From Sinohyriopsis cumingii (taxonomy: Eukaryota > Mollusca > Bivalvia > Unionida > Unionidae), in the NCBI GenBank assembly GCA_028554795.2, contig CM068839.1, positions 17,498,043 to 17,562,042 of the forward strand: a stretch of DNA of 64,000 nt, given 5' to 3'. The position numbers and the translations under genes were made by a program. Position 1 is the stretch's first letter; every line of letters begins with the position of its first letter. The notes beneath the pieces were generated by a model. That model ran no database searches, was not told where the DNA came from, and worked only from the letters and a program-made list of their open reading frames with translations. Positions 1 through 64,000 of this stretch are shown here, piece by piece.

Positions 1-391
1 GTCCCTTTTTTTTCTTGTATCCTTTTCCCGTTGCCTTTTTTAGTGCCATTCCAGCTGCAGTTCCAACTGCACCGAGTGCTGCGGCTTTTGCTACGGCTGG
101 TGCTGCCGCGGCAATCAACGCCGGTATTGCTGCGAGAAGAGGAAATATTCCACCGGTTTTAGTCATGTCCTTGATAGCTGCAGCAGAGAAATCAAGTCGG
201 ACACCGGTTTTTGCTGTTAGTGCCTTATTAAAATGTTTAAGCTGAGTATTAGTCAACGACAATTTGTTTGGACCACCAGTAATCTGATCTCGTTTTAGTG
301 TTATTGATGTCCCGCACGTGCTTGCGTTCTTTGATTGCAATTTCTTCGTTTGACCGGAAGTCAAGGTGACATTAACATGACTGTATGACAT
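1..391 (-). CDS. pX-like small virion protein, C-terminus beyond the left edge (partial)
   Basis: An ORF reads from an ATG at 391-389 down to base 1, 130 codons with no stop, and is cut by the window edge. The N-terminal half is polar with Lys and Thr and contains a segment starting LSLTNTQLKHF. Residues about 79-118 form a Gly/Ala-rich hydrophobic stretch starting GGIFPLLAAIP, and the visible end is strongly basic (KKATGKGYKKKKG). A polar leader, a hydrophobic GG-F-P-L-L segment and a basic tail resemble the adenovirus pX-like proteins described in adintoviruses and related elements. Those are thought to be membrane-active or DNA-condensing virion components. It lies 28 bp downstream of the capsid gene and is likely a late gene. 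The family assignment rests on architecture and motif memory, not on a search. Confidence 0.6.
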   Translation of the reverse strand, partial: MSYSHVNVTLTSGQTKKLQSKNASTCGTSITLKRDQITGGPNKLSLTNTQLKHFNKALTAKTGVRLDFSAAAIKDMTKTGGIFPLLAAIPALIAAAAPAVAKAAALGAVGTAAGMALKKATGKGYKKKKG

Positions 392-418
392 TATATCCTA
401 AGTTTGATTTTAATTGCG

Positions 419-1759
419 TTACATATTCTCGATTGGAGCGTCGATGACCCTCATTCGTCCGCCAACACCTTCAAGCAGCATTGCTTTATCGGAGAGTATG
501 ACAGCAATCGCTCTGTAACCACCAGCAGGAACACCTACACGAGCTCGGAAATGTAGGTCGACAACAGATTGTTTAACCAGATCAAGATGTTCCAGCGAAA
601 AGTAATAAATCGGATATAAACTCATAAAGTCTCGCTGTGATATTTGCAGGCCAGTGTCTACATTAAGGTCGCGCCCCATAAATGACATCAGACGATGATA
701 CGCGCGTGCGACACGATGATGTTCGAAATCTATTAATATATCCTCAGATGGCTCCTGATGCCCATTTATTCTCAACGAAACTTCAGAAACTCCAAGTGTA
801 TCAAATACCATTGGATTTCTTTCCTGGCTATCTGTTCTAGCACGGTATTGAAATGCAATGAAAATATGTCGTGGTGCTGATACTCCTTGTTGCGATGATA
901 TATGCCATGTAAACAACCCACCATTATCACCCTGAATAACGTCTGTGGTTGTTGTTTTCCAGGATAGCAGTGATTTACCGCCCGTGTCCATGAAAGACAA
1001 CAGTCGTTGTTCTTCGGTGATTGACGGAGACAACACTGGCATCCACAACCACAGTTTAGTTAGTATTACCTGACCAGGGGCAACAGCAGCATCTCGCCAG
1101 ATAGCGTCATTATCATCAGGTTTTCGCACAAGTACAACTGTGTGTTTGGCACCGAATATGACCTTGTGGACATCTCTGCAGAATCCAAAGATGTGAGACA
1201 ATGGAATCACACCTGAGAACTCTTCATCTCCACTTAACATCGATCTACGTGTTGCAAAACCCAAATTAAAATTTTCGTTCATCGATGCAACTGCGTCACC
1301 GGCATTATTCATTGTTACATTCCTGTTCTCGGGGCTGTCGGTTATATCCTTTGCAAACATCATTGATGGTCCGGCTGATCTGGTGTAATCATCCGAGTAT
1401 CTCGCCAACCCGAGAATTGTTGTGGCAACGTCGACGTTATCATGAATTGTTTCAATTTCTTTTCCATCTATCATGTAAATAGCGGATTTAAATAACGCCA
1501 TGATGCCGTTGTTAACAAATCCAACTCGGTCGCCGATTCCGTAGTTAGTGTTATCATTCTTTAAAAGCCTACCTTCAACTTCGATGAAGGCCTCAGCGGG
1601 CAAGAAGTATCTACTTGTATCCTGGACCTGTAGTTCAATTCTTCCGCGTTGGTTAGGATCACGTGCTTCATAAGAATAATATTGAAAATCACGTACAGAA
1701 TCATCTTTAAGTACTGGTTTGGACATATCAAACGCGTCATTGGATTTTCGTGCAAACAT
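419..1759 (-). CDS. Putative double jelly-roll major capsid protein
   Basis: The product is about 446 residues if translation starts at the ATG at 1759-1757, giving an N-terminus MFARKSNDAFDMSKPVLKD. An upstream in-frame ATG at 1810 would add 17 residues and overlap the stop of the preceding gene by 14 bp, so 1759 is preferred. Recognisable stretches include VGFVNNGIMALFKSAIY, VIPLSHIFGFCRDV and TVVLVRKPDDNDAIW. They match my recollection of a capsid-like family seen in endogenous elements of cnidarians, arthropods and molluscs. Size, beta-rich composition and lack of membrane segments fit a double jelly-roll hexon-like shell protein that forms trimeric capsomers. Position next to pX-like and minor virion genes supports this. 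No internal stops or frameshifts are seen. Structure prediction would settle the fold. Confidence 0.65.
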   Translation of the reverse strand: MFARKSNDAFDMSKPVLKDDSVRDFQYYSYEARDPNQRGRIELQVQDTSRYFLPAEAFIEVEGRLLKNDNTNYGIGDRVGFVNNGIMALFKSAIYMIDGKEIETIHDNVDVATTILGLARYSDDYTRSAGPSMMFAKDITDSPENRNVTMNNAGDAVASMNENFNLGFATRRSMLSGDEEFSGVIPLSHIFGFCRDVHKVIFGAKHTVVLVRKPDDNDAIWRDAAVAPGQVILTKLWLWMPVLSPSITEEQRLLSFMDTGGKSLLSWKTTTTDVIQGDNGGLFTWHISSQQGVSAPRHIFIAFQYRARTDSQERNPMVFDTLGVSEVSLRINGHQEPSEDILIDFEHHRVARAYHRLMSFMGRDLNVDTGLQISQRDFMSLYPIYYFSLEHLDLVKQSVVDLHFRARVGVPAGGYRAIAVILSDKAMLLEGVGGRMRVIDAPIENM

Positions 1760-1796
1760 TATTATTATTTGTGATGATCTAATTAAAATGTTATCG

Positions 1797-2255
1797 TCAC
1801 CGGAAACCACTACCAGCTATCAAATTAGCAGTTACACTATCTTGCAACGCTTTGGAGGTAATTCCTGCTGTTGCGATCTCAGCTAATTTCTGATTTACGG
1901 CCTTATTTACTACGCTACTAACATTTGCCGGCATAGCTTCAGTGGATGGTAGTTTTACTGGCACCAACCTCTCGACTGGGTTTTTTTTTCGTATCAGCTG
2001 TGCTAGTCGATCCTTGATTGATTGAAATGCTTTCCCGGCAAGACTACCAACAGTGCCAATGGCTTTATCCTTGACAACATCAGCGGCTTTCATCGCGAAT
2101 TGTTTTGCTAACGGTCCAGCTTTCGGAGCGATTCTTGTGACTAAATCCCTAACAACATCACCGACTCCATCTCCGTAAACAACCTCGTATACTGGTAATC
2201 GTGAGTTTACTACTCTGACACTTCTTGGTCTGCGAAAAGAATCGTGTAGTATCAT
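1797..2255 (-). CDS. Small Ala/Lys-rich virion-associated protein (minor capsid or core candidate)
   Basis: A 152-codon ORF starts at 2255. The N-terminus is basic (about residues 1-20), followed by a Gly/Asp patch (VYGDGVGDVVRDL). Residues about 38-90 are a long amphipathic Ala/Lys/Val stretch with predicted helix character, ending in a basic IRKKNP motif. The C-terminal third is Ala/Val/Thr-rich. There is no signal peptide and no transmembrane segment. In related animal elements a short basic amphipathic protein lies beside the capsid gene and is compared with adenovirus pVI or pVII. Here that is inference from position and composition. Its stop codon lies 37 bp before the preferred capsid start, consistent with co-ordinated expression. 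Confidence 0.5.
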   Translation of the reverse strand: MILHDSFRRPRSVRVVNSRLPVYEVVYGDGVGDVVRDLVTRIAPKAGPLAKQFAMKAADVVKDKAIGTVGSLAGKAFQSIKDRLAQLIRKKNPVERLVPVKLPSTEAMPANVSSVVNKAVNQKLAEIATAGITSKALQDSVTANLIAGSGFR

Positions 2256-2304
2256 TTTATTTAATTATTGTTTATCTAACTGAATTTGCTAGCAAATTTA
2301 ATTA

Positions 2305-3339
2305 TTAGTCGCTGTGGTAACCGTCTGCGAGTTCATCAATGAGCCCCCGGTAGATGCTGATATCCATGATGCCACGCTGAAATAGTCTCTGACAGATATC
2401 TGCGGCTTCATTTATAATTTCCGGAGAATTGTTTCCGGCACGTCTTCCTCCGATGAGAACTTCCAACCGTGATACATCATCGATGATATTATTAGGGCAG
2501 GCAATAAAACCGGATCCTAAACCCTCCCCTGTTGATGGTACAATTCTTGGGGATAAAATGTCTTGAGGCAAACTTTCAGAAGATGTTGTTAAGCTAATTA
2601 TCGGCGACCTAGTTTGTTTGAATTTTTGGCCCCGCGGACTTCCTTCAGATGCAGCCTCGTATTCACTTAACGGAGTTAGGTCAGGATCTATTGCTCTTCG
2701 CCGTGAAGGATATTGTTGTCGTTCTGTGTGTTGCAACGGTGATTTTTCTTCTTGAGGTTGCGATGGTGGAATTTCAAGTTTACGTATAGCATCTACAAGT
2801 CTATCGTATTTTGTATCGTCCCTGCTGATTTGTTTTTTATTTTCACGTATACGATACGAATATTTGATAAAATTATCATCTGTCATAGAACCGTGTTCTG
2901 GGTTTAAAGACACATCTCTTCTAATCAATCCTAACAGTATTGTCTCAGGTAATTTCTCTTCTGGTACATTTTTAAGAAGTTCAATATAATCCGGCGTAAA
3001 TCTTTTGGCGGGGTCAGTAATTCTCCCTGTTACTCGCTTACCAGCAGGTACTGACACAACAACTTCATCGGGTGGAGGCGGGGGTTTAAGTCCAGCTGAA
3101 ATATCCTGTAAAATTTTCCTTTGCTCTATTAAAGCCTCTTTGGTAACAGCTGCGGATTTTTCAGTAGCTTTGGTCACGGGTTTAAATAATTCCTCCGTAG
3201 TCTCTGCAAAGCCTTCCCGTGCTTGCTGTCTTAGTTGTAATTTTTGTCTGACACTATCACGGACAGGAAGAAATTTCTGAATTGCTTCGAGACGTTCTCG
3301 AGCTAATCTAGTCGTATGTGCTTCTCCAATATTTGCCAT
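2305..3339 (-). CDS. Conserved coiled-coil virion/accessory protein of the viral element
   Basis: The ORF has 344 codons and starts at 3339. Residues 1-85 are highly charged and helical, opening MANIGEAHTTRLARERLEAI, with heptad-like Leu/Ala spacing and many Lys/Glu/Gln consistent with a coiled coil. A proline patch (KPPPPPDE, about 84-91) follows, then a basic globular part, a Ser/Pro/Arg-rich low-complexity segment (about 195-270) and a conserved-looking C-terminal helical domain containing RLEVLIGGRRAGNNSPEI. Proteins with a similar N-terminus and a C-terminal AGNNSPEI-type motif accompany capsid genes in other animal elements as far as I recall, without known function. It is the first gene of the visible block and is divergent from the hairpin-rich segment beyond 3340. 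Confidence 0.55.
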   Translation of the reverse strand: MANIGEAHTTRLARERLEAIQKFLPVRDSVRQKLQLRQQAREGFAETTEELFKPVTKATEKSAAVTKEALIEQRKILQDISAGLKPPPPPDEVVVSVPAGKRVTGRITDPAKRFTPDYIELLKNVPEEKLPETILLGLIRRDVSLNPEHGSMTDDNFIKYSYRIRENKKQISRDDTKYDRLVDAIRKLEIPPSQPQEEKSPLQHTERQQYPSRRRAIDPDLTPLSEYEAASEGSPRGQKFKQTRSPIISLTTSSESLPQDILSPRIVPSTGEGLGSGFIACPNNIIDDVSRLEVLIGGRRAGNNSPEIINEAADICQRLFQRGIMDISIYRGLIDELADGYHSD

Positions 3340-3735
3340 TATTTATTTGTCAATGATTTAATTCCGCTAACATAAAAATGTTTTTCCTTGGAAACTCATT
3401 TCCCAGAGCAGCAGAGGGGATGGACCCGACCCATGGATTTTTCAATAACGACCCCGCCACGGAAACTGTTTCAGATTTATTGAAGTAACCCAAGTTGTCA
3501 GTGCAAACTCAACGAGTTTGTCCCTGGAAACTCTTCGAGTTTTCGGGGGACATTTTTTTTTGTCCTGTATTCTGAATAGAAGGGTTTATTTCGTCGAAAT
3601 AAGCCCTCTATCGAGGAATAGTTTCCTGGAGGGGTTTATTGTGCAAAAAGTTTCGGTCTGTACAGCCCCTCTGCTGCTATTATGTATGGTGGTAATTAGG
3701 TCTTTTTTATTTTACACTGGTGGATATGGCTAATT
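3340..3735. promoter_or_regulatory. Hairpin-rich non-coding segment at the edge of the viral element
   Basis: No ORF is convincing here. A 13-bp inverted repeat, AGCAGCAGAGGGG, lies at 3407-3419 with its complement at 3666-3678. Inside it are a hairpin at 3504-3520 (7-bp stem, AAC loop), a hairpin at 3528-3542 (6-bp stem, TTC loop, same AAACTC/GAGTTT stem), and a nearly perfect 13-bp-arm palindrome at 3581-3607. GGAAACT occurs at 3390, 3461 and 3526, and inverted at 3620-3626. Such density suggests a promoter, origin or remnant of a terminal repeat; which one cannot be told from sequence alone. Confidence 0.5.
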
Positions 3736-4332
3736 TCAGTTCCCTATCATATAATAACCTATATTTTCCCTGCATGCATCATGATGCACATATTAATGTT
3801 ATGCAGCGTGCTTCTCCTGAAAATATTTGACTAAATATGCATAGCCTCATTGTGTAATTTATGATGGCAGTGCTTTTAGCTTGTCATAATTATTCTCTTT
3901 TTTTGGAATATAACTTTTTAAATCGATCTTTTAGTTGAATGTGATTATAACATTCACTCATTCTTCCACACCATTTCTTCATTTATTTCACCAAATGTGC
4001 CACACAGCCACAGAAGCAGAATCAATAGTATCTGGAGGAATATCACTCCTTGTATGCCTTTTCGTACTGAAAGCAGCAATAGCAATGCTATGATTGATTA
4101 ATTACCTGTGTCTATTGCTAGTCATAAATATCTTAGAACCATAGAAATCTCCATGATTAGGATGCCATGTAGCTTAAAATAGGGTAATTTGAAGACCATT
4201 TGATTGTCTATGTTTATTTTTATTTGAGGTGAACAGAATTACATACAAACCTGATCTGTCAGTTTTTGTCATGATAAAATGGGGTTTCTGACAATACCCT
4301 GACAAGGAACAGATATCACACTGTCATTGCAT
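3736..4332. other. AT-rich non-coding DNA, nothing recognised
   Basis: This stretch has no sustained ORF, repeat or splice-flanked exon that I can support. It marks the return to host-like composition after the viral block. I looked here for an exon of domain I S6 and did not see one. Confidence 0.5.
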
Positions 4333-4860
4333 CAATATCACACTAACATGACATGGATAATTCACTGATAACACACTGACATCAACTGACATGACACTTA
4401 GAGTACTCTGACAACAAACAAACATCACACTGCCAATGCATCAATATCACACTGACATGACATGGATAATTTACTGATAACACACTGGCATCAACTGACA
4501 TGACACTTACAATACTCTGAAAAGAAACAGATATCACACTGCAAATGCATCAATATCACACTAACATAACATGGATAATTCACTGGTAACACACTGACAT
4601 CAACTGATATTATACTTACAATACCCTGAAAAGTAAATGACATCACACTGAAGATACACTAACATCAGCCTGACAACACACTGATGATAAACTAACATCA
4701 GCCTGACAACACACTGATGATAAACTAACATCAGCCTAACAAAAAACTCAAGATACACTAACATCAGCCTGACAACACACTGATGATAAACTAACATCAG
4801 CCAGACAATAAACTCAAGATACACTAACATCAGCCTGACAACACACTGAGATCACACTGC
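4333..4860. repeat. Two adjoining minisatellites (about 110-bp and about 32-bp units)
   Basis: Three copies of a unit of about 110 bp begin with CAATATCACACT at 4333, 4442 and 4551. From about 4655 a shorter unit built on AACTAACATCAGCCTGACAA repeats about six times. Both share the ACACTGACATCA theme, so the second probably arose from the first. Bases 4861-5284 continue with scattered related words and no gene. Confidence 0.8.
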
Positions 4861-5296
4861 CAATACACTGGTAAGAGAAACTCAGTTCCTTGTATAGTGT
4901 AGGTTTATGGAAATACACTAATAAATGCTGGAATTACACTGGAATTGAAGAATTCAAATCTAGTACTAAATTGGAGCTAAACTGGATTGACATTGGCAAG
5001 TCTCGGTCCATACATTTGATTGATTTTTCCATCTGACAGTATACTGGTGATAATAAAAACTAGCATGGTGTCAGCCTCTTACCAGTATGCTGATAGCTTG
5101 ATACTCTTACCGGTATGTTGTCAGAGCATCAAACAACACACTATACACTGCTTTAATAATATTGGAAAAACTGATTTCCATATATTGTCAATTTTTGTCA
5201 GTGCAATCCTGAAACAAGAATATGCTAAGTGTATTAGCAGTGTCATTTTTTGCCACAAAGTGACAAATATTAGCTTGTAATTACTGACATTTAACA

Positions 5297-5540
5297 GGGG
5301 CCCCGAGTGGCCGAGTGGTCTAAAGCGCTCTCCGTTATGGATCACTGCCATCTCACCTCTGTCTGCGTGGGTTCAAGTCTCGGATTCGGCTAATGTGGGT
5401 ATGTGAGAAAGCTTGCCAGTAGCTTCTCATGGGTCAGTGGTTCTTTCCAGGGTTTTCCCGGGTTCTTCCTCCACCATTAATACTGGCCGCCATGTATAGC
5501 CTATCTTGTGCTGAAAAATGGCGTTAAACCCTACAACAAC
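5297..5540 (+). mobile_element. tRNA-derived SINE with Meta-SINE-like tail, copy 1
   Basis: The element begins GGGGCCCCGAGTGGCCGAG. A tRNA Leu/Ser-like box A (TGGCCGAGTGGTCTAAAGCG) and a box B (GGTTCAAGTCTC) lie in the head. The body and tail contain CCACCATTAATACTGGCCGC and GGCGTTAAACCC followed by ACAAC repeats, the pattern of the animal Meta-SINE domain. It is flanked by a perfect 12-bp target-site duplication, TGACATTTAACA, at 5285-5296 and 5541-5552. The intact duplication indicates a fairly recent insertion. Confidence 0.9.
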
Positions 5541-5589
5541 TGACATTTAACACATGTTTAAGGACCTGGTTACATGATCTAGGATCATA

Positions 5590-5852
5590 TTTGAGTATAT
5601 AATAAAACTTCACACATATTTCATTTTTGAGACAAGTCTATTTTGATAAAGCTACACTCATTTATCATTGAGACAAGTCAAATTGTGATAAAGCCACACA
5701 TGTTATTTTCAGACAAGTCAAATGTGATAATAAAGCTACACACATATTTCATTTTGAGACAAGTCGAATGTGATAAGCAACATACATATTTCGTTTTGAG
5801 GCAAGTAAAATTTGATAAAGCTACACTCCTATTTCATTTTGAGACAAGATAA
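5590..5852. repeat. Minisatellite of about 43-bp units
   Basis: Around six imperfect copies carry TTTTGAGACAAGTCAAATG followed by GATAAAGCTACACAC. ORFs through it come from the repeat and are not genes. Bases 5853-6460 hold no recognised feature. Confidence 0.75.
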
Positions 5853-6462
5853 AATGGCCACTTAGAATTTGTTATAAGGTTGAAGAAAACAAAACTCTGA
5901 CAGGATTCAAAATATGATACCTTACACATGATCCATCCACTGAGGAAATCCAAATGTTGGAAACAGTATGGAAAATTTGATAAATTATACAAAATTACAT
6001 GATTAATATAACATTATTTTGTTTTAAAAAGTAACTTTTTCATGTAGAGCACAGATAAGTACCTTTATGATCAATTATCTTTTTCATGAAGAGCCCAGCT
6101 GAGTACCATGATCAGTTACCTTTAAAATTAGCATGTTGTTATGTATGATTCTTCAGAGCTAAACTGTGAAGGTACTCCCTTGTAGTACTCATATCGTCTT
6201 AAAGTAGATATGCCCCCATTCATGAAAGTGAAGATGAAGCAAACTTACTCATTACTTAGGTGATGCTTTGTTTGAGCTAAAATTAATGCTGCAATGTCAC
6301 TTTGTGGCATGATTTTAAAACTCTGAAACACTTTATGAAAAATAATCTAAAATATTCTTTCTTCTTTAAGATGACATCACACATTATTTCAAACTGAATT
6401 ACACTTGCTTTGAACTCAATAATAACTCACTGTTCATAATTACCAATATATTGCTACATCTG

Positions 6463-6928
6463 GTAACACACTAACAACACACTGTTAATAATTACCAGTC
6501 CTTTACCATGTCTGGTAAAACACTAACAACACACTGTTAATAATTACCAGTCTTTTACCATGTCTGGTAAATCACATACAATACACTGTTAATAATTACC
6601 AGTCTATTACCATGTCTGGCAAAACACTAACAACACACTTAATAATTGCCAGTCTTTTACCATGTCTGATAAAACACTAACAACACACTGTTAATAATTA
6701 CCAGTCTTTTACCATGTCTGATAAAACACTAAGAACACTCTGTTAATAATTACCAGTCAATTACCATGTCTGATAAAACACTAACAACACACTGTTAATA
6801 ATTACCAGTCTATTACCATGTCTGGTAAAACACTAACAACACACTGTTAATAATTGCCAGTCTTTTACCATGTCTGATAAAACACTAACAACACACTGTT
6901 AATAATTACCAGTCTTTTACCATGTCTG
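6463..6928. repeat. Minisatellite of 52-bp units
   Basis: About nine copies of a 52-bp unit contain TTACCAGTCTTTTACCATGT and AAAACACTAACAACACACTG. The array is interrupted by the SINE at 6929-7180 and resumes for one partial copy at 7181-7200. Confidence 0.85.
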
Positions 6929-7180
6929 CAGGGGCCCCAAGTGGCCGAGTGGTCTAAAGCGCTCTCCGTTACGGATCACTGCCATCTCACCTTTGTCTGC
7001 ATGGGTTCGAGTCTCGGATTCAGCCAATGTGGGTATGTGAGAAAGCTTGCCAGTAGCTTCTCATGGGTCGGTGGTTCTTTCCGGTATTTTCCCAGGTTCT
7101 TCCTCCACCATTAATACTGGCTGCCATGTATAGCCTATCTTATGCTGAAAAATGGCGTTAAACCCTACAACAACTACAAC
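6929..7180 (+). mobile_element. tRNA-derived SINE with Meta-SINE-like tail, copy 2
   Basis: It has the same head, body and ACAAC tail as the copy at 5297, with few differences. A 13-bp duplication, TTTACCATGTCTG, at 6916-6928 and 7181-7193 shows it inserted into a unit of the 52-bp minisatellite. The array is therefore older than the insertion. Confidence 0.9.
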
Positions 7181-7200
7181 TTTACCATGTCTGGTAGAAT

Positions 7201-7915
7201 GCTGACAGTACATTCGTTTTACAATGACAGTATATTGACACAACACTGACAGATCATTATCAGTAGCTAAGTAATTCAGTACTGACATTCACAATTGGTT
7301 GAATTAAACATGAGTATAATATGTACTAAAATGGTGGTAGTCTCCAAGGTCAAACTTAGAAAGGACAAGATCATACTTGATAAACATATGTCCCAAAAGA
7401 GGCCAGTATTTCATCTACAAAATTTTAATTGGAGAAGAAATGGACTTTTTGGAATAAAATATTTATACGTTTTCAATATGTGCCAAGAAGTGAGATTGCT
7501 CTATTAATTTTAGCTAAAATAAAGCAACAAGTCATTTTATTAAATTTTTAATCATTTGGAGGGGAATGGAAAGTTGGGCCTTTTTAAAATAAAATCAACC
7601 ACAGAGCACAAGTGAGTTCCTTTACAGTTTTTATTCCTAGCTCATGTAAACAGGATTTTAAATATACTATCCACGTCATGTATTGGGTTTACCAATATGA
7701 CCAGTGATTGGAAGACCTGCAGCAAGGAATATTGCTTATCAAACCCAGCCTTCTCATTTAGTCTAATATTTATGATTTTATATAGTGTATTTGCCTCAGT
7801 AAAAGTTTGTGTCCAACCATAGATAGTATGGATTGCTTATTTGACATAAGAATTGATGTAATGAGTAGACTGAGGTCTGCTGACAGTCACTGTGTTGATC
7901 AGTGCTTATTCTGTT
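7201..7915. other. Non-coding DNA, nothing recognised
   Basis: Short ORFs occur (for example 7295-7507 on +) but have no recognisable domain, and no splice-flanked exon is seen. Confidence 0.45.
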
Positions 7916-8110
7916 TACAGTTGAGCATAGTGTTCTCTCACTGAGTACAGTGCTCAAAAAATTCTGTTTACAGCTGAGTATAGTGCTCTGTAATGCTGTT
8001 TACAGTTGAGCATAATGTTCTCTTGCTGAGTACAGTGTTCTATAAAATTATGTTTACATTTGAGTATTGTGTTCTCTTTCACTGAGTGCAATGCTCTCTC
8101 ACTATCATGC
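7916..8110. repeat. Short minisatellite of about 60-65-bp units
   Basis: About three imperfect copies contain CTGTTTACAGTTGAGCATA and GTTCTCTCACTGAGTACAGT. The array lies about 370 bp upstream of the AID exon. Confidence 0.65.
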
Positions 8111-8483
8111 TGTTTATGGAGCCATAATTGTGGACTGTCTTTTATACAAGGCCACTTATATTTAGATATTCTATACATAAAATTGCTATTAAATAATTAA
8201 TTGTCCATACCTACCTTATATTTTTATGTTTTTCTTTACATCCTTGTGAACTTTCAAGGCATTCTCTCTCCTTCAGAACTTGTTACAGTCCTGACCAATT
8301 CAGGCCCAAATATCTCATTGGCCATTCTGATTTATTTTACCAATCATTGAGAACTTGTTAATCTTTCTTTGACATAATCAGCTGCCTTTAAGAAATTCAC
8401 CTGATTGGCCACCCCACCCCACCCCCATAAATAAGGCAAAACACTTCTTGGATTTATGCTGCTTAATTATTTGTCTTTTACAG

Positions 8484-8599
8484 AGAATTTGCCAAAGAAA
8501 GAGAGAGAGTAGAAAACCGCAGGGCTTTCTTCAAACTCCGCAGAAGGCAGCAGTTAGATCGAGAACTAAATGGCTACTTAGAGTGGATATGCAAAGCAG
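8484..8599 (+). CDS. Cav2: CaV2 exon: I-II linker start with alpha-interaction domain
   Basis: This 116-nt exon lies between a TTTTACAG acceptor and a GTGAGG donor. It is entered one base before a codon boundary and left at phase 1. It encodes [15 protein letters not shown], a basic stretch (FKLRRRQ), then [18 protein letters not shown] (the last Glu is completed by the next exon), the AID that binds the cytoplasmic beta subunit. The family consensus is QQ-E--L-GY--WI---E. Every anchor is kept except the first Glu, which is Asp here, a mild change. The Tyr and Trp that plug into the beta-subunit groove are present. It directly follows domain I S6 in the protein; the preceding exon was not found in the window. 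Confidence 0.95.
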
Positions 8600-9110
8600 G
8601 TGAGGATATTGTTAATAATAATGATACTAATCACTAAAAATTTTCAGTCAATATTAAGTATAGTGAAATTGGGAGCTATTCATCTTGAATCTAGCAAACA
8701 ATTTCATAAAATCTCTTTCTTTCTGACTGCAGGTTTTTATTCTGAAATAATGAACTCTAAAAAAACAAAAGTTTGAAAATGAAGATGATAAAATTATGTT
8801 CTGTGATTTAATAATAAGCCAATAACAAGTAAGCTATTCATGTGAATGATTGTTTATGCTTTTAAATAAATGTAGAAAAATTGCCAACAATTCTTCAATT
8901 TCAAAATATGAACAAATACATGTATTACTATTCCTTAATGAAATTATGTTCAGTTTAACCATATCTCCTGATTAAATAATGGATTTAAAAAAATGCCTGG
9001 CTTAATTAATAGAGGTTATTACTAAAGATGAGTTTCATTTTTCTTGGTAAATGGAGATAACAATGTTTGAAGTTTTTCTAAAAGTCACTGTCATTTCTGA
9101 GGCTGAATTG

Positions 9111-9160
<50 letters not shown>

Positions 9161-10084
9161 CAAATATGTTTATGAAAGTTCCAAGTGAACACTTAAGTTT
9201 TGCATTTGTCATTTGTATGTTGCGCCATATTTAGCTCTCTTTCAGCAATGCAAACATTTAAACTGTGAGAGCCTATTGTCAGCATGATTTATGGTTTCTA
9301 CTTGAGACTTTTTGAAAGTCCTTTCAAGCGCTTGTCCAGCTTATCACAAGAACCACTCAGACATCAACAGAAATAGCTATAATCCAAGTCAATAGACATT
9401 AGGTTTAATTTTTAATCATTGATTCGGTTTTTATTGGTCATATAATCAATCACTGAGGCCATAATGCTGTCTTCTAAATATTTTATGTAATCGTATAACA
9501 TGTATACCTATTATGTAGTGACAGCACTGTTGAAGATTCTGGTTTATGGCAAAATATTATGTGAAATTTAATCAGCCATTTACTGTTAGATATTTTTCCG
9601 TATTGTTTTATGCAAACTGCACTTCTTCATAAATCTTTAGTTTGTAATTTTATTTGAATATGGCTGAATTTTGCCAGAAAACAAAGTTATTGTTTAAATT
9701 TTATTTCATCTCTTGAAACAGACTGAGCTGATATAAAAGACTAACAATAATATTCAGAGTAACCTTTGCCAGATATGACCAAGCTATGGAATGACCACCA
9801 AAATAACTAACTCTCCGTACATATATTCTCACACACATAAATCTAGGGCAAGTGACTTTGAAGAAATATTTTGCCCCATAGTCAAAATTATGTCTAAAAG
9901 AACAATCATTCTCTTGGACAAGTAACTGGCATGGAATGAGAGATTAGGATTTGGACAGGTCTCATTTTTTTTTTAAGTCCATCATTTTTTTCATTCACCT
10001 GCACATTTTTAAGTATAAAAAGTGTCTTTTTGTGAAAACATGTGTATAGTATGATCATAAAGATTAACTTTCCACAGATATATC
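8600..10084. other. CaV2 intron 1, first part: no genes
   Basis: AT-rich intron. The only clear structure is an (ATT)n tract at about 9110-9158. No SINE or exon is seen. Confidence 0.6.
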
Positions 10085-10820
10085 ATTGAGTATAATGCCA
10101 AATCATCATTTACATACTACTGTATTTGAAATCTCACATAGATATATCACCAAGTATGATACCAAATCATGTCATTTACATACTATTTGAAATCTGACAT
10201 AGATAAATCACTAAGTATAATGCCAAATCATATAATTTACATAATATTTTAAATCTCACATGTTATTATTGTTGTTGTAGAGTTTAACACCATTTTTCAG
10301 CACAAGATAGGCTATGCATGGCGGCCAGTATTATTGGTGGAGGAAGAACCCGGAAAACCCCGGGAAGAACCACCGACCCACGAGAAGCTACTGGCAAGCT
10401 TTCTCACATACCCACATTGGCCGAATCCTAGACTTGAACGAACGCAGACAGAGGTGAGATGGCAGTGATCCATGACAGAGAGCGCTTTAGACCACATGGC
10501 TACTTGGGGCCCCTAAATCTCACATAGATGCATCACTAATGCCAAATCATATAATTTGCATAATATTTAAAATCTCACACAGATATATCACTAGGTATAA
10601 GCCAAATCATATCATTTACATAATATTTGAAATCTCTCACAGATATATCACTATGTATAATGCCAAAACATTATTTGCATGATACTTGAATTCTCACATA
10701 GATATATCACTAAGTATAATGCCAAATCATATCCTTTACATAGTATTTGAATTCTCACATAGTTATATCACTAAGTATAGTGCCAAATTGTATCATTTAC
10801 ATAATATTTGAAATCTCACA
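10085..10820. repeat. Minisatellite of about 63-bp units, split by a SINE
   Basis: About eight imperfect copies carry CACATAGATATATCACTAAG, then TATAATGCCAAATCATATCA and a TTTACATA-AATATTTGAAATCT part. The SINE at 10262-10513 splits the array. Confidence 0.85.
10262..10513 (-). mobile_element. tRNA-derived SINE with Meta-SINE-like tail, copy 3
   Basis: The minus-strand copy runs from the GGGGCCCC head at 10513 to the ACAACAACAATAATAAC tail at 10262. The 12-bp duplication TAAATCTCACAT lies at 10250-10261 and 10514-10525, inside the 63-bp minisatellite. ORFs across it are repeat-derived. Confidence 0.9.
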
Positions 10821-11169
10821 AATCTAATCGTTAATTTGTACTAAGTCATTCCAAATATGGGGTTCAAATAGATTCTTTCTCGTGTGTTCATGAGATACAA
10901 AATGTTGCATACTATGTAGAATTTCTCCTAAAGCAAGCCATAAGTGTCCCACCCTTGAAATTGTTTTTAAAAAGTGGGATAGGTATAATAATGGATCATA
11001 GTTTCTTAAATAAAAATGTGACAAATTTTTCACAAGGACCAGGATCTGCATGTTGAGCCCACGATCAAAATAATGTTGAAAACTTCTACCAAAATATTAA
11101 TAAACTTTTAATAATGATGCCAGCATAAAAGTAACTGTTTTTTCTCACTTCCCATTATTGTGGATCAGC
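10821..11169. other. Intron sequence, nothing recognised
   Basis: A 75-codon minus-strand ORF (10824-11051) has no recognisable domain. Confidence 0.4.
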
Positions 11170-12285
11170 TGGCTTATAATATTGTATTGCATCATTGGTA
11201 CATATGGTAATGTGTCACTTATTGTATGGGGCTGTCACTGATGATATATAATAATCTGCCATATATTGCATGGGGTTATCATTGGATATGTATGGTAATG
11301 TGCTTCTTATTGCATGGATTTATCATTGGATATGTATGGTAATGTGACACTTATTGCATGGATTTATCATTGGATAGATAAGGTAATGTGCCAGTTATTG
11401 CATGGGGTTATCATTGAATATATATGGCAATGTGACACTTATTGCATGGATTTATCATTGGATATGTATGGTAATGTGACACTTATTGCATGGATTTATC
11501 ATTGGATATGTATGGTAATGTGACACTTATTGCATGGATTTATCATTGGATATGTATGGTAATGTGACACTTATTGCATGGATTTATCATTGGATATATA
11601 TGGTAATGTGCCAGTTATTGCATGGGGTTATCATTGGATATGTATGGTAATGTGCCAGTTATTGCATGGATTTATCATTGGATAGATAAGGTAATGTGAC
11701 ACTTATTGCATGGGGTTATCATTGAATATATATGGTAATGTGACACTTATTGCATGGATTTATCATTGGATATATATGGTAATGTGACACTTATTGCATG
11801 GGGTTATCATTGGATATGTATGGTAATGTGACACTTATTGCATGGGGTTATCATTGGATATATATGGTAATGTGACACTTATTGCATGGGGTTATCATTG
11901 GATATGTATGGTAATGTGCCAGTTATTGCATGGGGTTATCATTGGATAGATAAGGTAATGTGCCAGTTATTGCATGGGGTTATCATTGGATATATATGGT
12001 AATGTGCCAGTTATTGCATGGGGTTATCATTGGATATATATGGTAATGTGACACTTATTGCATGGATTTATCATTGGATATGTATGGTAATGTGCCAGTT
12101 ATTGCATGGGGTTATCATTGGATATATATGGTAATGTGCCAGTTATTGCATGGGGTTATCATTGGATATATATGGTAATGTGCCAGTTATTGCATGGGGT
12201 TATCATTGGATATATATGGTAATGTGCCAGTTATTGCATGGGGTTATCATTGGATATATATGGTAATGTGACACTTATTGCATGT
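11170..12285. repeat. Minisatellite of 44-bp units, about 25 copies
   Basis: Units contain TTATCATTGGATATGTATGG, TAATGTGACACTTATTGCAT and alternate GGGG/GGAT and GACACT/GCCAGT versions. The variants are interleaved, which suggests local unit exchange. Confidence 0.9.
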
Positions 12286-12595
12286 GACATGTTATAAATG
12301 AGTGAGCATCATACTGAGTGATGTTTAAATAAGTCATTTTGTTGTTCATACCAGTGCAAAAAACACAAAATATGGTATGACCTTTAACAGATTTTCATTA
12401 GCTAGGAACTAAATTAATTGAAGTAATTATAGCAGCAAAGATAAAACAAAACTTTATAAAATGAATGGGATCCATGCATTGATAGAGAGTAAACATTTTA
12501 CTGAGCAACCTTAGAGGAAGGACACTTGTAATTTCCTTATATTCACAGTGTGCCAATGTTTGTGAATTTGGGGTTACTGTATGCTACAAATTTAA

Positions 12596-13435
12596 ACATG
12601 GTTGCTATATACCATAGATTTTTATAGGGTTGCTACATACCACAGATTTATATAGGGTTGATACATACCACAGATTTATATAGGATGCTACATATTACAA
12701 GGGGCCCCGAGTGGCCGAGTGGTCTAAAGTGCTCTCTGTTATGGATCACTGCCATCTCACCTCTGTCTGTGTTAGTTCAAGTCCAGGATTCGGCCAATGT
12801 GGGTATGTGAGAAAGCTTGCCAGTAGCTTCTCGTGGGTCGGTGGTTCTTCCTGGGATTTTCCAGGGTTCTTCCTCCACCATTAATACTGGCAGCCATGCA
12901 TAGCCTATCGTGTGCTGAAAAATGGCATTAAACCCCACAACAACAACAACAACATATTACAGATTTATATAGGGCTGCTACATAGCGCAGATTTATACAT
13001 GTTGCTACATAGCACATATTTATATAGGTTGCTACATAGCACAGATTTATATAGGTTGCTACATAGCACAGATTTATATATGGTTGCTACATAGCACAGA
13101 TTTATATATGGTTGCTACATAGCACATATTTATTTAGGTTCCTACATAGCACAGATTTATATAGGTTGCTACATAGCACAGAATTATATAGGGATGCTAC
13201 ATAGCACATATTTGTATAGGGTGCTACATAGCACAGATTTATTTAGGTTGCTACATAGCACATATTTATATAGGTTGCTACATAGCACAGATTTATATAG
13301 GTTGCTACATAGCACAGATTTATATAGGTTGCAACATAGCACATATGTATATAGGGTTGCTACATAGCACATATTTATAAAGGGTTGCTACATTGCACAA
13401 ATTTATCAAGGTTGCTACATAGCAAAGATTTATAT
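12596..13435. repeat. Minisatellite of about 27-bp units
   Basis: More than 20 copies of AGATTTATATAGGTTGCTAC followed by ATAGCAC surround the SINE at 12700-12951. Tyr/Leu-rich and Cys-rich ORFs here are translations of the repeat. Confidence 0.88.
12700..12951 (+). mobile_element. tRNA-derived SINE with Meta-SINE-like tail, copy 4
   Basis: The GGGGCCCCGAGTGGCCGAG head starts at 12701 and the ACAACAACAAC tail ends near 12951. The 10-bp duplication ACATATTACA lies at 12690-12699 and 12952-12961, within the 27-bp array. Confidence 0.88.
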
Positions 13436-13438
13436 AAT

Positions 13439-15510
13439 GGGTTTCACGGTTGCAACGGAGTTACTGATCATAGTGCCTAAAATTGCCTCCCATAGCTCCA
13501 ATGCTCATGCCCACAAAAAATTCCAGATCCGGATAGTTCACTGTTCTACACTTGGTTAGTGAAACATAAAGTCAACAAAGGAAGGAATCTTAGCTGTATA
13601 CAGATCATTATGGTTAAACCAATGAATCAATTATATATGTCTAACATCTTTTGTTCATACTAGGATATTAATTATAGACATTAAATCAGATAATAAGATT
13701 CAGTGTCCATACTTACATTATATCAGATAATTAAATAATATTTACTTTCCATACTTAAATCATATCAAATAATTTAATTAAATACACTGTCCATACCTGA
13801 TAATATAGATTCATTATCCATAATTTCAGATACATTTGTAGGAACATTTCACTTTGCTGTCCGATTTTAAACATTTATTGCACATTTTTGGCTATATAAC
13901 TTTAACGAAAACAATCTCAACAATTTGCATTCTTCTATGTTGGTATATCTTTCTTTCTCAGTTGTTTTCACAAGGCTAATAGTTCATTTATAACATGAGT
14001 TAAGAAAGTTATAACACAAGTTCAGTAAGAAAATTATAACATGAATTTGATATGTCAGCTGATTTGTAATGCTGAAAATTTTAAACTAGAGAAGTTTTTA
14101 TTAAAAAAATGGAACACAGTATTTTAATGTATTCAGAGGAACTTAGCAAAGCAATAATTACATTAGCTATCATAAAGATAAAGATGGAATATTTATTCAT
14201 ATTTGGGTGTAAATATCGTACAATATTCAGATTAAATAACATGCCCAATGATGTTTATTTTTGTTTCATTTTCTTTTTGACTTTTGAAACATCAAGTATC
14301 AGATGGTACATGCAATAACTTTGAGAATAAATTTTCTTTGCTTATGCTGACACGTAATAACTCTCAACTGGGGTCTTTAGACAACATTTCTGATTGCCAC
14401 CAGCACATTAATGTAGAACAGCCTTCTTAAAGTTATTTTAATTCTGTTTAACTCTCATTGCATCAAATATGTAAGTTTTAAAGATCCAATTATATCACAG
14501 ATTCTGTCCTATTACTTTGGTTTGCCTTTTAAATCAATATTGATCCACATGACCAGATGTGAAATTGCAAACAGTATGATTTAAAAAAGAGACTGCTTGT
14601 AAGAACTTTCTCTACAAGTCAATAATAAATGGATACTCACAAATATTCATATTTGTTGTCTTTATCTTTCTGTCACTCTTTCTATCTTAGCATCATTTTA
14701 TACTCATTTTTAACCAGAAGTATGTTTATGTAATATACGTATGCAAACACACATTCATTTGAGGATATACATACCCATGCACCAGATGAAATGAGACAGA
14801 CATACATACAGACAGACAGGCAGATAGGTGAGAGCCACAAATGTCCTATACATGCATAGTGTGTCTAACATTGATATTTCTCCAAAGTGTATACTCTAAA
14901 ATTTCCAACCGTTCAAGGAAATAAAATTAAAATACTCATCAAGGAGACTCATACGTGCACCTGTCTGTTCAAGTGTGATTGACATTTGTGCATTTTTAAA
15001 AACTCAAGTAATTTCAGGAAAAATATAATGAACATTAATAGAAAAGTAACAGTCTAAATCAATCATAAAAGAACCTTGAGAATTTTGCATTTTTTCTCGT
15101 TGTCGTTCAACTTCCATTAACTGCAATGATTGAAGATGTAAAAAATAAACATATTGTCATTATTCTTCAAGCAAGATAAATTGCAAGAACTTTTTACGCA
15201 GCAATACACTTTTGCACAATCAAATAATACAAACTAGAGCATAAGGTAGTAATGGAAAGATAATGCAGTTCTTAAATGGGCAGAGAATATTTATTTGAAA
15301 GCTGGGAGCAGTGCAAGTTAGTGAGAGAAAAAAAAGACGTAAAAACAATTCATAAACTATTCACAGAATTTCTTTTTAAGATAGTGAGATATCGATCCTG
15401 CTTGCATAATGTGAGTGGTCTGTCACATTTTCTTGATCTACATCTACCATCTTAATTGATTGAACTATCCGGAAGCGAGTTGCACCAAGATGCCCTCTGG
15501 TGTGAAACCC
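13439..15510. mobile_element. Possible 2.07 kb non-autonomous element with inverted ends
   Basis: GGGTTTCAC at 13439-13447 is matched by GTGAAACCC at 15502-15510, and CCGGATAGTTCA at 13529-13540 by TGAACTATCCGG at 15461-15472. The two pairs are nested in the order expected of inverted termini, with about 50 extra bases in the left arm. The interior is AT-rich and has no transposase ORF. A target-site duplication was not identified. Confidence 0.45.
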
Positions 15511-16579
15511 CTATAGGGTTATTACACATACCTTAGCTTAAGAAAGTTGAACATTTTTAAAAATTAATTTTTTATTTCTTTTTCTTTACATTTTTGTAAT
15601 CTTGGTCTCATGGTCCATAGCTTTAACATGCATTATAATGAACAACAGAATAATGAGTGCGATCTGATATGCATAATTGGTGTACACAATTATATACATG
15701 TATCAGATACATTTTCAAAGGTCACACATGCTTGTTTAATAAACCAGGTAATTATAAAATTTTGTTTGCAAAATAAAAAATGTGTCATTACTGTCATTAT
15801 CCTAATTAACATATGTCATCAGCTCTACAAACAGAATGAAATCCTTGGCATATTTTATGATTTAGATCACCAATGTTAGTAACCCATATGATAATTTATA
15901 ACAAAGATTTTTCTCACCAGACGAAGTCTAAATTTTGGTTTTCTAGCAGAGATTTTCTCACCTATCATCTTATTTTCAGTTTACTAACAGGGATTTTTCT
16001 CACCAGAATAAGTCTCATTTTTAGTTTACCAACAAATATTTTTCTCATCAGATTAACTTTCATTCTCAGTTCATCAATAGAGATAGTTCCAATCAATATA
16101 CCTTTTTTTCAACTGGAAATTATTATTCCATATTATGTATTAGCTAGCAGCCATGGTGACATTTTAGAACAATCAACAAAATATGTATGTTAAAATTGAT
16201 TGATGGACTCAAGGGAACTGTGCCAGCAAGTACAAGCTGATCAACTAAATGTTACACATTATCTAATTCTTTCAATTTATAAATTAATATCACATGAGAA
16301 AGGTATGCTGCTGTTTCAGTCCCCAGGTATACATAATTACAGTACAATGTCATTTTAATTTAATGCATTAGTGGTAAGATGTAAAAAATCATGATATCCC
16401 ATGCAGCTTTTAGCACCTGCTTACCTCCCATGATGCATGCTGGGATGACAAAATGTACGCTAAACAACAATATATTTTGTGTTTTGACCCCAAAAATGTG
16501 CTGCATTATTAGGGCATGTGTATGCGTTACAATAAATGACCATGTTCATCCATCAGTGGCAACAAAGACTACAGCTTCA
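15511..16579. other. Intron sequence, nothing firmly recognised
   Basis: ORFs of 89 and 106 codons (15610-15879, 15873-16193) lack domain signatures. A short imperfect repeat of TTTTCTCACCAGA with AGTTTACTAACA occurs at 15905-16075. Confidence 0.4.
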
Positions 16580-17165
16580 GTTCTCTGTTGTCAATTCGTG
16601 TGTCTGGAAATAGCTAGTAAGGCCAATCCAGGCAAGGAAGTCTCTCCAATATGTGGAGCACTTAAGGGTTGGTATGGAAGCAGAGGTGTTGGCAGCTCTG
16701 GCCTTACAAGTGTCATGTTTTCTGATCGCTTTAGAAATTCTCTTCTGTTGTCTTGCTAAAGCAACAGCTGTAATCTTGCTTTGCTGGGAGGGACAGTCTT
16801 GTGCAAGGGTCTCCCATGAGGCAATATCGATCTGCAGGTTTTTCAAAGGCACCTTCATTGAGTCCTTAAAATGATTATTTTGTCCTCCAACAGCATGTTT
16901 TCTTTCCCAGTGTTCACCATAGTGCAGCTGTTTACAAATCCATTCCTAGGGCATGCAGATGAAGTGTCCTGCCAATCTAATTTGTTCCCTCTGCTGCAAC
17001 ATGAAGATGGATGGGATGCTGGCCCTCTTGAGAACCTCAGTGTCAGGAAATGTTTCCTGCAACATTATCCACATAATCCTGCAAAGAATTGATTTAGTTG
17101 TCTGGAATGTCTGCTATAGACAGTCCAAATCATGCTGGCATACAGGAGGGTGGTGAGCACTGCAG
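16580..17165 (-). pseudogene. Non-LTR retrotransposon relic, C-terminal tail of the reverse transcriptase ORF
   Basis: Reading the minus strand, pieces in more than one frame resemble the C-terminal region of animal LINE polyproteins. The opening is LTTLLYASMIWTVYSR-like, followed by a LKRASIPSIFMLQQRE-like stretch. The 16577-16858 ORF carries LQIDIASWETLAQDCPSQQ and ends DFLAWIGLTSYFQTH. That ending corresponds to the degenerate Cys/His finger-like end (C-x2-C-x-R-F-x-A-x-IGL-x-SH-x-RTH). The first Cys pair is degraded and frames shift, so it is inactive. Confidence 0.65.
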
Positions 17166-17169
17166 TAAT

Positions 17170-17735
17170 GTGTATTTTCAGCTTGGTGGTAAGGCTTGAT
17201 GGTTAGGCTTGGTGGTAAGGCTTGCTAGTAAGGCTTGCTGGTAAGGCTTGGTGGTAAGGCTTATTTCTCTGCAATCCTAAACATTCCCACATGGTCTCAT
17301 GAAGGTTGAGGTGGCTGTGGCAATTGTGCTATTGACCTCATTGTCAGTGTTGACTGCATTGCCAATGTTGACTGCTGTTGTCACTTCATTGTCAATTTTG
17401 ACTGCTGTTGACTGCATTGTCAATGTTGACTGCTGTTGACTGCATTTTCAATGTTGGCTGCTGTTGTCACTTCATTGTCAATTTTGGCTGCTGTTGACCT
17501 CATTGTCAATGTTGACTGCTATTGACCTCATTCAGTGGTGTCTGCTGTTGACCTCATTGTCAATGTTGACTGCTATTGACCTCATTGTCAATGTTGAGTG
17601 CTATTGACCTCATTCAGTGGTGTCTGCTATTGACCTCATTGTCAATGTTGACTGCTATTGACCTCATTCAGTGGTGTCTGCTATTGACCTCATTGTCAGT
17701 GTTGACTGCTGTTGACCTCATTGTCAATGTTGAGT
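17170..17735. repeat. Minisatellites next to the LINE relic (13-bp and 26-28-bp units)
   Basis: About six TTGGTGGTAAGGC-type units occupy 17180-17270. From 17327 about sixteen units of TTGACCTCATTGTCAATG plus TTGACTGCT follow, mixed with a variant carrying CATTCAGTGGTGTCTGCT. Confidence 0.8.
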
Positions 17736-18295
17736 GCTATCCAGAAGTGTGTTGCCCAGCTCTGTGAAGTTGTCAACAGCCTGGAGTTTCAGTCCATTCA
17801 TTGTGGTACTTGGTTTGCAATATGGCTTTCCAGGGGCTGGTTGATACATGACTTAAACTTTTTTTGTCCTGATCATGAGGCATCAGTTGGTGCATACATT
17901 ATTGAACACATCCATGCCATCTATTTGCAACAAATAATGTACATGTGAATGACAATTTGAATGTGATATCTTGATAGAGCATAGATAACATAACTCATTA
18001 ATGGCAAGAATGTATATGCACACTTTTGTCACATAATTTTTGTTTACATTAATAATGTTATTAAAAAGTGGTGAACAATTGTAAAGATCTTGTACTGCAT
18101 TTGACCGCCACTATAAGACACCTCAATACAACATGTTTTTTTTATGGTATTCTCATAGATCCCATTAAATTGTGTAATTGTAATAATATGTATAATATAC
18201 CCCATTATAAGGCAGCCTCACATAAAACACAGTACACCTTTTATGGCACCCTTGAACATATTTAGAGTGACGGATTACAGTAATGCTAAACAAAA

Positions 18296-19130
18296 CGTAT
18301 TATGTTGTCTAACCATATTCATTCAAGATCTCAGTGTCTAACCATGTTCATTCAAGACCTCAGAGTCTAACCATGACCATTCAAAATCTCAGTGACTAAC
18401 CATGCTCATTCAAGATCTCAGTGACTAACCATGCTCATTCAAGATCTCAGAGTCTAACCATGCTCATTCAAGATCTCAGAGTCTAGCCATAACCATTCAA
18501 AATCTCAGAGTCTAACCGTGTTCATTCTAGATCTCATTGTCTAACCATGCTCATTCAAGACCTCAGAGTCTAACCATGACCATTCAGAATCTGTGTCTGA
18601 CCATGTTCATTTTGATCTTCATTTAAGTATGCTTGTTAACTATGATCATGCACTCACAGTGACTAAAAAGATCAATGTCATTCAAGATCTCAGAGTCTAA
18701 GCATGTTTGTTTAATATCTCAGTATCTCAACATGCTCATTTAAGATCAGTGTCTGGCTATGCTCATTCAGAATCTCAGTGTCTAGCCATGTTCACTCCTG
18801 ATTGCATTCTCTAAGCATGTTGATTCAAGATCTGTGTCCAACCATGTTCATTCAAAATCTCGGCATCTAACCATGCTCACTCAAAATCTTTATATCTAAC
18901 CACACTTGTTCAGGGTCTCAGTGTCTAGCCCTGTTCATTCAAGTTTTCAGTGTCTAATTATGCTCATTCAAGATCTGTTTAACCATGATTTTTCACATTC
19001 TCAGTCTAGCAATATGTGTTCAAGATCTCAGTGTCTGCCCATGTTCATTCAAGATTGCAGTGTCTAACTACATTCATTCAAGATCCAAGTGCCTAGCCAT
19101 GCTCACTGAAGATGTCAGTGTCTAACATTG
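18296..19130. repeat. Minisatellite of about 29-bp units, about 25 copies
   Basis: Diverged copies carry GTCTAACCATGCTCATTCAA followed by GATCTCAGT. Divergence increases toward the right end. Confidence 0.85.
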
Positions 19131-19256
19131 CTTGTTGATGATACATCAACATAGATGTTTGGTACCCAATAATTTATATTAACATGATTACTATCAGAAA
19201 AATTTATTTGAACTCATATGTAATTGTTTTTAAATTTTTAGACAATATATATATAT

Positions 19257-19402
19257 CTAGTAATTAATTCTCATGTATCTATACAGCCATTCTGGATTCC
19301 TATGAAAGAAATCAAGGTATATAGAATTAATTATAGAGAATTATAAATATACACAATTCTCTATAATTAATTCTGTGTAGATACATGAGAATTAATTACT
19401 AG
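19257..19402. mobile_element. Small MITE-like hairpin element (146 bp)
   Basis: Arms of about 28 bp starting CTAGTAATTAATTCTCATG at 19257 and ending at 19402 are inverted copies. An inner perfect 20-bp pair lies at 19323-19342 and 19355-19374. Almost the whole element can fold on itself. Confidence 0.6.
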
Positions 19403-19608
19403 GGCATCATGCGAGTGTGTCTGCTACACATGATGCATATAATACTGATTGAGTACCATCATTTATTGGTGATGTATGCTTAGTCATGAAGGAATATTGG
19501 CTCGTGTGTGCAGGCAAGGTGATGGGTGCTGTTTACCTATGGACCTGGGTTCGAATCACTGTATAGTACAAACTAAAAATTCTCTAACATGCATGATAGT
19601 ATTATTTG

Positions 19609-19615
<7 letters not shown>

Positions 19616-19690
<75 letters not shown>
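19616..19690. repeat. (TA)n microsatellite
   Basis: Uninterrupted TA dinucleotides. The Tyr/Ile ORF through it is an artefact. Confidence 0.95.
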
Positions 19691-19693
<3 letters not shown>

Positions 19694-20029
19694 TATCATG
19701 ATGCAAACAGCTTGCTTTTCTATATGCCAATTATGAATGAGGTGTGATTAATCCCATCTTTCTGATATTTAAACAACCACCATAGTTTACCTGGTGATAA
19801 AATGTTTGTCTGTTACCTACATTTCTCAGATGGATGACACAAATGAAATATTCATGTTTATAATTTAACTAATTTTCTCTGATGGATAACACAAAGCATA
19901 TATTACAACTAATTAAATGTTTTAACAATGAAAAAGCCTTTGCAATATGTAGTAAGTAACACCTTCTGGACCAAGAAATTAAACTCATATATTCTAGCTA
20001 AATATGTAATAAACAATCTTTACTGATGA

Positions 20030-20470
20030 AGATGTTACTAAGGCAAGTTTTACTGATAAACAGGTTACAATGCTACAAAGGCAAGTTTTATTGATAAATA
20101 GGTTACAATGTTACAAAGGCAAGTTTTGCTGATAAAGGGATTACAATGTTACAAGGGCAAGTTTTACTGATGAACAGGTTACAATGTTACAAAGGCAAGT
20201 TTTATTGATAAATAGGCTACAATGTTACAAAGGCAAGTTTTGCTGATAAAGGGATTACAATGTTACCAAGGCAAGTTTTACTGACAAACAGGTTACAATG
20301 TTACAAAGGCAAGTTTTATCGATAAACAGGTTACAGTGTTACAAAGGCAAGTTTTACTTGTAAATAGGTTACACTGTTACAAAGGCAAGTTTTACTGATA
20401 AATAGGTTAAAATTTTACAAAGGCAAGTTTTATTGATAAACAGGTTACAATGTTACAAAGGCAACTCTTT
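20030..20470. repeat. Minisatellite of 37-bp units, about 12 copies
   Basis: Units carry AAGGCAAGTTTTACTGATAA and ACAGGTTACAATGTTAC. Confidence 0.88.
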
Positions 20471-21599
20471 TATTGGTACTAAGTAGCAGAGTTCCATTAA
20501 CTGCAACCTGGATGAAGAAACAAATGCCAGTCTTGGACCCCTAATGTTCTCAGATCATGCATCTCATGGACTGATAACTGTAGGAATAAAGAATTCTGTA
20601 TCCCAAAAAGTAAGATAAAAACTAAACCATAAGGTAATATGTATCATCATTAAAATTTAAATTTATATTTCCAATAATGGACTCCAGTTTCTCAGACTTG
20701 GACCTGGGATTTCTAACCAGATTAGGAGTCCTTGACTGCAAATGCTTAAAGACTTGACAGGGAGTTCTACTAAATACATGGACAGATCCAAAAAGTTTAC
20801 TACACTGGTTCCATTTAGTAAAGAGAGTGGTTTGTTTACTTTGGAATGGCTAACTTTTCTGTTTCTCACATATTTTTTATTTAATATGGTTCAACTGATG
20901 CTTTAAGCCTCTCTGTCTGGCCCCTACTGTTTGTATGTGATAACAAATATGTATCCCATCCCCTCTGTCCCCCTACTGTTTGTATGTGATAACAAATATA
21001 TATTGGATTATTGTTAAGATTTCATCGAAATCAAGAAAACGATGGGATTTATTTATTATAAATACACTAACCTATAAAAATGACATCTGTTAGTAAAATA
21101 TTTTTTGGGAAATTCCAATGAAATCCCTAAAGCATACTATATATAAGGACTCATGTGGTAGGTCTGCTCATTACAGTGGGATATTGCCTTTGTGTAGGTT
21201 GATACCTGCACTAACCAATACACTGTCCCAACTGCATTACACTCAATTTAGATTGCATATGCTGGGATCATATCGCTAAAGTGCCTTAAGTGCAGACTGG
21301 AAAGATTTTGCCAAACACATTGTATCGAGGTAGAAATAGTAAGGAATCCTTTACTTGCAGTGATGGAACACAAGGTTGATGATGTTGCATTAAGTAGCAC
21401 AATTGGCAGGCATCATAACATACATATAAAGCCACAATGAAGTGCACTGGAGTACCCATATACAGTCTGGTTCTCTTACCCTTGTTATAGAATAGATTTC
21501 AATATGAGACACGTGAAGTAAAAAGGAATCAATATGCTTGGGTAATAATTCACTGAGACAACATACTAAGGTTTAGATGATACAGGAGTCAAAACAGTC
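20471..21599. other. Intron sequence, nothing recognised
   Basis: It contains a short direct repeat of CTACTGTTTGTATGTGATAA at about 20924 and 20974, and otherwise unremarkable sequence. Confidence 0.4.
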
Positions 21600-21845
21600 T
21601 TACAGCAGAAAGTCATCTCAATAAAAGTATAAGTTGTGAAGAGCATGGTGGACAGCAGGCAGTCAGTATGAGCTGTGAGGAGCATGGTGGACAGCAGGCA
21701 TTGTCCCAGTATGAGCTGTGAGGAGCATGGTGGACAGCAGGCAGTCTTTCTCATTATAAGCTGTGAGGAGCATGGTTGACAGCAGGCAGTCTTGTTCCAT
21801 TATGAGCTGTGAAGAGCGTGGTGGACAGCAGGCAGTCATGTCCCA
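21600..21845. repeat. Short minisatellite of about 50-58-bp units
   Basis: About five copies carry GAGCTGTGAGGAGCATGGTG followed by GACAGCAGGCAGTC. The Cys/Pro-rich minus-strand ORFs derive from it. Confidence 0.8.
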
Positions 21846-22830
21846 GTTGTCCACTCTTACTGCACAGATCTGTCATCTACTCTACAAACTTTATGACAGT
21901 TGAACACATTTCATCTATAATTTTACTTTCTTTACTTGTTTGCTATGAACAAATACTGCAACTAGTGTTTGAATGAATTGACTTAAAAATTGCATTTACC
22001 CAAGCCAGTTGCTACCCCTCAGTAATTTTTTCACTAGTGGAGAAAAATGACCCAACTGTTTATATTTAAATACAGAGAACTTGCAAGAAAATCCACAATG
22101 AATTTAAATGGCATGTACATATAAGGGACAAACTGTTTGTCCCATGATTATTCTTTATGCATTTGTTTCACATCACAGATGTCTGAGTACTGGAAAAATT
22201 AAAAACATCTGTGCAACATTTTCCAATGATATAGTGTCAATCGGTCAAGCTTTTGCATGTAGTTTGTGTCAGATCTCTGTCCTGTGAGGGACTGGTAATA
22301 AAACTGCATTTTCCTTTTAACACCAGAATGAGGCTTTCAAAAAATTTGGACAGGTGATTGGGTTAGCTAATGAGATGAGATGATGTAAAGCATGTCATTA
22401 TTATGGTGAGATGACATTGTATTTCATGAAAACATGGACATCTTTATTGGCTGATTGGGAAATGTTTCCTGCATCGGCATCTGTTTGGAAAGTGAAAGAG
22501 AGTAATATAGTCCGAAGCTTCAGGTAGAGTTTTGGTTTAATTTAGGTATCGCAAAATTACTGGTATTTATGAATAAATTGTGAGATAGCAAGAAATATCT
22601 TTGTAGTTATGGTTATTTCAGTTTTGACTAATGCACTTTTTATTATCAACAGCATTCAGCAAAGCAGATTATCAGACCCTTGTATGGCAGACCTTCCTAT
22701 GGAGCCATGCAAGACCCTGGTTCAATGAGACGAATAATTGAAAGAAGCTCCTCAAAAGACTAAATTATTACTGGCTGACCTAATTGTATTTCATTATTTA
22801 AAAACAATTTGTTTTTTATTTCCTTTCCAG
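21846..22830. other. End of CaV2 intron 1, nothing recognised
   Basis: Unique-looking AT-rich sequence up to the polypyrimidine tract and acceptor at 22829-22830. Confidence 0.45.
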
Positions 22831-22890
22831 AAGAAGTTATTCTTACTGAAGAAAGAACAACAGATGAAGAAAAGTTGAAAATTATAGAAG
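22831..22890 (+). CDS. Cav2: CaV2 exon: I-II linker, short acidic segment
   Basis: This 60-nt exon follows TCCTTTCCAG and ends before GTGTGT. Joined at phase 1 it reads EEVILTEERTTDEEKLKIIE and exits at phase 1. The AEEVIL start directly continues the AID exon, as in other CaV2 channels (AEEVI/ML). A 14.2 kb intron separates it from the AID exon. The exon is too short and unspecific to be called alone; the phase match and the AEEV junction make it secure. Confidence 0.9.
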
Positions 22891-25800
22891 GTGTGTACAA
22901 AATTGATCAATCTATAAAGTATCTTGTGAACATATTTTGATGTAACAGAGAATAATGTAAAGATAAAAGAAATAAAAATTGAAGGCAGATTGCAAAATAC
23001 AGTTTTAAAATAATGTGGTAGAGATCCACCATGTCTGTGAAATAAAAAATAGTGTATATTATTTAGAATATTTTAACATTTACACATCTGAACAGAGATC
23101 TTGCAAACAAACAGACACTTGGCCAATAAACTAGAAGTACTGCTTTTGTAAGAGATATTTCATTCCAAATGCAGATTGGAAATTAAAAAACATTTTTTAC
23201 TCAAATTATAAAATAATTGATCACATGTAACCATACAGCTATATGCAAAAGATTGTACTTGTGTTCAGTAAATGTACATTTTAAAATTCTCAATCAAAAG
23301 ATTATTAACGTTCATTACATGCCTTTGAAGAGTGTTACTCTTCAATTTTGGAAAAACAAATTAAGTGTACACAATACAAGGAAGGTAAGACTAATCTATG
23401 CTGGTCATGTGGAAATGTGCAATGTACAATTAACATTCAGCTTTAGCAAAACTAATAAAATTTTCTGCCTAGGATATAACAGTTTAAGCACTTTATTTTA
23501 CAGAAAAAACTTTTCATACAAAAATGAATTACAATGTGATGAGGTTTAGTTTATCACATCATTCAAACTGAACTGAATGGATTTTCTACCAAAACAAATG
23601 GAGAATGGTTTGTCACACATTTCATTCATTGATTGTAATCTACAAATTGCAAATGTTAATGAGAATGTATGCATTTTCAATGATGACAAGAATATCTAAT
23701 AGTAAGAACTGTATATTGAAATCTCTTTGGAACTATGACATTCATTTAAATTCTCATATTATTAGTAGATGGAATAAATTACTCTTTTAATGTGATATTT
23801 AATTTCATTCTTAACAATGCATGGCACAATTAATTGTTGTAGATGTATCTGTAGACTTGTATGTATGATATATATGTTCTTTTATGTTTACAATGTTTTT
23901 GCTTTATATTTTAATTTAGAGGTATGGACTTTGTAGTCTGAAATAAAGAATTCTTATCTTATCTCATCTTAATGAAAAATGATCACAAATGGTTATCAGC
24001 AATATTGTGTGTATCCTAGTAAACCAAAATCAGTAATACTGATGTATGTGAGAGTAAACAATTGCCCAAATCATTAATATTGGCATAAATCATATCAAAC
24101 TATCACCATAATCAAATACTGGTCTATGTCAGAGTAAACAGTCACTAATGGTCCTAAATTGGACATGCAAAATCTAGAAATCAGGTTAAGGGAGATCACT
24201 TTTCAGGACTAATTATGGTAGCTGCAAGGGAGAGTATCACTGTTTATTCTTTAGAGATACATTTCAATGCCCAATAAACATTGATTATTACCTAATGAAA
24301 TATAAGCATATGGATATAGTCAAGTGATACAAAAAACAATTTTAATAATATTTTCAGAGCCAAAGTGGCTCAGTGTCTATTATGTTGTCATGAGCCAAAA
24401 GATTCAAATCAGATGGATATTGTAGTGTGTCCTTATGGAGGACAATTTAGACTGATTACCTTGACACTAATTGACCTACTTCTGTTGCTGTCCATAAAAT
24501 AGCAACCTTTATCAACCCAACCATAACATTTATTCACCTGTATACAAAATATTCTCATGAAATTTAATAATTATTTTTGTTTTCTGTTTCAAATGTTCAA
24601 ACACATACAAGGAATTATCACTAAATTTTATAATTACTTTTTTTTCTGTCCTGAATATATATTGATGTAGAGTATTGCAAATCACAATATTTTAGTGTTA
24701 CTTAAGTTTAGTGAGTATTACATTTTGTCATATTATCAACATCAAATTGTAACAATTCGCTGTAGGGCAAGAATGATAATTTGGGGATTTGTTGATACTG
24801 TTAATTTCTGCTACATCAGCTAAAGTTTTATATGCATAACTTTAAAAATTCTGATAAATAATTTTTGTCATGCTTAATTGAATTTAAATTATACACACAA
24901 TGTTAATGAGAGCACTTTATTCACAACGATATATTAAAAAATCTGTGCTCACTCACTGGTATTAGCGACATACACAGTACAATATGATTATTGAATATAT
25001 TATATTATCTGAAATTTGATAGATATATAACAAAAATATAATTATCTAAATGGTCTTCGTTGCTAGATCATATCTTACTGTCATTACCTGGATTATGACT
25101 CGATGCTTTGAATTTTATCCTTATCAGGATTTTGTGATGCAGCATGTGATCAAACAATTAAGATTGCATTACAGTGATAATAATGATTATGTAAACTCAT
25201 TTACAAACCTCCAAAGCCATCTGGCTGGAAAGTCATTAGTGTTTAAATCATATACATCAGTTTCATCAAAATAAATTGCCAATACCTAAAACTTAAGCAA
25301 AATTATATTTTTTTGCTTAATTCAATATGTCACCTTTCTAAAAATGTGTGATTACTGTAATTTAGACCTACCACCTATCCTTGTGTTTACCATATCTACC
25401 TGCATACAAGTCAGATCCATCTGAAAAACAACACAGACCCTGATCTGCCATTGCATAATGCACCAGCAGATCAGGTTCTGTGATGTTAGTTCTACTGAAT
25501 ACTGAACAAGCAGCACAGAACTTGCAGAAAAGTAAGGGAATACCATTCCCAGACATTGATGCAACACTACACCCCTGCTTTTATGGATAGCTTACATTAC
25601 ATTAATGTATAGCTTTTCCAGACATCAAACATGCCCTATATGGCATAATTGCGACAGCCAACAGAGTCAGAAATAGTTTGCCTTCTGCTGCTGCCCCATG
25701 AAACCATGCTGGTGTTTGACTTCCAACATCATTATTGAATATCATTGATACAGGACAACTTCAAAATAATTTAAAACCAATTGAAAGAAACCAAAAGTGA

Positions 25801-26152
25801 CTAATATGACAAAATTGATCCAAATACCTTTGTTTCTTGAATGAAACATTATTGCACAAAATATTTGGTGATACAGTGTATTTGAGTCTGACAGTATTTT
25901 GTATATGTACCATAAGTTTATGACGTAGTTTTTAACATTTCTTTATGTTGGTCACTGGGTTAATACTGTTTTTGAAATCATGTTTTGGAGAACCATGTTG
26001 TAAAGGAGAACTGTAAATAATGCAGAGTTAATAATTAAGGTGTAATTAAGTTGTTAAGTGCTCCATGATTGTAAACGTTTATGTTCTGCTAGCATGAATT
26101 GTCAATTAACAGTGTAATTTCTATTGATTGTTTCTTCTTCTGCCATTTTCAG
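22891..26152. other. CaV2 intron 2
   Basis: Mostly unique AT-rich DNA. A 110-codon ORF at 23217-23549 and others have no recognisable domain. A tRNA-like head (AGTGGCTCAGTGTC and AGATTCAAATC) at about 24356-24415 may be an old SINE. A partial copy of the palindromic family lies at 25389-25495. Confidence 0.5.
25389..25495. mobile_element. Palindromic foldback family, partial copy
   Basis: It carries the left end (ACCATATCTACCTGCATACA) and the core AGACCCTGATCTGCCATTGC, but lacks the right half seen in the complete copy at 30727-30950. Confidence 0.6.
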
Positions 26153-26263
26153 CACGTAGAAAAGCAGCAGCCAGGAAAATGAAACAAATAAAAGATGGAA
26201 AAGACACAGATGATGATAATGACATTGAAAATGATGATGATTTATTATCTGATGTAAATATAG
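26153..26263 (+). CDS. Cav2: CaV2 exon: I-II linker, basic then acidic segment
   Basis: This 111-nt exon lies between TGCCATTTTCAG and GTACGT and is phase 1 at both ends. It encodes a basic run (ARRKAAARKMKQIKDGK) followed by an Asp/Asn-rich tract (DTDDDNDIENDDDLL). The basic ARRKAAARK segment resembles molluscan CaV2 linkers. The acidic tract is low complexity and probably flexible. This part of the linker differs strongly between phyla, and it is a usual place for phosphorylation and G-protein modulation, although no specific site is demonstrated here. Confidence 0.88.
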
Positions 26264-26603
26264 GTACGTTCATGATCATTTTTCTGATTTACTTGGGTTC
26301 CCATAGCAACAACACATGCAGCATGTATATATAGGTATCTTCATGATTTGTGCTTTCTTTAACTTGGGTTCCCATTGTAGGAGGACAGCATGTGTAGATA
26401 TGTTCAGAGAAACCTACAAAAAGAACACTTACCCATAAAGAAAACTTACCCACAAAGAACACTTACTCAAAAAGAAATATATTTTTCTCTCATTTCGATA
26501 AATTCATGATGCAGCTGGCCCATGTGAGAAATGTATTTGGGATATCTCAAAGAAGTACACTTAGTCATTTTATTGATGATATCATTTTTCTGATGATGTT
26601 ATG

Positions 26604-26804
26604 TACCGTATATATTTGCGTATAAGTTGAGTCAAACTGCAAACTGCACAGACCTAGATCTGCCATTGCTTAATGCACCAGCAGATCTGGGTCTGTACAG
26701 TTTGCTAGATCTAATTAATAACACAAACTTGATCTGCCAGTACACTATGTGATGGCAGATCAGGGTCTGTGTTGTTGGACCTGACTTATACATGAGTATA
26801 TGTA
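26604..26804. mobile_element. Palindromic foldback family copy
   Basis: It starts ACCGTATATATTTGCGTATA and ends CTTATACATGAGTATATG. Inside are two nested palindromes: AGATCTGCCATTGC against GCACCAGCAGATCT, and TTGATCTGCCAGT against GATGGCAGATCA. Confidence 0.75.
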
Positions 26805-26839
26805 ATATTCATGTAACTTTTCTCATCATTTTAATATTG

Positions 26840-27290
26840 GATGAAAAAAACAATTATAACAAGTTTTTGTTTGCTTTTTAAGTATTACGAGAATAATTAA
26901 AATAAAATCTATGTTTTTTAAAAATATTACAAGAACAATTACAGTAAAATGTTTGTATGTTTTTTGAATATTGAAAAACAATTACAACAAACGTTTTGTC
27001 TGCATTTTAAATGACAATACAACAAAATTGTTATCTTCATTTAAAATATTGAAGAAACAATTAGAACAAAATTTTTGTTTGCATTTTAATTCTTGAATAG
27101 ACAATAAAAATTAAAATTTTAATATTGAAAAAAACAATTACAACAAATTTTATGTCCAAATTTTACATATTAAAATAACAATTATAACAAAAGTTATATT
27201 TACATTTTATATATTGAAAAGACAATTACAATAAAAGTTTTGTCTACATTTTAAATATTAAAAAAATAATTACAACAAAAGTTTTGTTTC
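26840..27290. repeat. AT-rich minisatellite of about 45-60-bp units
   Basis: About eight imperfect copies carry AAACAATTACAACAAAAGTT and TTGTCTACATTTTAAATATT. Confidence 0.75.
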
Positions 27291-27429
27291 ACTATCTAGT
27301 AACATAGTCTTTCTATTGTGAGAGCCATGCCAATGATTCACAACTATTTTTACTAGCCCTTTACTAGCCCTTTGCTAGCCCTTTGATCTGACTTCTAATT
27401 AGAAATGAGAGAAAGATAATGACCTCATT

Positions 27430-29580
27430 ATATTTATTGTGTATGATAAGGAAATCTCATTACTTTGTTAGTATGGGATTGGGAAATCTCTTTATATATA
27501 TTGGTGTGAGATAGGGAAATCTCATTTGTTTTGGTGCAGGATACAGAAATCTCATCATTTGTATTCTTGTGGGATACTGAAATCTCTATATATGTATTGG
27601 TGATTGGTTTGGTCAGTGCAGAATACGGAAATCTCATCATTTATTTTGGTGTGGGGTAGGAAAATCTCATCATATGTATTGGTCATTGGTGTGGGATAGA
27701 GAAATCTCATCATATGCATTGGTGTGAGATAGGGAAATCTCATATATTGGCAGCTAATAGGGAAATCTCATCATATGTATTGGTGTAGGATAGGGAAAAC
27801 TTATCCTTGGGGTTAGAATTTGTTGACAAATTATCCTGCAAAGCATCATTTCTTAGTTCAAATTCTGACCCTTGGATAGAATTTCCTATGCTACTCTAAT
27901 GCATGTGATGTGATTTCCTTATTCTACACAAAAATAAATGATAAGATTTCACTATCTCACACTACAAGTTGTAACCTACACCACCAGCAGTCTGTACTTC
28001 TTGCTGACTGTAAAGCCACAGAAACAAGAATATAAAAAGTGAACATAATTTACTCATTTCATTCATTGATTTATAATGTTTAACTGGATTGCCATCAAGC
28101 AGTCCATAAAATTGTCACCTTCTTCACATTTCAAACCTAACAGAACTTCAACACTAACATGTCATCCATAGTTGTGTGGGTGAGTCTGCTTTTCAAGCAA
28201 CAGGAGTGTTGCAGCTTTGTAAGCTCCTGATAGATCAATAATTTAAATGTAAGAACATATTTTTACCCCATTTTTCAAAGTTAGTTTTTTTTTGTGGAAA
28301 TATTAGAATTAATCATTGCATATATTGGATGCAGATGAAATAGTGTTCATTTTCCATGCATATGAAGGTCTTGCATCCACCTCTTCACTGAAAATAGACT
28401 CAGCTGGAAAAATGACAGTTTTCTCTATCACATTGAAAACTTTCATTAGGTTGGAAACTTGAAGATGACAATGCTACAGACCAGTTGGTGACAATTAAGT
28501 TTTGAAATTATAAATCAATAAATAAAATGATTAAGTTTTGTGCACTTTTTGGATCCGTGATACCTTTTGTTTTTAAAGTCAGTGGGGAGTACAAACTGCT
28601 GGTGGTGTGAGGTGAAACTATAGATTGCATATTATGATATCTCCCTAAAACACACTAATGCATATGATGAGATTTCCATATCCCATACTAATGCATATGA
28701 TAATATTTCCTATCCCACACTAATACATGTAATGAGATCTGCCTCTCACAGATTAATGCATATGATGAGATCTCCTATCCCACACTAATGCATGTGATGA
28801 GATTTCCATATCACACACTAATGCATGCAATGAGATCTCCCTATCCCACACCCATAAATGTGTTGAGATCTACCTATCCCACACTAATGCATATGATGAG
28901 ATTTCCCTATCCCACACTAATATATGTAATGAGATCTCCCCATCACAGAGTAGTGCATATAATGAGATCTCCTATCCCACACTAATGCATATGATGAGAT
29001 TTCCCTATCCCACAATAACACATGTAATGAGATTTCCATATCCCACAGCAATACATGTGATGAAATGTCCCTATCCCACACTAATACATTTAGTGAAATC
29101 TCCCAATCCAATGCAAATGATGAGATGTCCCTATCTCACACTAATGCATGTAATAGTAATTCCCTGTCCCTCACTAATGCTTACTGCAGGTGATAAAATT
29201 TCCCTATTACAAACTCATGCCTGTAATGAGATGTTCCTTACAAATGCATGTAATGAGATGTCCCTTACAAATGCATGTAATGAGATGTCCCTTACAAATG
29301 CATGTAATGAGATGTCCAATACAAATGCATGTAATGAGATGTCCCTTACAAATGCATGTAATGAGATGTCCAATACAAATGCATGTAATGAGATGTCCAA
29401 TACAAATGCATGTGATGAGATGTCCAATACAAATGCATGTAATGAGATGTCCAATACAAAAGAATGTGATGAGATGTCCAATACAAATGCATGTGATGAG
29501 ATGTCCAATACAAATGCATGTAATGAGATGTCCAATACAAATGCATGTAATGAGATGTCCAATACAAAAGCATGTGATGG
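27430..29580. mobile_element. Foldback structure with inverted minisatellite arms
   Basis: The left array (27430-27800, about 33-bp units, GGGATAGGGAAATCTCATCA) is the inverse of the right array (28640-29180, TGATGAGATTTCCCTATCCC). The right array then shifts to 27-bp units (29181-29580, ATGCATGTAATGAGATGTCC). Between them, 27972-28016 is the inverted copy of 28571-28615 (CACCACCAGCAGT core), around a 0.55 kb centre without a gene. This layout, long inverted arms made of tandem repeats, is what Foldback-type DNA elements look like. Two array inversions by chance are a less likely explanation. Confidence 0.55.
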
Positions 29581-29849
29581 ATTCTGTTATGAATCCTTGT
29601 TATTAAAATATTTTTCATTTGAACCCAAAATGCATCTACTTACAGAGGACAGTGTTTAACCCTTTTAGTGCCTTATATTAGCTGGTTTTACTGTATATAT
29701 TCATCATTTGATTTTATTTTCTCATAACGTATTTCAAGGACTAATCAATGAAAAGAATGAAAATCTATTAACATTCATACATCTTTTTGATATAATTAAA
29801 ATAAACCTCCAGCATTAATTTCAATTGAAACAGATAAATGCTTACCCGG

Positions 29850-30200
29850 TACTGTCTTATAACTATGCTGTATAGTCACATAATCATGGCTGTATAGTCA
29901 TATGATCAGACTGTATAGTCACATAATCATGGCTGTATAATCACATGATCAAACCATATAGTCACATAATCATGGCTGTATAGTCACATGATCAGACTGT
30001 ATAGTCACATAATCATGGCTGTATAGTCATATGATCAGACTATTATCACATGATCAGGCTGTATGGTCACATGATCAAGTGTATAATTGCATGATCATGG
30101 TTAAATAGTTACATGACCAGGATGTAAAGGTTGCAGGATCATGCCTGTGTAGTCACATGATGAGGCTGTATAGTCACATGTTCAGGATGTATAGTCAAAG
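29850..30200. repeat. Minisatellite of about 22-30-bp units
   Basis: About fifteen units of CTGTATAGTCACATGATCA and its ATAATCATGG variant. Confidence 0.85.
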
Positions 30201-30400
30201 GGTAATGGCTGATACAAATAATATTGGAATTGTTTGTTTATAAAAATAAAATTATTGCATTACAATCATAATCTCAATTTAAAAAAGTCCAAAATGTATG
30301 CTTATTTTGGAGAAGTTATATTGTACATATATAAAATATAGTAAAAATTTTTTGGAATTTTTTGGTTCTCAATGAAATACATTTTGTTTTCTCCTTTCAG

Positions 30401-30482
30401 GTAATTCATTTGGCAGAACCCTTAGAAACAGAAGATCAAAAAGTCATTGTGGAGCATTTTGGCAAGCAGAAAAACATTTCAG
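30401..30482 (+). CDS. Cav2: CaV2 exon: end of I-II linker before IIS1
   Basis: This 82-nt exon follows TTTCTCCTTTCAG and ends before GTTGGT, entering at phase 1 and leaving at phase 2. It encodes GNSFGRTLRNRRSKSHCGAF then WQAEKHF. The G-S/N-x-F-x-R motif and the aromatic/basic stretch before S1 match the equivalent CaV2 region (the S-F-A-R and F-x-K-x-E-K-R-x-R pattern). The exon is read in the phase-1 frame; reading the ORF in the other frame gives a false protein. Confidence 0.88.
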
Positions 30483-30726
30483 GTTGGTATTTTCATGGTG
30501 AAAAAGTTATAATGAAAACCTATTTTATAAACATTCAAAGTATATTCCTCTTACACTATTTCTGTTGTCATACAATCCTTTTTTAAAATTAAATTTAATC
30601 ACAAATTCTATCCATGATAAAAGAATTTTTGAAAACAAGGATGGTTCTGAAAACTTAACATGGGTGGGAGATCAACTTAAAACAATGATAAGTACTAATT
30701 GGTGTAGGATTAAAATATAGATCATG

Positions 30727-30950
30727 ATGCCATATATACTGACTTATAAGCTAAGTCCAATTGCAAACAAGATAGACCCTGATCTGCCATAGCATAATGT
30801 GCCTGCAGATCAGGGTCTATGTTGTTTTCTCTACTGATAACTCCTTACAAATTGCACATACCCAGACCTGCTGGCACATAATGTTACAGCAGATCTGGGT
30901 CTGTGCAGTTTTGCAGTTGGACTTGTCTTATAAGTGAGTATATATGGCAT
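30727..30950. mobile_element. Palindromic foldback family, complete copy
   Basis: The terminal 24 bases at 30727-30750 and 30927-30950 are inverted copies with a single mismatch (core CCATATATACT and CTTATAAG). Two internal palindromes follow: AGACCCTGATCTGCCATAGC with its partner GCAGATCAGGGTCT, and CCCAGACCTGCTGG with CAGCAGATCTGGGT. It is 224 bp long with no coding capacity and serves as the reference copy of the family. Confidence 0.85.
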
Positions 30951-30984
30951 GTCAAGAAAGGCTCAAGAAGATCTGTAAGAGATT

Positions 30985-31265
30985 TTGATGTACCATCAAC
31001 ACACCAATTACCATGGATAGACCAATAACCATGGACACACCAATTACCTTGTATACACCAATTAACATGGACACACCAATTACCTTGGATACACCGCTTA
31101 TCATGGACACATCAATTGCCATGGATACACCAATTACCTTGGATGCACTAATTACCATGGACACATCAATTACCATGGATACACCAATTACCAAGGACAA
31201 ACCAATTACCATGTATACACCAATTACCATGGACACACCAATTGCCAATGATACACCAATCACAT
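30985..31265. repeat. Minisatellite of 18-bp units
   Basis: About fifteen copies of ACACCAATTACCATGG-type sequence. Because 18 is a multiple of three, ORFs stay open on both strands (Asp-Thr-Pro-Ile and Val-Ser-Met repeats). Confidence 0.9.
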
Positions 31266-31370
31266 GAGAAAAGGAAAGATTACATAATTAAATGTGAAGA
31301 CAAATGGTTATGACATTATTGATTTTACATTCTAACCTATCTCTTGTTTATGTCAGTTTGTCTCAAATTT

Positions 31371-31580
31371 TATACCATGTCGAACTGCATTCAAGTCAGA
31401 TCCAAATAGAAACTACATTTATCCAGATCTGATATTGTTTAAGGTGCATGCAGGTCTGGTTCTATACAGTTTGTCAAGATTAATAAGAATGAAAAACAAC
31501 ATAGACCCAGGTATGTTGGTGCTGTTTGTGACAACAGATTAGGATATATGCTGCTTGCAAATGGACCCAACTTATAGGCA
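31371..31580. mobile_element. Palindromic foldback family, diverged copy
   Basis: It keeps TACCATGTCGAACTGCATTC, an ATCCAGATCTGATATTG core and the right part ACCCAACTTATAGGCA, with many substitutions. Confidence 0.5.
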
Positions 31581-31630
31581 TTGCACAATCAGCAAATATT
31601 AGTTTTTATAATTAACCCACTTACATGTAT

Positions 31631-34600
31631 AGGTTCCCCCTGCTGGTACAGGAATGTAGAATAGGCTGGATGTTCTCCCTTGCTGGTACAGGAAGCTAGA
31701 ATTTGCTTTATGTTACCCCATGCTTGTAAAGGAATGTAGAATAAGCTTGAAGTTTCCCCTGCTGGTACAGGAATGTAGAATAGGCTTGATGTTCCCCCTG
31801 CTGGTACAGGAATATAGAATAGGCTTGATGTTCCACCTGCTGGTACAGGAATATAGAATAGGCTTGATGTTCCACCTGCTGCTACAGGAATGTAGAATAG
31901 GCTTGATGTTCCACCTGCTGCTACAGGAATGTAGAATAGGCTTGATGTTCCACCTGCTGCTACAGGAATGTAGAATAGGCTTGATGTTCAACCTGCTGCT
32001 ACAGGAATGTAGAATAGGCTTGATGTTCCACCTGCTGGTATATGGATGTAGAATAGGCTTGATGTTCCACCTGCTGGTATATGGATGCAAAATAGGCTTG
32101 GTTTTCCCAGGCTGGTACAGGAATGTAGAATAGGCTTTATGTTCCTCTTCCTGGTACAGGAATGTTGAATAGGCTTGATGTTCCCCCCTGCTGGTACAGG
32201 AATGTAGAATAGGCTGTATGTTCCCCCTTGCTGGTACAGGAAGCTAGAATTTGCTTTATGTTACCCCATGCTTATAAAGGAATGTAGAATAAGCTTGAAG
32301 TTTCCCCTGCTGGTACATGAATGTAGAATAGGCTTGATGTTCCTCTTGCTGGTACAGGAATATAGAATAGGCTTTACATTCCCCTTTGATGGTACAGGAG
32401 TGTAGAATAGGCTTGATGTTCCTCTTGCTGGTACGGAAATGTAGAATAGGCTAGATGTTCCTCTTGATGGTACATGAATGTAGAATAGGCTTGATGTTCC
32501 CCCTTGATGGTACAGGAATGTAGAATAGGCTTGATGTTCCTGTTGATGGTACAGGAATGTAGAATAGGCTTGATGTTTCTCTTGATGGTACAGGAATGTA
32601 GAATAGGCTTGATGTTCCACCTTGAAGGTACAGGAATGTAGAATAGGCTAGATGTTCCTCTTGCTGGTACAGGAATGTAGAATAGGCTTGATGTTCCTGT
32701 TGATGGTACAGGAATGTAGAATAGGCTTGATGTTCCTCTTGATGGTACAGGAATGTTGAATAGGCTTGATGTTCCTCTTGATGGTACAAGAATGTAGAAT
32801 AGGCTTGATGTTCCTGTTGATGGTACAGGAATGTAGAATAGGCTAGATGTTCCTCTTGATGGTACAGGAATGTAGAATAGGCTGTATGTTCCCCCTTGCT
32901 GGTACAGGAAGCTAGAATTTGCTTTATGTTACCCCATGCTTGTAAAGGAATGTAGAATAAGCTTGAAGTTTCCCCTGCTGGTACATGAATGTAGAATAGG
33001 CTTGATGTTCCTCTTGCTGGTACAGGAATATAGAATAGGCTTTACGTTCCCCTTTGATGGTACAGGAGTGTAGAATAGGCTTTATGTTCCCCCTTGATGG
33101 TACAAGAATGTAGAATAAGCGTAATGTTCCCCCTTGATGGTACAGGAATGTAGAATAGGCTTGATGTTCCTCTTGCTGGTACAGAAATGTAGAATAGGCT
33201 AGATGTTCCTCTTGATGGTACATGAATGTAGAATAGGCTTTATGTTCCCCCTTGATGGTACAGGAATGTAGAATAGGCTTGATGTTTCTCTTGATGGTAC
33301 AGGAATGTAGAATAGGCTTGATGTTCCACCTTGATGGTACAGGAATGTAGAATAGGCTTGATGTTCCTCTTGCTGGTACAGGAATGTAGAATAGGCTTGA
33401 TGTTCCTGTTGATGGTACAGGAATGTTGAATAGGCTTGATGTTCCTGTTGATGGTACAGGAATGTTGAATAGGCTTGATGTTCCTCTTGATGGTACAAGA
33501 ATGTAGAATAGGCTTGATGTTCCTGTTGATGGTACAGGAATGTAGAATAGGCTAGATGTTCCTCTTGATGGTACAGGAATGTAGAATAGGCTGTATGTTC
33601 CCCCTTGCTGGTACAGGAAGCTAGAATTTGCTTTATGTTACCCCATGCTTGTAAAGGAATGTAGAATAAGCTTGAAGTTTCCCCTGCTGGTACATGAATG
33701 TGGAATAGGCTTGATGTTCCTCTTGCTGGTACAGGAATATAGAATAGGCTTTACGTTCCCCTTTGATGGTACAGGAGTGTAGAATAGGCTTTATGTTCCC
33801 CCTTGATGGTACAAGAATGTAGAATAAGCATAATGTTCCCCCTTGATGGTACAGGAATGTAGAATAGGCTTGATGTTCCTCTTGCTGGTACAGAAATGTA
33901 GAATTGGCTAGATGTTCCTCTTGATGGTACAGGAATGTAGAATAGGCTTGATGTTCCCCCTTGATGGTACAGGAATGTAGAATAGGCTTGATGTTCTTCT
34001 TGCTGGTACAGGAATGTAGAATAGGCTTGATGTTCCTGTTGATGGTACAGGAATGTAGAATAGGCTTGATGTTCCTCTTGATGGTACAAGAATGTAGAAT
34101 AGGCTTGATGTTCCTCTTGATGGTACAGGAATGTAGAATAGGCTTGATGTTCCTGTTGATGGTACAGGAATGTAGAATAGGCTTGATGTTCCTCTTGATG
34201 TACAGGAATGTAGAATAGGCTGGATGTTCCTCTTGATGGTACAGGAATGTAGAATAGGCTTTATGTTCCCCCTTGATGGTACAGGAATGTAGAATAGGCT
34301 TGATGTTCCTCTTGATGGTACAAGAATGTAGAATAGGCTTGATGTTCCTGTTGATGGTAAAGGAATGTAGAATAGGCTAGATGTTCCTCTTGATGGTACA
34401 GGAATGTAGAATAGGCTTGATGTTCCTGTTGATGGTACAGGAATGTAGAATAGGCTTGATATTCCACCTGCTGGTATATGGATGTAGAATAGGCTTGATG
34501 TTCCACCTGCTGGTATATGGATGCAAAATAGGCTTGGTGTTCCCCGGCTGGTACAGGAATGTAGAATAGGCTAGATGTTCTACCTGCTGGTACAGGAATA

Positions 34601-34730
34601 CAGGAATGTAGAATAGGCTTGATGTTTCACCTGCTGGTACAGGAATATATAATAGGCTTGATATTCTACCTGCTGATACAGGCATGTAGAATAGGCCTGA
34701 CACTCACCTAGCTGGTACAGAGCATTGCAA
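31631..34730. repeat. 3.1 kb satellite array of 39-bp units
   Basis: About 79 units carry TGTTCCTCTTGATGGTACAG and GAATGTAGAATAGGCTTGA. A distinctive variant with AGGAAGCTAGAATTTGCTTT, then CCCCATGCTTGTAAAGG, recurs near 31677, 32224, 32891 and 33600, so there is a higher-order repeat of about 550-710 bp. The 39-bp unit equals 13 codons, so repetitive ORFs (HQEEHQAYSTFLY on the minus strand, VQECRIGLMF on the plus strand) arise on both strands. They have no start, splice or domain context and are not called as genes. Confidence 0.95.
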
Positions 34731-36257
34731 CTCATTAGTCATAAACTAAGTAACAGAATGAAACAAAACTTTGTAAAATTTAACAAATAGTTTAACTATC
34801 AATGTTATAAATGAAAATGTGAGAGGGACTTTAAGTATTATGTTGTGAATCCAAAATAATCCTGAATAAGTTCTATGAAAGTAAAAAAAAGAAAGTTCCA
34901 TACATATTTAAAAACTGGAAATGTACTGGTCCTCTGAGAATCATGACAATGTCAAGATGGTGTTTTAAAGAACTCCTTACAGTAATTCATCCCAATTTTA
35001 GAATATTATTAATGTCCAAATAATGAGCACTTTCTATTTCCACTGAACAGTCCAAATAAATGTTTTCCGCTTGAAAATTATCTAAGTATAACTTAAAACA
35101 TGTCTGCAGACTTACAACAGGAACACAAAAAATAAGGATGACTCCAAAAGCGGAATGAATCTAATTGCTCAGTTTGCTCCTTATATAGACTGTCCATCAT
35201 GACCATGTTTCACAATATATCCCCATGGCAGATCTTACTAATCATTTTGCCTTGAATTTGTCCTGTGATCTTTACCAATCAATTGTAATTCTTCTAGAAC
35301 AGTCCAAACTTCATCAGCCAGTGAGAAATTAATCCAAAGGTGCCATTAAGTCTTATTATTGAGATTATTTATTAGTAATTGTCAACACATACATCAGCAT
35401 CTTTTTTATAGATTCTATGAAATTTTATGCTATCAACAGACTGAAGTCATGTAGGCAAAATCCAGCTAACAATATTCTGTAAAAAATTACAGCTATGAAT
35501 AAAAATTTAAAAAATTGATAAATCATGTACTAGGAATTACAAAAAATATAGATATACATAACAAGAGATTTAGAATAGGCTTTATGTATAGGGTTGAGGA
35601 ATGTGAAATGTTTCCCCTGCATGTTGTAAGAGGTGATTACTGGAATCAGCCTTTTAACCCTGGGATTCATCCTGTGATAGCATTCCAGCAGAGAAGGTCT
35701 TGAATGTTTAACAAGAGTTTTTTAATTAAAATTAGACTTTGTATTTTAAGGAGTTTGCTCACCTTTTTAATTTTATCTTTGTTTTTATGCCTTTGTTATC
35801 ACTAAACTTAGTTAGCACTTAGAGTTATGATTGCGCTGACATGCCACTAAGCCACGCACACAGACACAGAGACACAGACACACACACATGCATACTTGTA
35901 TTTGTTCTAGTAGCCTCAGGTTACTATGAAACCTGTGACAGGGCCACTATAGTATTAAAAGAATATGCTGGCACTATTTTAAATTTTACAAAGTTTTGAA
36001 CTATTGAGAAATACTATTTCACAATCCAGTACGTTTAATTAGTCACAATAAAGCTGTTTTAATAACGCATCAATACACAGATATTTTAGATGCACCATGC
36101 AGAATCTCCACACGATGTTTGATAAATAACATACATCACTGTTATTTTATATTGTATGTCTCAAAGATGCTTTCTGCACATAGATTTTAATTTACTGCAT
36201 GATGTTTTAGCAATGTAGACATGCACTGTATAACAAATTGCAAACTAAGTTATAAGA
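34731..36257. other. Intron 4, middle part
   Basis: Mostly unique sequence. At 35568-35640 a segment (ATAGGCTTTATGTATAGGG, then TTTCCCCTGCATGTTGTAAG) resembles both the 39-bp satellite unit and a dispersed repeat fragment, and may mark the source of the satellite. A short CA-rich tract lies at 35850-35890. Confidence 0.4.
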
Positions 36258-36517
36258 TTTGTTGTTGTTGTTGTTGTAGTAGGGTTTAATGCCATTTTTC
36301 AGCACACGATAGGCTATACATGGCGGCCAGTATTAATGGTGGAGGAAGAACCTGGGAAAACCCTGGAAAGAATTACTGACCCATGAGAAGCTACTGGTAA
36401 GCTTTCTCACATACCCACATTGGCCGAATCCGAGACTCGAACCCACGCAGACAGAGGTGAGATGGCAGTGATCCATAATGGTGAGCATTTAGACCACTCA
36501 GCCACTCAGGGCCCCCC
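36258..36517 (-). mobile_element. tRNA-derived SINE with Meta-SINE-like tail, copy 5
   Basis: Minus-strand copy with the ACAACAACAACAAC tail at about 36261-36277 and a GGGGGGCCCTGAGTGGCTGA head near 36517. The 11-bp duplication AAGTTATAAGA lies at 36247-36257 and 36521-36531. Confidence 0.9.
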
Positions 36518-37239
36518 AAAAAGTTATAAGAACTTGGAAACAATTTCTGATCATATTATTTGTTGGATGTTAAATTATCTGGGTTTACAAAATTGCATTA
36601 CCCTGTACACCCTGAACTGAAGGTAAAATTTGTATGACCATGATATTTAGCACACCACAGTAAACTAATATGTACCTAAGTCAAGATCAATAGTGAAGGA
36701 TGAACATTTGACTTAGAACAACACAGTAAACTAACATTTAACACAGTCAAGGTCAGTAGCTCAAGTAGCCCGTGTCATTTGCAACACCATAGTGAACTAC
36801 TGAATTTATTACCTTATAAACCTTCCTAGGCACCAAGATAACTCTTTTGACCAAAATTTTGCCATTCATAAGCATAGTGAATCCCTTGGTTGCCATTGTT
36901 AGTTAAGCTGATGATTGGTGATAATCATCATGCTAGTTGTAGCTGTTACCTCCCTTAGGCCAAAACAAATCCTGCAAAATGAGTAAAAAACCCAGCATGG
37001 TTTAATTGTCATTGACAGCATTTTAATTTCCACGGACAATAAAACATAAAATAACTAATTTCTGTATTTAATGCAATCATTTCATATATTTGGATCACAA
37101 ATAAGACAATTGCATGTCGAGTTATGCCCTTACTGGATTTTTTTCACCTTGTTAGGATGAACTTTAACTGAAATACTGAATTTTATCTTTTGATAATTTG
37201 CCAGTCATATTTCATAAAATTTGCTTTTGATGTGTATTT

Positions 37240-37400
37240 TGCTCATGTATAAGGCATACCCAGCTGTAAATACCATAGATCTAGACCTGCCTTTGCCTAG
37301 TGTGCTGTTATTTTAGGGTCTATGCTGTTTTGTTTTACTTCTGTTTCATATAATCAACATAGTTCCTGATCTGATGGCACATTATTTAACTGTTTATCAA
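37240..37400. mobile_element. Palindromic foldback family, old diverged copy
   Basis: It retains ATGTATAAGGCATACCCAGC, ATAGATCTAGACCTGCC and TCCTGATCTGATGGCAC words in family order. Confidence 0.4.
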
Positions 37401-37599
37401 GCCTCATATTCTGAAACTATCTGAGCATGTAACATAGGGTGAAGTTAAAAATCCCAAAACTTTGATAGTCCATATCTGTAATAAAAATAAAGGAACGATA
37501 ACAGAAATTTCAGGTTTGTCTCATCTCCTTCAGCTTGACTTCCAGATTACACTAACATTTATATTGTGTCTGATTTTAGAGTTCCAAGTAAGTTCAAGT

Positions 37600-37810
37600 T
37601 AAAGGTTCAGAAGTTTTGATCTTGTGTAAACACTCTTAGCAAGCTGAAGGTCAAGGTTAAGAATTTTTGACCTTGTGTAAGCACTCTTAGCAAGCTGAAG
37701 GTCAAGGTTAAGAATTTTTGACCTTGTGTAAACACTCTCAGCAAGCTGAAGGTCAAGGTTAAGAATTTTTGACCTTGTGTAAGCACTCTTAGCAAGCTCA
37801 AAGTCAAGAT
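37600..37810. repeat. Minisatellite of about 51-bp units, four copies
   Basis: Units carry TTTTGACCTTGTGTAAGCAC and AGCAAGCTGAAGGTCAAGG. The Leu/Thr/Gln ORFs on the minus strand come from it. Confidence 0.88.
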
Positions 37811-37869
37811 TTAGAAATGAGGGATTAGAAAAGGTCTGGATGTTAAAACTTGCAAGATCATCTGAGGGA

Positions 37870-38060
37870 CTGATAGTTTCATTTTTGTGGATGGTTGGTG
37901 GATCTTTCTCTGAGAACAACCATTTCATTTTTTTGGGTGGTTGGTGAATCTTTCTGAGACCAGCCATTTCATTTTTGTGGGTGGTTGGTGAATCTTCTCT
38001 CTGAGACCAACCATTTCATTTTTGTGGGTGGTTGCAATATCTTGCAATGGACCAGTCTTT
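37870..38060. repeat. Short minisatellite of about 47-bp units
   Basis: Three to four copies carry CCATTTCATTTTTGTGGGTG and GTTGGTGAATCTTTCTGAGA. Confidence 0.75.
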
Positions 38061-38691
38061 TCATTTCTATGGGATGGGTCCAATCATTTCAGTTCTGTGG
38101 GTAGTTGGAGGGAACCTAGGATATGCCTCAGATTTTCTGTTAAGCAGGAATTTGCTTGTGTATCCTCAATATACTTTCCTTTTTTAGACTATTTTAATAG
38201 AGCTCTGTATTTTTGTTCTTTCTAAAAATCAGAGCCAGAATATTTATTGAAGTTTTTATGGGGGCTGGAAATTTTTTAAAAGAATATCTCAAGTCCTTTT
38301 CCATTAAATATTGATACCTTATCTTTGACTTCTCTAATGTCATGCACAATTTCAGTGACAGATGCACTGTTGGTATTTTATTAAAATTTGTAATATGGAT
38401 TTCGAACTTGAAAGTTTATGCTCAGAAAGTTTCAAGAATATGGGGTCTGCATTTGTGTTGTTTACAAGTAGGTAGATGTTACATACATAAGCAAATTAAG
38501 TAATATTCTCACTGGGTTATATAGGGGTCTTTAAAATAAAATTAAGATGAAACTGCAATGTTAAGAATATATTATCTCTTGTTACAGAAACATATTGCAA
38601 AGATGTCAGAGCACTGTGTATGTTAACGAAAGGGCATTTAACTCTGTATGCTGCCTAAAATGGAGGTGATATATAGTATAAAAGTACCGTA

Positions 38692-38853
38692 TTTTTCCCA
38701 TGATAAGACAAGGGTTTAATTTTAATAAATTTGTCAAACAGTAGGAGGTGGACTTATTATCAGAGATCTCTTTGGTAAATAGTTGCCAAAAATTTGTCGA
38801 AATGGTGTGGGTTGGCTTATCATGAAGCATTGGCTTATCAATGGATAAATACA
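38692..38853. mobile_element. MITE-like element with imperfect inverted ends
   Basis: The start TACCGTATTTTTCCCATGAT and the end near ATGGATAAATACAGTA are imperfect inverted copies. A related start, TACCATATTTGTCTGATAAT, occurs at 54739, suggesting a dispersed family. Confidence 0.45.
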
Positions 38854-39427
38854 GTACACTGTACCTAAAAGAATACCTAGTGATTGTAATTTCCCATATC
38901 TTGCCTTAATTGTGTAATAGCATACCCACTCAACCTTGCTTTGACTACAGGAAGTTTTTTTTTATATTATTTAATGTAGCTCATACTGTTGGTAGTGTGA
39001 AAACTTATCACATGACACTGTTTTCTGGACCATTTAGAGTCGTTATAGTTATATGTTGTTTAAAATGGCCCATATGAAACATTTAATCAGTTTGGCACCT
39101 AATACAAGCAAGTTGCTGATGGACAAAGTGTTTATTTTGTTATAAATCTAAATCTTTTCTTTCTAAAGCATAAATGTACATGACTTGAAAAGTTTAGAAT
39201 TGAAAATAAGATCAGGGCATCTCATTCATATTCATCGTAGAAACCATTACATTTGTTATCCATTTTAAAGATCTGATTAAAGTAAAAGCTAGGTTAATGA
39301 GCCTTGAGACTAAAGCAAAACATGATTTACTTAAATTGCTTGTGTATTAACATGTGTTCAGCTGACATTTCTATATATCCAGCTCTAGCCATCTACCACC
39401 ACATAATGTATGGCACTAATCCAATGC

Positions 39428-39646
39428 ACTATATATACTCACTTATAAGTCAAGTTCAACAGGAAATATTATTGACCCAAATTTACTGTGGCTTGATTGA
39501 TGGCAGATTAAGGTCTATGTAATTTATTCTGCTTATTACCCCTGAAAAGACTGGATAGAAAGAAATCTGCTGGTGCATTATAATGTGGCAGATCCTTGTC
39601 TACACAGTTTGAAGCTGGATGGGTCTTATTATTAGGTATATACGGT
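39428..39646. mobile_element. Palindromic foldback family copy
   Basis: It begins CTATATATACTCACTTATAA and ends TATTAGGTATATACGG. Internal GATCTGCC-type palindromes are partly degraded. A further fragment lies at about 40030-40125. Confidence 0.65.
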
Positions 39647-40789
39647 TGTTGAGCTGTTTTCACTGATGAATGCCTGTAAATATTCTTGGCTGCAATAAAT
39701 CAAACTTTCTAAACACTAGTTTGTTTTGAATTGCAATTACACATTAAAAGAGGGATCCTATAATAAATACAAAACTGCATTCTTATTTTGCTCTGAATCA
39801 CAGGAAGGACATGTTTTATATTGCACATGAAAATGTCTCTGCCTAACAGCCTTGTGTATCTCTATGCGATATCAAATTTGTTTTATCTGCCAACTCAGAA
39901 CAAATCATGTATATAGTTTTGTTGTATGTCATTAGGACTCGAGCAATGCTGTTTGTAATATTACTACTGATTCATAGGAAATGTCTAGTTTTGGAGCAAT
40001 ACTGTTTGTGATGTATTAATTGTGATTGATAGAAAAAGGCAGAGACACAAATCTGTGATTGCACTATATGACAGCAGCTTGTTAGGTCTACACTGTTTGC
40101 AGTTGGGTCCTTCCTTAAACAATTCTTTTACTAAAGTCTAGATCATTTTAGAAAACATTTAAACCATCAAATCAGGTATACATGTATTTCTGTGTTTGAA
40201 GTTTTATGATGGGGGGGGTACCTTATCTGCATTATACACAAATACAATGGCACTCATGCTGATATTTTTGGAATTGTAACTACAGAAAAGATATTGTTAC
40301 ATGTATATTGTGAAACAATGTCAGATTTTAAAACAATTAAGTTGTAATGTTTCATCATCAAACTGAAAGATGTTATGGTCAATATAATTGATTATCACTT
40401 GTACTATTTGATTTACGCCAGTGTCTTTTAATTTACAAATATGTTACCTTATATAATAGCCTTGCTAAAGTTATAGATGATGATGATTGGATTGTTCATA
40501 CTTTGTATTGCCTGTGAAACAGATTTATTTTATGCTTTAATTTGCAGTTTATCTATCCATAATATTGAATTATTTTACACTGATTATTGTGCTTGAATAA
40601 AGAATAGTAAACCAAGTTTTATTGCTTTATATCATAGTTGAAATTATTTAATTCATTTTCACTTTTGTTTACTAATATCACTGACTTGGAGATGAATTTG
40701 GCCACAGACATGATTTATTAAAAAGAAAATTGTGAGGTCTGTCTTGTAAAATTACAGTACAGATTTCACTTTGAGCTATGCTTTTATCA

Positions 40790-41060
40790 AGCAGTTATAT
40801 GCATCCTGGTTGTGTGGATTTGTTGGTGGCAAGAAGCCAAGAATTGAAAGACTCAGTTTAGAGAAAACTAAATCATCCTCTTTTTGCAGACTTATTGGTG
40901 GCATGAATCCATAAATTGAAATGACCCAATTTAGAACTTATATGTATCTTAATTTTGAGGATTTATTGGTGGTAAGAAACCATGAACTGAAAAGGCCCAA
41001 TTTATCCTAATTTTGTGGACTTGTTGGTGGCAATAAGTTGTGAATTGGACAGGCCCAATC
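40790..41060. repeat. Short minisatellite of about 65-70-bp units
   Basis: Four imperfect copies carry GACTTGTTGGTGGCAA, then a TGAATTGAAA-GGCCCAATTTAGA part. Confidence 0.7.
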
Positions 41061-41214
41061 TAGAAAAACAAAGTCATCATATGAAGGCAGTATGACACAC
41101 ACACACACACTTCCTTAGTGTCATCTTGACAAATTTAAAACCAATAAAAATGCAATTCTCAGCTAAAACTATCAAAAATAATAACTGCAAACTAAATTAC
41201 TTGGCAGATTTTTA

Positions 41215-41690
41215 TTACATGCCTATCATAATATTCAATTGTAATATTTAATATTATATGCCCATTGTAATATTCCATATTACATGCATATTGTAATATT
41301 CACTATTACATGCCTATTGTGATATTTAGTATTATATTCCTGTTGTAATATTCAATAGCATGTGCCTATTGTGATATTCATTATTACATGCCTATTGTGA
41401 TATTCAATATTAAATGCCTGTTGTGATATTCAGTATTACAGGTTCATTGTGATATTCAGTATTACATGCCTATTGTGATATTTAGTATTACATGTCTATT
41501 GGTATATTCATTGTTACATGCATTGCCTATTGTGATATTCAGTATTACATGCCTATTGTGATATTCATTATTATATGCCTATTGTGATATTCAGTATTAC
41601 ATGCCTATTGTGATATTCAGTATTACATGCCTATTGTGATATTCATTATTAAATGTCTATTGTGATATTGATTATGACATGCTTATTGTA
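41215..41690. repeat. Minisatellite of 26-bp units, about 18 copies
   Basis: Units carry TATTACATGCCTATTGTGAT and ATTCAG. Confidence 0.88.
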
Positions 41691-42728
<1,038 letters not shown>

Positions 42729-42856
42729 ATTTACTGTTCGTAGAGTCATAAAAAGTCAACCCTTCTATTGGACTGTGATAGTTCTGGTGTTTCTCAACAC
42801 TGTTTCTGTGGCCTCTGAGCACTATGGACAGCCTGAGTGGCATACATATTTTTTAT
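42729..42856 (+). CDS. Cav2: CaV2 exon: domain II S1
   Basis: This 128-nt exon follows TATATTCAG and ends before GTGAGT, phase 2 in and phase 1 out. It encodes [20 protein letters not shown], then [20 protein letters not shown] and YFL. The K-S/T-Q-x-FYW entry, the VxLNTxxVA core of helix S1 and the HYxQPEW extracellular loop are all diagnostic of CaV2 domain II. It is preceded by the largest downstream intron (12.2 kb), which holds the 39-bp satellite. Confidence 0.95.
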
Positions 42857-43356
42857 GTGAGTATATGAATATATCATTTAATTTTTCCTCAAGGATTGAA
42901 GGAAGAAAACTTTATTCAGAATCAATATCAGCTTAGACATCCTACATTAATTTCAGTGGTGTAATTTTACAAATTCTGCGAAATGCACCTGAAGGAAAGA
43001 AACGTGTTCAGTAAAACATTATGAGTAAACTTGGAAGTTCATTAAAAAAATGCAAGGTTTCAGTAGGTAGCTTTGCAAAACAAAATATTTAAACCAAAAC
43101 AATAAAAATTATTTTCCCCCTGACTTGCACCTTCGAGTAATAATTTACCCCTTGACCAGGGATTGCATGTATCAATCAATTACCATATGGCGGAACTTCA
43201 ATGATCAATTGGATCACTAGCAAGATGGGAATCATTACATAATTCAGTGGCTCAACAAATTCTGCCCAACAACTTAGGTCTAATACAAGCCTTGCCCAAC
43301 TTATAAGGCGTATAAAAAAAGCCAAAGTCATTAAGGCAAATGCAAAGAATTTTTAC

Positions 43357-43655
43357 ATGACAAATACCATATATTACCACTTATTAGTTGACATGAAATA
43401 TACCATATATCACCACTTATTAGTTGACATGACATATACTATTTATTACCACTTGTTAGTTGACATGACATATACCGTATTTTACCACTTATTAGTTGAC
43501 TCTACAAACAACACATACTCTTATATGTTGTCACATAATATGTCAGACTAGGATTTATGTTGTTTTTTGTACTGATTACTCCTAACACACTAATAGGGGA
43601 CAGCAGAGCTGGGTCTTTGTAGTTTGTAGTTGGGATTGATATAACTGAGTATTTT
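43357..43655. mobile_element. Palindromic foldback family copy with amplified terminus
   Basis: The left terminus (ATACCATATATTACCACTTA, TTAGTTGACATGAC) is repeated four times in 38-bp steps at 43365-43500. One normal body follows, with AACAACACATACTCTTATAT and GCAGAGCTGGGTCTTTG. Confidence 0.6.
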
Positions 43656-44107
43656 ACAGTAACTTTATCATCCATTTTGCATGAAATGTTTGCAGTTTAC
43701 TTATACATATTTGTTTTGGCCACTGTGAAGATTTCAAACCCCCTTAAAAATTCAGTTTTAAAGAAATAGGTATGGATAATAATGTTTAAGCATTGTGTTC
43801 TTTTTAAAGAGAAAGTTATATATTTCTTGGGGTTACTGAGCTGAATTCTGCCCTGTGAACCTGGTAAACTGGCCTGATGTGCCCTACTGTATGTTGTTGG
43901 GGGATTGTAAAGGATTCACTATCTTGGCCTTCAGATATCTCCTACTGACAGGTCTTTGACCTTTCTAAAAGAATGTGGTTTATATATAAAATTTGATGTT
44001 GTATTTTAAGCATTTCAACTTTCTTGCCTTTCTCTTTGTTTTATTTGGGAATATCTACACTTACTTGGCACTAATTAGTCAGGATTGAGCTGATATACAG
44101 TTACAAA

Positions 44108-44230
44108 CCATACATACATACATACATACATACATACATACATACATACATACATACATACATACATACATACATACATACATACATACATACATCATGC
44201 ATGCATGCATGCATGCATGCATACATACAT

Positions 44231-44270
<40 letters not shown>

Positions 44271-44366
44271 ACATACATACATACATACATACATGCATAC
44301 ATGCATACATACATACATACATACATATATACATACATATGCACACATACATATATATATACATAC
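44108..44366. repeat. Compound (CATA)n/(CATG)n/(CA)n microsatellite
   Basis: Blocks of CATA, CATG and CA repeats abut one another. The Met-Tyr-Val-Cys ORFs are artefacts of this tract. Confidence 0.95.
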
Positions 44367-44724
44367 TGTTCTGAATCAAATCAGACCGAAATAATTGTAC
44401 CAGCTAGGCAAGATTTTACAGTTTATGGGGTAAACTACACTATAATTGTAACAAAACATTAAATTTAAATTAAAATGTTTGATAATAAAGCTGTATGATA
44501 ACAGAGATGAATGATGAAAAGGATGATAATCAAAGCATCATACTTTTTTGTAACTGAGGAAATATTAACAAAAAAGTCACTGGACTGGAATAGAGAATTT
44601 TAAGAGACAGAAAAGTTCATTTATTACATTTGTCTGTAGCTAATAACATACAATATCCATTATTTCTCTGAAGATCAGGTTAGTGATTGTATCTGTATTT
44701 GCAATAAATAGAAAAACACACTGC

Positions 44725-44802
44725 CACCTCATTATAATGCTGTCCATAGAAACCATAGAGTATACTGCATTATAGTGGGACTGTCTTATAATGAGGTACT
44801 AT
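44725..44802. repeat. Small palindrome
   Basis: CCTCATTATAATGCTGTCC near 44727 is mirrored by GGACTGTCTTATAATGAGG near 44778-44796 with two mismatches. Similar words at 18100-18220 hint at a dispersed small element. Confidence 0.45.
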
Positions 44803-45105
44803 TTGATGCCATGGGATACATGAGAATACTTGCCTTTAAAACAGAAATTGTGTTATAACGAAATGCCTTATAAAGATTGAATTTGGCATAATGAAAGTAA
44901 AAGTTGGGACATATTTCATATCCAATTATGAAATTTGCAACTGAAATAATTGTTCTGACAAAACGAAGCTATTAAAAAATGTATCAATTAATTCTTTAGC
45001 ATGTGCAAATAATAAATTGAATTTAGTATAATCAGGACTCTATACGGCAACCATAATTTTTATATATTTTTTCTGCAATCTATTTAATCATTTTCTCATT
45101 TTCAG

Positions 45106-45218
45106 ATATAACGGAATTTGTGTTTCTGGGACTATTCATGATGGAGATGGTGTTAAAAATGTATGGACTGGGCATCAGAATTTACTTCCAGTCTTCATTT
45201 AATATATTTGACTGTGTG
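45106..45218 (+). CDS. Cav2: CaV2 exon: domain II S2 to start of S3
   Basis: This 113-nt exon follows TTCTCATTTTCAG and ends before GTAAGT, phase 1 in and phase 0 out. It encodes [20 protein letters not shown], the S2 helix with its conserved Glu/Lys charge-transfer residues, then [18 protein letters not shown], the S2-S3 loop and beginning of S3 (SFNxFDC is typical). Its 3' part and donor are reiterated four more times in the intron (see the repeat at 45219). The donor used here is the first of five equivalent donors. Confidence 0.95.
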
Positions 45219-45625
45219 GTAAGTACAGCACTCTGTTTATAAAGCTGTTACAAATATATGGACTGGAAATAAAATTTACTTCCAGTCTTTATTTAATACA
45301 TGTGACTGTGTGGTAAGTACAGCACTCTGTTTATAAAGTTGTTACAAATATATGGACTGGAAATAAAATTTACTTCCAGTCTTTATTTAATACATGTGAC
45401 TGTGTGGTAAGTACAACACTCTGTTTATAAAGCTGTTACAAATATATGGACTGGAAATAAACTTTACTTGCAGTCTTTATTTAACATATATGGCTGTATG
45501 GTAAGTACAGCGCTCTGTTTATAAAGCTGTTACAAATATAAGGACTGGGAATCAAATTTACTTCCAGTCTTCATTTAATATATTTGATTGTTTGGTAAGT
45601 ACAGTGCTTTGTTTATAAAGCTGTT
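45219..45625 (+). repeat. 94-bp tandem reiteration of exon 3' end plus splice donor
   Basis: Donor sequence GTAAGTAC occurs at 45219 (authentic), 45313, 45407, 45501 and 45595, spaced exactly 94 bp. Each unit contains a copy of the exon end, the donor and the first intron bases (GCTCTGTTTATAAAGCTG-like). In all four copies a TTACTT-C/G-CAG acceptor-like site precedes a 27-nt stretch, stop-free in the exon frame, that ends at the donor: 45286-45312, 45380-45406, 45474-45500 and 45568-45594. Extending upstream meets an in-frame TAA in copies 1 to 3, so only the 27-nt part could be a coding microexon. Confidence 0.9.
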
Positions 45626-45740
45626 CATGGGAATCATAAATTTGACCTAGAAGTGATGGAACCTTACACTGAGGGACACCCAACAAGGCTGTGTCCTGAT
45701 ACTGCATTCAAACTCAACAGAGTATGTAATGGCGTAGAAT

Positions 45741-45947
45741 TACCATATGCACTCATTTAGCAATCAAATCCAAATGCAAACTGCAACACCCCAGATCTGA
45801 CATTGCATAATACACCAGCAGATCTGGGTGAATGCAATTTGTTAGGAGTAATTAGTAGACCCTGATCTACCATGGCATTATGTGATGGCAGATCAGAGTC
45901 TCTGTTGTTTGTAGTTGGGCTCATCTTATGAGCAAGTACATATGATA
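45741..45947. mobile_element. Palindromic foldback family copy
   Basis: It starts TACCATATGCACTCATTTAG and ends AGCAAGTACATATGATAA. Both internal palindromes (CCAGATCTGACATTGC with GCAGATCTGGGT, and CTGATCTACCATGG with GATGGCAGATCAG) are present. Confidence 0.75.
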
Positions 45948-45989
45948 AATAATTATTTCTTATGAGTCCTGAACTTAAGCAAAGGGAAA

Positions 45990-46445
45990 TAAATTACAAA
46001 GCACCAATAAAACAGAACTTGACTCAGTTTTAATAGGGTACATAACTTTAAAGGAATACATTAATTTAATGGGACACAACTTTAAAGTGATACATACTTT
46101 TAAAGAATACATAACTTTAATGGAATGCATAATTTTAAAGGGATATGTAACTTTAAAGGAATACATGACTTTAATGGGATACATAATTTTAAAGGGATAT
46201 ATATCTTTAAAGTGATATGTAACTTTAATGGGATACATAACTTTAATGGGACACATAATTTTAAAGTGATACATACTTTTAAAGGAATACATAACTTTAA
46301 TGGGTTACATTATTTTTTTAATGGGATACTTAACTTTAAAGTGATACATACTTTTAAAGCAATACATAACTTTAATGGGATACATACTTTTAAAGGGATA
46401 CATAACTTTAAAGTGATACACAACTTTAATGGGATACATAACTTT
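45990..46445. repeat. Minisatellite of about 18-19-bp units
   Basis: About 25 units of ATGGGATACATAACTTTAA and variants. Phe/Lys/Asn-rich ORFs on both strands come from it. Confidence 0.88.
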
Positions 46446-46507
46446 GCTCATATGATAAGAAAGACAGTAGTATAAATAGTTGGAAAGGGTAAAATACATT
46501 TATGGTT

Positions 46508-46735
46508 GAGGGATCCTAGGTGGCCTATTGGTCTGAAGCATTTGCCTGTACTGATCACTGCTATCTCACCTATCTGCATGGGTTCAAGTCTCAGGCTTGG
46601 CCTATGTGAGTATGTGAGAGAGTTTGCATGTTGCTTCCTGTAGGTTGCTGGTTCTTCCTGGTGCTTTCATGGTTTTTTCCTCCACCAGTTATACTGGCCT
46701 GAAAAATGGACTTAAGCCCACAATAAGAACAACAA
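46508..46735 (+). mobile_element. tRNA-derived SINE, copy 6 (old, diverged)
   Basis: It is the same family as the copy at 5297. The head (CTAGGTGGCCTATTGGTCTG) and box B (GGTTCAAGTCTC) remain, the tail reads CTGAAAAATGGACTTAAGCC, and it has many substitutions and deletions. No duplication is visible. Confidence 0.75.
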
Positions 46736-47493
46736 GTCTATGCTTGGTGATAAACCCACCCATGTACCACACTTTTAACTCATTCGTTTTTGTCGTTTTC
46801 ACCTGAAATGCAAGTACAAAAGACATTTGGGGGCCTATTTCTGAATAAATTGTAGTACATCGGCATTCAATAGATTTTCCATGAGACTAATGCCCAGTTG
46901 TATTAGAAACATCATTATCCATTGGTTATTTTGCTGCACATGAGCAGAAGGGTAAAAGTTGGATTTTTTTTTTGTTGCTTAAGAGACCACTCTTTATTCC
47001 AAATGCCCATCTTATCCTAGTTATTGCAAAGGTTCACTTGTCTGTGTGCAGTTCAGACCAGTCTGTCCTACATCTGAGGCCAAAAGGTCTAAAATCCAGA
47101 CACAAATCGCATTTTGACCACGAGTGAATTTTGGGTTTAAAAAAAGCAGGTCCAAAAAAAGGTGAAACTAGGACTTCCAGATTATTTGATATCATTGTAG
47201 AGCTATATCTGTCTGCTTTTTTGTAATACCACCCACGTTGGTGTATCTTAAATGATCTTGATGCTGCAGAGCTCAGAAATAGGGTACAGCCTCATCACAC
47301 CTACAGGCGGGATTGTGGCCGAAAGAAATTAGGAAATTTGGCAAATATTTACCATTGATATCTTTGCCATGTGAAAAGCCCACATCTACAGAGTGATAGA
47401 TTTATTAGGTTGGCTTGAAGGGCCTATGATAGGAGAAATAAGGTAATTTACATGGAAGGAACAGTTATGTATAATTCTTTATACATTTTTCAG
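46736..47493. other. End of intron 6, nothing firmly recognised
   Basis: Composition around 47030-47340 is richer in G and C than neighbouring intron, which could reflect a fragment of an unrecognised transposon. No ORF supports a gene. Confidence 0.4.
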
Positions 47494-47606
47494 GTAATAG
47501 TCGGTAGCATTTTTGAAGTCATTTGGTCTGAATTTAAGGAAGGGGCATCATTTGGTATCAGCACCTTGAGAGCTCTTCGACTTTTACGTATATTTAAAGT
47601 AACAAG
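47494..47606 (+). CDS. Cav2: CaV2 exon: domain II S3 end and S4 voltage sensor
   Basis: This 113-nt exon follows ACATTTTTCAG and ends before GTACAA, phase 0 in and phase 2 out. It encodes [11 protein letters not shown] (S3), [11 protein letters not shown] (S3-S4 loop) and [15 protein letters not shown] (S4). The S4 arginines at every third position followed by Lys are the gating charges. The [18 protein letters not shown] pattern is nearly invariant in CaV2 domain II. A long TATC microsatellite begins about 100 bp after the donor. Confidence 0.96.
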
Positions 47607-47695
47607 GTACAATGTTTTGTCATTAACCTGTCTTCATGAACCTACCTATATATTTACCTTTCGATCTTGGCTGTTACATTTCTGTCTACCTATCT

Positions 47696-47850
<155 letters not shown>

Positions 47851-48389
47851 TATATCTAAATCTATCTTATAACACACCTGTATCTATTTTGATGTCTGTC
47901 TAGCTCTTTATCTCACTGATAGTCTATCTGTCTAACATCTGTAGAATACAATCCTATATTGTCTATAAAATTTATGTATACATTTTAATATTGTATAGGT
48001 AAAAATTGTTAATTATAATTTTCAGCCTATTCCAAATCACAAATATTTGCAAATGATATGTAAGAAAAAGTTCTCCAGACAAAAAAGGTAAAGCAAAATG
48101 AAATACTTTTTATTTCTATAGATCAGTGAAAGTGTGCAAACATTTAGAGGGTTAAAAAAAATTACACATACAAAGGTAATATGTGTATGTGAGCTTATTG
48201 TGGTAATCTGTTTATAATTCCAGTAAAAATTAACATTATTAATTAATGACAATAGCATTTTAAACAAATGCAGTCTGGATTCAAAAGTCTAAGTTGTCTG
48301 ACAATCATAAACTTTTAAGTTCATCTGTGTCATTCTTATGAAACATTTGAAAAACTGTTTGAAAGTGCATATAATTTCTAAACAAGACA

Positions 48390-49545
48390 ATCCATTTCCA
48401 TAACATCAAAGACAATATATTTGGATAACTTCAAAGACAATCCATTTGCATAACTTCAAAGACAATCCATTTCCATAATGTCAAATACAATCCATTTTCA
48501 CAATGTCAAAGACAATCCATTTCCATAATGTCAGAGACAATCCATTTCCATAACGTCAAAGACAATCCATTTCCAAAACATCAAAGACAATCTATTTCCA
48601 TAACATCAAAGACAATCCATTTCCATAATGTCAAAGACAATCCACTTCCATAATGTCAAAGACAATCCATTTCCATAACGTCAAAGACAATCCATTTCCA
48701 TAATGACAAATACAATCCATTTCCATGACATCAAAGACAATCCATTTCCATAATGACAAATACAATCCATTTCCATAACATCAAAGACAATTAATTTCCA
48801 TAACGTCAAAGACAATCCATTTCCATAATGTCAAAGACAATCTATTTCCATAATGTCAAAGACAATCCATTTCCATAACGTCAAAGACAATCTATTTCGA
48901 TAATGTCAAAGACAATCCATTTCCATGACATCAAAGACAATCCATTTCCAAAATATCAAAGACAATCTATTTTGATAATGTCAAAGACAATCCATTTCCA
49001 TAACATCAAAGACAATCTATTTCGATAATGTCAAAGACAATCCATTTCCATGACATCAAAGACAATCCATTTCCAAAATATCAAAGATAATCTATTTTGA
49101 TAATGTCAAAGACAATCCATTTCCATAACATCAAAGACAATCTATTTCCATAATGTCAAAGACAATCCATTTCCATAATGTCAAAGACAATCCATTTCCA
49201 TAACGTCAAAGACAATCTATTTCCATAACGTCAAAGACAATCCATTTTCATAACGGCAAAGACAATCCATTTCCGTAATGTCAAAGATAATTTGTTTCCA
49301 TAATGTCAAAGACAATCCATTTCCATAATGTCAAATACAATCTATTTCCATAATGTCAAAGACAATCCATTTCCATAACGTCAAAGACAATCCATTTCCA
49401 TAACATCAAAGACAATCTATTTCCATAATGTCAAAGACAATAAATTTCCATAACGTGAAAGACAATCCATTTCCATAATGTCAAATACAATCCATTTCCA
49501 TAATGTCAAATACAATCCATTTGCATAACTTCAAAGACAATCAAA
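48390..49545. repeat. Minisatellite of 25-bp units, about 46 copies
   Basis: Units carry AATGTCAAAGACAATCCATT and TCCAT, with point variants. The array fills over half of this 2.2 kb intron. It has no spacer variety, so it is not CRISPR-like. Confidence 0.93.
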
Positions 49546-49599
49546 ACTTAGCTGGAATTTAATGATGTTAAAATGTTGTCATTTTACAAAATAATAGTT

Positions 49600-49825
49600 A
49601 CAAACATATCCCTAACATGTCCAGTTAATCTTAACATGTCAGTTTTCAGACATGTCAATAACATGTCCAGTTTTCAGACATATCATTAACATGTCCAGTT
49701 TTTAGACATATCATTTACATATCCAGTTTTCAGACATATCATTTACATATCCAGTTTTCAGACTTATCATTTACATATACAGTTTTCAGACTTATCATTT
49801 ACATATACAGTTTTCAGATGTGTTT
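49600..49825. repeat. Minisatellite of about 30-33-bp units next to an acceptor
   Basis: About seven copies carry ACATGTCCAGTTTTCAGACA and TATCATTTAC. Each contains TTTTCAG, a potential decoy 3' splice site, just upstream of the real acceptor at 49852-49853. Confidence 0.85.
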
Positions 49826-49853
49826 TTGCCAGAATCTGACTTTTTTCTTTCAG

Positions 49854-49985
49854 ATATTGGTCATCCCTGCGTAATTTGGTCATATCGTTGCTACACAGTA
49901 TGCGTTCCATTGTCAGTTTGTTGTTCCTTCTCTTTCTGTTCATCCTCATATTTGCACTGCTTGGAATGCAGCTTTTTGGCGGAGA
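49854..49985 (+). CDS. Cav2: CaV2 exon: domain II S4-S5 linker and S5
   Basis: This 132-nt exon follows TTTTTTCTTTCAG and ends before GTAAGT, phase 2 in and phase 2 out. It encodes [20 protein letters not shown] (S4-S5 linker) and then [20 protein letters not shown] with LFGG, the S5 helix. YW-SLRNLV-SL--SM-SI and [11 protein letters not shown] are hallmark strings of CaV channels. The S4-S5 linker couples voltage-sensor movement to the gate. Confidence 0.96.
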
Positions 49986-50094
49986 GTAAGTCTAATTAGG
50001 TCACAGATTTATATCTTAGATTCCAATGTATATATTATGTATTATAACTTAGTCTTAATTTGGAAAAAGTGACAATACATGATTTTGCTTGAAA

Positions 50095-50475
50095 TGTTTG
50101 CCTTTATCATTGCATTAAACAATGCATTTATCATTTTATTACACAGCATTGCATTAAACACATGTATGCATCATTTTATTACACAACATGACATCAAACA
50201 CAATTATGTATCAATTTATTAGACATCATTGCATAAAACACATGTATATATCCTTTTATTACACAACATGGCATCAAACACATGTATCATTTTATTAGAT
50301 ATCATTGCATTAAATACATGTATGTATCATTTTATTAGATATCATTGCATCAAATACATGTATGTATCATTTTATTACACAACATGGCATCAAACACAAG
50401 TATGTATCATTTTATTACACATCATTGCATCAAATACATGTATGTGTCATTTTATTACATGTAACATAATTAATA
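50095..50475. repeat. Minisatellite of about 43-bp units
   Basis: About nine copies carry ATTGCATCAAATACATGTAT and GTATCATTTTATTACACA. Confidence 0.85.
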
Positions 50476-50693
50476 GAAAAATCTAATTGATATGAACAGT
50501 TGTATCAACTTATAAGGTAGGGGACCATTTTCATTACACTTTCCTTTGTATGTATAAGACCTATATTTCAGAAAGTGGAAATGAGGGAAGTGAATGCAAG
50601 TCATTTTTGTTACATTTAGTAATTATTTTAGGTTTTATTTTATATGAGGTCATTGATACATATAAGAATTCTCCTTGTTTGTAAAATACAGCT

Positions 50694-51692
50694 TACTGTA
50701 CATACTCGAGTACAAGCTGGATCAAATAACAAACAACACAGACTCAGATCTCCTATCATTTGTTGCACTGACAGATCTGGATCTGTGGTGTGTTAAGGTT
50801 TATTAGTAAAACAAACAACATAGATCCCAATCTGCCATTACCTATATGCCCTGGTAAATCAGGTAAGAACAATTTTTTAGGATTAAAGAGTAGAACAAAC
50901 AGCATAGATCCTGATCTGCCATCACATATTACCCTGGCAAATCTGGGTCATTAGAGTTTGTTAGGACTAATTAGTAAACAACACAGACACTGATCTGCTA
51001 TTACATACATTGTTGTAATAAATCAACAAATAATTTATTTCCAAATACAAAGTGAACTTTTAAAAGACATAGTATGATGAAAGAAATCCCAAATCATCCT
51101 AAATGTCCTATCGCAAGTCCAAAATGAATTTTGAAAGTCTTGAAGTTCTTCATGTACCACAATGATGTTATCCAGAATGTCTTTGAATGAGTATCCAATG
51201 ATCCCATTATAGTGTTTTAGTCCAAAAAGTCAATGAGCACTTTGTAATTCCAGTTAATAATTTAAGTAAATAATTCCTTTCGAATTGTGTCTGAACACAA
51301 CATTAAGTGACTCCAGAGTCTGATAGTAAAAAATCTTTGCTTAAAATGATTGATCCTTTACATTGAAACTGTTACTAAACCTATGACATAACTGAATGTT
51401 GTGGGAAAACTGTTACTAAACCTATGACATAACTGAATGTTGTAGGAAAACTGGAAAAATTCAATAATCTGTAAACAAGATTAGGTTTTAAACTTATATT
51501 TTAGTAAACATCTTGTTTACCACTTACAATCATGGACAAAGATTGGTCATGATTAGTTATGTGAACAGGTTGTTTACAGTGATCATTATCTTCAATTGCA
51601 ATCTACAGTCATGGACAAAAGTTCACCACACAAAATGACATAACAGTTGTTTGCAGTAGGATCTGACTTATACACAAGTCTTAATGGTATGG
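50694..51692. mobile_element. Palindromic foldback family copy, expanded and split
   Basis: The left end TACTGTACATACTCGAGTAC and three successive cores with GATCTGCCAT-type words lie at 50694-51010. The right end (CTGACTTATACACAAGTCTT) appears only near 51659. About 0.6 kb of other DNA sits between, suggesting an insertion or a composite copy. Confidence 0.5.
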
Positions 51693-52293
51693 AAAGTTTG
51701 GTGTTATTTTTTGTTTGAAGATTGAAGACCATATCTCTTGAAAAAGAATAAATATCAATGTTGATGAAAAATCTGAAAAATATTCAGTTTTTGTTGCACT
51801 AGTACTTTTAAATTTCATCAAGTATTTGCTAGCTTATTGATCAGCTAATCTGGAATTACTATAGAATGTTATTATGTTAATTTATTACAAAAAAATTATA
51901 TCCACATAAATTTTCAAAACTATCGCCTATTTATGCATGTTATAAACAAGAACAGGAATAGAACAAATAAAGTATTGGATACAACGTAACATAAATTATT
52001 TTGATATCATTACTTATGTCATATTGTTTTGTCAGAAAATTCAAGGTGAATAAACATAATGGCATGCAGTGAGCGCAATTCTTACAATGACTCAATTCTT
52101 ACTCTGACTCAGCCTTACACTAAGTGACTCAATCCTGATAGCAAGTTGCTCAATACTGACTTAATTCTTACAAGTTATGCAGTGCTTACAATAAGTTACT
52201 CAATTTTTATACTAAGTGACTTGATTCTTACTGTAAGTGACTCTGTTCTTGCACAAAGTAAATCAGTATCAAATGTCTTTTGAATTTTTTTAG
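51693..52293. other. End of intron 8, with a weak short repeat
   Basis: Loose copies of GTGACTCAATTCTTAC occur at 52080-52260. Nothing else is recognised. Confidence 0.45.
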
Positions 52294-52366
52294 AATGAAT
52301 TTTGCTGAGGGGAGACCAGCGAGTCACTTTGACACATTCCCTATAGCCCTGCTTACAGTATTTCAG
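52294..52366 (+). CDS. Cav2: CaV2 exon: domain II turret and pore helix 1
   Basis: This 73-nt exon follows GAATTTTTTTAG and ends before GTAAGG, phase 2 in and phase 0 out. It encodes MNFAEGRPASHFDTFPIALL then TVFQ, the extracellular turret and first pore helix. NF--G-P---FDTFP-A--TVFQ matches CaV2 domain II. An Asp/Thr pattern common in vertebrates (DEGTPPTN) is replaced by AEGRPASH, a normal kind of loop variation. Confidence 0.94.
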
Positions 52367-52501
52367 GTAAGGGTAAAATTCAATATTTGATTACACATCA
52401 AACCAGTAAAGAAATGTAAAATACATGTGTGCATGCATATTTGTGTGTGTGTGTGTGAAATGTATTTTATTCCTTTTCCATATCCAGAGATTTAATTGAT
52501 C

Positions 52502-54738
<2,237 letters not shown>

Positions 54739-54886
54739 ATACCATATTTGTCTGATAATAGGACTATGCCTGGTGACAAGCCTATCATCAATTTGTAAAA
54801 CAGTTTAGCAGATATTTACTAACAATATTCTTTCCAATGATAGTCCCAAATTTATTAGGCTGACAACTCAGGTCTTATCCAGAGAA

Positions 54887-54887
54887 A

Positions 54888-54972
<85 letters not shown>

Positions 54973-55097
54973 GTATCTGTCTATCCATCTATCTATGTAT
55001 CCATCTATCTATGTATCTGTCTATCCATCTATCTATGTATCCATCTATCTATGTATCTATCTATCTATGTATCTATCTATCTATGTATGTATCTATA

Positions 55098-55186
<89 letters not shown>

Positions 55187-55244
55187 GTCTGTCTATCTAT
55201 TTATTTATTTATCTATCTATCTATCTGTCTGTCTGTCTGTCTAC

Positions 55245-55314
<70 letters not shown>

Positions 55315-55335
55315 GTCTGTCTGTCAGTCTGTCTG
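54887..55335. repeat. (TATC)n and (TGTC)n compound microsatellite
   Basis: About 450 bp of TATC with TGTC, TATT and CCATC interruptions ends about 55 bp before the selectivity-filter exon. The long Tyr-Leu-Ser-Ile ORFs are artefacts. Confidence 0.95.
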
Positions 55336-55389
55336 CATGGCTAATGATGGTAATGATGACTGATTAATTTAATTATTCATTAATTTCAG

Positions 55390-55510
55390 ATCCTGACCGG
55401 AGAAGACTGGAATGAAGTTATGTACAATGGAATACGAGCTCGAGGTGGAATTGAGGGTGCAGGGATGATTTATTCTAGTTATTTCATAGTTCTTGTTCTG
55501 TTTGGCAACT
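55390..55510 (+). CDS. Cav2: CaV2 exon: domain II selectivity filter and S6 start
   Basis: This 121-nt exon follows TTAATTTCAG and ends before GTATCC, phase 0 in and phase 1 out. It encodes [20 protein letters not shown], an extracellular loop ([11 protein letters not shown]) and FIVLVLFGN. The Glu of TGEDW is the domain II member of the EEEE ring that selects calcium. The donor is weaker than the others but gives the correct phase to the next exon, and the intron is only 213 bp. A 450-bp TATC/TGTC microsatellite ends about 55 bp before the acceptor. Confidence 0.95.
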
Positions 55511-55723
55511 GTATCCTTTTGTGTTATTCATATCTGAGACATTTTACAAATCTTATCATATTTGAACTGACTTAAACAGAGCTAAAGTAATTAACATCTA
55601 CAAATTTGCTCCATATTGTATTTATGATTTGAAGTTATTTAAGGTTTTAATGTATGTGTTTACGGGTAACTTAAAAGGTTGGTGATTTTAGTTTATAGAG
55701 CTAAGTCCCTTAACTCTTGTCAG

Positions 55724-55824
55724 ACACTCTGCTGAATGTGTTTTTGGCTATCGCTGTTGACAACTTGGCAAATGCTCAAGAACTGACACAAGATGAAGAG
55801 GAACAGGAAGAAGAGAGAATAGAG
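55724..55824 (+). CDS. Cav2: CaV2 exon: domain II S6 and start of II-III linker
   Basis: This 101-nt exon follows ACTCTTGTCAG and ends before GTAATT, phase 1 in and phase 0 out. It encodes [20 protein letters not shown] (S6 gate helix), then [14 protein letters not shown], the acidic start of the II-III linker. [18 protein letters not shown] is one of the most conserved CaV2 strings. The next exon should begin at phase 0; no long candidate was found before the right edge. Confidence 0.96.
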
Positions 55825-56552
55825 GTAATTACTTTAAATATCTGAAACAGAATGTGATGTTTCTCACTCACTTTTTTATGATGCTCTTAGAATTCCATTG
55901 AAATTTACATCAGTAATTCTAAAACGTTTAATTTCACTACATGTACTAATTTTATTTTAACTAATTCAAGAAGATTCTAAAACAATGATGATGATGATTA
56001 TGATGTTGAGTAGCTAAGAACAAAAATAATGTCAACAATAACTATTCCTTACTTTGATTAGAAATTCTTGATTAATGTCAGCATGAGAGGTATAGATTCA
56101 AGCTGAGTGTTATAGGTACATTATAGCATGCAATACAAAGTTTCTAATGGGACCTATGGAATTCTTTGAGTCATTGATGTCATTTTAATTGTTTCACTTT
56201 TTATCACTTTTTTAAATATTTTACACATCACCAGTACTTTATAATGGAAAACAATCACCTCTGTAAACATGTCTATTCCATCAATGTTTCTGTATGACTC
56301 TTTATTAATAAAGATTTTCAAAAAGATCTATCAATTCCATCTAGTTAAATAATTACTTAGCCACTGGAGTGACAGCAGAAAAAAATATTATTTATATAGT
56401 CTGGTTCTATAATGATTTTTCTTGTATAAAACTGAGTCATAGGTAAATTAAAGTGCTAGGACCAGACAAACTGTGGTAGTAATCCCATCCAGTATAAGTT
56501 CTTTACATAAATATATTTTGTTAAAGATGTACTGCATGTTCATGTGTAAAAG
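55825..56552. other. Start of intron 11, nothing recognised
   Basis: AT-rich sequence. I searched here for the next II-III linker exon without success. Confidence 0.4.
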
Positions 56553-57408
56553 TACAATTCAACTACAGACTGCATAGACCCAAATGTACCATCTCATAAT
56601 GGGTCTAGATAGGTTGTAAAATCCAACCATAAACTCCATACACCTGGATCTGCCATCACATAATTGGGTCTAGGTAGGTTGTAAAATCAGACTACAGATG
56701 CATAGACCCAGGTCTGCCAGCATATAATGGGGCTAGTTAGGTTGTAAAATCAGACTACAGATGCATAAAACCAGATCTGCCATCACATAATGGGTCTAGG
56801 TAGGTTGTAAAATCCAACTACAGACTGCATAAACCCAGATCTACCATCACATAATGGGTCTAGGTAGGTTGTTGTTGTTGTTGTTGTAGGGTTTAATGCC
56901 ATTTTTCAGCACACGATAGGCTATACATGGTGGCCAGTATTAATGGTGGAGGAAGAACCCGGGAAAACCCCAGAAAGAACCACTGACCCACAAGAAGCTA
57001 CTGGCAAGCTTTCTCACATACCCACATTAGCCTAATCCGAGACTCAAAACCCACACAGACAGAGGTGAGATGGCAGTGATCCGTAACAGAGAGCGCTTTA
57101 GACCACTCGGCCATCTAGGTAGGTTGTAAAATCCGACTACAGACTGCATAGACCCAGATCTACCATCACGTAATGGGTCTAGGTAGGTTGTAAAAATCAG
57201 ACTACAGATGCATAGACCCAGATCTGCCATCACATAATGGGTTTGGTAGGTTGTAAAGTCAGACTACAGACTGCATAGGCCCAGATCTGCCATCACATAA
57301 TGGATTTACATAGTTTGTTAAGAGTAATCAATAGAACAAATAGATGACAAATCATGTTCCATGTTGATTGCAGTAGAACCTCACTGATAAGTGAGTATAG
57401 ATGGTATT
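56553..57408. mobile_element. Palindromic foldback family copy with tandem-amplified core
   Basis: A core of about 65-75 bp (CATAGACCCAGATCTGCCAT, CACATAATGGGTCTAGGTAG, GTTGTAAAATC) is repeated about eight times. The family's normal right end (CACTGATAAGTGAGTATAG) closes it near 57402. A SINE sits inside at 56873-57113. Confidence 0.7.
56873..57113 (-). mobile_element. tRNA-derived SINE, copy 7 (head-truncated)
   Basis: Minus-strand copy with its tail at 56873 and ending at box A (GACCACTCGGCCA), lacking the GGGGCCCC start. The 14-bp duplication TCTAGGTAGGTTGT lies at 56859-56872 and 57114-57127, within a unit of the amplified core. Confidence 0.9.
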
Positions 57409-57779
57409 TTGCTCAGTAGAATTGTTTATCCTGATCTTCAGTTACCCATTATTGCATCTCAGGATTCATACAATCATGATGTTTAGATTGGCATCCTCAG
57501 AAGCTTGCATCTTTGAAACATGATACCATCTCTAAGTGAAATGTTCCAGCTAATATAATATAATCCTACAAATAATCCAGGTGATTTTTTTCCATTTAAT
57601 CAAGCATTCCATTGCTTTGCATCCTGTTTTAATTCATTATAAATACTGATACTGCTTTAATTCATTATAAATACTGATACAATATTTTTAATGCTTTTTA
57701 CCAGTTTTTCCTCTTGCTGTAAGTTTGCATTTATTATCTTTTTCATTACATTTACATCCACAGGTTTCTTTCAGTCATT

Positions 57780-58495
57780 TTGTACATTTGAACATTATCC
57801 AACACTGTGAAGTACATGGAAGTCTGAATAGTGAATGAAGTACAATGAAGTCTAAATAGTGAAGTAAATTCAGTGAACAGTGAATGAAATCCATTAAAGT
57901 CTGAAATGGAATATTCAAATCTGAATAGTGAAATTCATTAATGTTTGAGTAGTGAAGTATATTGAAATTTGAACCATGTGGTATATACAACTCTTAAAAG
58001 TGAGGTACCTTAAAATGTGAACAGTAAGGTAAGTTAAAGTCTGAATAGCGAAGTACATTAATGTCTGAATAGTGAAGTACATTTAACATTTGAACTGTGA
58101 AGTAATTGAAGTCTGAATAGTGAAGTACATTAATGTCTGAATAGTGAAGTACATTAACATTTGAACTGTGAAGTAATTAAAGTCTGAATAGTGAAGTACA
58201 TTAACATTTGAACTGTGAAGTAATTAAAGTCTGAATAGTGAAGTACATTAACATTTGAACTGTGAAGTAATTAAAGTCTGAATAGTGAAGTACATTAATG
58301 TCTGAATAGTGAAGTACATTAACATTTGAACTGTGAAGTAATTAAAGTCTAAATAGTGAAGTACATTAAAGTCTGAATAGTGAAGTACATTAACGTTTCA
58401 ACTGTGAAGTAATTAAAGTCTGAAGAGTGAAGTACATTAATGTCTGAATGGTGAAGTACATTAAAGTGTGAACAGTGAAGAACATTAAATCTAAA
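57780..58495. repeat. Minisatellite of about 22-25-bp units forming about 47-bp pairs
   Basis: Units alternate GTCTGAATAGTGAAGTACAT with TAACATTTGAACTGTGAAGT, about 30 in total. Confidence 0.88.
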
Positions 58496-59461
58496 CAAGG
58501 AAATATATATCAGCCTTAACTCGATATCCCTTCTTATCTATAATTTTGTATGCATAATTATCAATTATTTCTTTGATGTGTATAAAATGATAAAGGTAAC
58601 AAGTATTAAATTATAACTTTTAATTCATTTTTTGTTTGAAATTTGCAAAGCTGTAATATTAGAAAAGTTCTTGGCATGAAAAGTACAAAAGCAAATATAA
58701 TTATAAGGATTGATTGTGTATTAATATATGCATGATACATATAAATTACAGAAAAAAATTAGTAACTATTATTCTTCTCATTTGCAAAGATTAACCTGTA
58801 TCACAAGAACATTAGTCAGAAGCAAGGCTAATCCTTCCACCCCTGCTTACTGATTGTAGCTACTACAAATGTAAAATTAGCATAATTTGTCAGTTTTGTG
58901 TTCATAATGGAATGTGCAATCCCTGGATCCTACAGGAGTATGCATACCAATATGAAGTTAATTTTTCAATATGGAGAAAGAAACTAGTATCATGCAGTAA
59001 CTGATTTAGTCATGCATGTGTAGTAATTATGGGTGGTATTTATTTTGATTTAAGTGAGCTATATATATAAATGAGAGCTATGATAGCTTAGTGGTCAGAC
59101 TGACAATCAGTGATGTGGGTTAAAATCGTGCCCAGACCAGACCAATCAGCTGGCATATATTAAAATTAATTTAATAATTAAAGATGTAATGGATAATAAT
59201 TCTTGGCATACAGTGCCTAATTTCAAGATACAGGTGACAATGGGCTAGACCCATATTTTTGGTAGGTGAAAAGAATTTGGTTCAATTGTGTCTAACACTT
59301 GATCTTAAAAAGAAATCCTTAAATTCCATTTTAATTTCATGAAAAAAATCTTGTACAAAAATTAAACATATATTAGCAGAAAGGTATAAAGATCTAGTTC
59401 AGTATTAAAGACAAAAGCCCATATTTAAAAAATGCCAGTTATACTCTATTCAAATATTTCA
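58496..59461. other. Intron 11, nothing firmly recognised
   Basis: A tRNA-like head (GATAGCTTAGTGGTCAGACT, then GGGTTAAAATCGTG) at about 59083-59150 may be an old SINE fragment. The rest is unremarkable. Confidence 0.35.
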
Positions 59462-59475
59462 GATTGATGTTTGTG

Positions 59476-59787
59476 TGTGTGTGTGTATGTGTGTGTGATT
59501 TGGATTTGTAGTGTAGCTTTAACAGTTTTTCAGTCATATCACTACAATGTCTGCAGTGTGGCATTTTATAGCGATGTCTATCACTGGGGCATCATGTCAC
59601 AGACATGTAGCATGATGTCCCACCCAGTCACATTATTCTGATACCAGGCCAACCAATCCGAACAACTAACGTCTTAATGCTGAGCACCAGCTGTCAGTAC
59701 CATTTTTGTAAGACTCAGCCAGGGATCGAACCCATGACCTCCTGCATCTGAGGCGGATGCTCTAACCACTAGGCCACTGGAGCAGTT
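59476..59787 (-). mobile_element. tRNA-derived SINE of a second family
   Basis: Read on the minus strand, the head has box A (TGGCCTAGTGGTTAGAGCAT) and box B (GGTTCGATCCC). A conserved-looking body (ATAATGTGACTGGGTGGGAC) follows, and the element ends in a (CA)n tail. The 14-bp duplication GATTGATGTTTGTG lies at 59462-59475 and 59788-59801. It differs from the other SINE in both head and body and is known to me from bivalve sequences only as an impression. Confidence 0.85.
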
Positions 59788-59801
59788 GATTGATGTTTGT
59801 G

Positions 59802-60571
59802 ATTGGTTGAATGCCACTGATGATGTCATAGTAACTTTACAAACTTTTCCCATGAACCTACAAATATGACTTTATTATTTTTTAAACTGTGAAAATTTAT
59901 ACTCATAGCAATGAATCACATTGTTGTGATCCCTAATTATAACACTCTTCAAGGGAGCAATAATATTATACATGAAGCATGTCAGGTCATATTATACTGG
60001 GGTACATTGCGCACAATATTATCATTACATACAATGTAATCCATAAACATATTTGCCTTATAAAGAGAACAGTGTTAAAATGATGAACTTTATACTGAGT
60101 ACTGATATGTTAAAGTGCACTATCTTGTGTACCTCATCTGCAGACAGATACCAAGTAATCAGTTGTTTGAGACCCAGAATAAAAACTAACATCTGTAATG
60201 ATAAAAAGGCAAGATAATCAATCTCATTCATCAGTATTGTATTTCTTTTCTATGGCAAATGAAGAAGCCTTTTGCTTCTGCTAAAGTATGAATATTTTAA
60301 TCAGAAAATTGTATGTTTTTGTATATGTTGTCTCTCCCAACATTTGTATGTTTGTATGTTCCATATGAAATTTTTGGACACAGTCCATGACTAAAAGCTT
60401 ATTCTCTGTCACTGAAAAACCATGTCTACTTAATATTTTTTAGCTTGCCAAGGTAAGAACAAAATCATATACTGTAATCCTACAATAGACTAGTTTAGGC
60501 ATTTGTTGCAGTTTTTGTTCGGTCTAGTTGTACATGCCCTTATACCTTATATATTCACAATATTATCATAT

Positions 60572-60638
<67 letters not shown>

Positions 60639-61493
60639 TGTCTTATTTAATGGAAGTAAAATTCAGTAAATATGTACTATTATACTTGTTTCCTGTGAAG
60701 ATATGGTGACAGAACAAAATACCCTGTTATATGACAATATATTCACATTGAGAAGTTCCAGAAAATGTCTGAAATTGAAACTGGCAAACAAATGTATGAT
60801 GAAATATTTATAAATTTAGGATAAAATATTTATAAATTTAGGATAAAATATTTATTAATAGTTGTCTGAAGATTATTTGTATATTTATCTTTATCTTACC
60901 AATATCTACAATTACCTCCTTTGTTTCAAGCTATAATCATGAAACATGAAACATCTGCAAAACTTTTCCCATAGAATTTAAATACATTTTTTTTCTTCAA
61001 TACAATTTAAAACAAATAGATATGTAAACCTCTGACACATAAATATTTTGTTAATTTCATGCAGTAAATTATATCAGTAATTCAACTGTCATTCTTTGAT
61101 TGTTGGAGCTTTTCTGATTAGTTTGTATTTAACATGGTGCTGAAAGTTAAATTGGAATTGTTTACATTGCAATAAAAGTACACCTAATATGAAAACGTTT
61201 TGGATACTTTTTCAAATGTAAATTTTTAAATGATAACATTTTAATTATATTTCCTTCTTCACATTAGTTTCCAGTTTAATGCTTCCCATGCCTATGTTAC
61301 AAAGCAAAGTTCAATCAATAGGATCAGTCTAGGGTACATATTTGTTGCTCATGACTGAGTTTGGATAGCTTTGGTTAAGGTGAATTCTATTAATGAACTA
61401 GTACTGTATCAAATTTCTGTATCAACTTATCAATAATTAAAGGATTCTGCAATTTTCCAGTCAAGGCACCAAAAACCATCAGATTACCATATA
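59802..61493. other. Intron 11, with (TA)n at 60572-60633
   Basis: It contains a TA tract, a short triple repeat of AAATATTTATAAATTTAGGAT-like sequence at about 60800-60850, and the microexon candidate at 60444. No larger exon was found. Confidence 0.5.
60444..60452 (+). CDS. Candidate 9-nt CaV2 microexon (Leu-Ala-Lys)
   Basis: CTTGCCAAG is bounded by TTAATATTTTTTAG and GTAAGAAC, a good acceptor and a strong donor. Nine bases keep phase 0, matching the end of the S6 exon, and L-A-K would extend the charged II-III linker start. CaV2 genes in other animals use very short cassette exons. Nothing but the splice sites supports it, so chance is a serious alternative. Confidence 0.25.
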
Positions 61494-61633
61494 TACATAC
61501 AGTACTTACAAGTCAGGCCCAATCAGTAGAACAAGCAACATAGATCCTGATATGCTTGCTCATTATGCAACAGCAGTTTGAGGTCTGTGTTGTTTGAAAT
61601 CGGGTTTGACTTATAAGCAAGTACATGTGGTAA
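61494..61633. mobile_element. Palindromic foldback family, half-length copy
   Basis: Both ends are present (TTACCATATATACATACAGT and GCAAGTACATGTGGTAA), but only one of the two internal palindromes remains, giving 140 bp. Confidence 0.7.
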
Positions 61634-62337
61634 TCTTTCAGTTGGGGGAATGTTCATAATGGTTTAGTCCACTCACAAAATGTTGGTTGATGTGCATGCA
61701 TCTTCTTTACATGAACTGGATGAATTATGTTGTATACATCTAGCATGCACAATCCTTTTCTCAAATGGACTTAGCCTTTATTTTTCTTTGCTAATGAGAA
61801 GTCCCACAGACAGATCATTTCAGATGCATTTTGTTGCTGCTTATCAGAAATTTGGTTCAACCTAAATCACTCCACTGTTGTGATGACCATTGGTTTGGTG
61901 CAGTTACAAGTCTTTTTCTATTTGTAATAACCGGTGTTAACAAGAATTACAGAGTAAGTGTGAACCAATTTTCTGATCCAATTTAACACATCTTTGATTG
62001 AGCTATGCATTTCAACATTGTATTGTGCTCCAATGCATACATGTACCTTTGTCAGTCCCTAACTTTATTTATATATTGCTGGTCAGAATGCAAGTATGGC
62101 AATTATTGCATGAATGCAGGTACTAGAATTTTGTAGAACTATTCAAACTATGTATAACAACTGCTGCATTGAACAATACAAAAGTGGTTTTGATGGACAG
62201 AAGGTATTTATATAAAGGTGAGTGGATTTTAAAGAAATGATGAAGCATATATAAATAGATCAACAGGCAAAAGGAAAGAAAGAAGATTGTGTATTTTAAG
62301 GTGTAGGGAATTAATTAAAATATGGGGTTAAAGAAAT
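61634..62337. other. Non-coding, nothing recognised
   Basis: The 61-codon ORF at 61680-61865 has no recognisable domain and no fitting splice sites for the channel gene. Confidence 0.4.
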
Positions 62338-62557
62338 TTACCATACATACTTGCGTATGGGTTGAGTCCAACTGCTTCAACATAGACCCTGATTGTTATC
62401 ACATAACATGCTAGCAGATCAGGGTCTATAGTGTTTGTTGCACTGATTATGTTTATCAATCTGCATAGGTTCAGATCTGCCAGTGCATTATGTGAAAACT
62501 CATCTAGATTTTTGCAGTTTACTGTTGGTCTCAATATATAATCAAGTAGAGATGATA
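62338..62557. mobile_element. Palindromic foldback family copy
   Basis: It starts TTACCATACATACTTGCGTA and ends ATCAAGTAGAGATGATA. The first palindrome (ATAGACCCTGATTGTTATC with GCAGATCAGGGTCTAT) is clear and the second (CAGATCTGCCAGTGC) is partial. Confidence 0.7.
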
Positions 62558-62854
62558 TTCAGCATAATCAGCAGTTATTGTATACAGTATGTGTCTGTGT
62601 TCTTGAGCAGATGCTTACTACATTATATGCAGGAAAACTATATTGAAATTTCAAAGAGATTGAAAAATACTGGTCTCTGTAGGTAGGCAGTTACTTGTTT
62701 TCAATGGTCACCAGACCAGGTTTTATAATATATAAATTAATGAATTATTTCACTGTTTAAAATAAGTTCACATATATACATAGCATGCTGTCAGTAAAGC
62801 TGCAAATTTTAGTCCTAAATGTTTCTTGTATTTTTCTTGCAATTTTATATATAA

Positions 62855-62968
<114 letters not shown>

Positions 62969-63079
62969 TATACAGTATTAAAATTAACTTTTTGATTAGT
63001 ACAATATAGTCAGTGTTGTTCTGATGTACGGTTGAACTACGATATGTACACACATCAGTATCTTTGAGTACATGCAAAT

Positions 63080-63875
63080 ACACAAATGTTGTATAGGTAG
63101 ATAGGCATTTCTATAGGAAATGTAAATATACAGAGGTTGTCTTGCTAGGCATTTCTACAGGACATGTAAATATAAAGAGGTTTTATTGGTAGGCATATCT
63201 ATCTATAGGACATGTAAGTTGTGTTGGTAGGCATTTTATAGGACATGTAAATATACAGAGGTTGTATTGGTAGACATTTCTATAGGACATGTAAATATAC
63301 TGATGTTGTCTTGGTAGGCATTTCTACAGGACATGTAGATATACAGAGGTTGTCTTTGTAGGCATTTCTACAGGACATGTACATATAAAGGGGTTTTATT
63401 GGTAGGCATTTCTACAGGACATGTAAATATACAGAGGTTGTCATGGAAGGCATTTCTACAGGACATGTAAATATAAAGAGGTTTTATTGGTAGGCATATC
63501 TATCTATAGGACATGTAAGTTGTATTGGTAGGCATTTTATAGGACATGTAAAAATAAAGAGGTTTTATTGGTAGGCATTTCTATAGGACATGTAAATTGT
63601 ATTGGTAGGCATTTCTGTAGGACATATACATATACAGAGGTTACATTGGTAGGCATTTCTATAGGACATGTACATTGTTTTGGTAGGCATTTCTATAAAA
63701 CAGGTAAATATGCAGAGGTTATATTGGTAGGTATTTCTATAAAACAGGTAAATATACAGAGGTTATATTGGTAGGCATTTCTATCAAACAGATAAATATA
63801 CATAGGTTATATTGGTAGGCATTTCTGTAAAACAGGTAAATATACAGAGGTTATATTGGTAGGCATTTCTGTAGG
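63080..63875. repeat. Minisatellite of about 44-bp units, about 18 copies
   Basis: Units carry TTGGTAGGCATTTCTATAGG and ACATGTAAATATACAGAGGT, with shorter units lacking the second part mixed in. Confidence 0.88.
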
Positions 63876-64000
63876 ACTCCTGTTCAGAATGTTAAGTTTT
63901 TCACACTTTTCTCAATGAGTGACATACAAACACTTCATTTGAAAAATAGAATAGTTTAAAGACTGTAAAAGCTACAAGGTTGAAATACAAGTCATAGCTT

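What the first reader, a model, noticed from the sequence alone, without database searches (positions are those of the whole stretch)
1..3735. Intact virion-gene block of an endogenous polinton-like/adinto-like virus next to a calcium channel gene
Four tightly packed minus-strand ORFs look like a capsid module, and the three complete ones are undisrupted while surrounding transposon relics are decayed. This suggests a young insertion or a still active lineage. The combination of coiled-coil protein, Ala/Lys-rich protein, putative double jelly-roll protein and pX-like protein could define an undescribed lineage in this host.
Basis: partly seen in the sequence, partly recalled or inferred. Interest (0 to 1): 0.75.

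Follow-up and report, generated by a model that had tools for sequence, protein, structure and literature searches.

The report
Freshly multiplied polinton-like provirus
The genes at the left edge of the window are the capsid end of a 16.2 kb virus-like element, nearly identical copies of which are scattered through this animal genome, and its replication gene looks like a kind described mainly from viruses of single-celled organisms.

The parts
1..3678 (-). right-hand 3,678 bp of a 16,209 bp polinton-supergroup element (C16:17485512-17501720; the remaining 12.5 kb lie left of the window)
   Evidence: shared right end in 12 of 12 fetched copies; left terminus and inverted repeat found in L022
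2..391 (-). 130 aa basic Ala/Gly-rich protein (20 K+R, 3 D+E), candidate virion core or minor capsid protein; cut by the window edge, relatives of 130-131 aa exist
   Evidence: 56 homologs, best 79%; composition
422..1759 (-). 446 aa double jelly-roll major capsid protein
   Evidence: PF21738 3.1e-19; AF2 pLDDT 83.6, pTM 0.84; Foldseek and VIA-align matches to viral capsid proteins; 43 homologs
1800..2255 (-). 152 aa Ala/Lys-rich protein (24 K+R, 12 D+E), function inferred as virion-internal basic protein
   Evidence: composition and weak BLASTP (0.016) to a 138 aa protein in the same relative position of a Maverick
2308..3339 (-). 344 aa helical protein with a strongly conserved C-terminal block of about 70 residues, candidate minor capsid protein
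   Evidence: 23 homologs, alignment A4; AF2 mean pLDDT 66.4, pTM 0.31, helical
3369..3678 (.). right terminal inverted repeat, 310 bp, 309/310 identical to the left one
3679..3683 (.). 5 bp target-site duplication
   Evidence: 11 of 15 other tested copies have exactly 5 bp

Best explanation
This is an integrated, virus-like self-synthesising element of the polinton supergroup. It encodes a double jelly-roll capsid protein, a penton candidate, a packaging ATPase, a maturation-type cysteine protease, a fibre-like protein, an rve integrase and a Tlr1-like polymerase-helicase. Likely cycle: the polymerase-helicase copies the linear DNA from its terminal repeats, the ATPase packages it into icosahedral shells processed by the protease, and the integrase inserts it with a 5 bp duplication. 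Shown here: gene content, termini, duplications, capsid fold, and recent spread to very many near-identical copies. Inferred: protein-primed replication, virion formation, and whether spread is by reinfection of the germ line or by transposition inside cells.
For: Termini and duplication. Capsid. ATPase Pox_A32 1.4e-12, rve 2e-8, SF1 AAA_19 7.9e-11; Pif1-type helicases in PDB 1.5e-6. Protease: ASFV S273R 3.8e-5. Fibre-like: Phage_T7_tail 7.6e-6, PHROG tail fibre 8.4e-7. Homology to a Maverick of the same genome: capsid by hhalign 90.1% and 93.8%, controls 0.3% and 0.6%; integrase 2.4e-20 and ATPase 1.2e-11 by BLASTP. Youth: 95 of 95 scored copies with identical capsid protein (capped); 20 substitutions in 46,733 bp over 19 copies; polymerase frame of 1181 codons or more in 63 of 65 scored copies (capped).
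Against: The polymerase palm rests on two motifs read by eye (DMTACYP, ATDS); neither piece matches PF03175 and the N piece has no PDB match. Cutting the gene at the fetch boundary weakens those tests. The penton call is weak: no Pfam match and BLASTP 0.12 to the Maverick penton. Peptidase_C5 is below its cut-off (0.0071). In this copy the penton candidate is frame-split; 47 of 150 scored copies lack an open frame of 466 aa or more, and 5 of 19 compared copies carry an indel in one of the small capsid-block genes. No virion, transcript or extrachromosomal DNA was seen. No relative was found in 8 viral-contig scans.
Confidence: 0.78

Rival explanations
1. A standard adintovirus/Maverick (Eupolintoviridae) with ordinary sequence divergence.
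For: Same broad gene set, 16 kb size, AG-starting terminal repeats, distant capsid, integrase and ATPase homology to a Maverick in the same genome.
Against: No chromodomain in the integrase, while the Maverick integrase of the same genome gives Chromo 2.4e-7. SF1 helicase in the replicase. No PF03175 match, and the element is not among 75 scored PF03175 loci (capped). 5 bp rather than the 6 bp duplications reported for vertebrate Mavericks (PMC8097293 passages).
Confidence: 0.12
2. A purely intracellular transposon: capsid genes are carried along and no particles form or leave the cell.
Against: Capsid proteins keep invariant columns shared with relatives of about 25-79% identity, which suggests selection on capsid function before the burst; the protease, ATPase and fibre-like gene are otherwise unexplained.
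Confidence: 0.25
3. Contamination or assembly artefact rather than host-integrated DNA.
For: Near-identical copies are prone to assembly error; frame splits could be such errors, as PMC10120064 (passages) reports for protist assemblies.
Against: Right ends lie in differing flanks in 12 of 12 copies, 3 of them in (AT)n repeats. Exact 5 bp duplications in 11 of 15 other copies, on many chromosomes.
Confidence: 0.02
4. A satellite or hyperparasite of a larger DNA virus of this animal, as suggested for virophages and some PLVs.
For: The pPolB-S1H type of replicase is shared with PLVs and transpovirons (PMC11071308 sections 10-11).
Against: It has a full-looking gene set of its own; no larger virus was looked for here.
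Confidence: 0.08

Closest known systems
Tlr1 element of Tetrahymena thermophila (PMC4028283 and PMC12721341 passages; PMC11071308 section 10)
   Same: rve integrase, packaging ATPase, double jelly-roll capsid protein, polymerase-SF1 helicase replicase with motif C lacking the first Asp
   Different: Tlr has no protease (PMC4028283 passage) and its replicase ends in GIY-YIG (PMC12721341 passage); this element has a protease, a fibre-like gene and an HNH-like C-terminus (by eye), and sits in an animal genome
Polinton-like viruses (PMC4642659, PMC7805220 passages)
   Same: capsid, ATPase, size, replicase type in part of the group
   Different: described PLVs lack the protease and, with one exception, the rve integrase (PMC4642659 passages)
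Maverick/Polinton, adintoviruses, now Eupolintoviridae (PMC8097293, PMC12451622 passages; PMC11071296 section 16)
   Same: animal host, integrase, ATPase, protease, capsid fold, terminal repeats; distant sequence homology
   Different: no chromodomain, SF1-helicase replicase, 5 bp rather than 6 bp duplication
Mavirus-type virophages (mavirus capsid 6g45)
   Different: no sequence match of the capsid profile to any PDB capsid chain

Membership tests
polinton supergroup (eukaryotic DJR elements) | double jelly-roll major capsid protein | tested here: met
polinton supergroup (eukaryotic DJR elements) | A32/FtsK-type packaging ATPase | tested here: met
   Pox_A32 1.4e-12
polinton supergroup (eukaryotic DJR elements) | single jelly-roll penton | tested here: inconclusive
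   no Pfam match; BLASTP 0.12 over 68 residues; no fold was made
Maverick/Polinton | rve integrase and terminal inverted repeats | tested here: met
   rve 2e-8; 310 bp repeats
Maverick/Polinton | protein-primed PolB of the DNA_pol_B_2 kind with exonuclease | tested here: inconclusive
   no PF03175 match by either piece at E <= 1; the gene was cut at the fetch boundary
Maverick/Polinton | 6 bp target duplication (reported for vertebrate Mavericks) | tested here: not met
   5 bp in the window copy; in 15 other copies 11 have exactly 5 bp, 3 lie in (AT)n and cannot be read, 1 has none
adintovirus (definition in PMC11071296 section 16) | integrase with C-terminal chromodomain | tested here: not met
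   none at E <= 1 or 0.1; positive control Chromo 2.4e-7
adintovirus (definition in PMC11071296 section 16) | hexon recognisable by BLASTP | tested here: inconclusive
   no adintovirus hexon was held; against a Maverick capsid protein of the same genome E 1.0, C part 4.8e-4 in a set of 9 proteins
adintovirus (definition in PMC11071296 section 16) | PolB with N-terminal OTU-like domain | not tested
   no fold of the replicase was made
Tlr1-like / pPolB-S1H polinton-like virus | polymerase palm fused to a superfamily 1 helicase | tested here: inconclusive
   SF1 helicase met; one continuous frame of at least 1181 codons; palm only by motifs DMTACYP and ATDS
Tlr1-like / pPolB-S1H polinton-like virus | absence of maturation protease in described members | tested here: not met
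   protease present: ASFV S273R 3.8e-5

The most novel reading that the evidence does not exclude
An undescribed animal lineage that joins a Tlr1-type polymerase-helicase and a distinct PF21738 capsid family to the protease and integrase of Mavericks. It is active now or was very recently, with a few hundred near-identical 16 kb copies in one bivalve genome, beside a separate population of ordinary Mavericks.
Probability: 0.5. Interest if true: 0.8.

Novelty: new variant of a known kind. Interest (0 to 1): 0.64.

Why it matters
Whether animal polintons form particles is an old open question, partly because most copies are decayed: PMC8097293 (passage) counts 134 intact vertebrate elements in 17 species. 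A genome with very many near-identical, mostly open copies makes it directly testable by looking for nuclease-protected element DNA. A Tlr1-type replicase together with Maverick-type protease and integrase would also bridge groups that the literature keeps apart. For comparison, PMC10120064 (passage) reports that only 49 of 2,678 capsid genes of one protist genome were identical copies.

Tried and rejected
Relatives in public contigs: 8 viral-contig scans, 2 prokaryote-genome scans and tblastn against phages gave none. Sequence search of the capsid protein against PDB gave no capsid chain; only fold comparison did. The fold of the 344 aa protein was poor and was not searched. PHROGs gave nothing for the window proteins (best E 0.071). 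Rfam gave nothing in the window. Contamination was considered and rejected. The 130 aa protein was not matched to the Maverick candidate. I did not date the burst with a calibrated rate.

Rows dropped: A1 used 35 of 43 homologs, A2 10 of 43, A3 9 of 43, A4 19 of 23, A5 16 of 56, A6 13 of 23. TIR and TSD were tested in 15 of the 39 other scored right ends. L001-L008 were chosen because their capsid protein is identical, and L011-L021 because their right end matched best, so the divergence leans young.

Papers not held: PMC5499653, PMC8502044, PMC11426020, so the primary papers on the pPolB-S1H fusion and on adintoviruses were not seen.

Full report

Relatives. Of 43 capsid homologs, two bear species names, both freshwater mussels (Sinanodonta woodiana, Potamilus streckersoni); the rest are unnamed or automatic names, many from metagenome sources, the best full-length one 67% identical. 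Seven of 23 relatives of the 344 aa protein are named from Sinanodonta. The 130 aa protein has 56 relatives, the best 79% identical. One Sinanodonta gene model joins the 344 aa family to a stretch like the start of the 152 aa protein, so the gene order is probably shared. A capsid relative (P0004) and a relative of the 130 aa protein (P0073) are each listed with a longest contig of 5,783 bases from the same source, which suggests but does not prove one contig. Some capsid clusters hold 156 and 435 member sequences, as expected of amplified families.

Whole element. The window is C16:17498043-17562042 of a 2.9 Gb assembly. Copies share sequence with the window up to base 3678 and then part company: 12 of 12 junctions, window copy included, three of them in (AT)n. 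The matching left terminus is at L022:2470, giving 16,209 bp. The inverted repeats are 310 bp with one mismatch, and the flanks carry a 5 bp duplication. In 15 other copies a left terminus lies within 90 bp of the predicted place; 13 of 15 have inverted repeats without a difference over the 272-310 bp compared, while the other two did not align there. Eleven of 15 have exactly 5 bp duplicated, three lie in (AT)n and cannot be read, one shows none.

Genes left of the window. In L022: a packaging ATPase (Pox_A32 1.4e-12), an rve integrase (2e-8) and the C part of the replicase with SF1 helicase profiles (AAA_19 7.9e-11) and Pif1-type PDB matches, best 1.5e-6. In L009: the N part of the replicase (no family match), an HNH nuclease (HNH_3 1.2e-17), a 336 aa fibre-like protein (Phage_T7_tail 7.6e-6; PHROG tail fibre 8.4e-7; PDB tail fibre gp9 0.0022), a 190 aa hydrophobic protein, a penton candidate and a protease (Peptidase_C5 0.0071, below its cut-off; ASFV S273R 3.8e-5). 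The replicase is one continuous frame: 63 of 65 scored copies have 1181 codons or more. Its polymerase motifs DMTACYP and ATDS and an HNH-like C-terminus were read by eye. PMC11071308 (section 10) describes pPolB-S1H proteins whose motif C lacks the first Asp and which may end in HNH; that is the resemblance.

How young. The capsid search scored 95 places, all 100% identical over 446 residues without stops. If density is even, 94 copies in the 1,132 Mb of C1-C7 (lengths) scale to about 240 in 2,905 Mb; this is extrapolation. Nineteen copies compared with the window copy differ by 20 substitutions in 46,733 bp (11 nonsynonymous, 9 synonymous); 4 of 19 are identical, and 5 of 19 have an indel in one of the small genes. 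Both sets were chosen for good matches, so this leans young. At assumed neutral rates of 1e-9 to 1e-8 per site per year (recalled, not calibrated) the burst would be some 40 to 430 thousand years old.

What is broken. In the window copy the penton candidate is read in two overlapping frames (228 and 264 codons stop to stop). Of 150 scored places, 103 have an open frame of 466 aa or more and 47 do not (capped, and the query was the split form, which ranks such copies first). Intact copies therefore exist. Assembly error is possible; PMC10120064 (passages) warns of false frameshifts in such repeated elements.

Comparison with an ordinary Maverick of the same genome. PF03175 finds 75 scored pPolB loci, none of them the window element (capped). 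Flanks of one of them (L052, L053) hold a Maverick set whose integrase has a chromodomain (2.4e-7), while the new element's has none. The new capsid profile matches the two parts of that Maverick's capsid gene at hhalign probability 90.1 and 93.8; penton and integrase controls give 0.3 and 0.6. Plain BLASTP gives E 1.0 for the N part and 4.8e-4 for the C part in a set of 9 proteins. The integrases (2.4e-20) and ATPases (1.2e-11) are homologous. So it is a distant cousin, not a Maverick copy.

Placement. The element meets the supergroup criteria (capsid fold, ATPase). It fails the adintovirus chromodomain criterion and the 6 bp duplication reported for vertebrate Mavericks (PMC8097293 passages). 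It resembles Tlr1 in integrase plus polymerase-helicase, but has the protease that Tlr and described PLVs lack (PMC4028283, PMC4642659 passages). Nine paper searches listed no paper on such an element in a bivalve. The library lacks most subscription papers and the three works named under Tried and rejected, so novelty is provisional. PMC10120064 (passage) says that only cnidarian animal capsid genes fell outside the main Maverick cluster.

Host. A Cav2-type channel exon shows an animal. The only named relatives are unionid mussels. C1-C19 are the large contigs as far as lengths were shown (71.8 to 193.1 Mb for those seen). A bivalve, perhaps a freshwater mussel, is an inference.

Noticed in passing
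G000, 75 scored loci (e.g. C3:115669038-115670564): The same genome holds many ordinary Maverick polymerase genes (PF03175), a number of them with open frames near 1,359 codons: a second, separate population of such elements.
   Followed up: partly
L052: In the one Maverick whose flanks were read, the capsid gene also lies in two overlapping frames, which may be a real mutation or an assembly error.
   Followed up: no
L009, 336 aa fibre-like ORF: Its N-terminal half carries a motif shared with phage tail fibres (PF03906 7.6e-6, PHROG 2710 8.4e-7), unusual in an animal element.
   Followed up: partly
window 5295-5541 and 6929-7175: Two copies, 94% identical, of a 247 bp repeat that looks like a tRNA-derived SINE (by eye; ARAGORN finds no tRNA there).
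   Followed up: no
window 31633-34700: Large minisatellite with a 39 bp unit, about 78 copies; further arrays at 11191-12284 and 48384-49542.
   Followed up: no
fold search of the 446 aa model: An uncharacterised Cotesia bracovirus protein (R9XLG5) is among the top viral structure matches by E-value (2.1e-16, 16% identity) although its TM-score is low (0.36).
   Followed up: no
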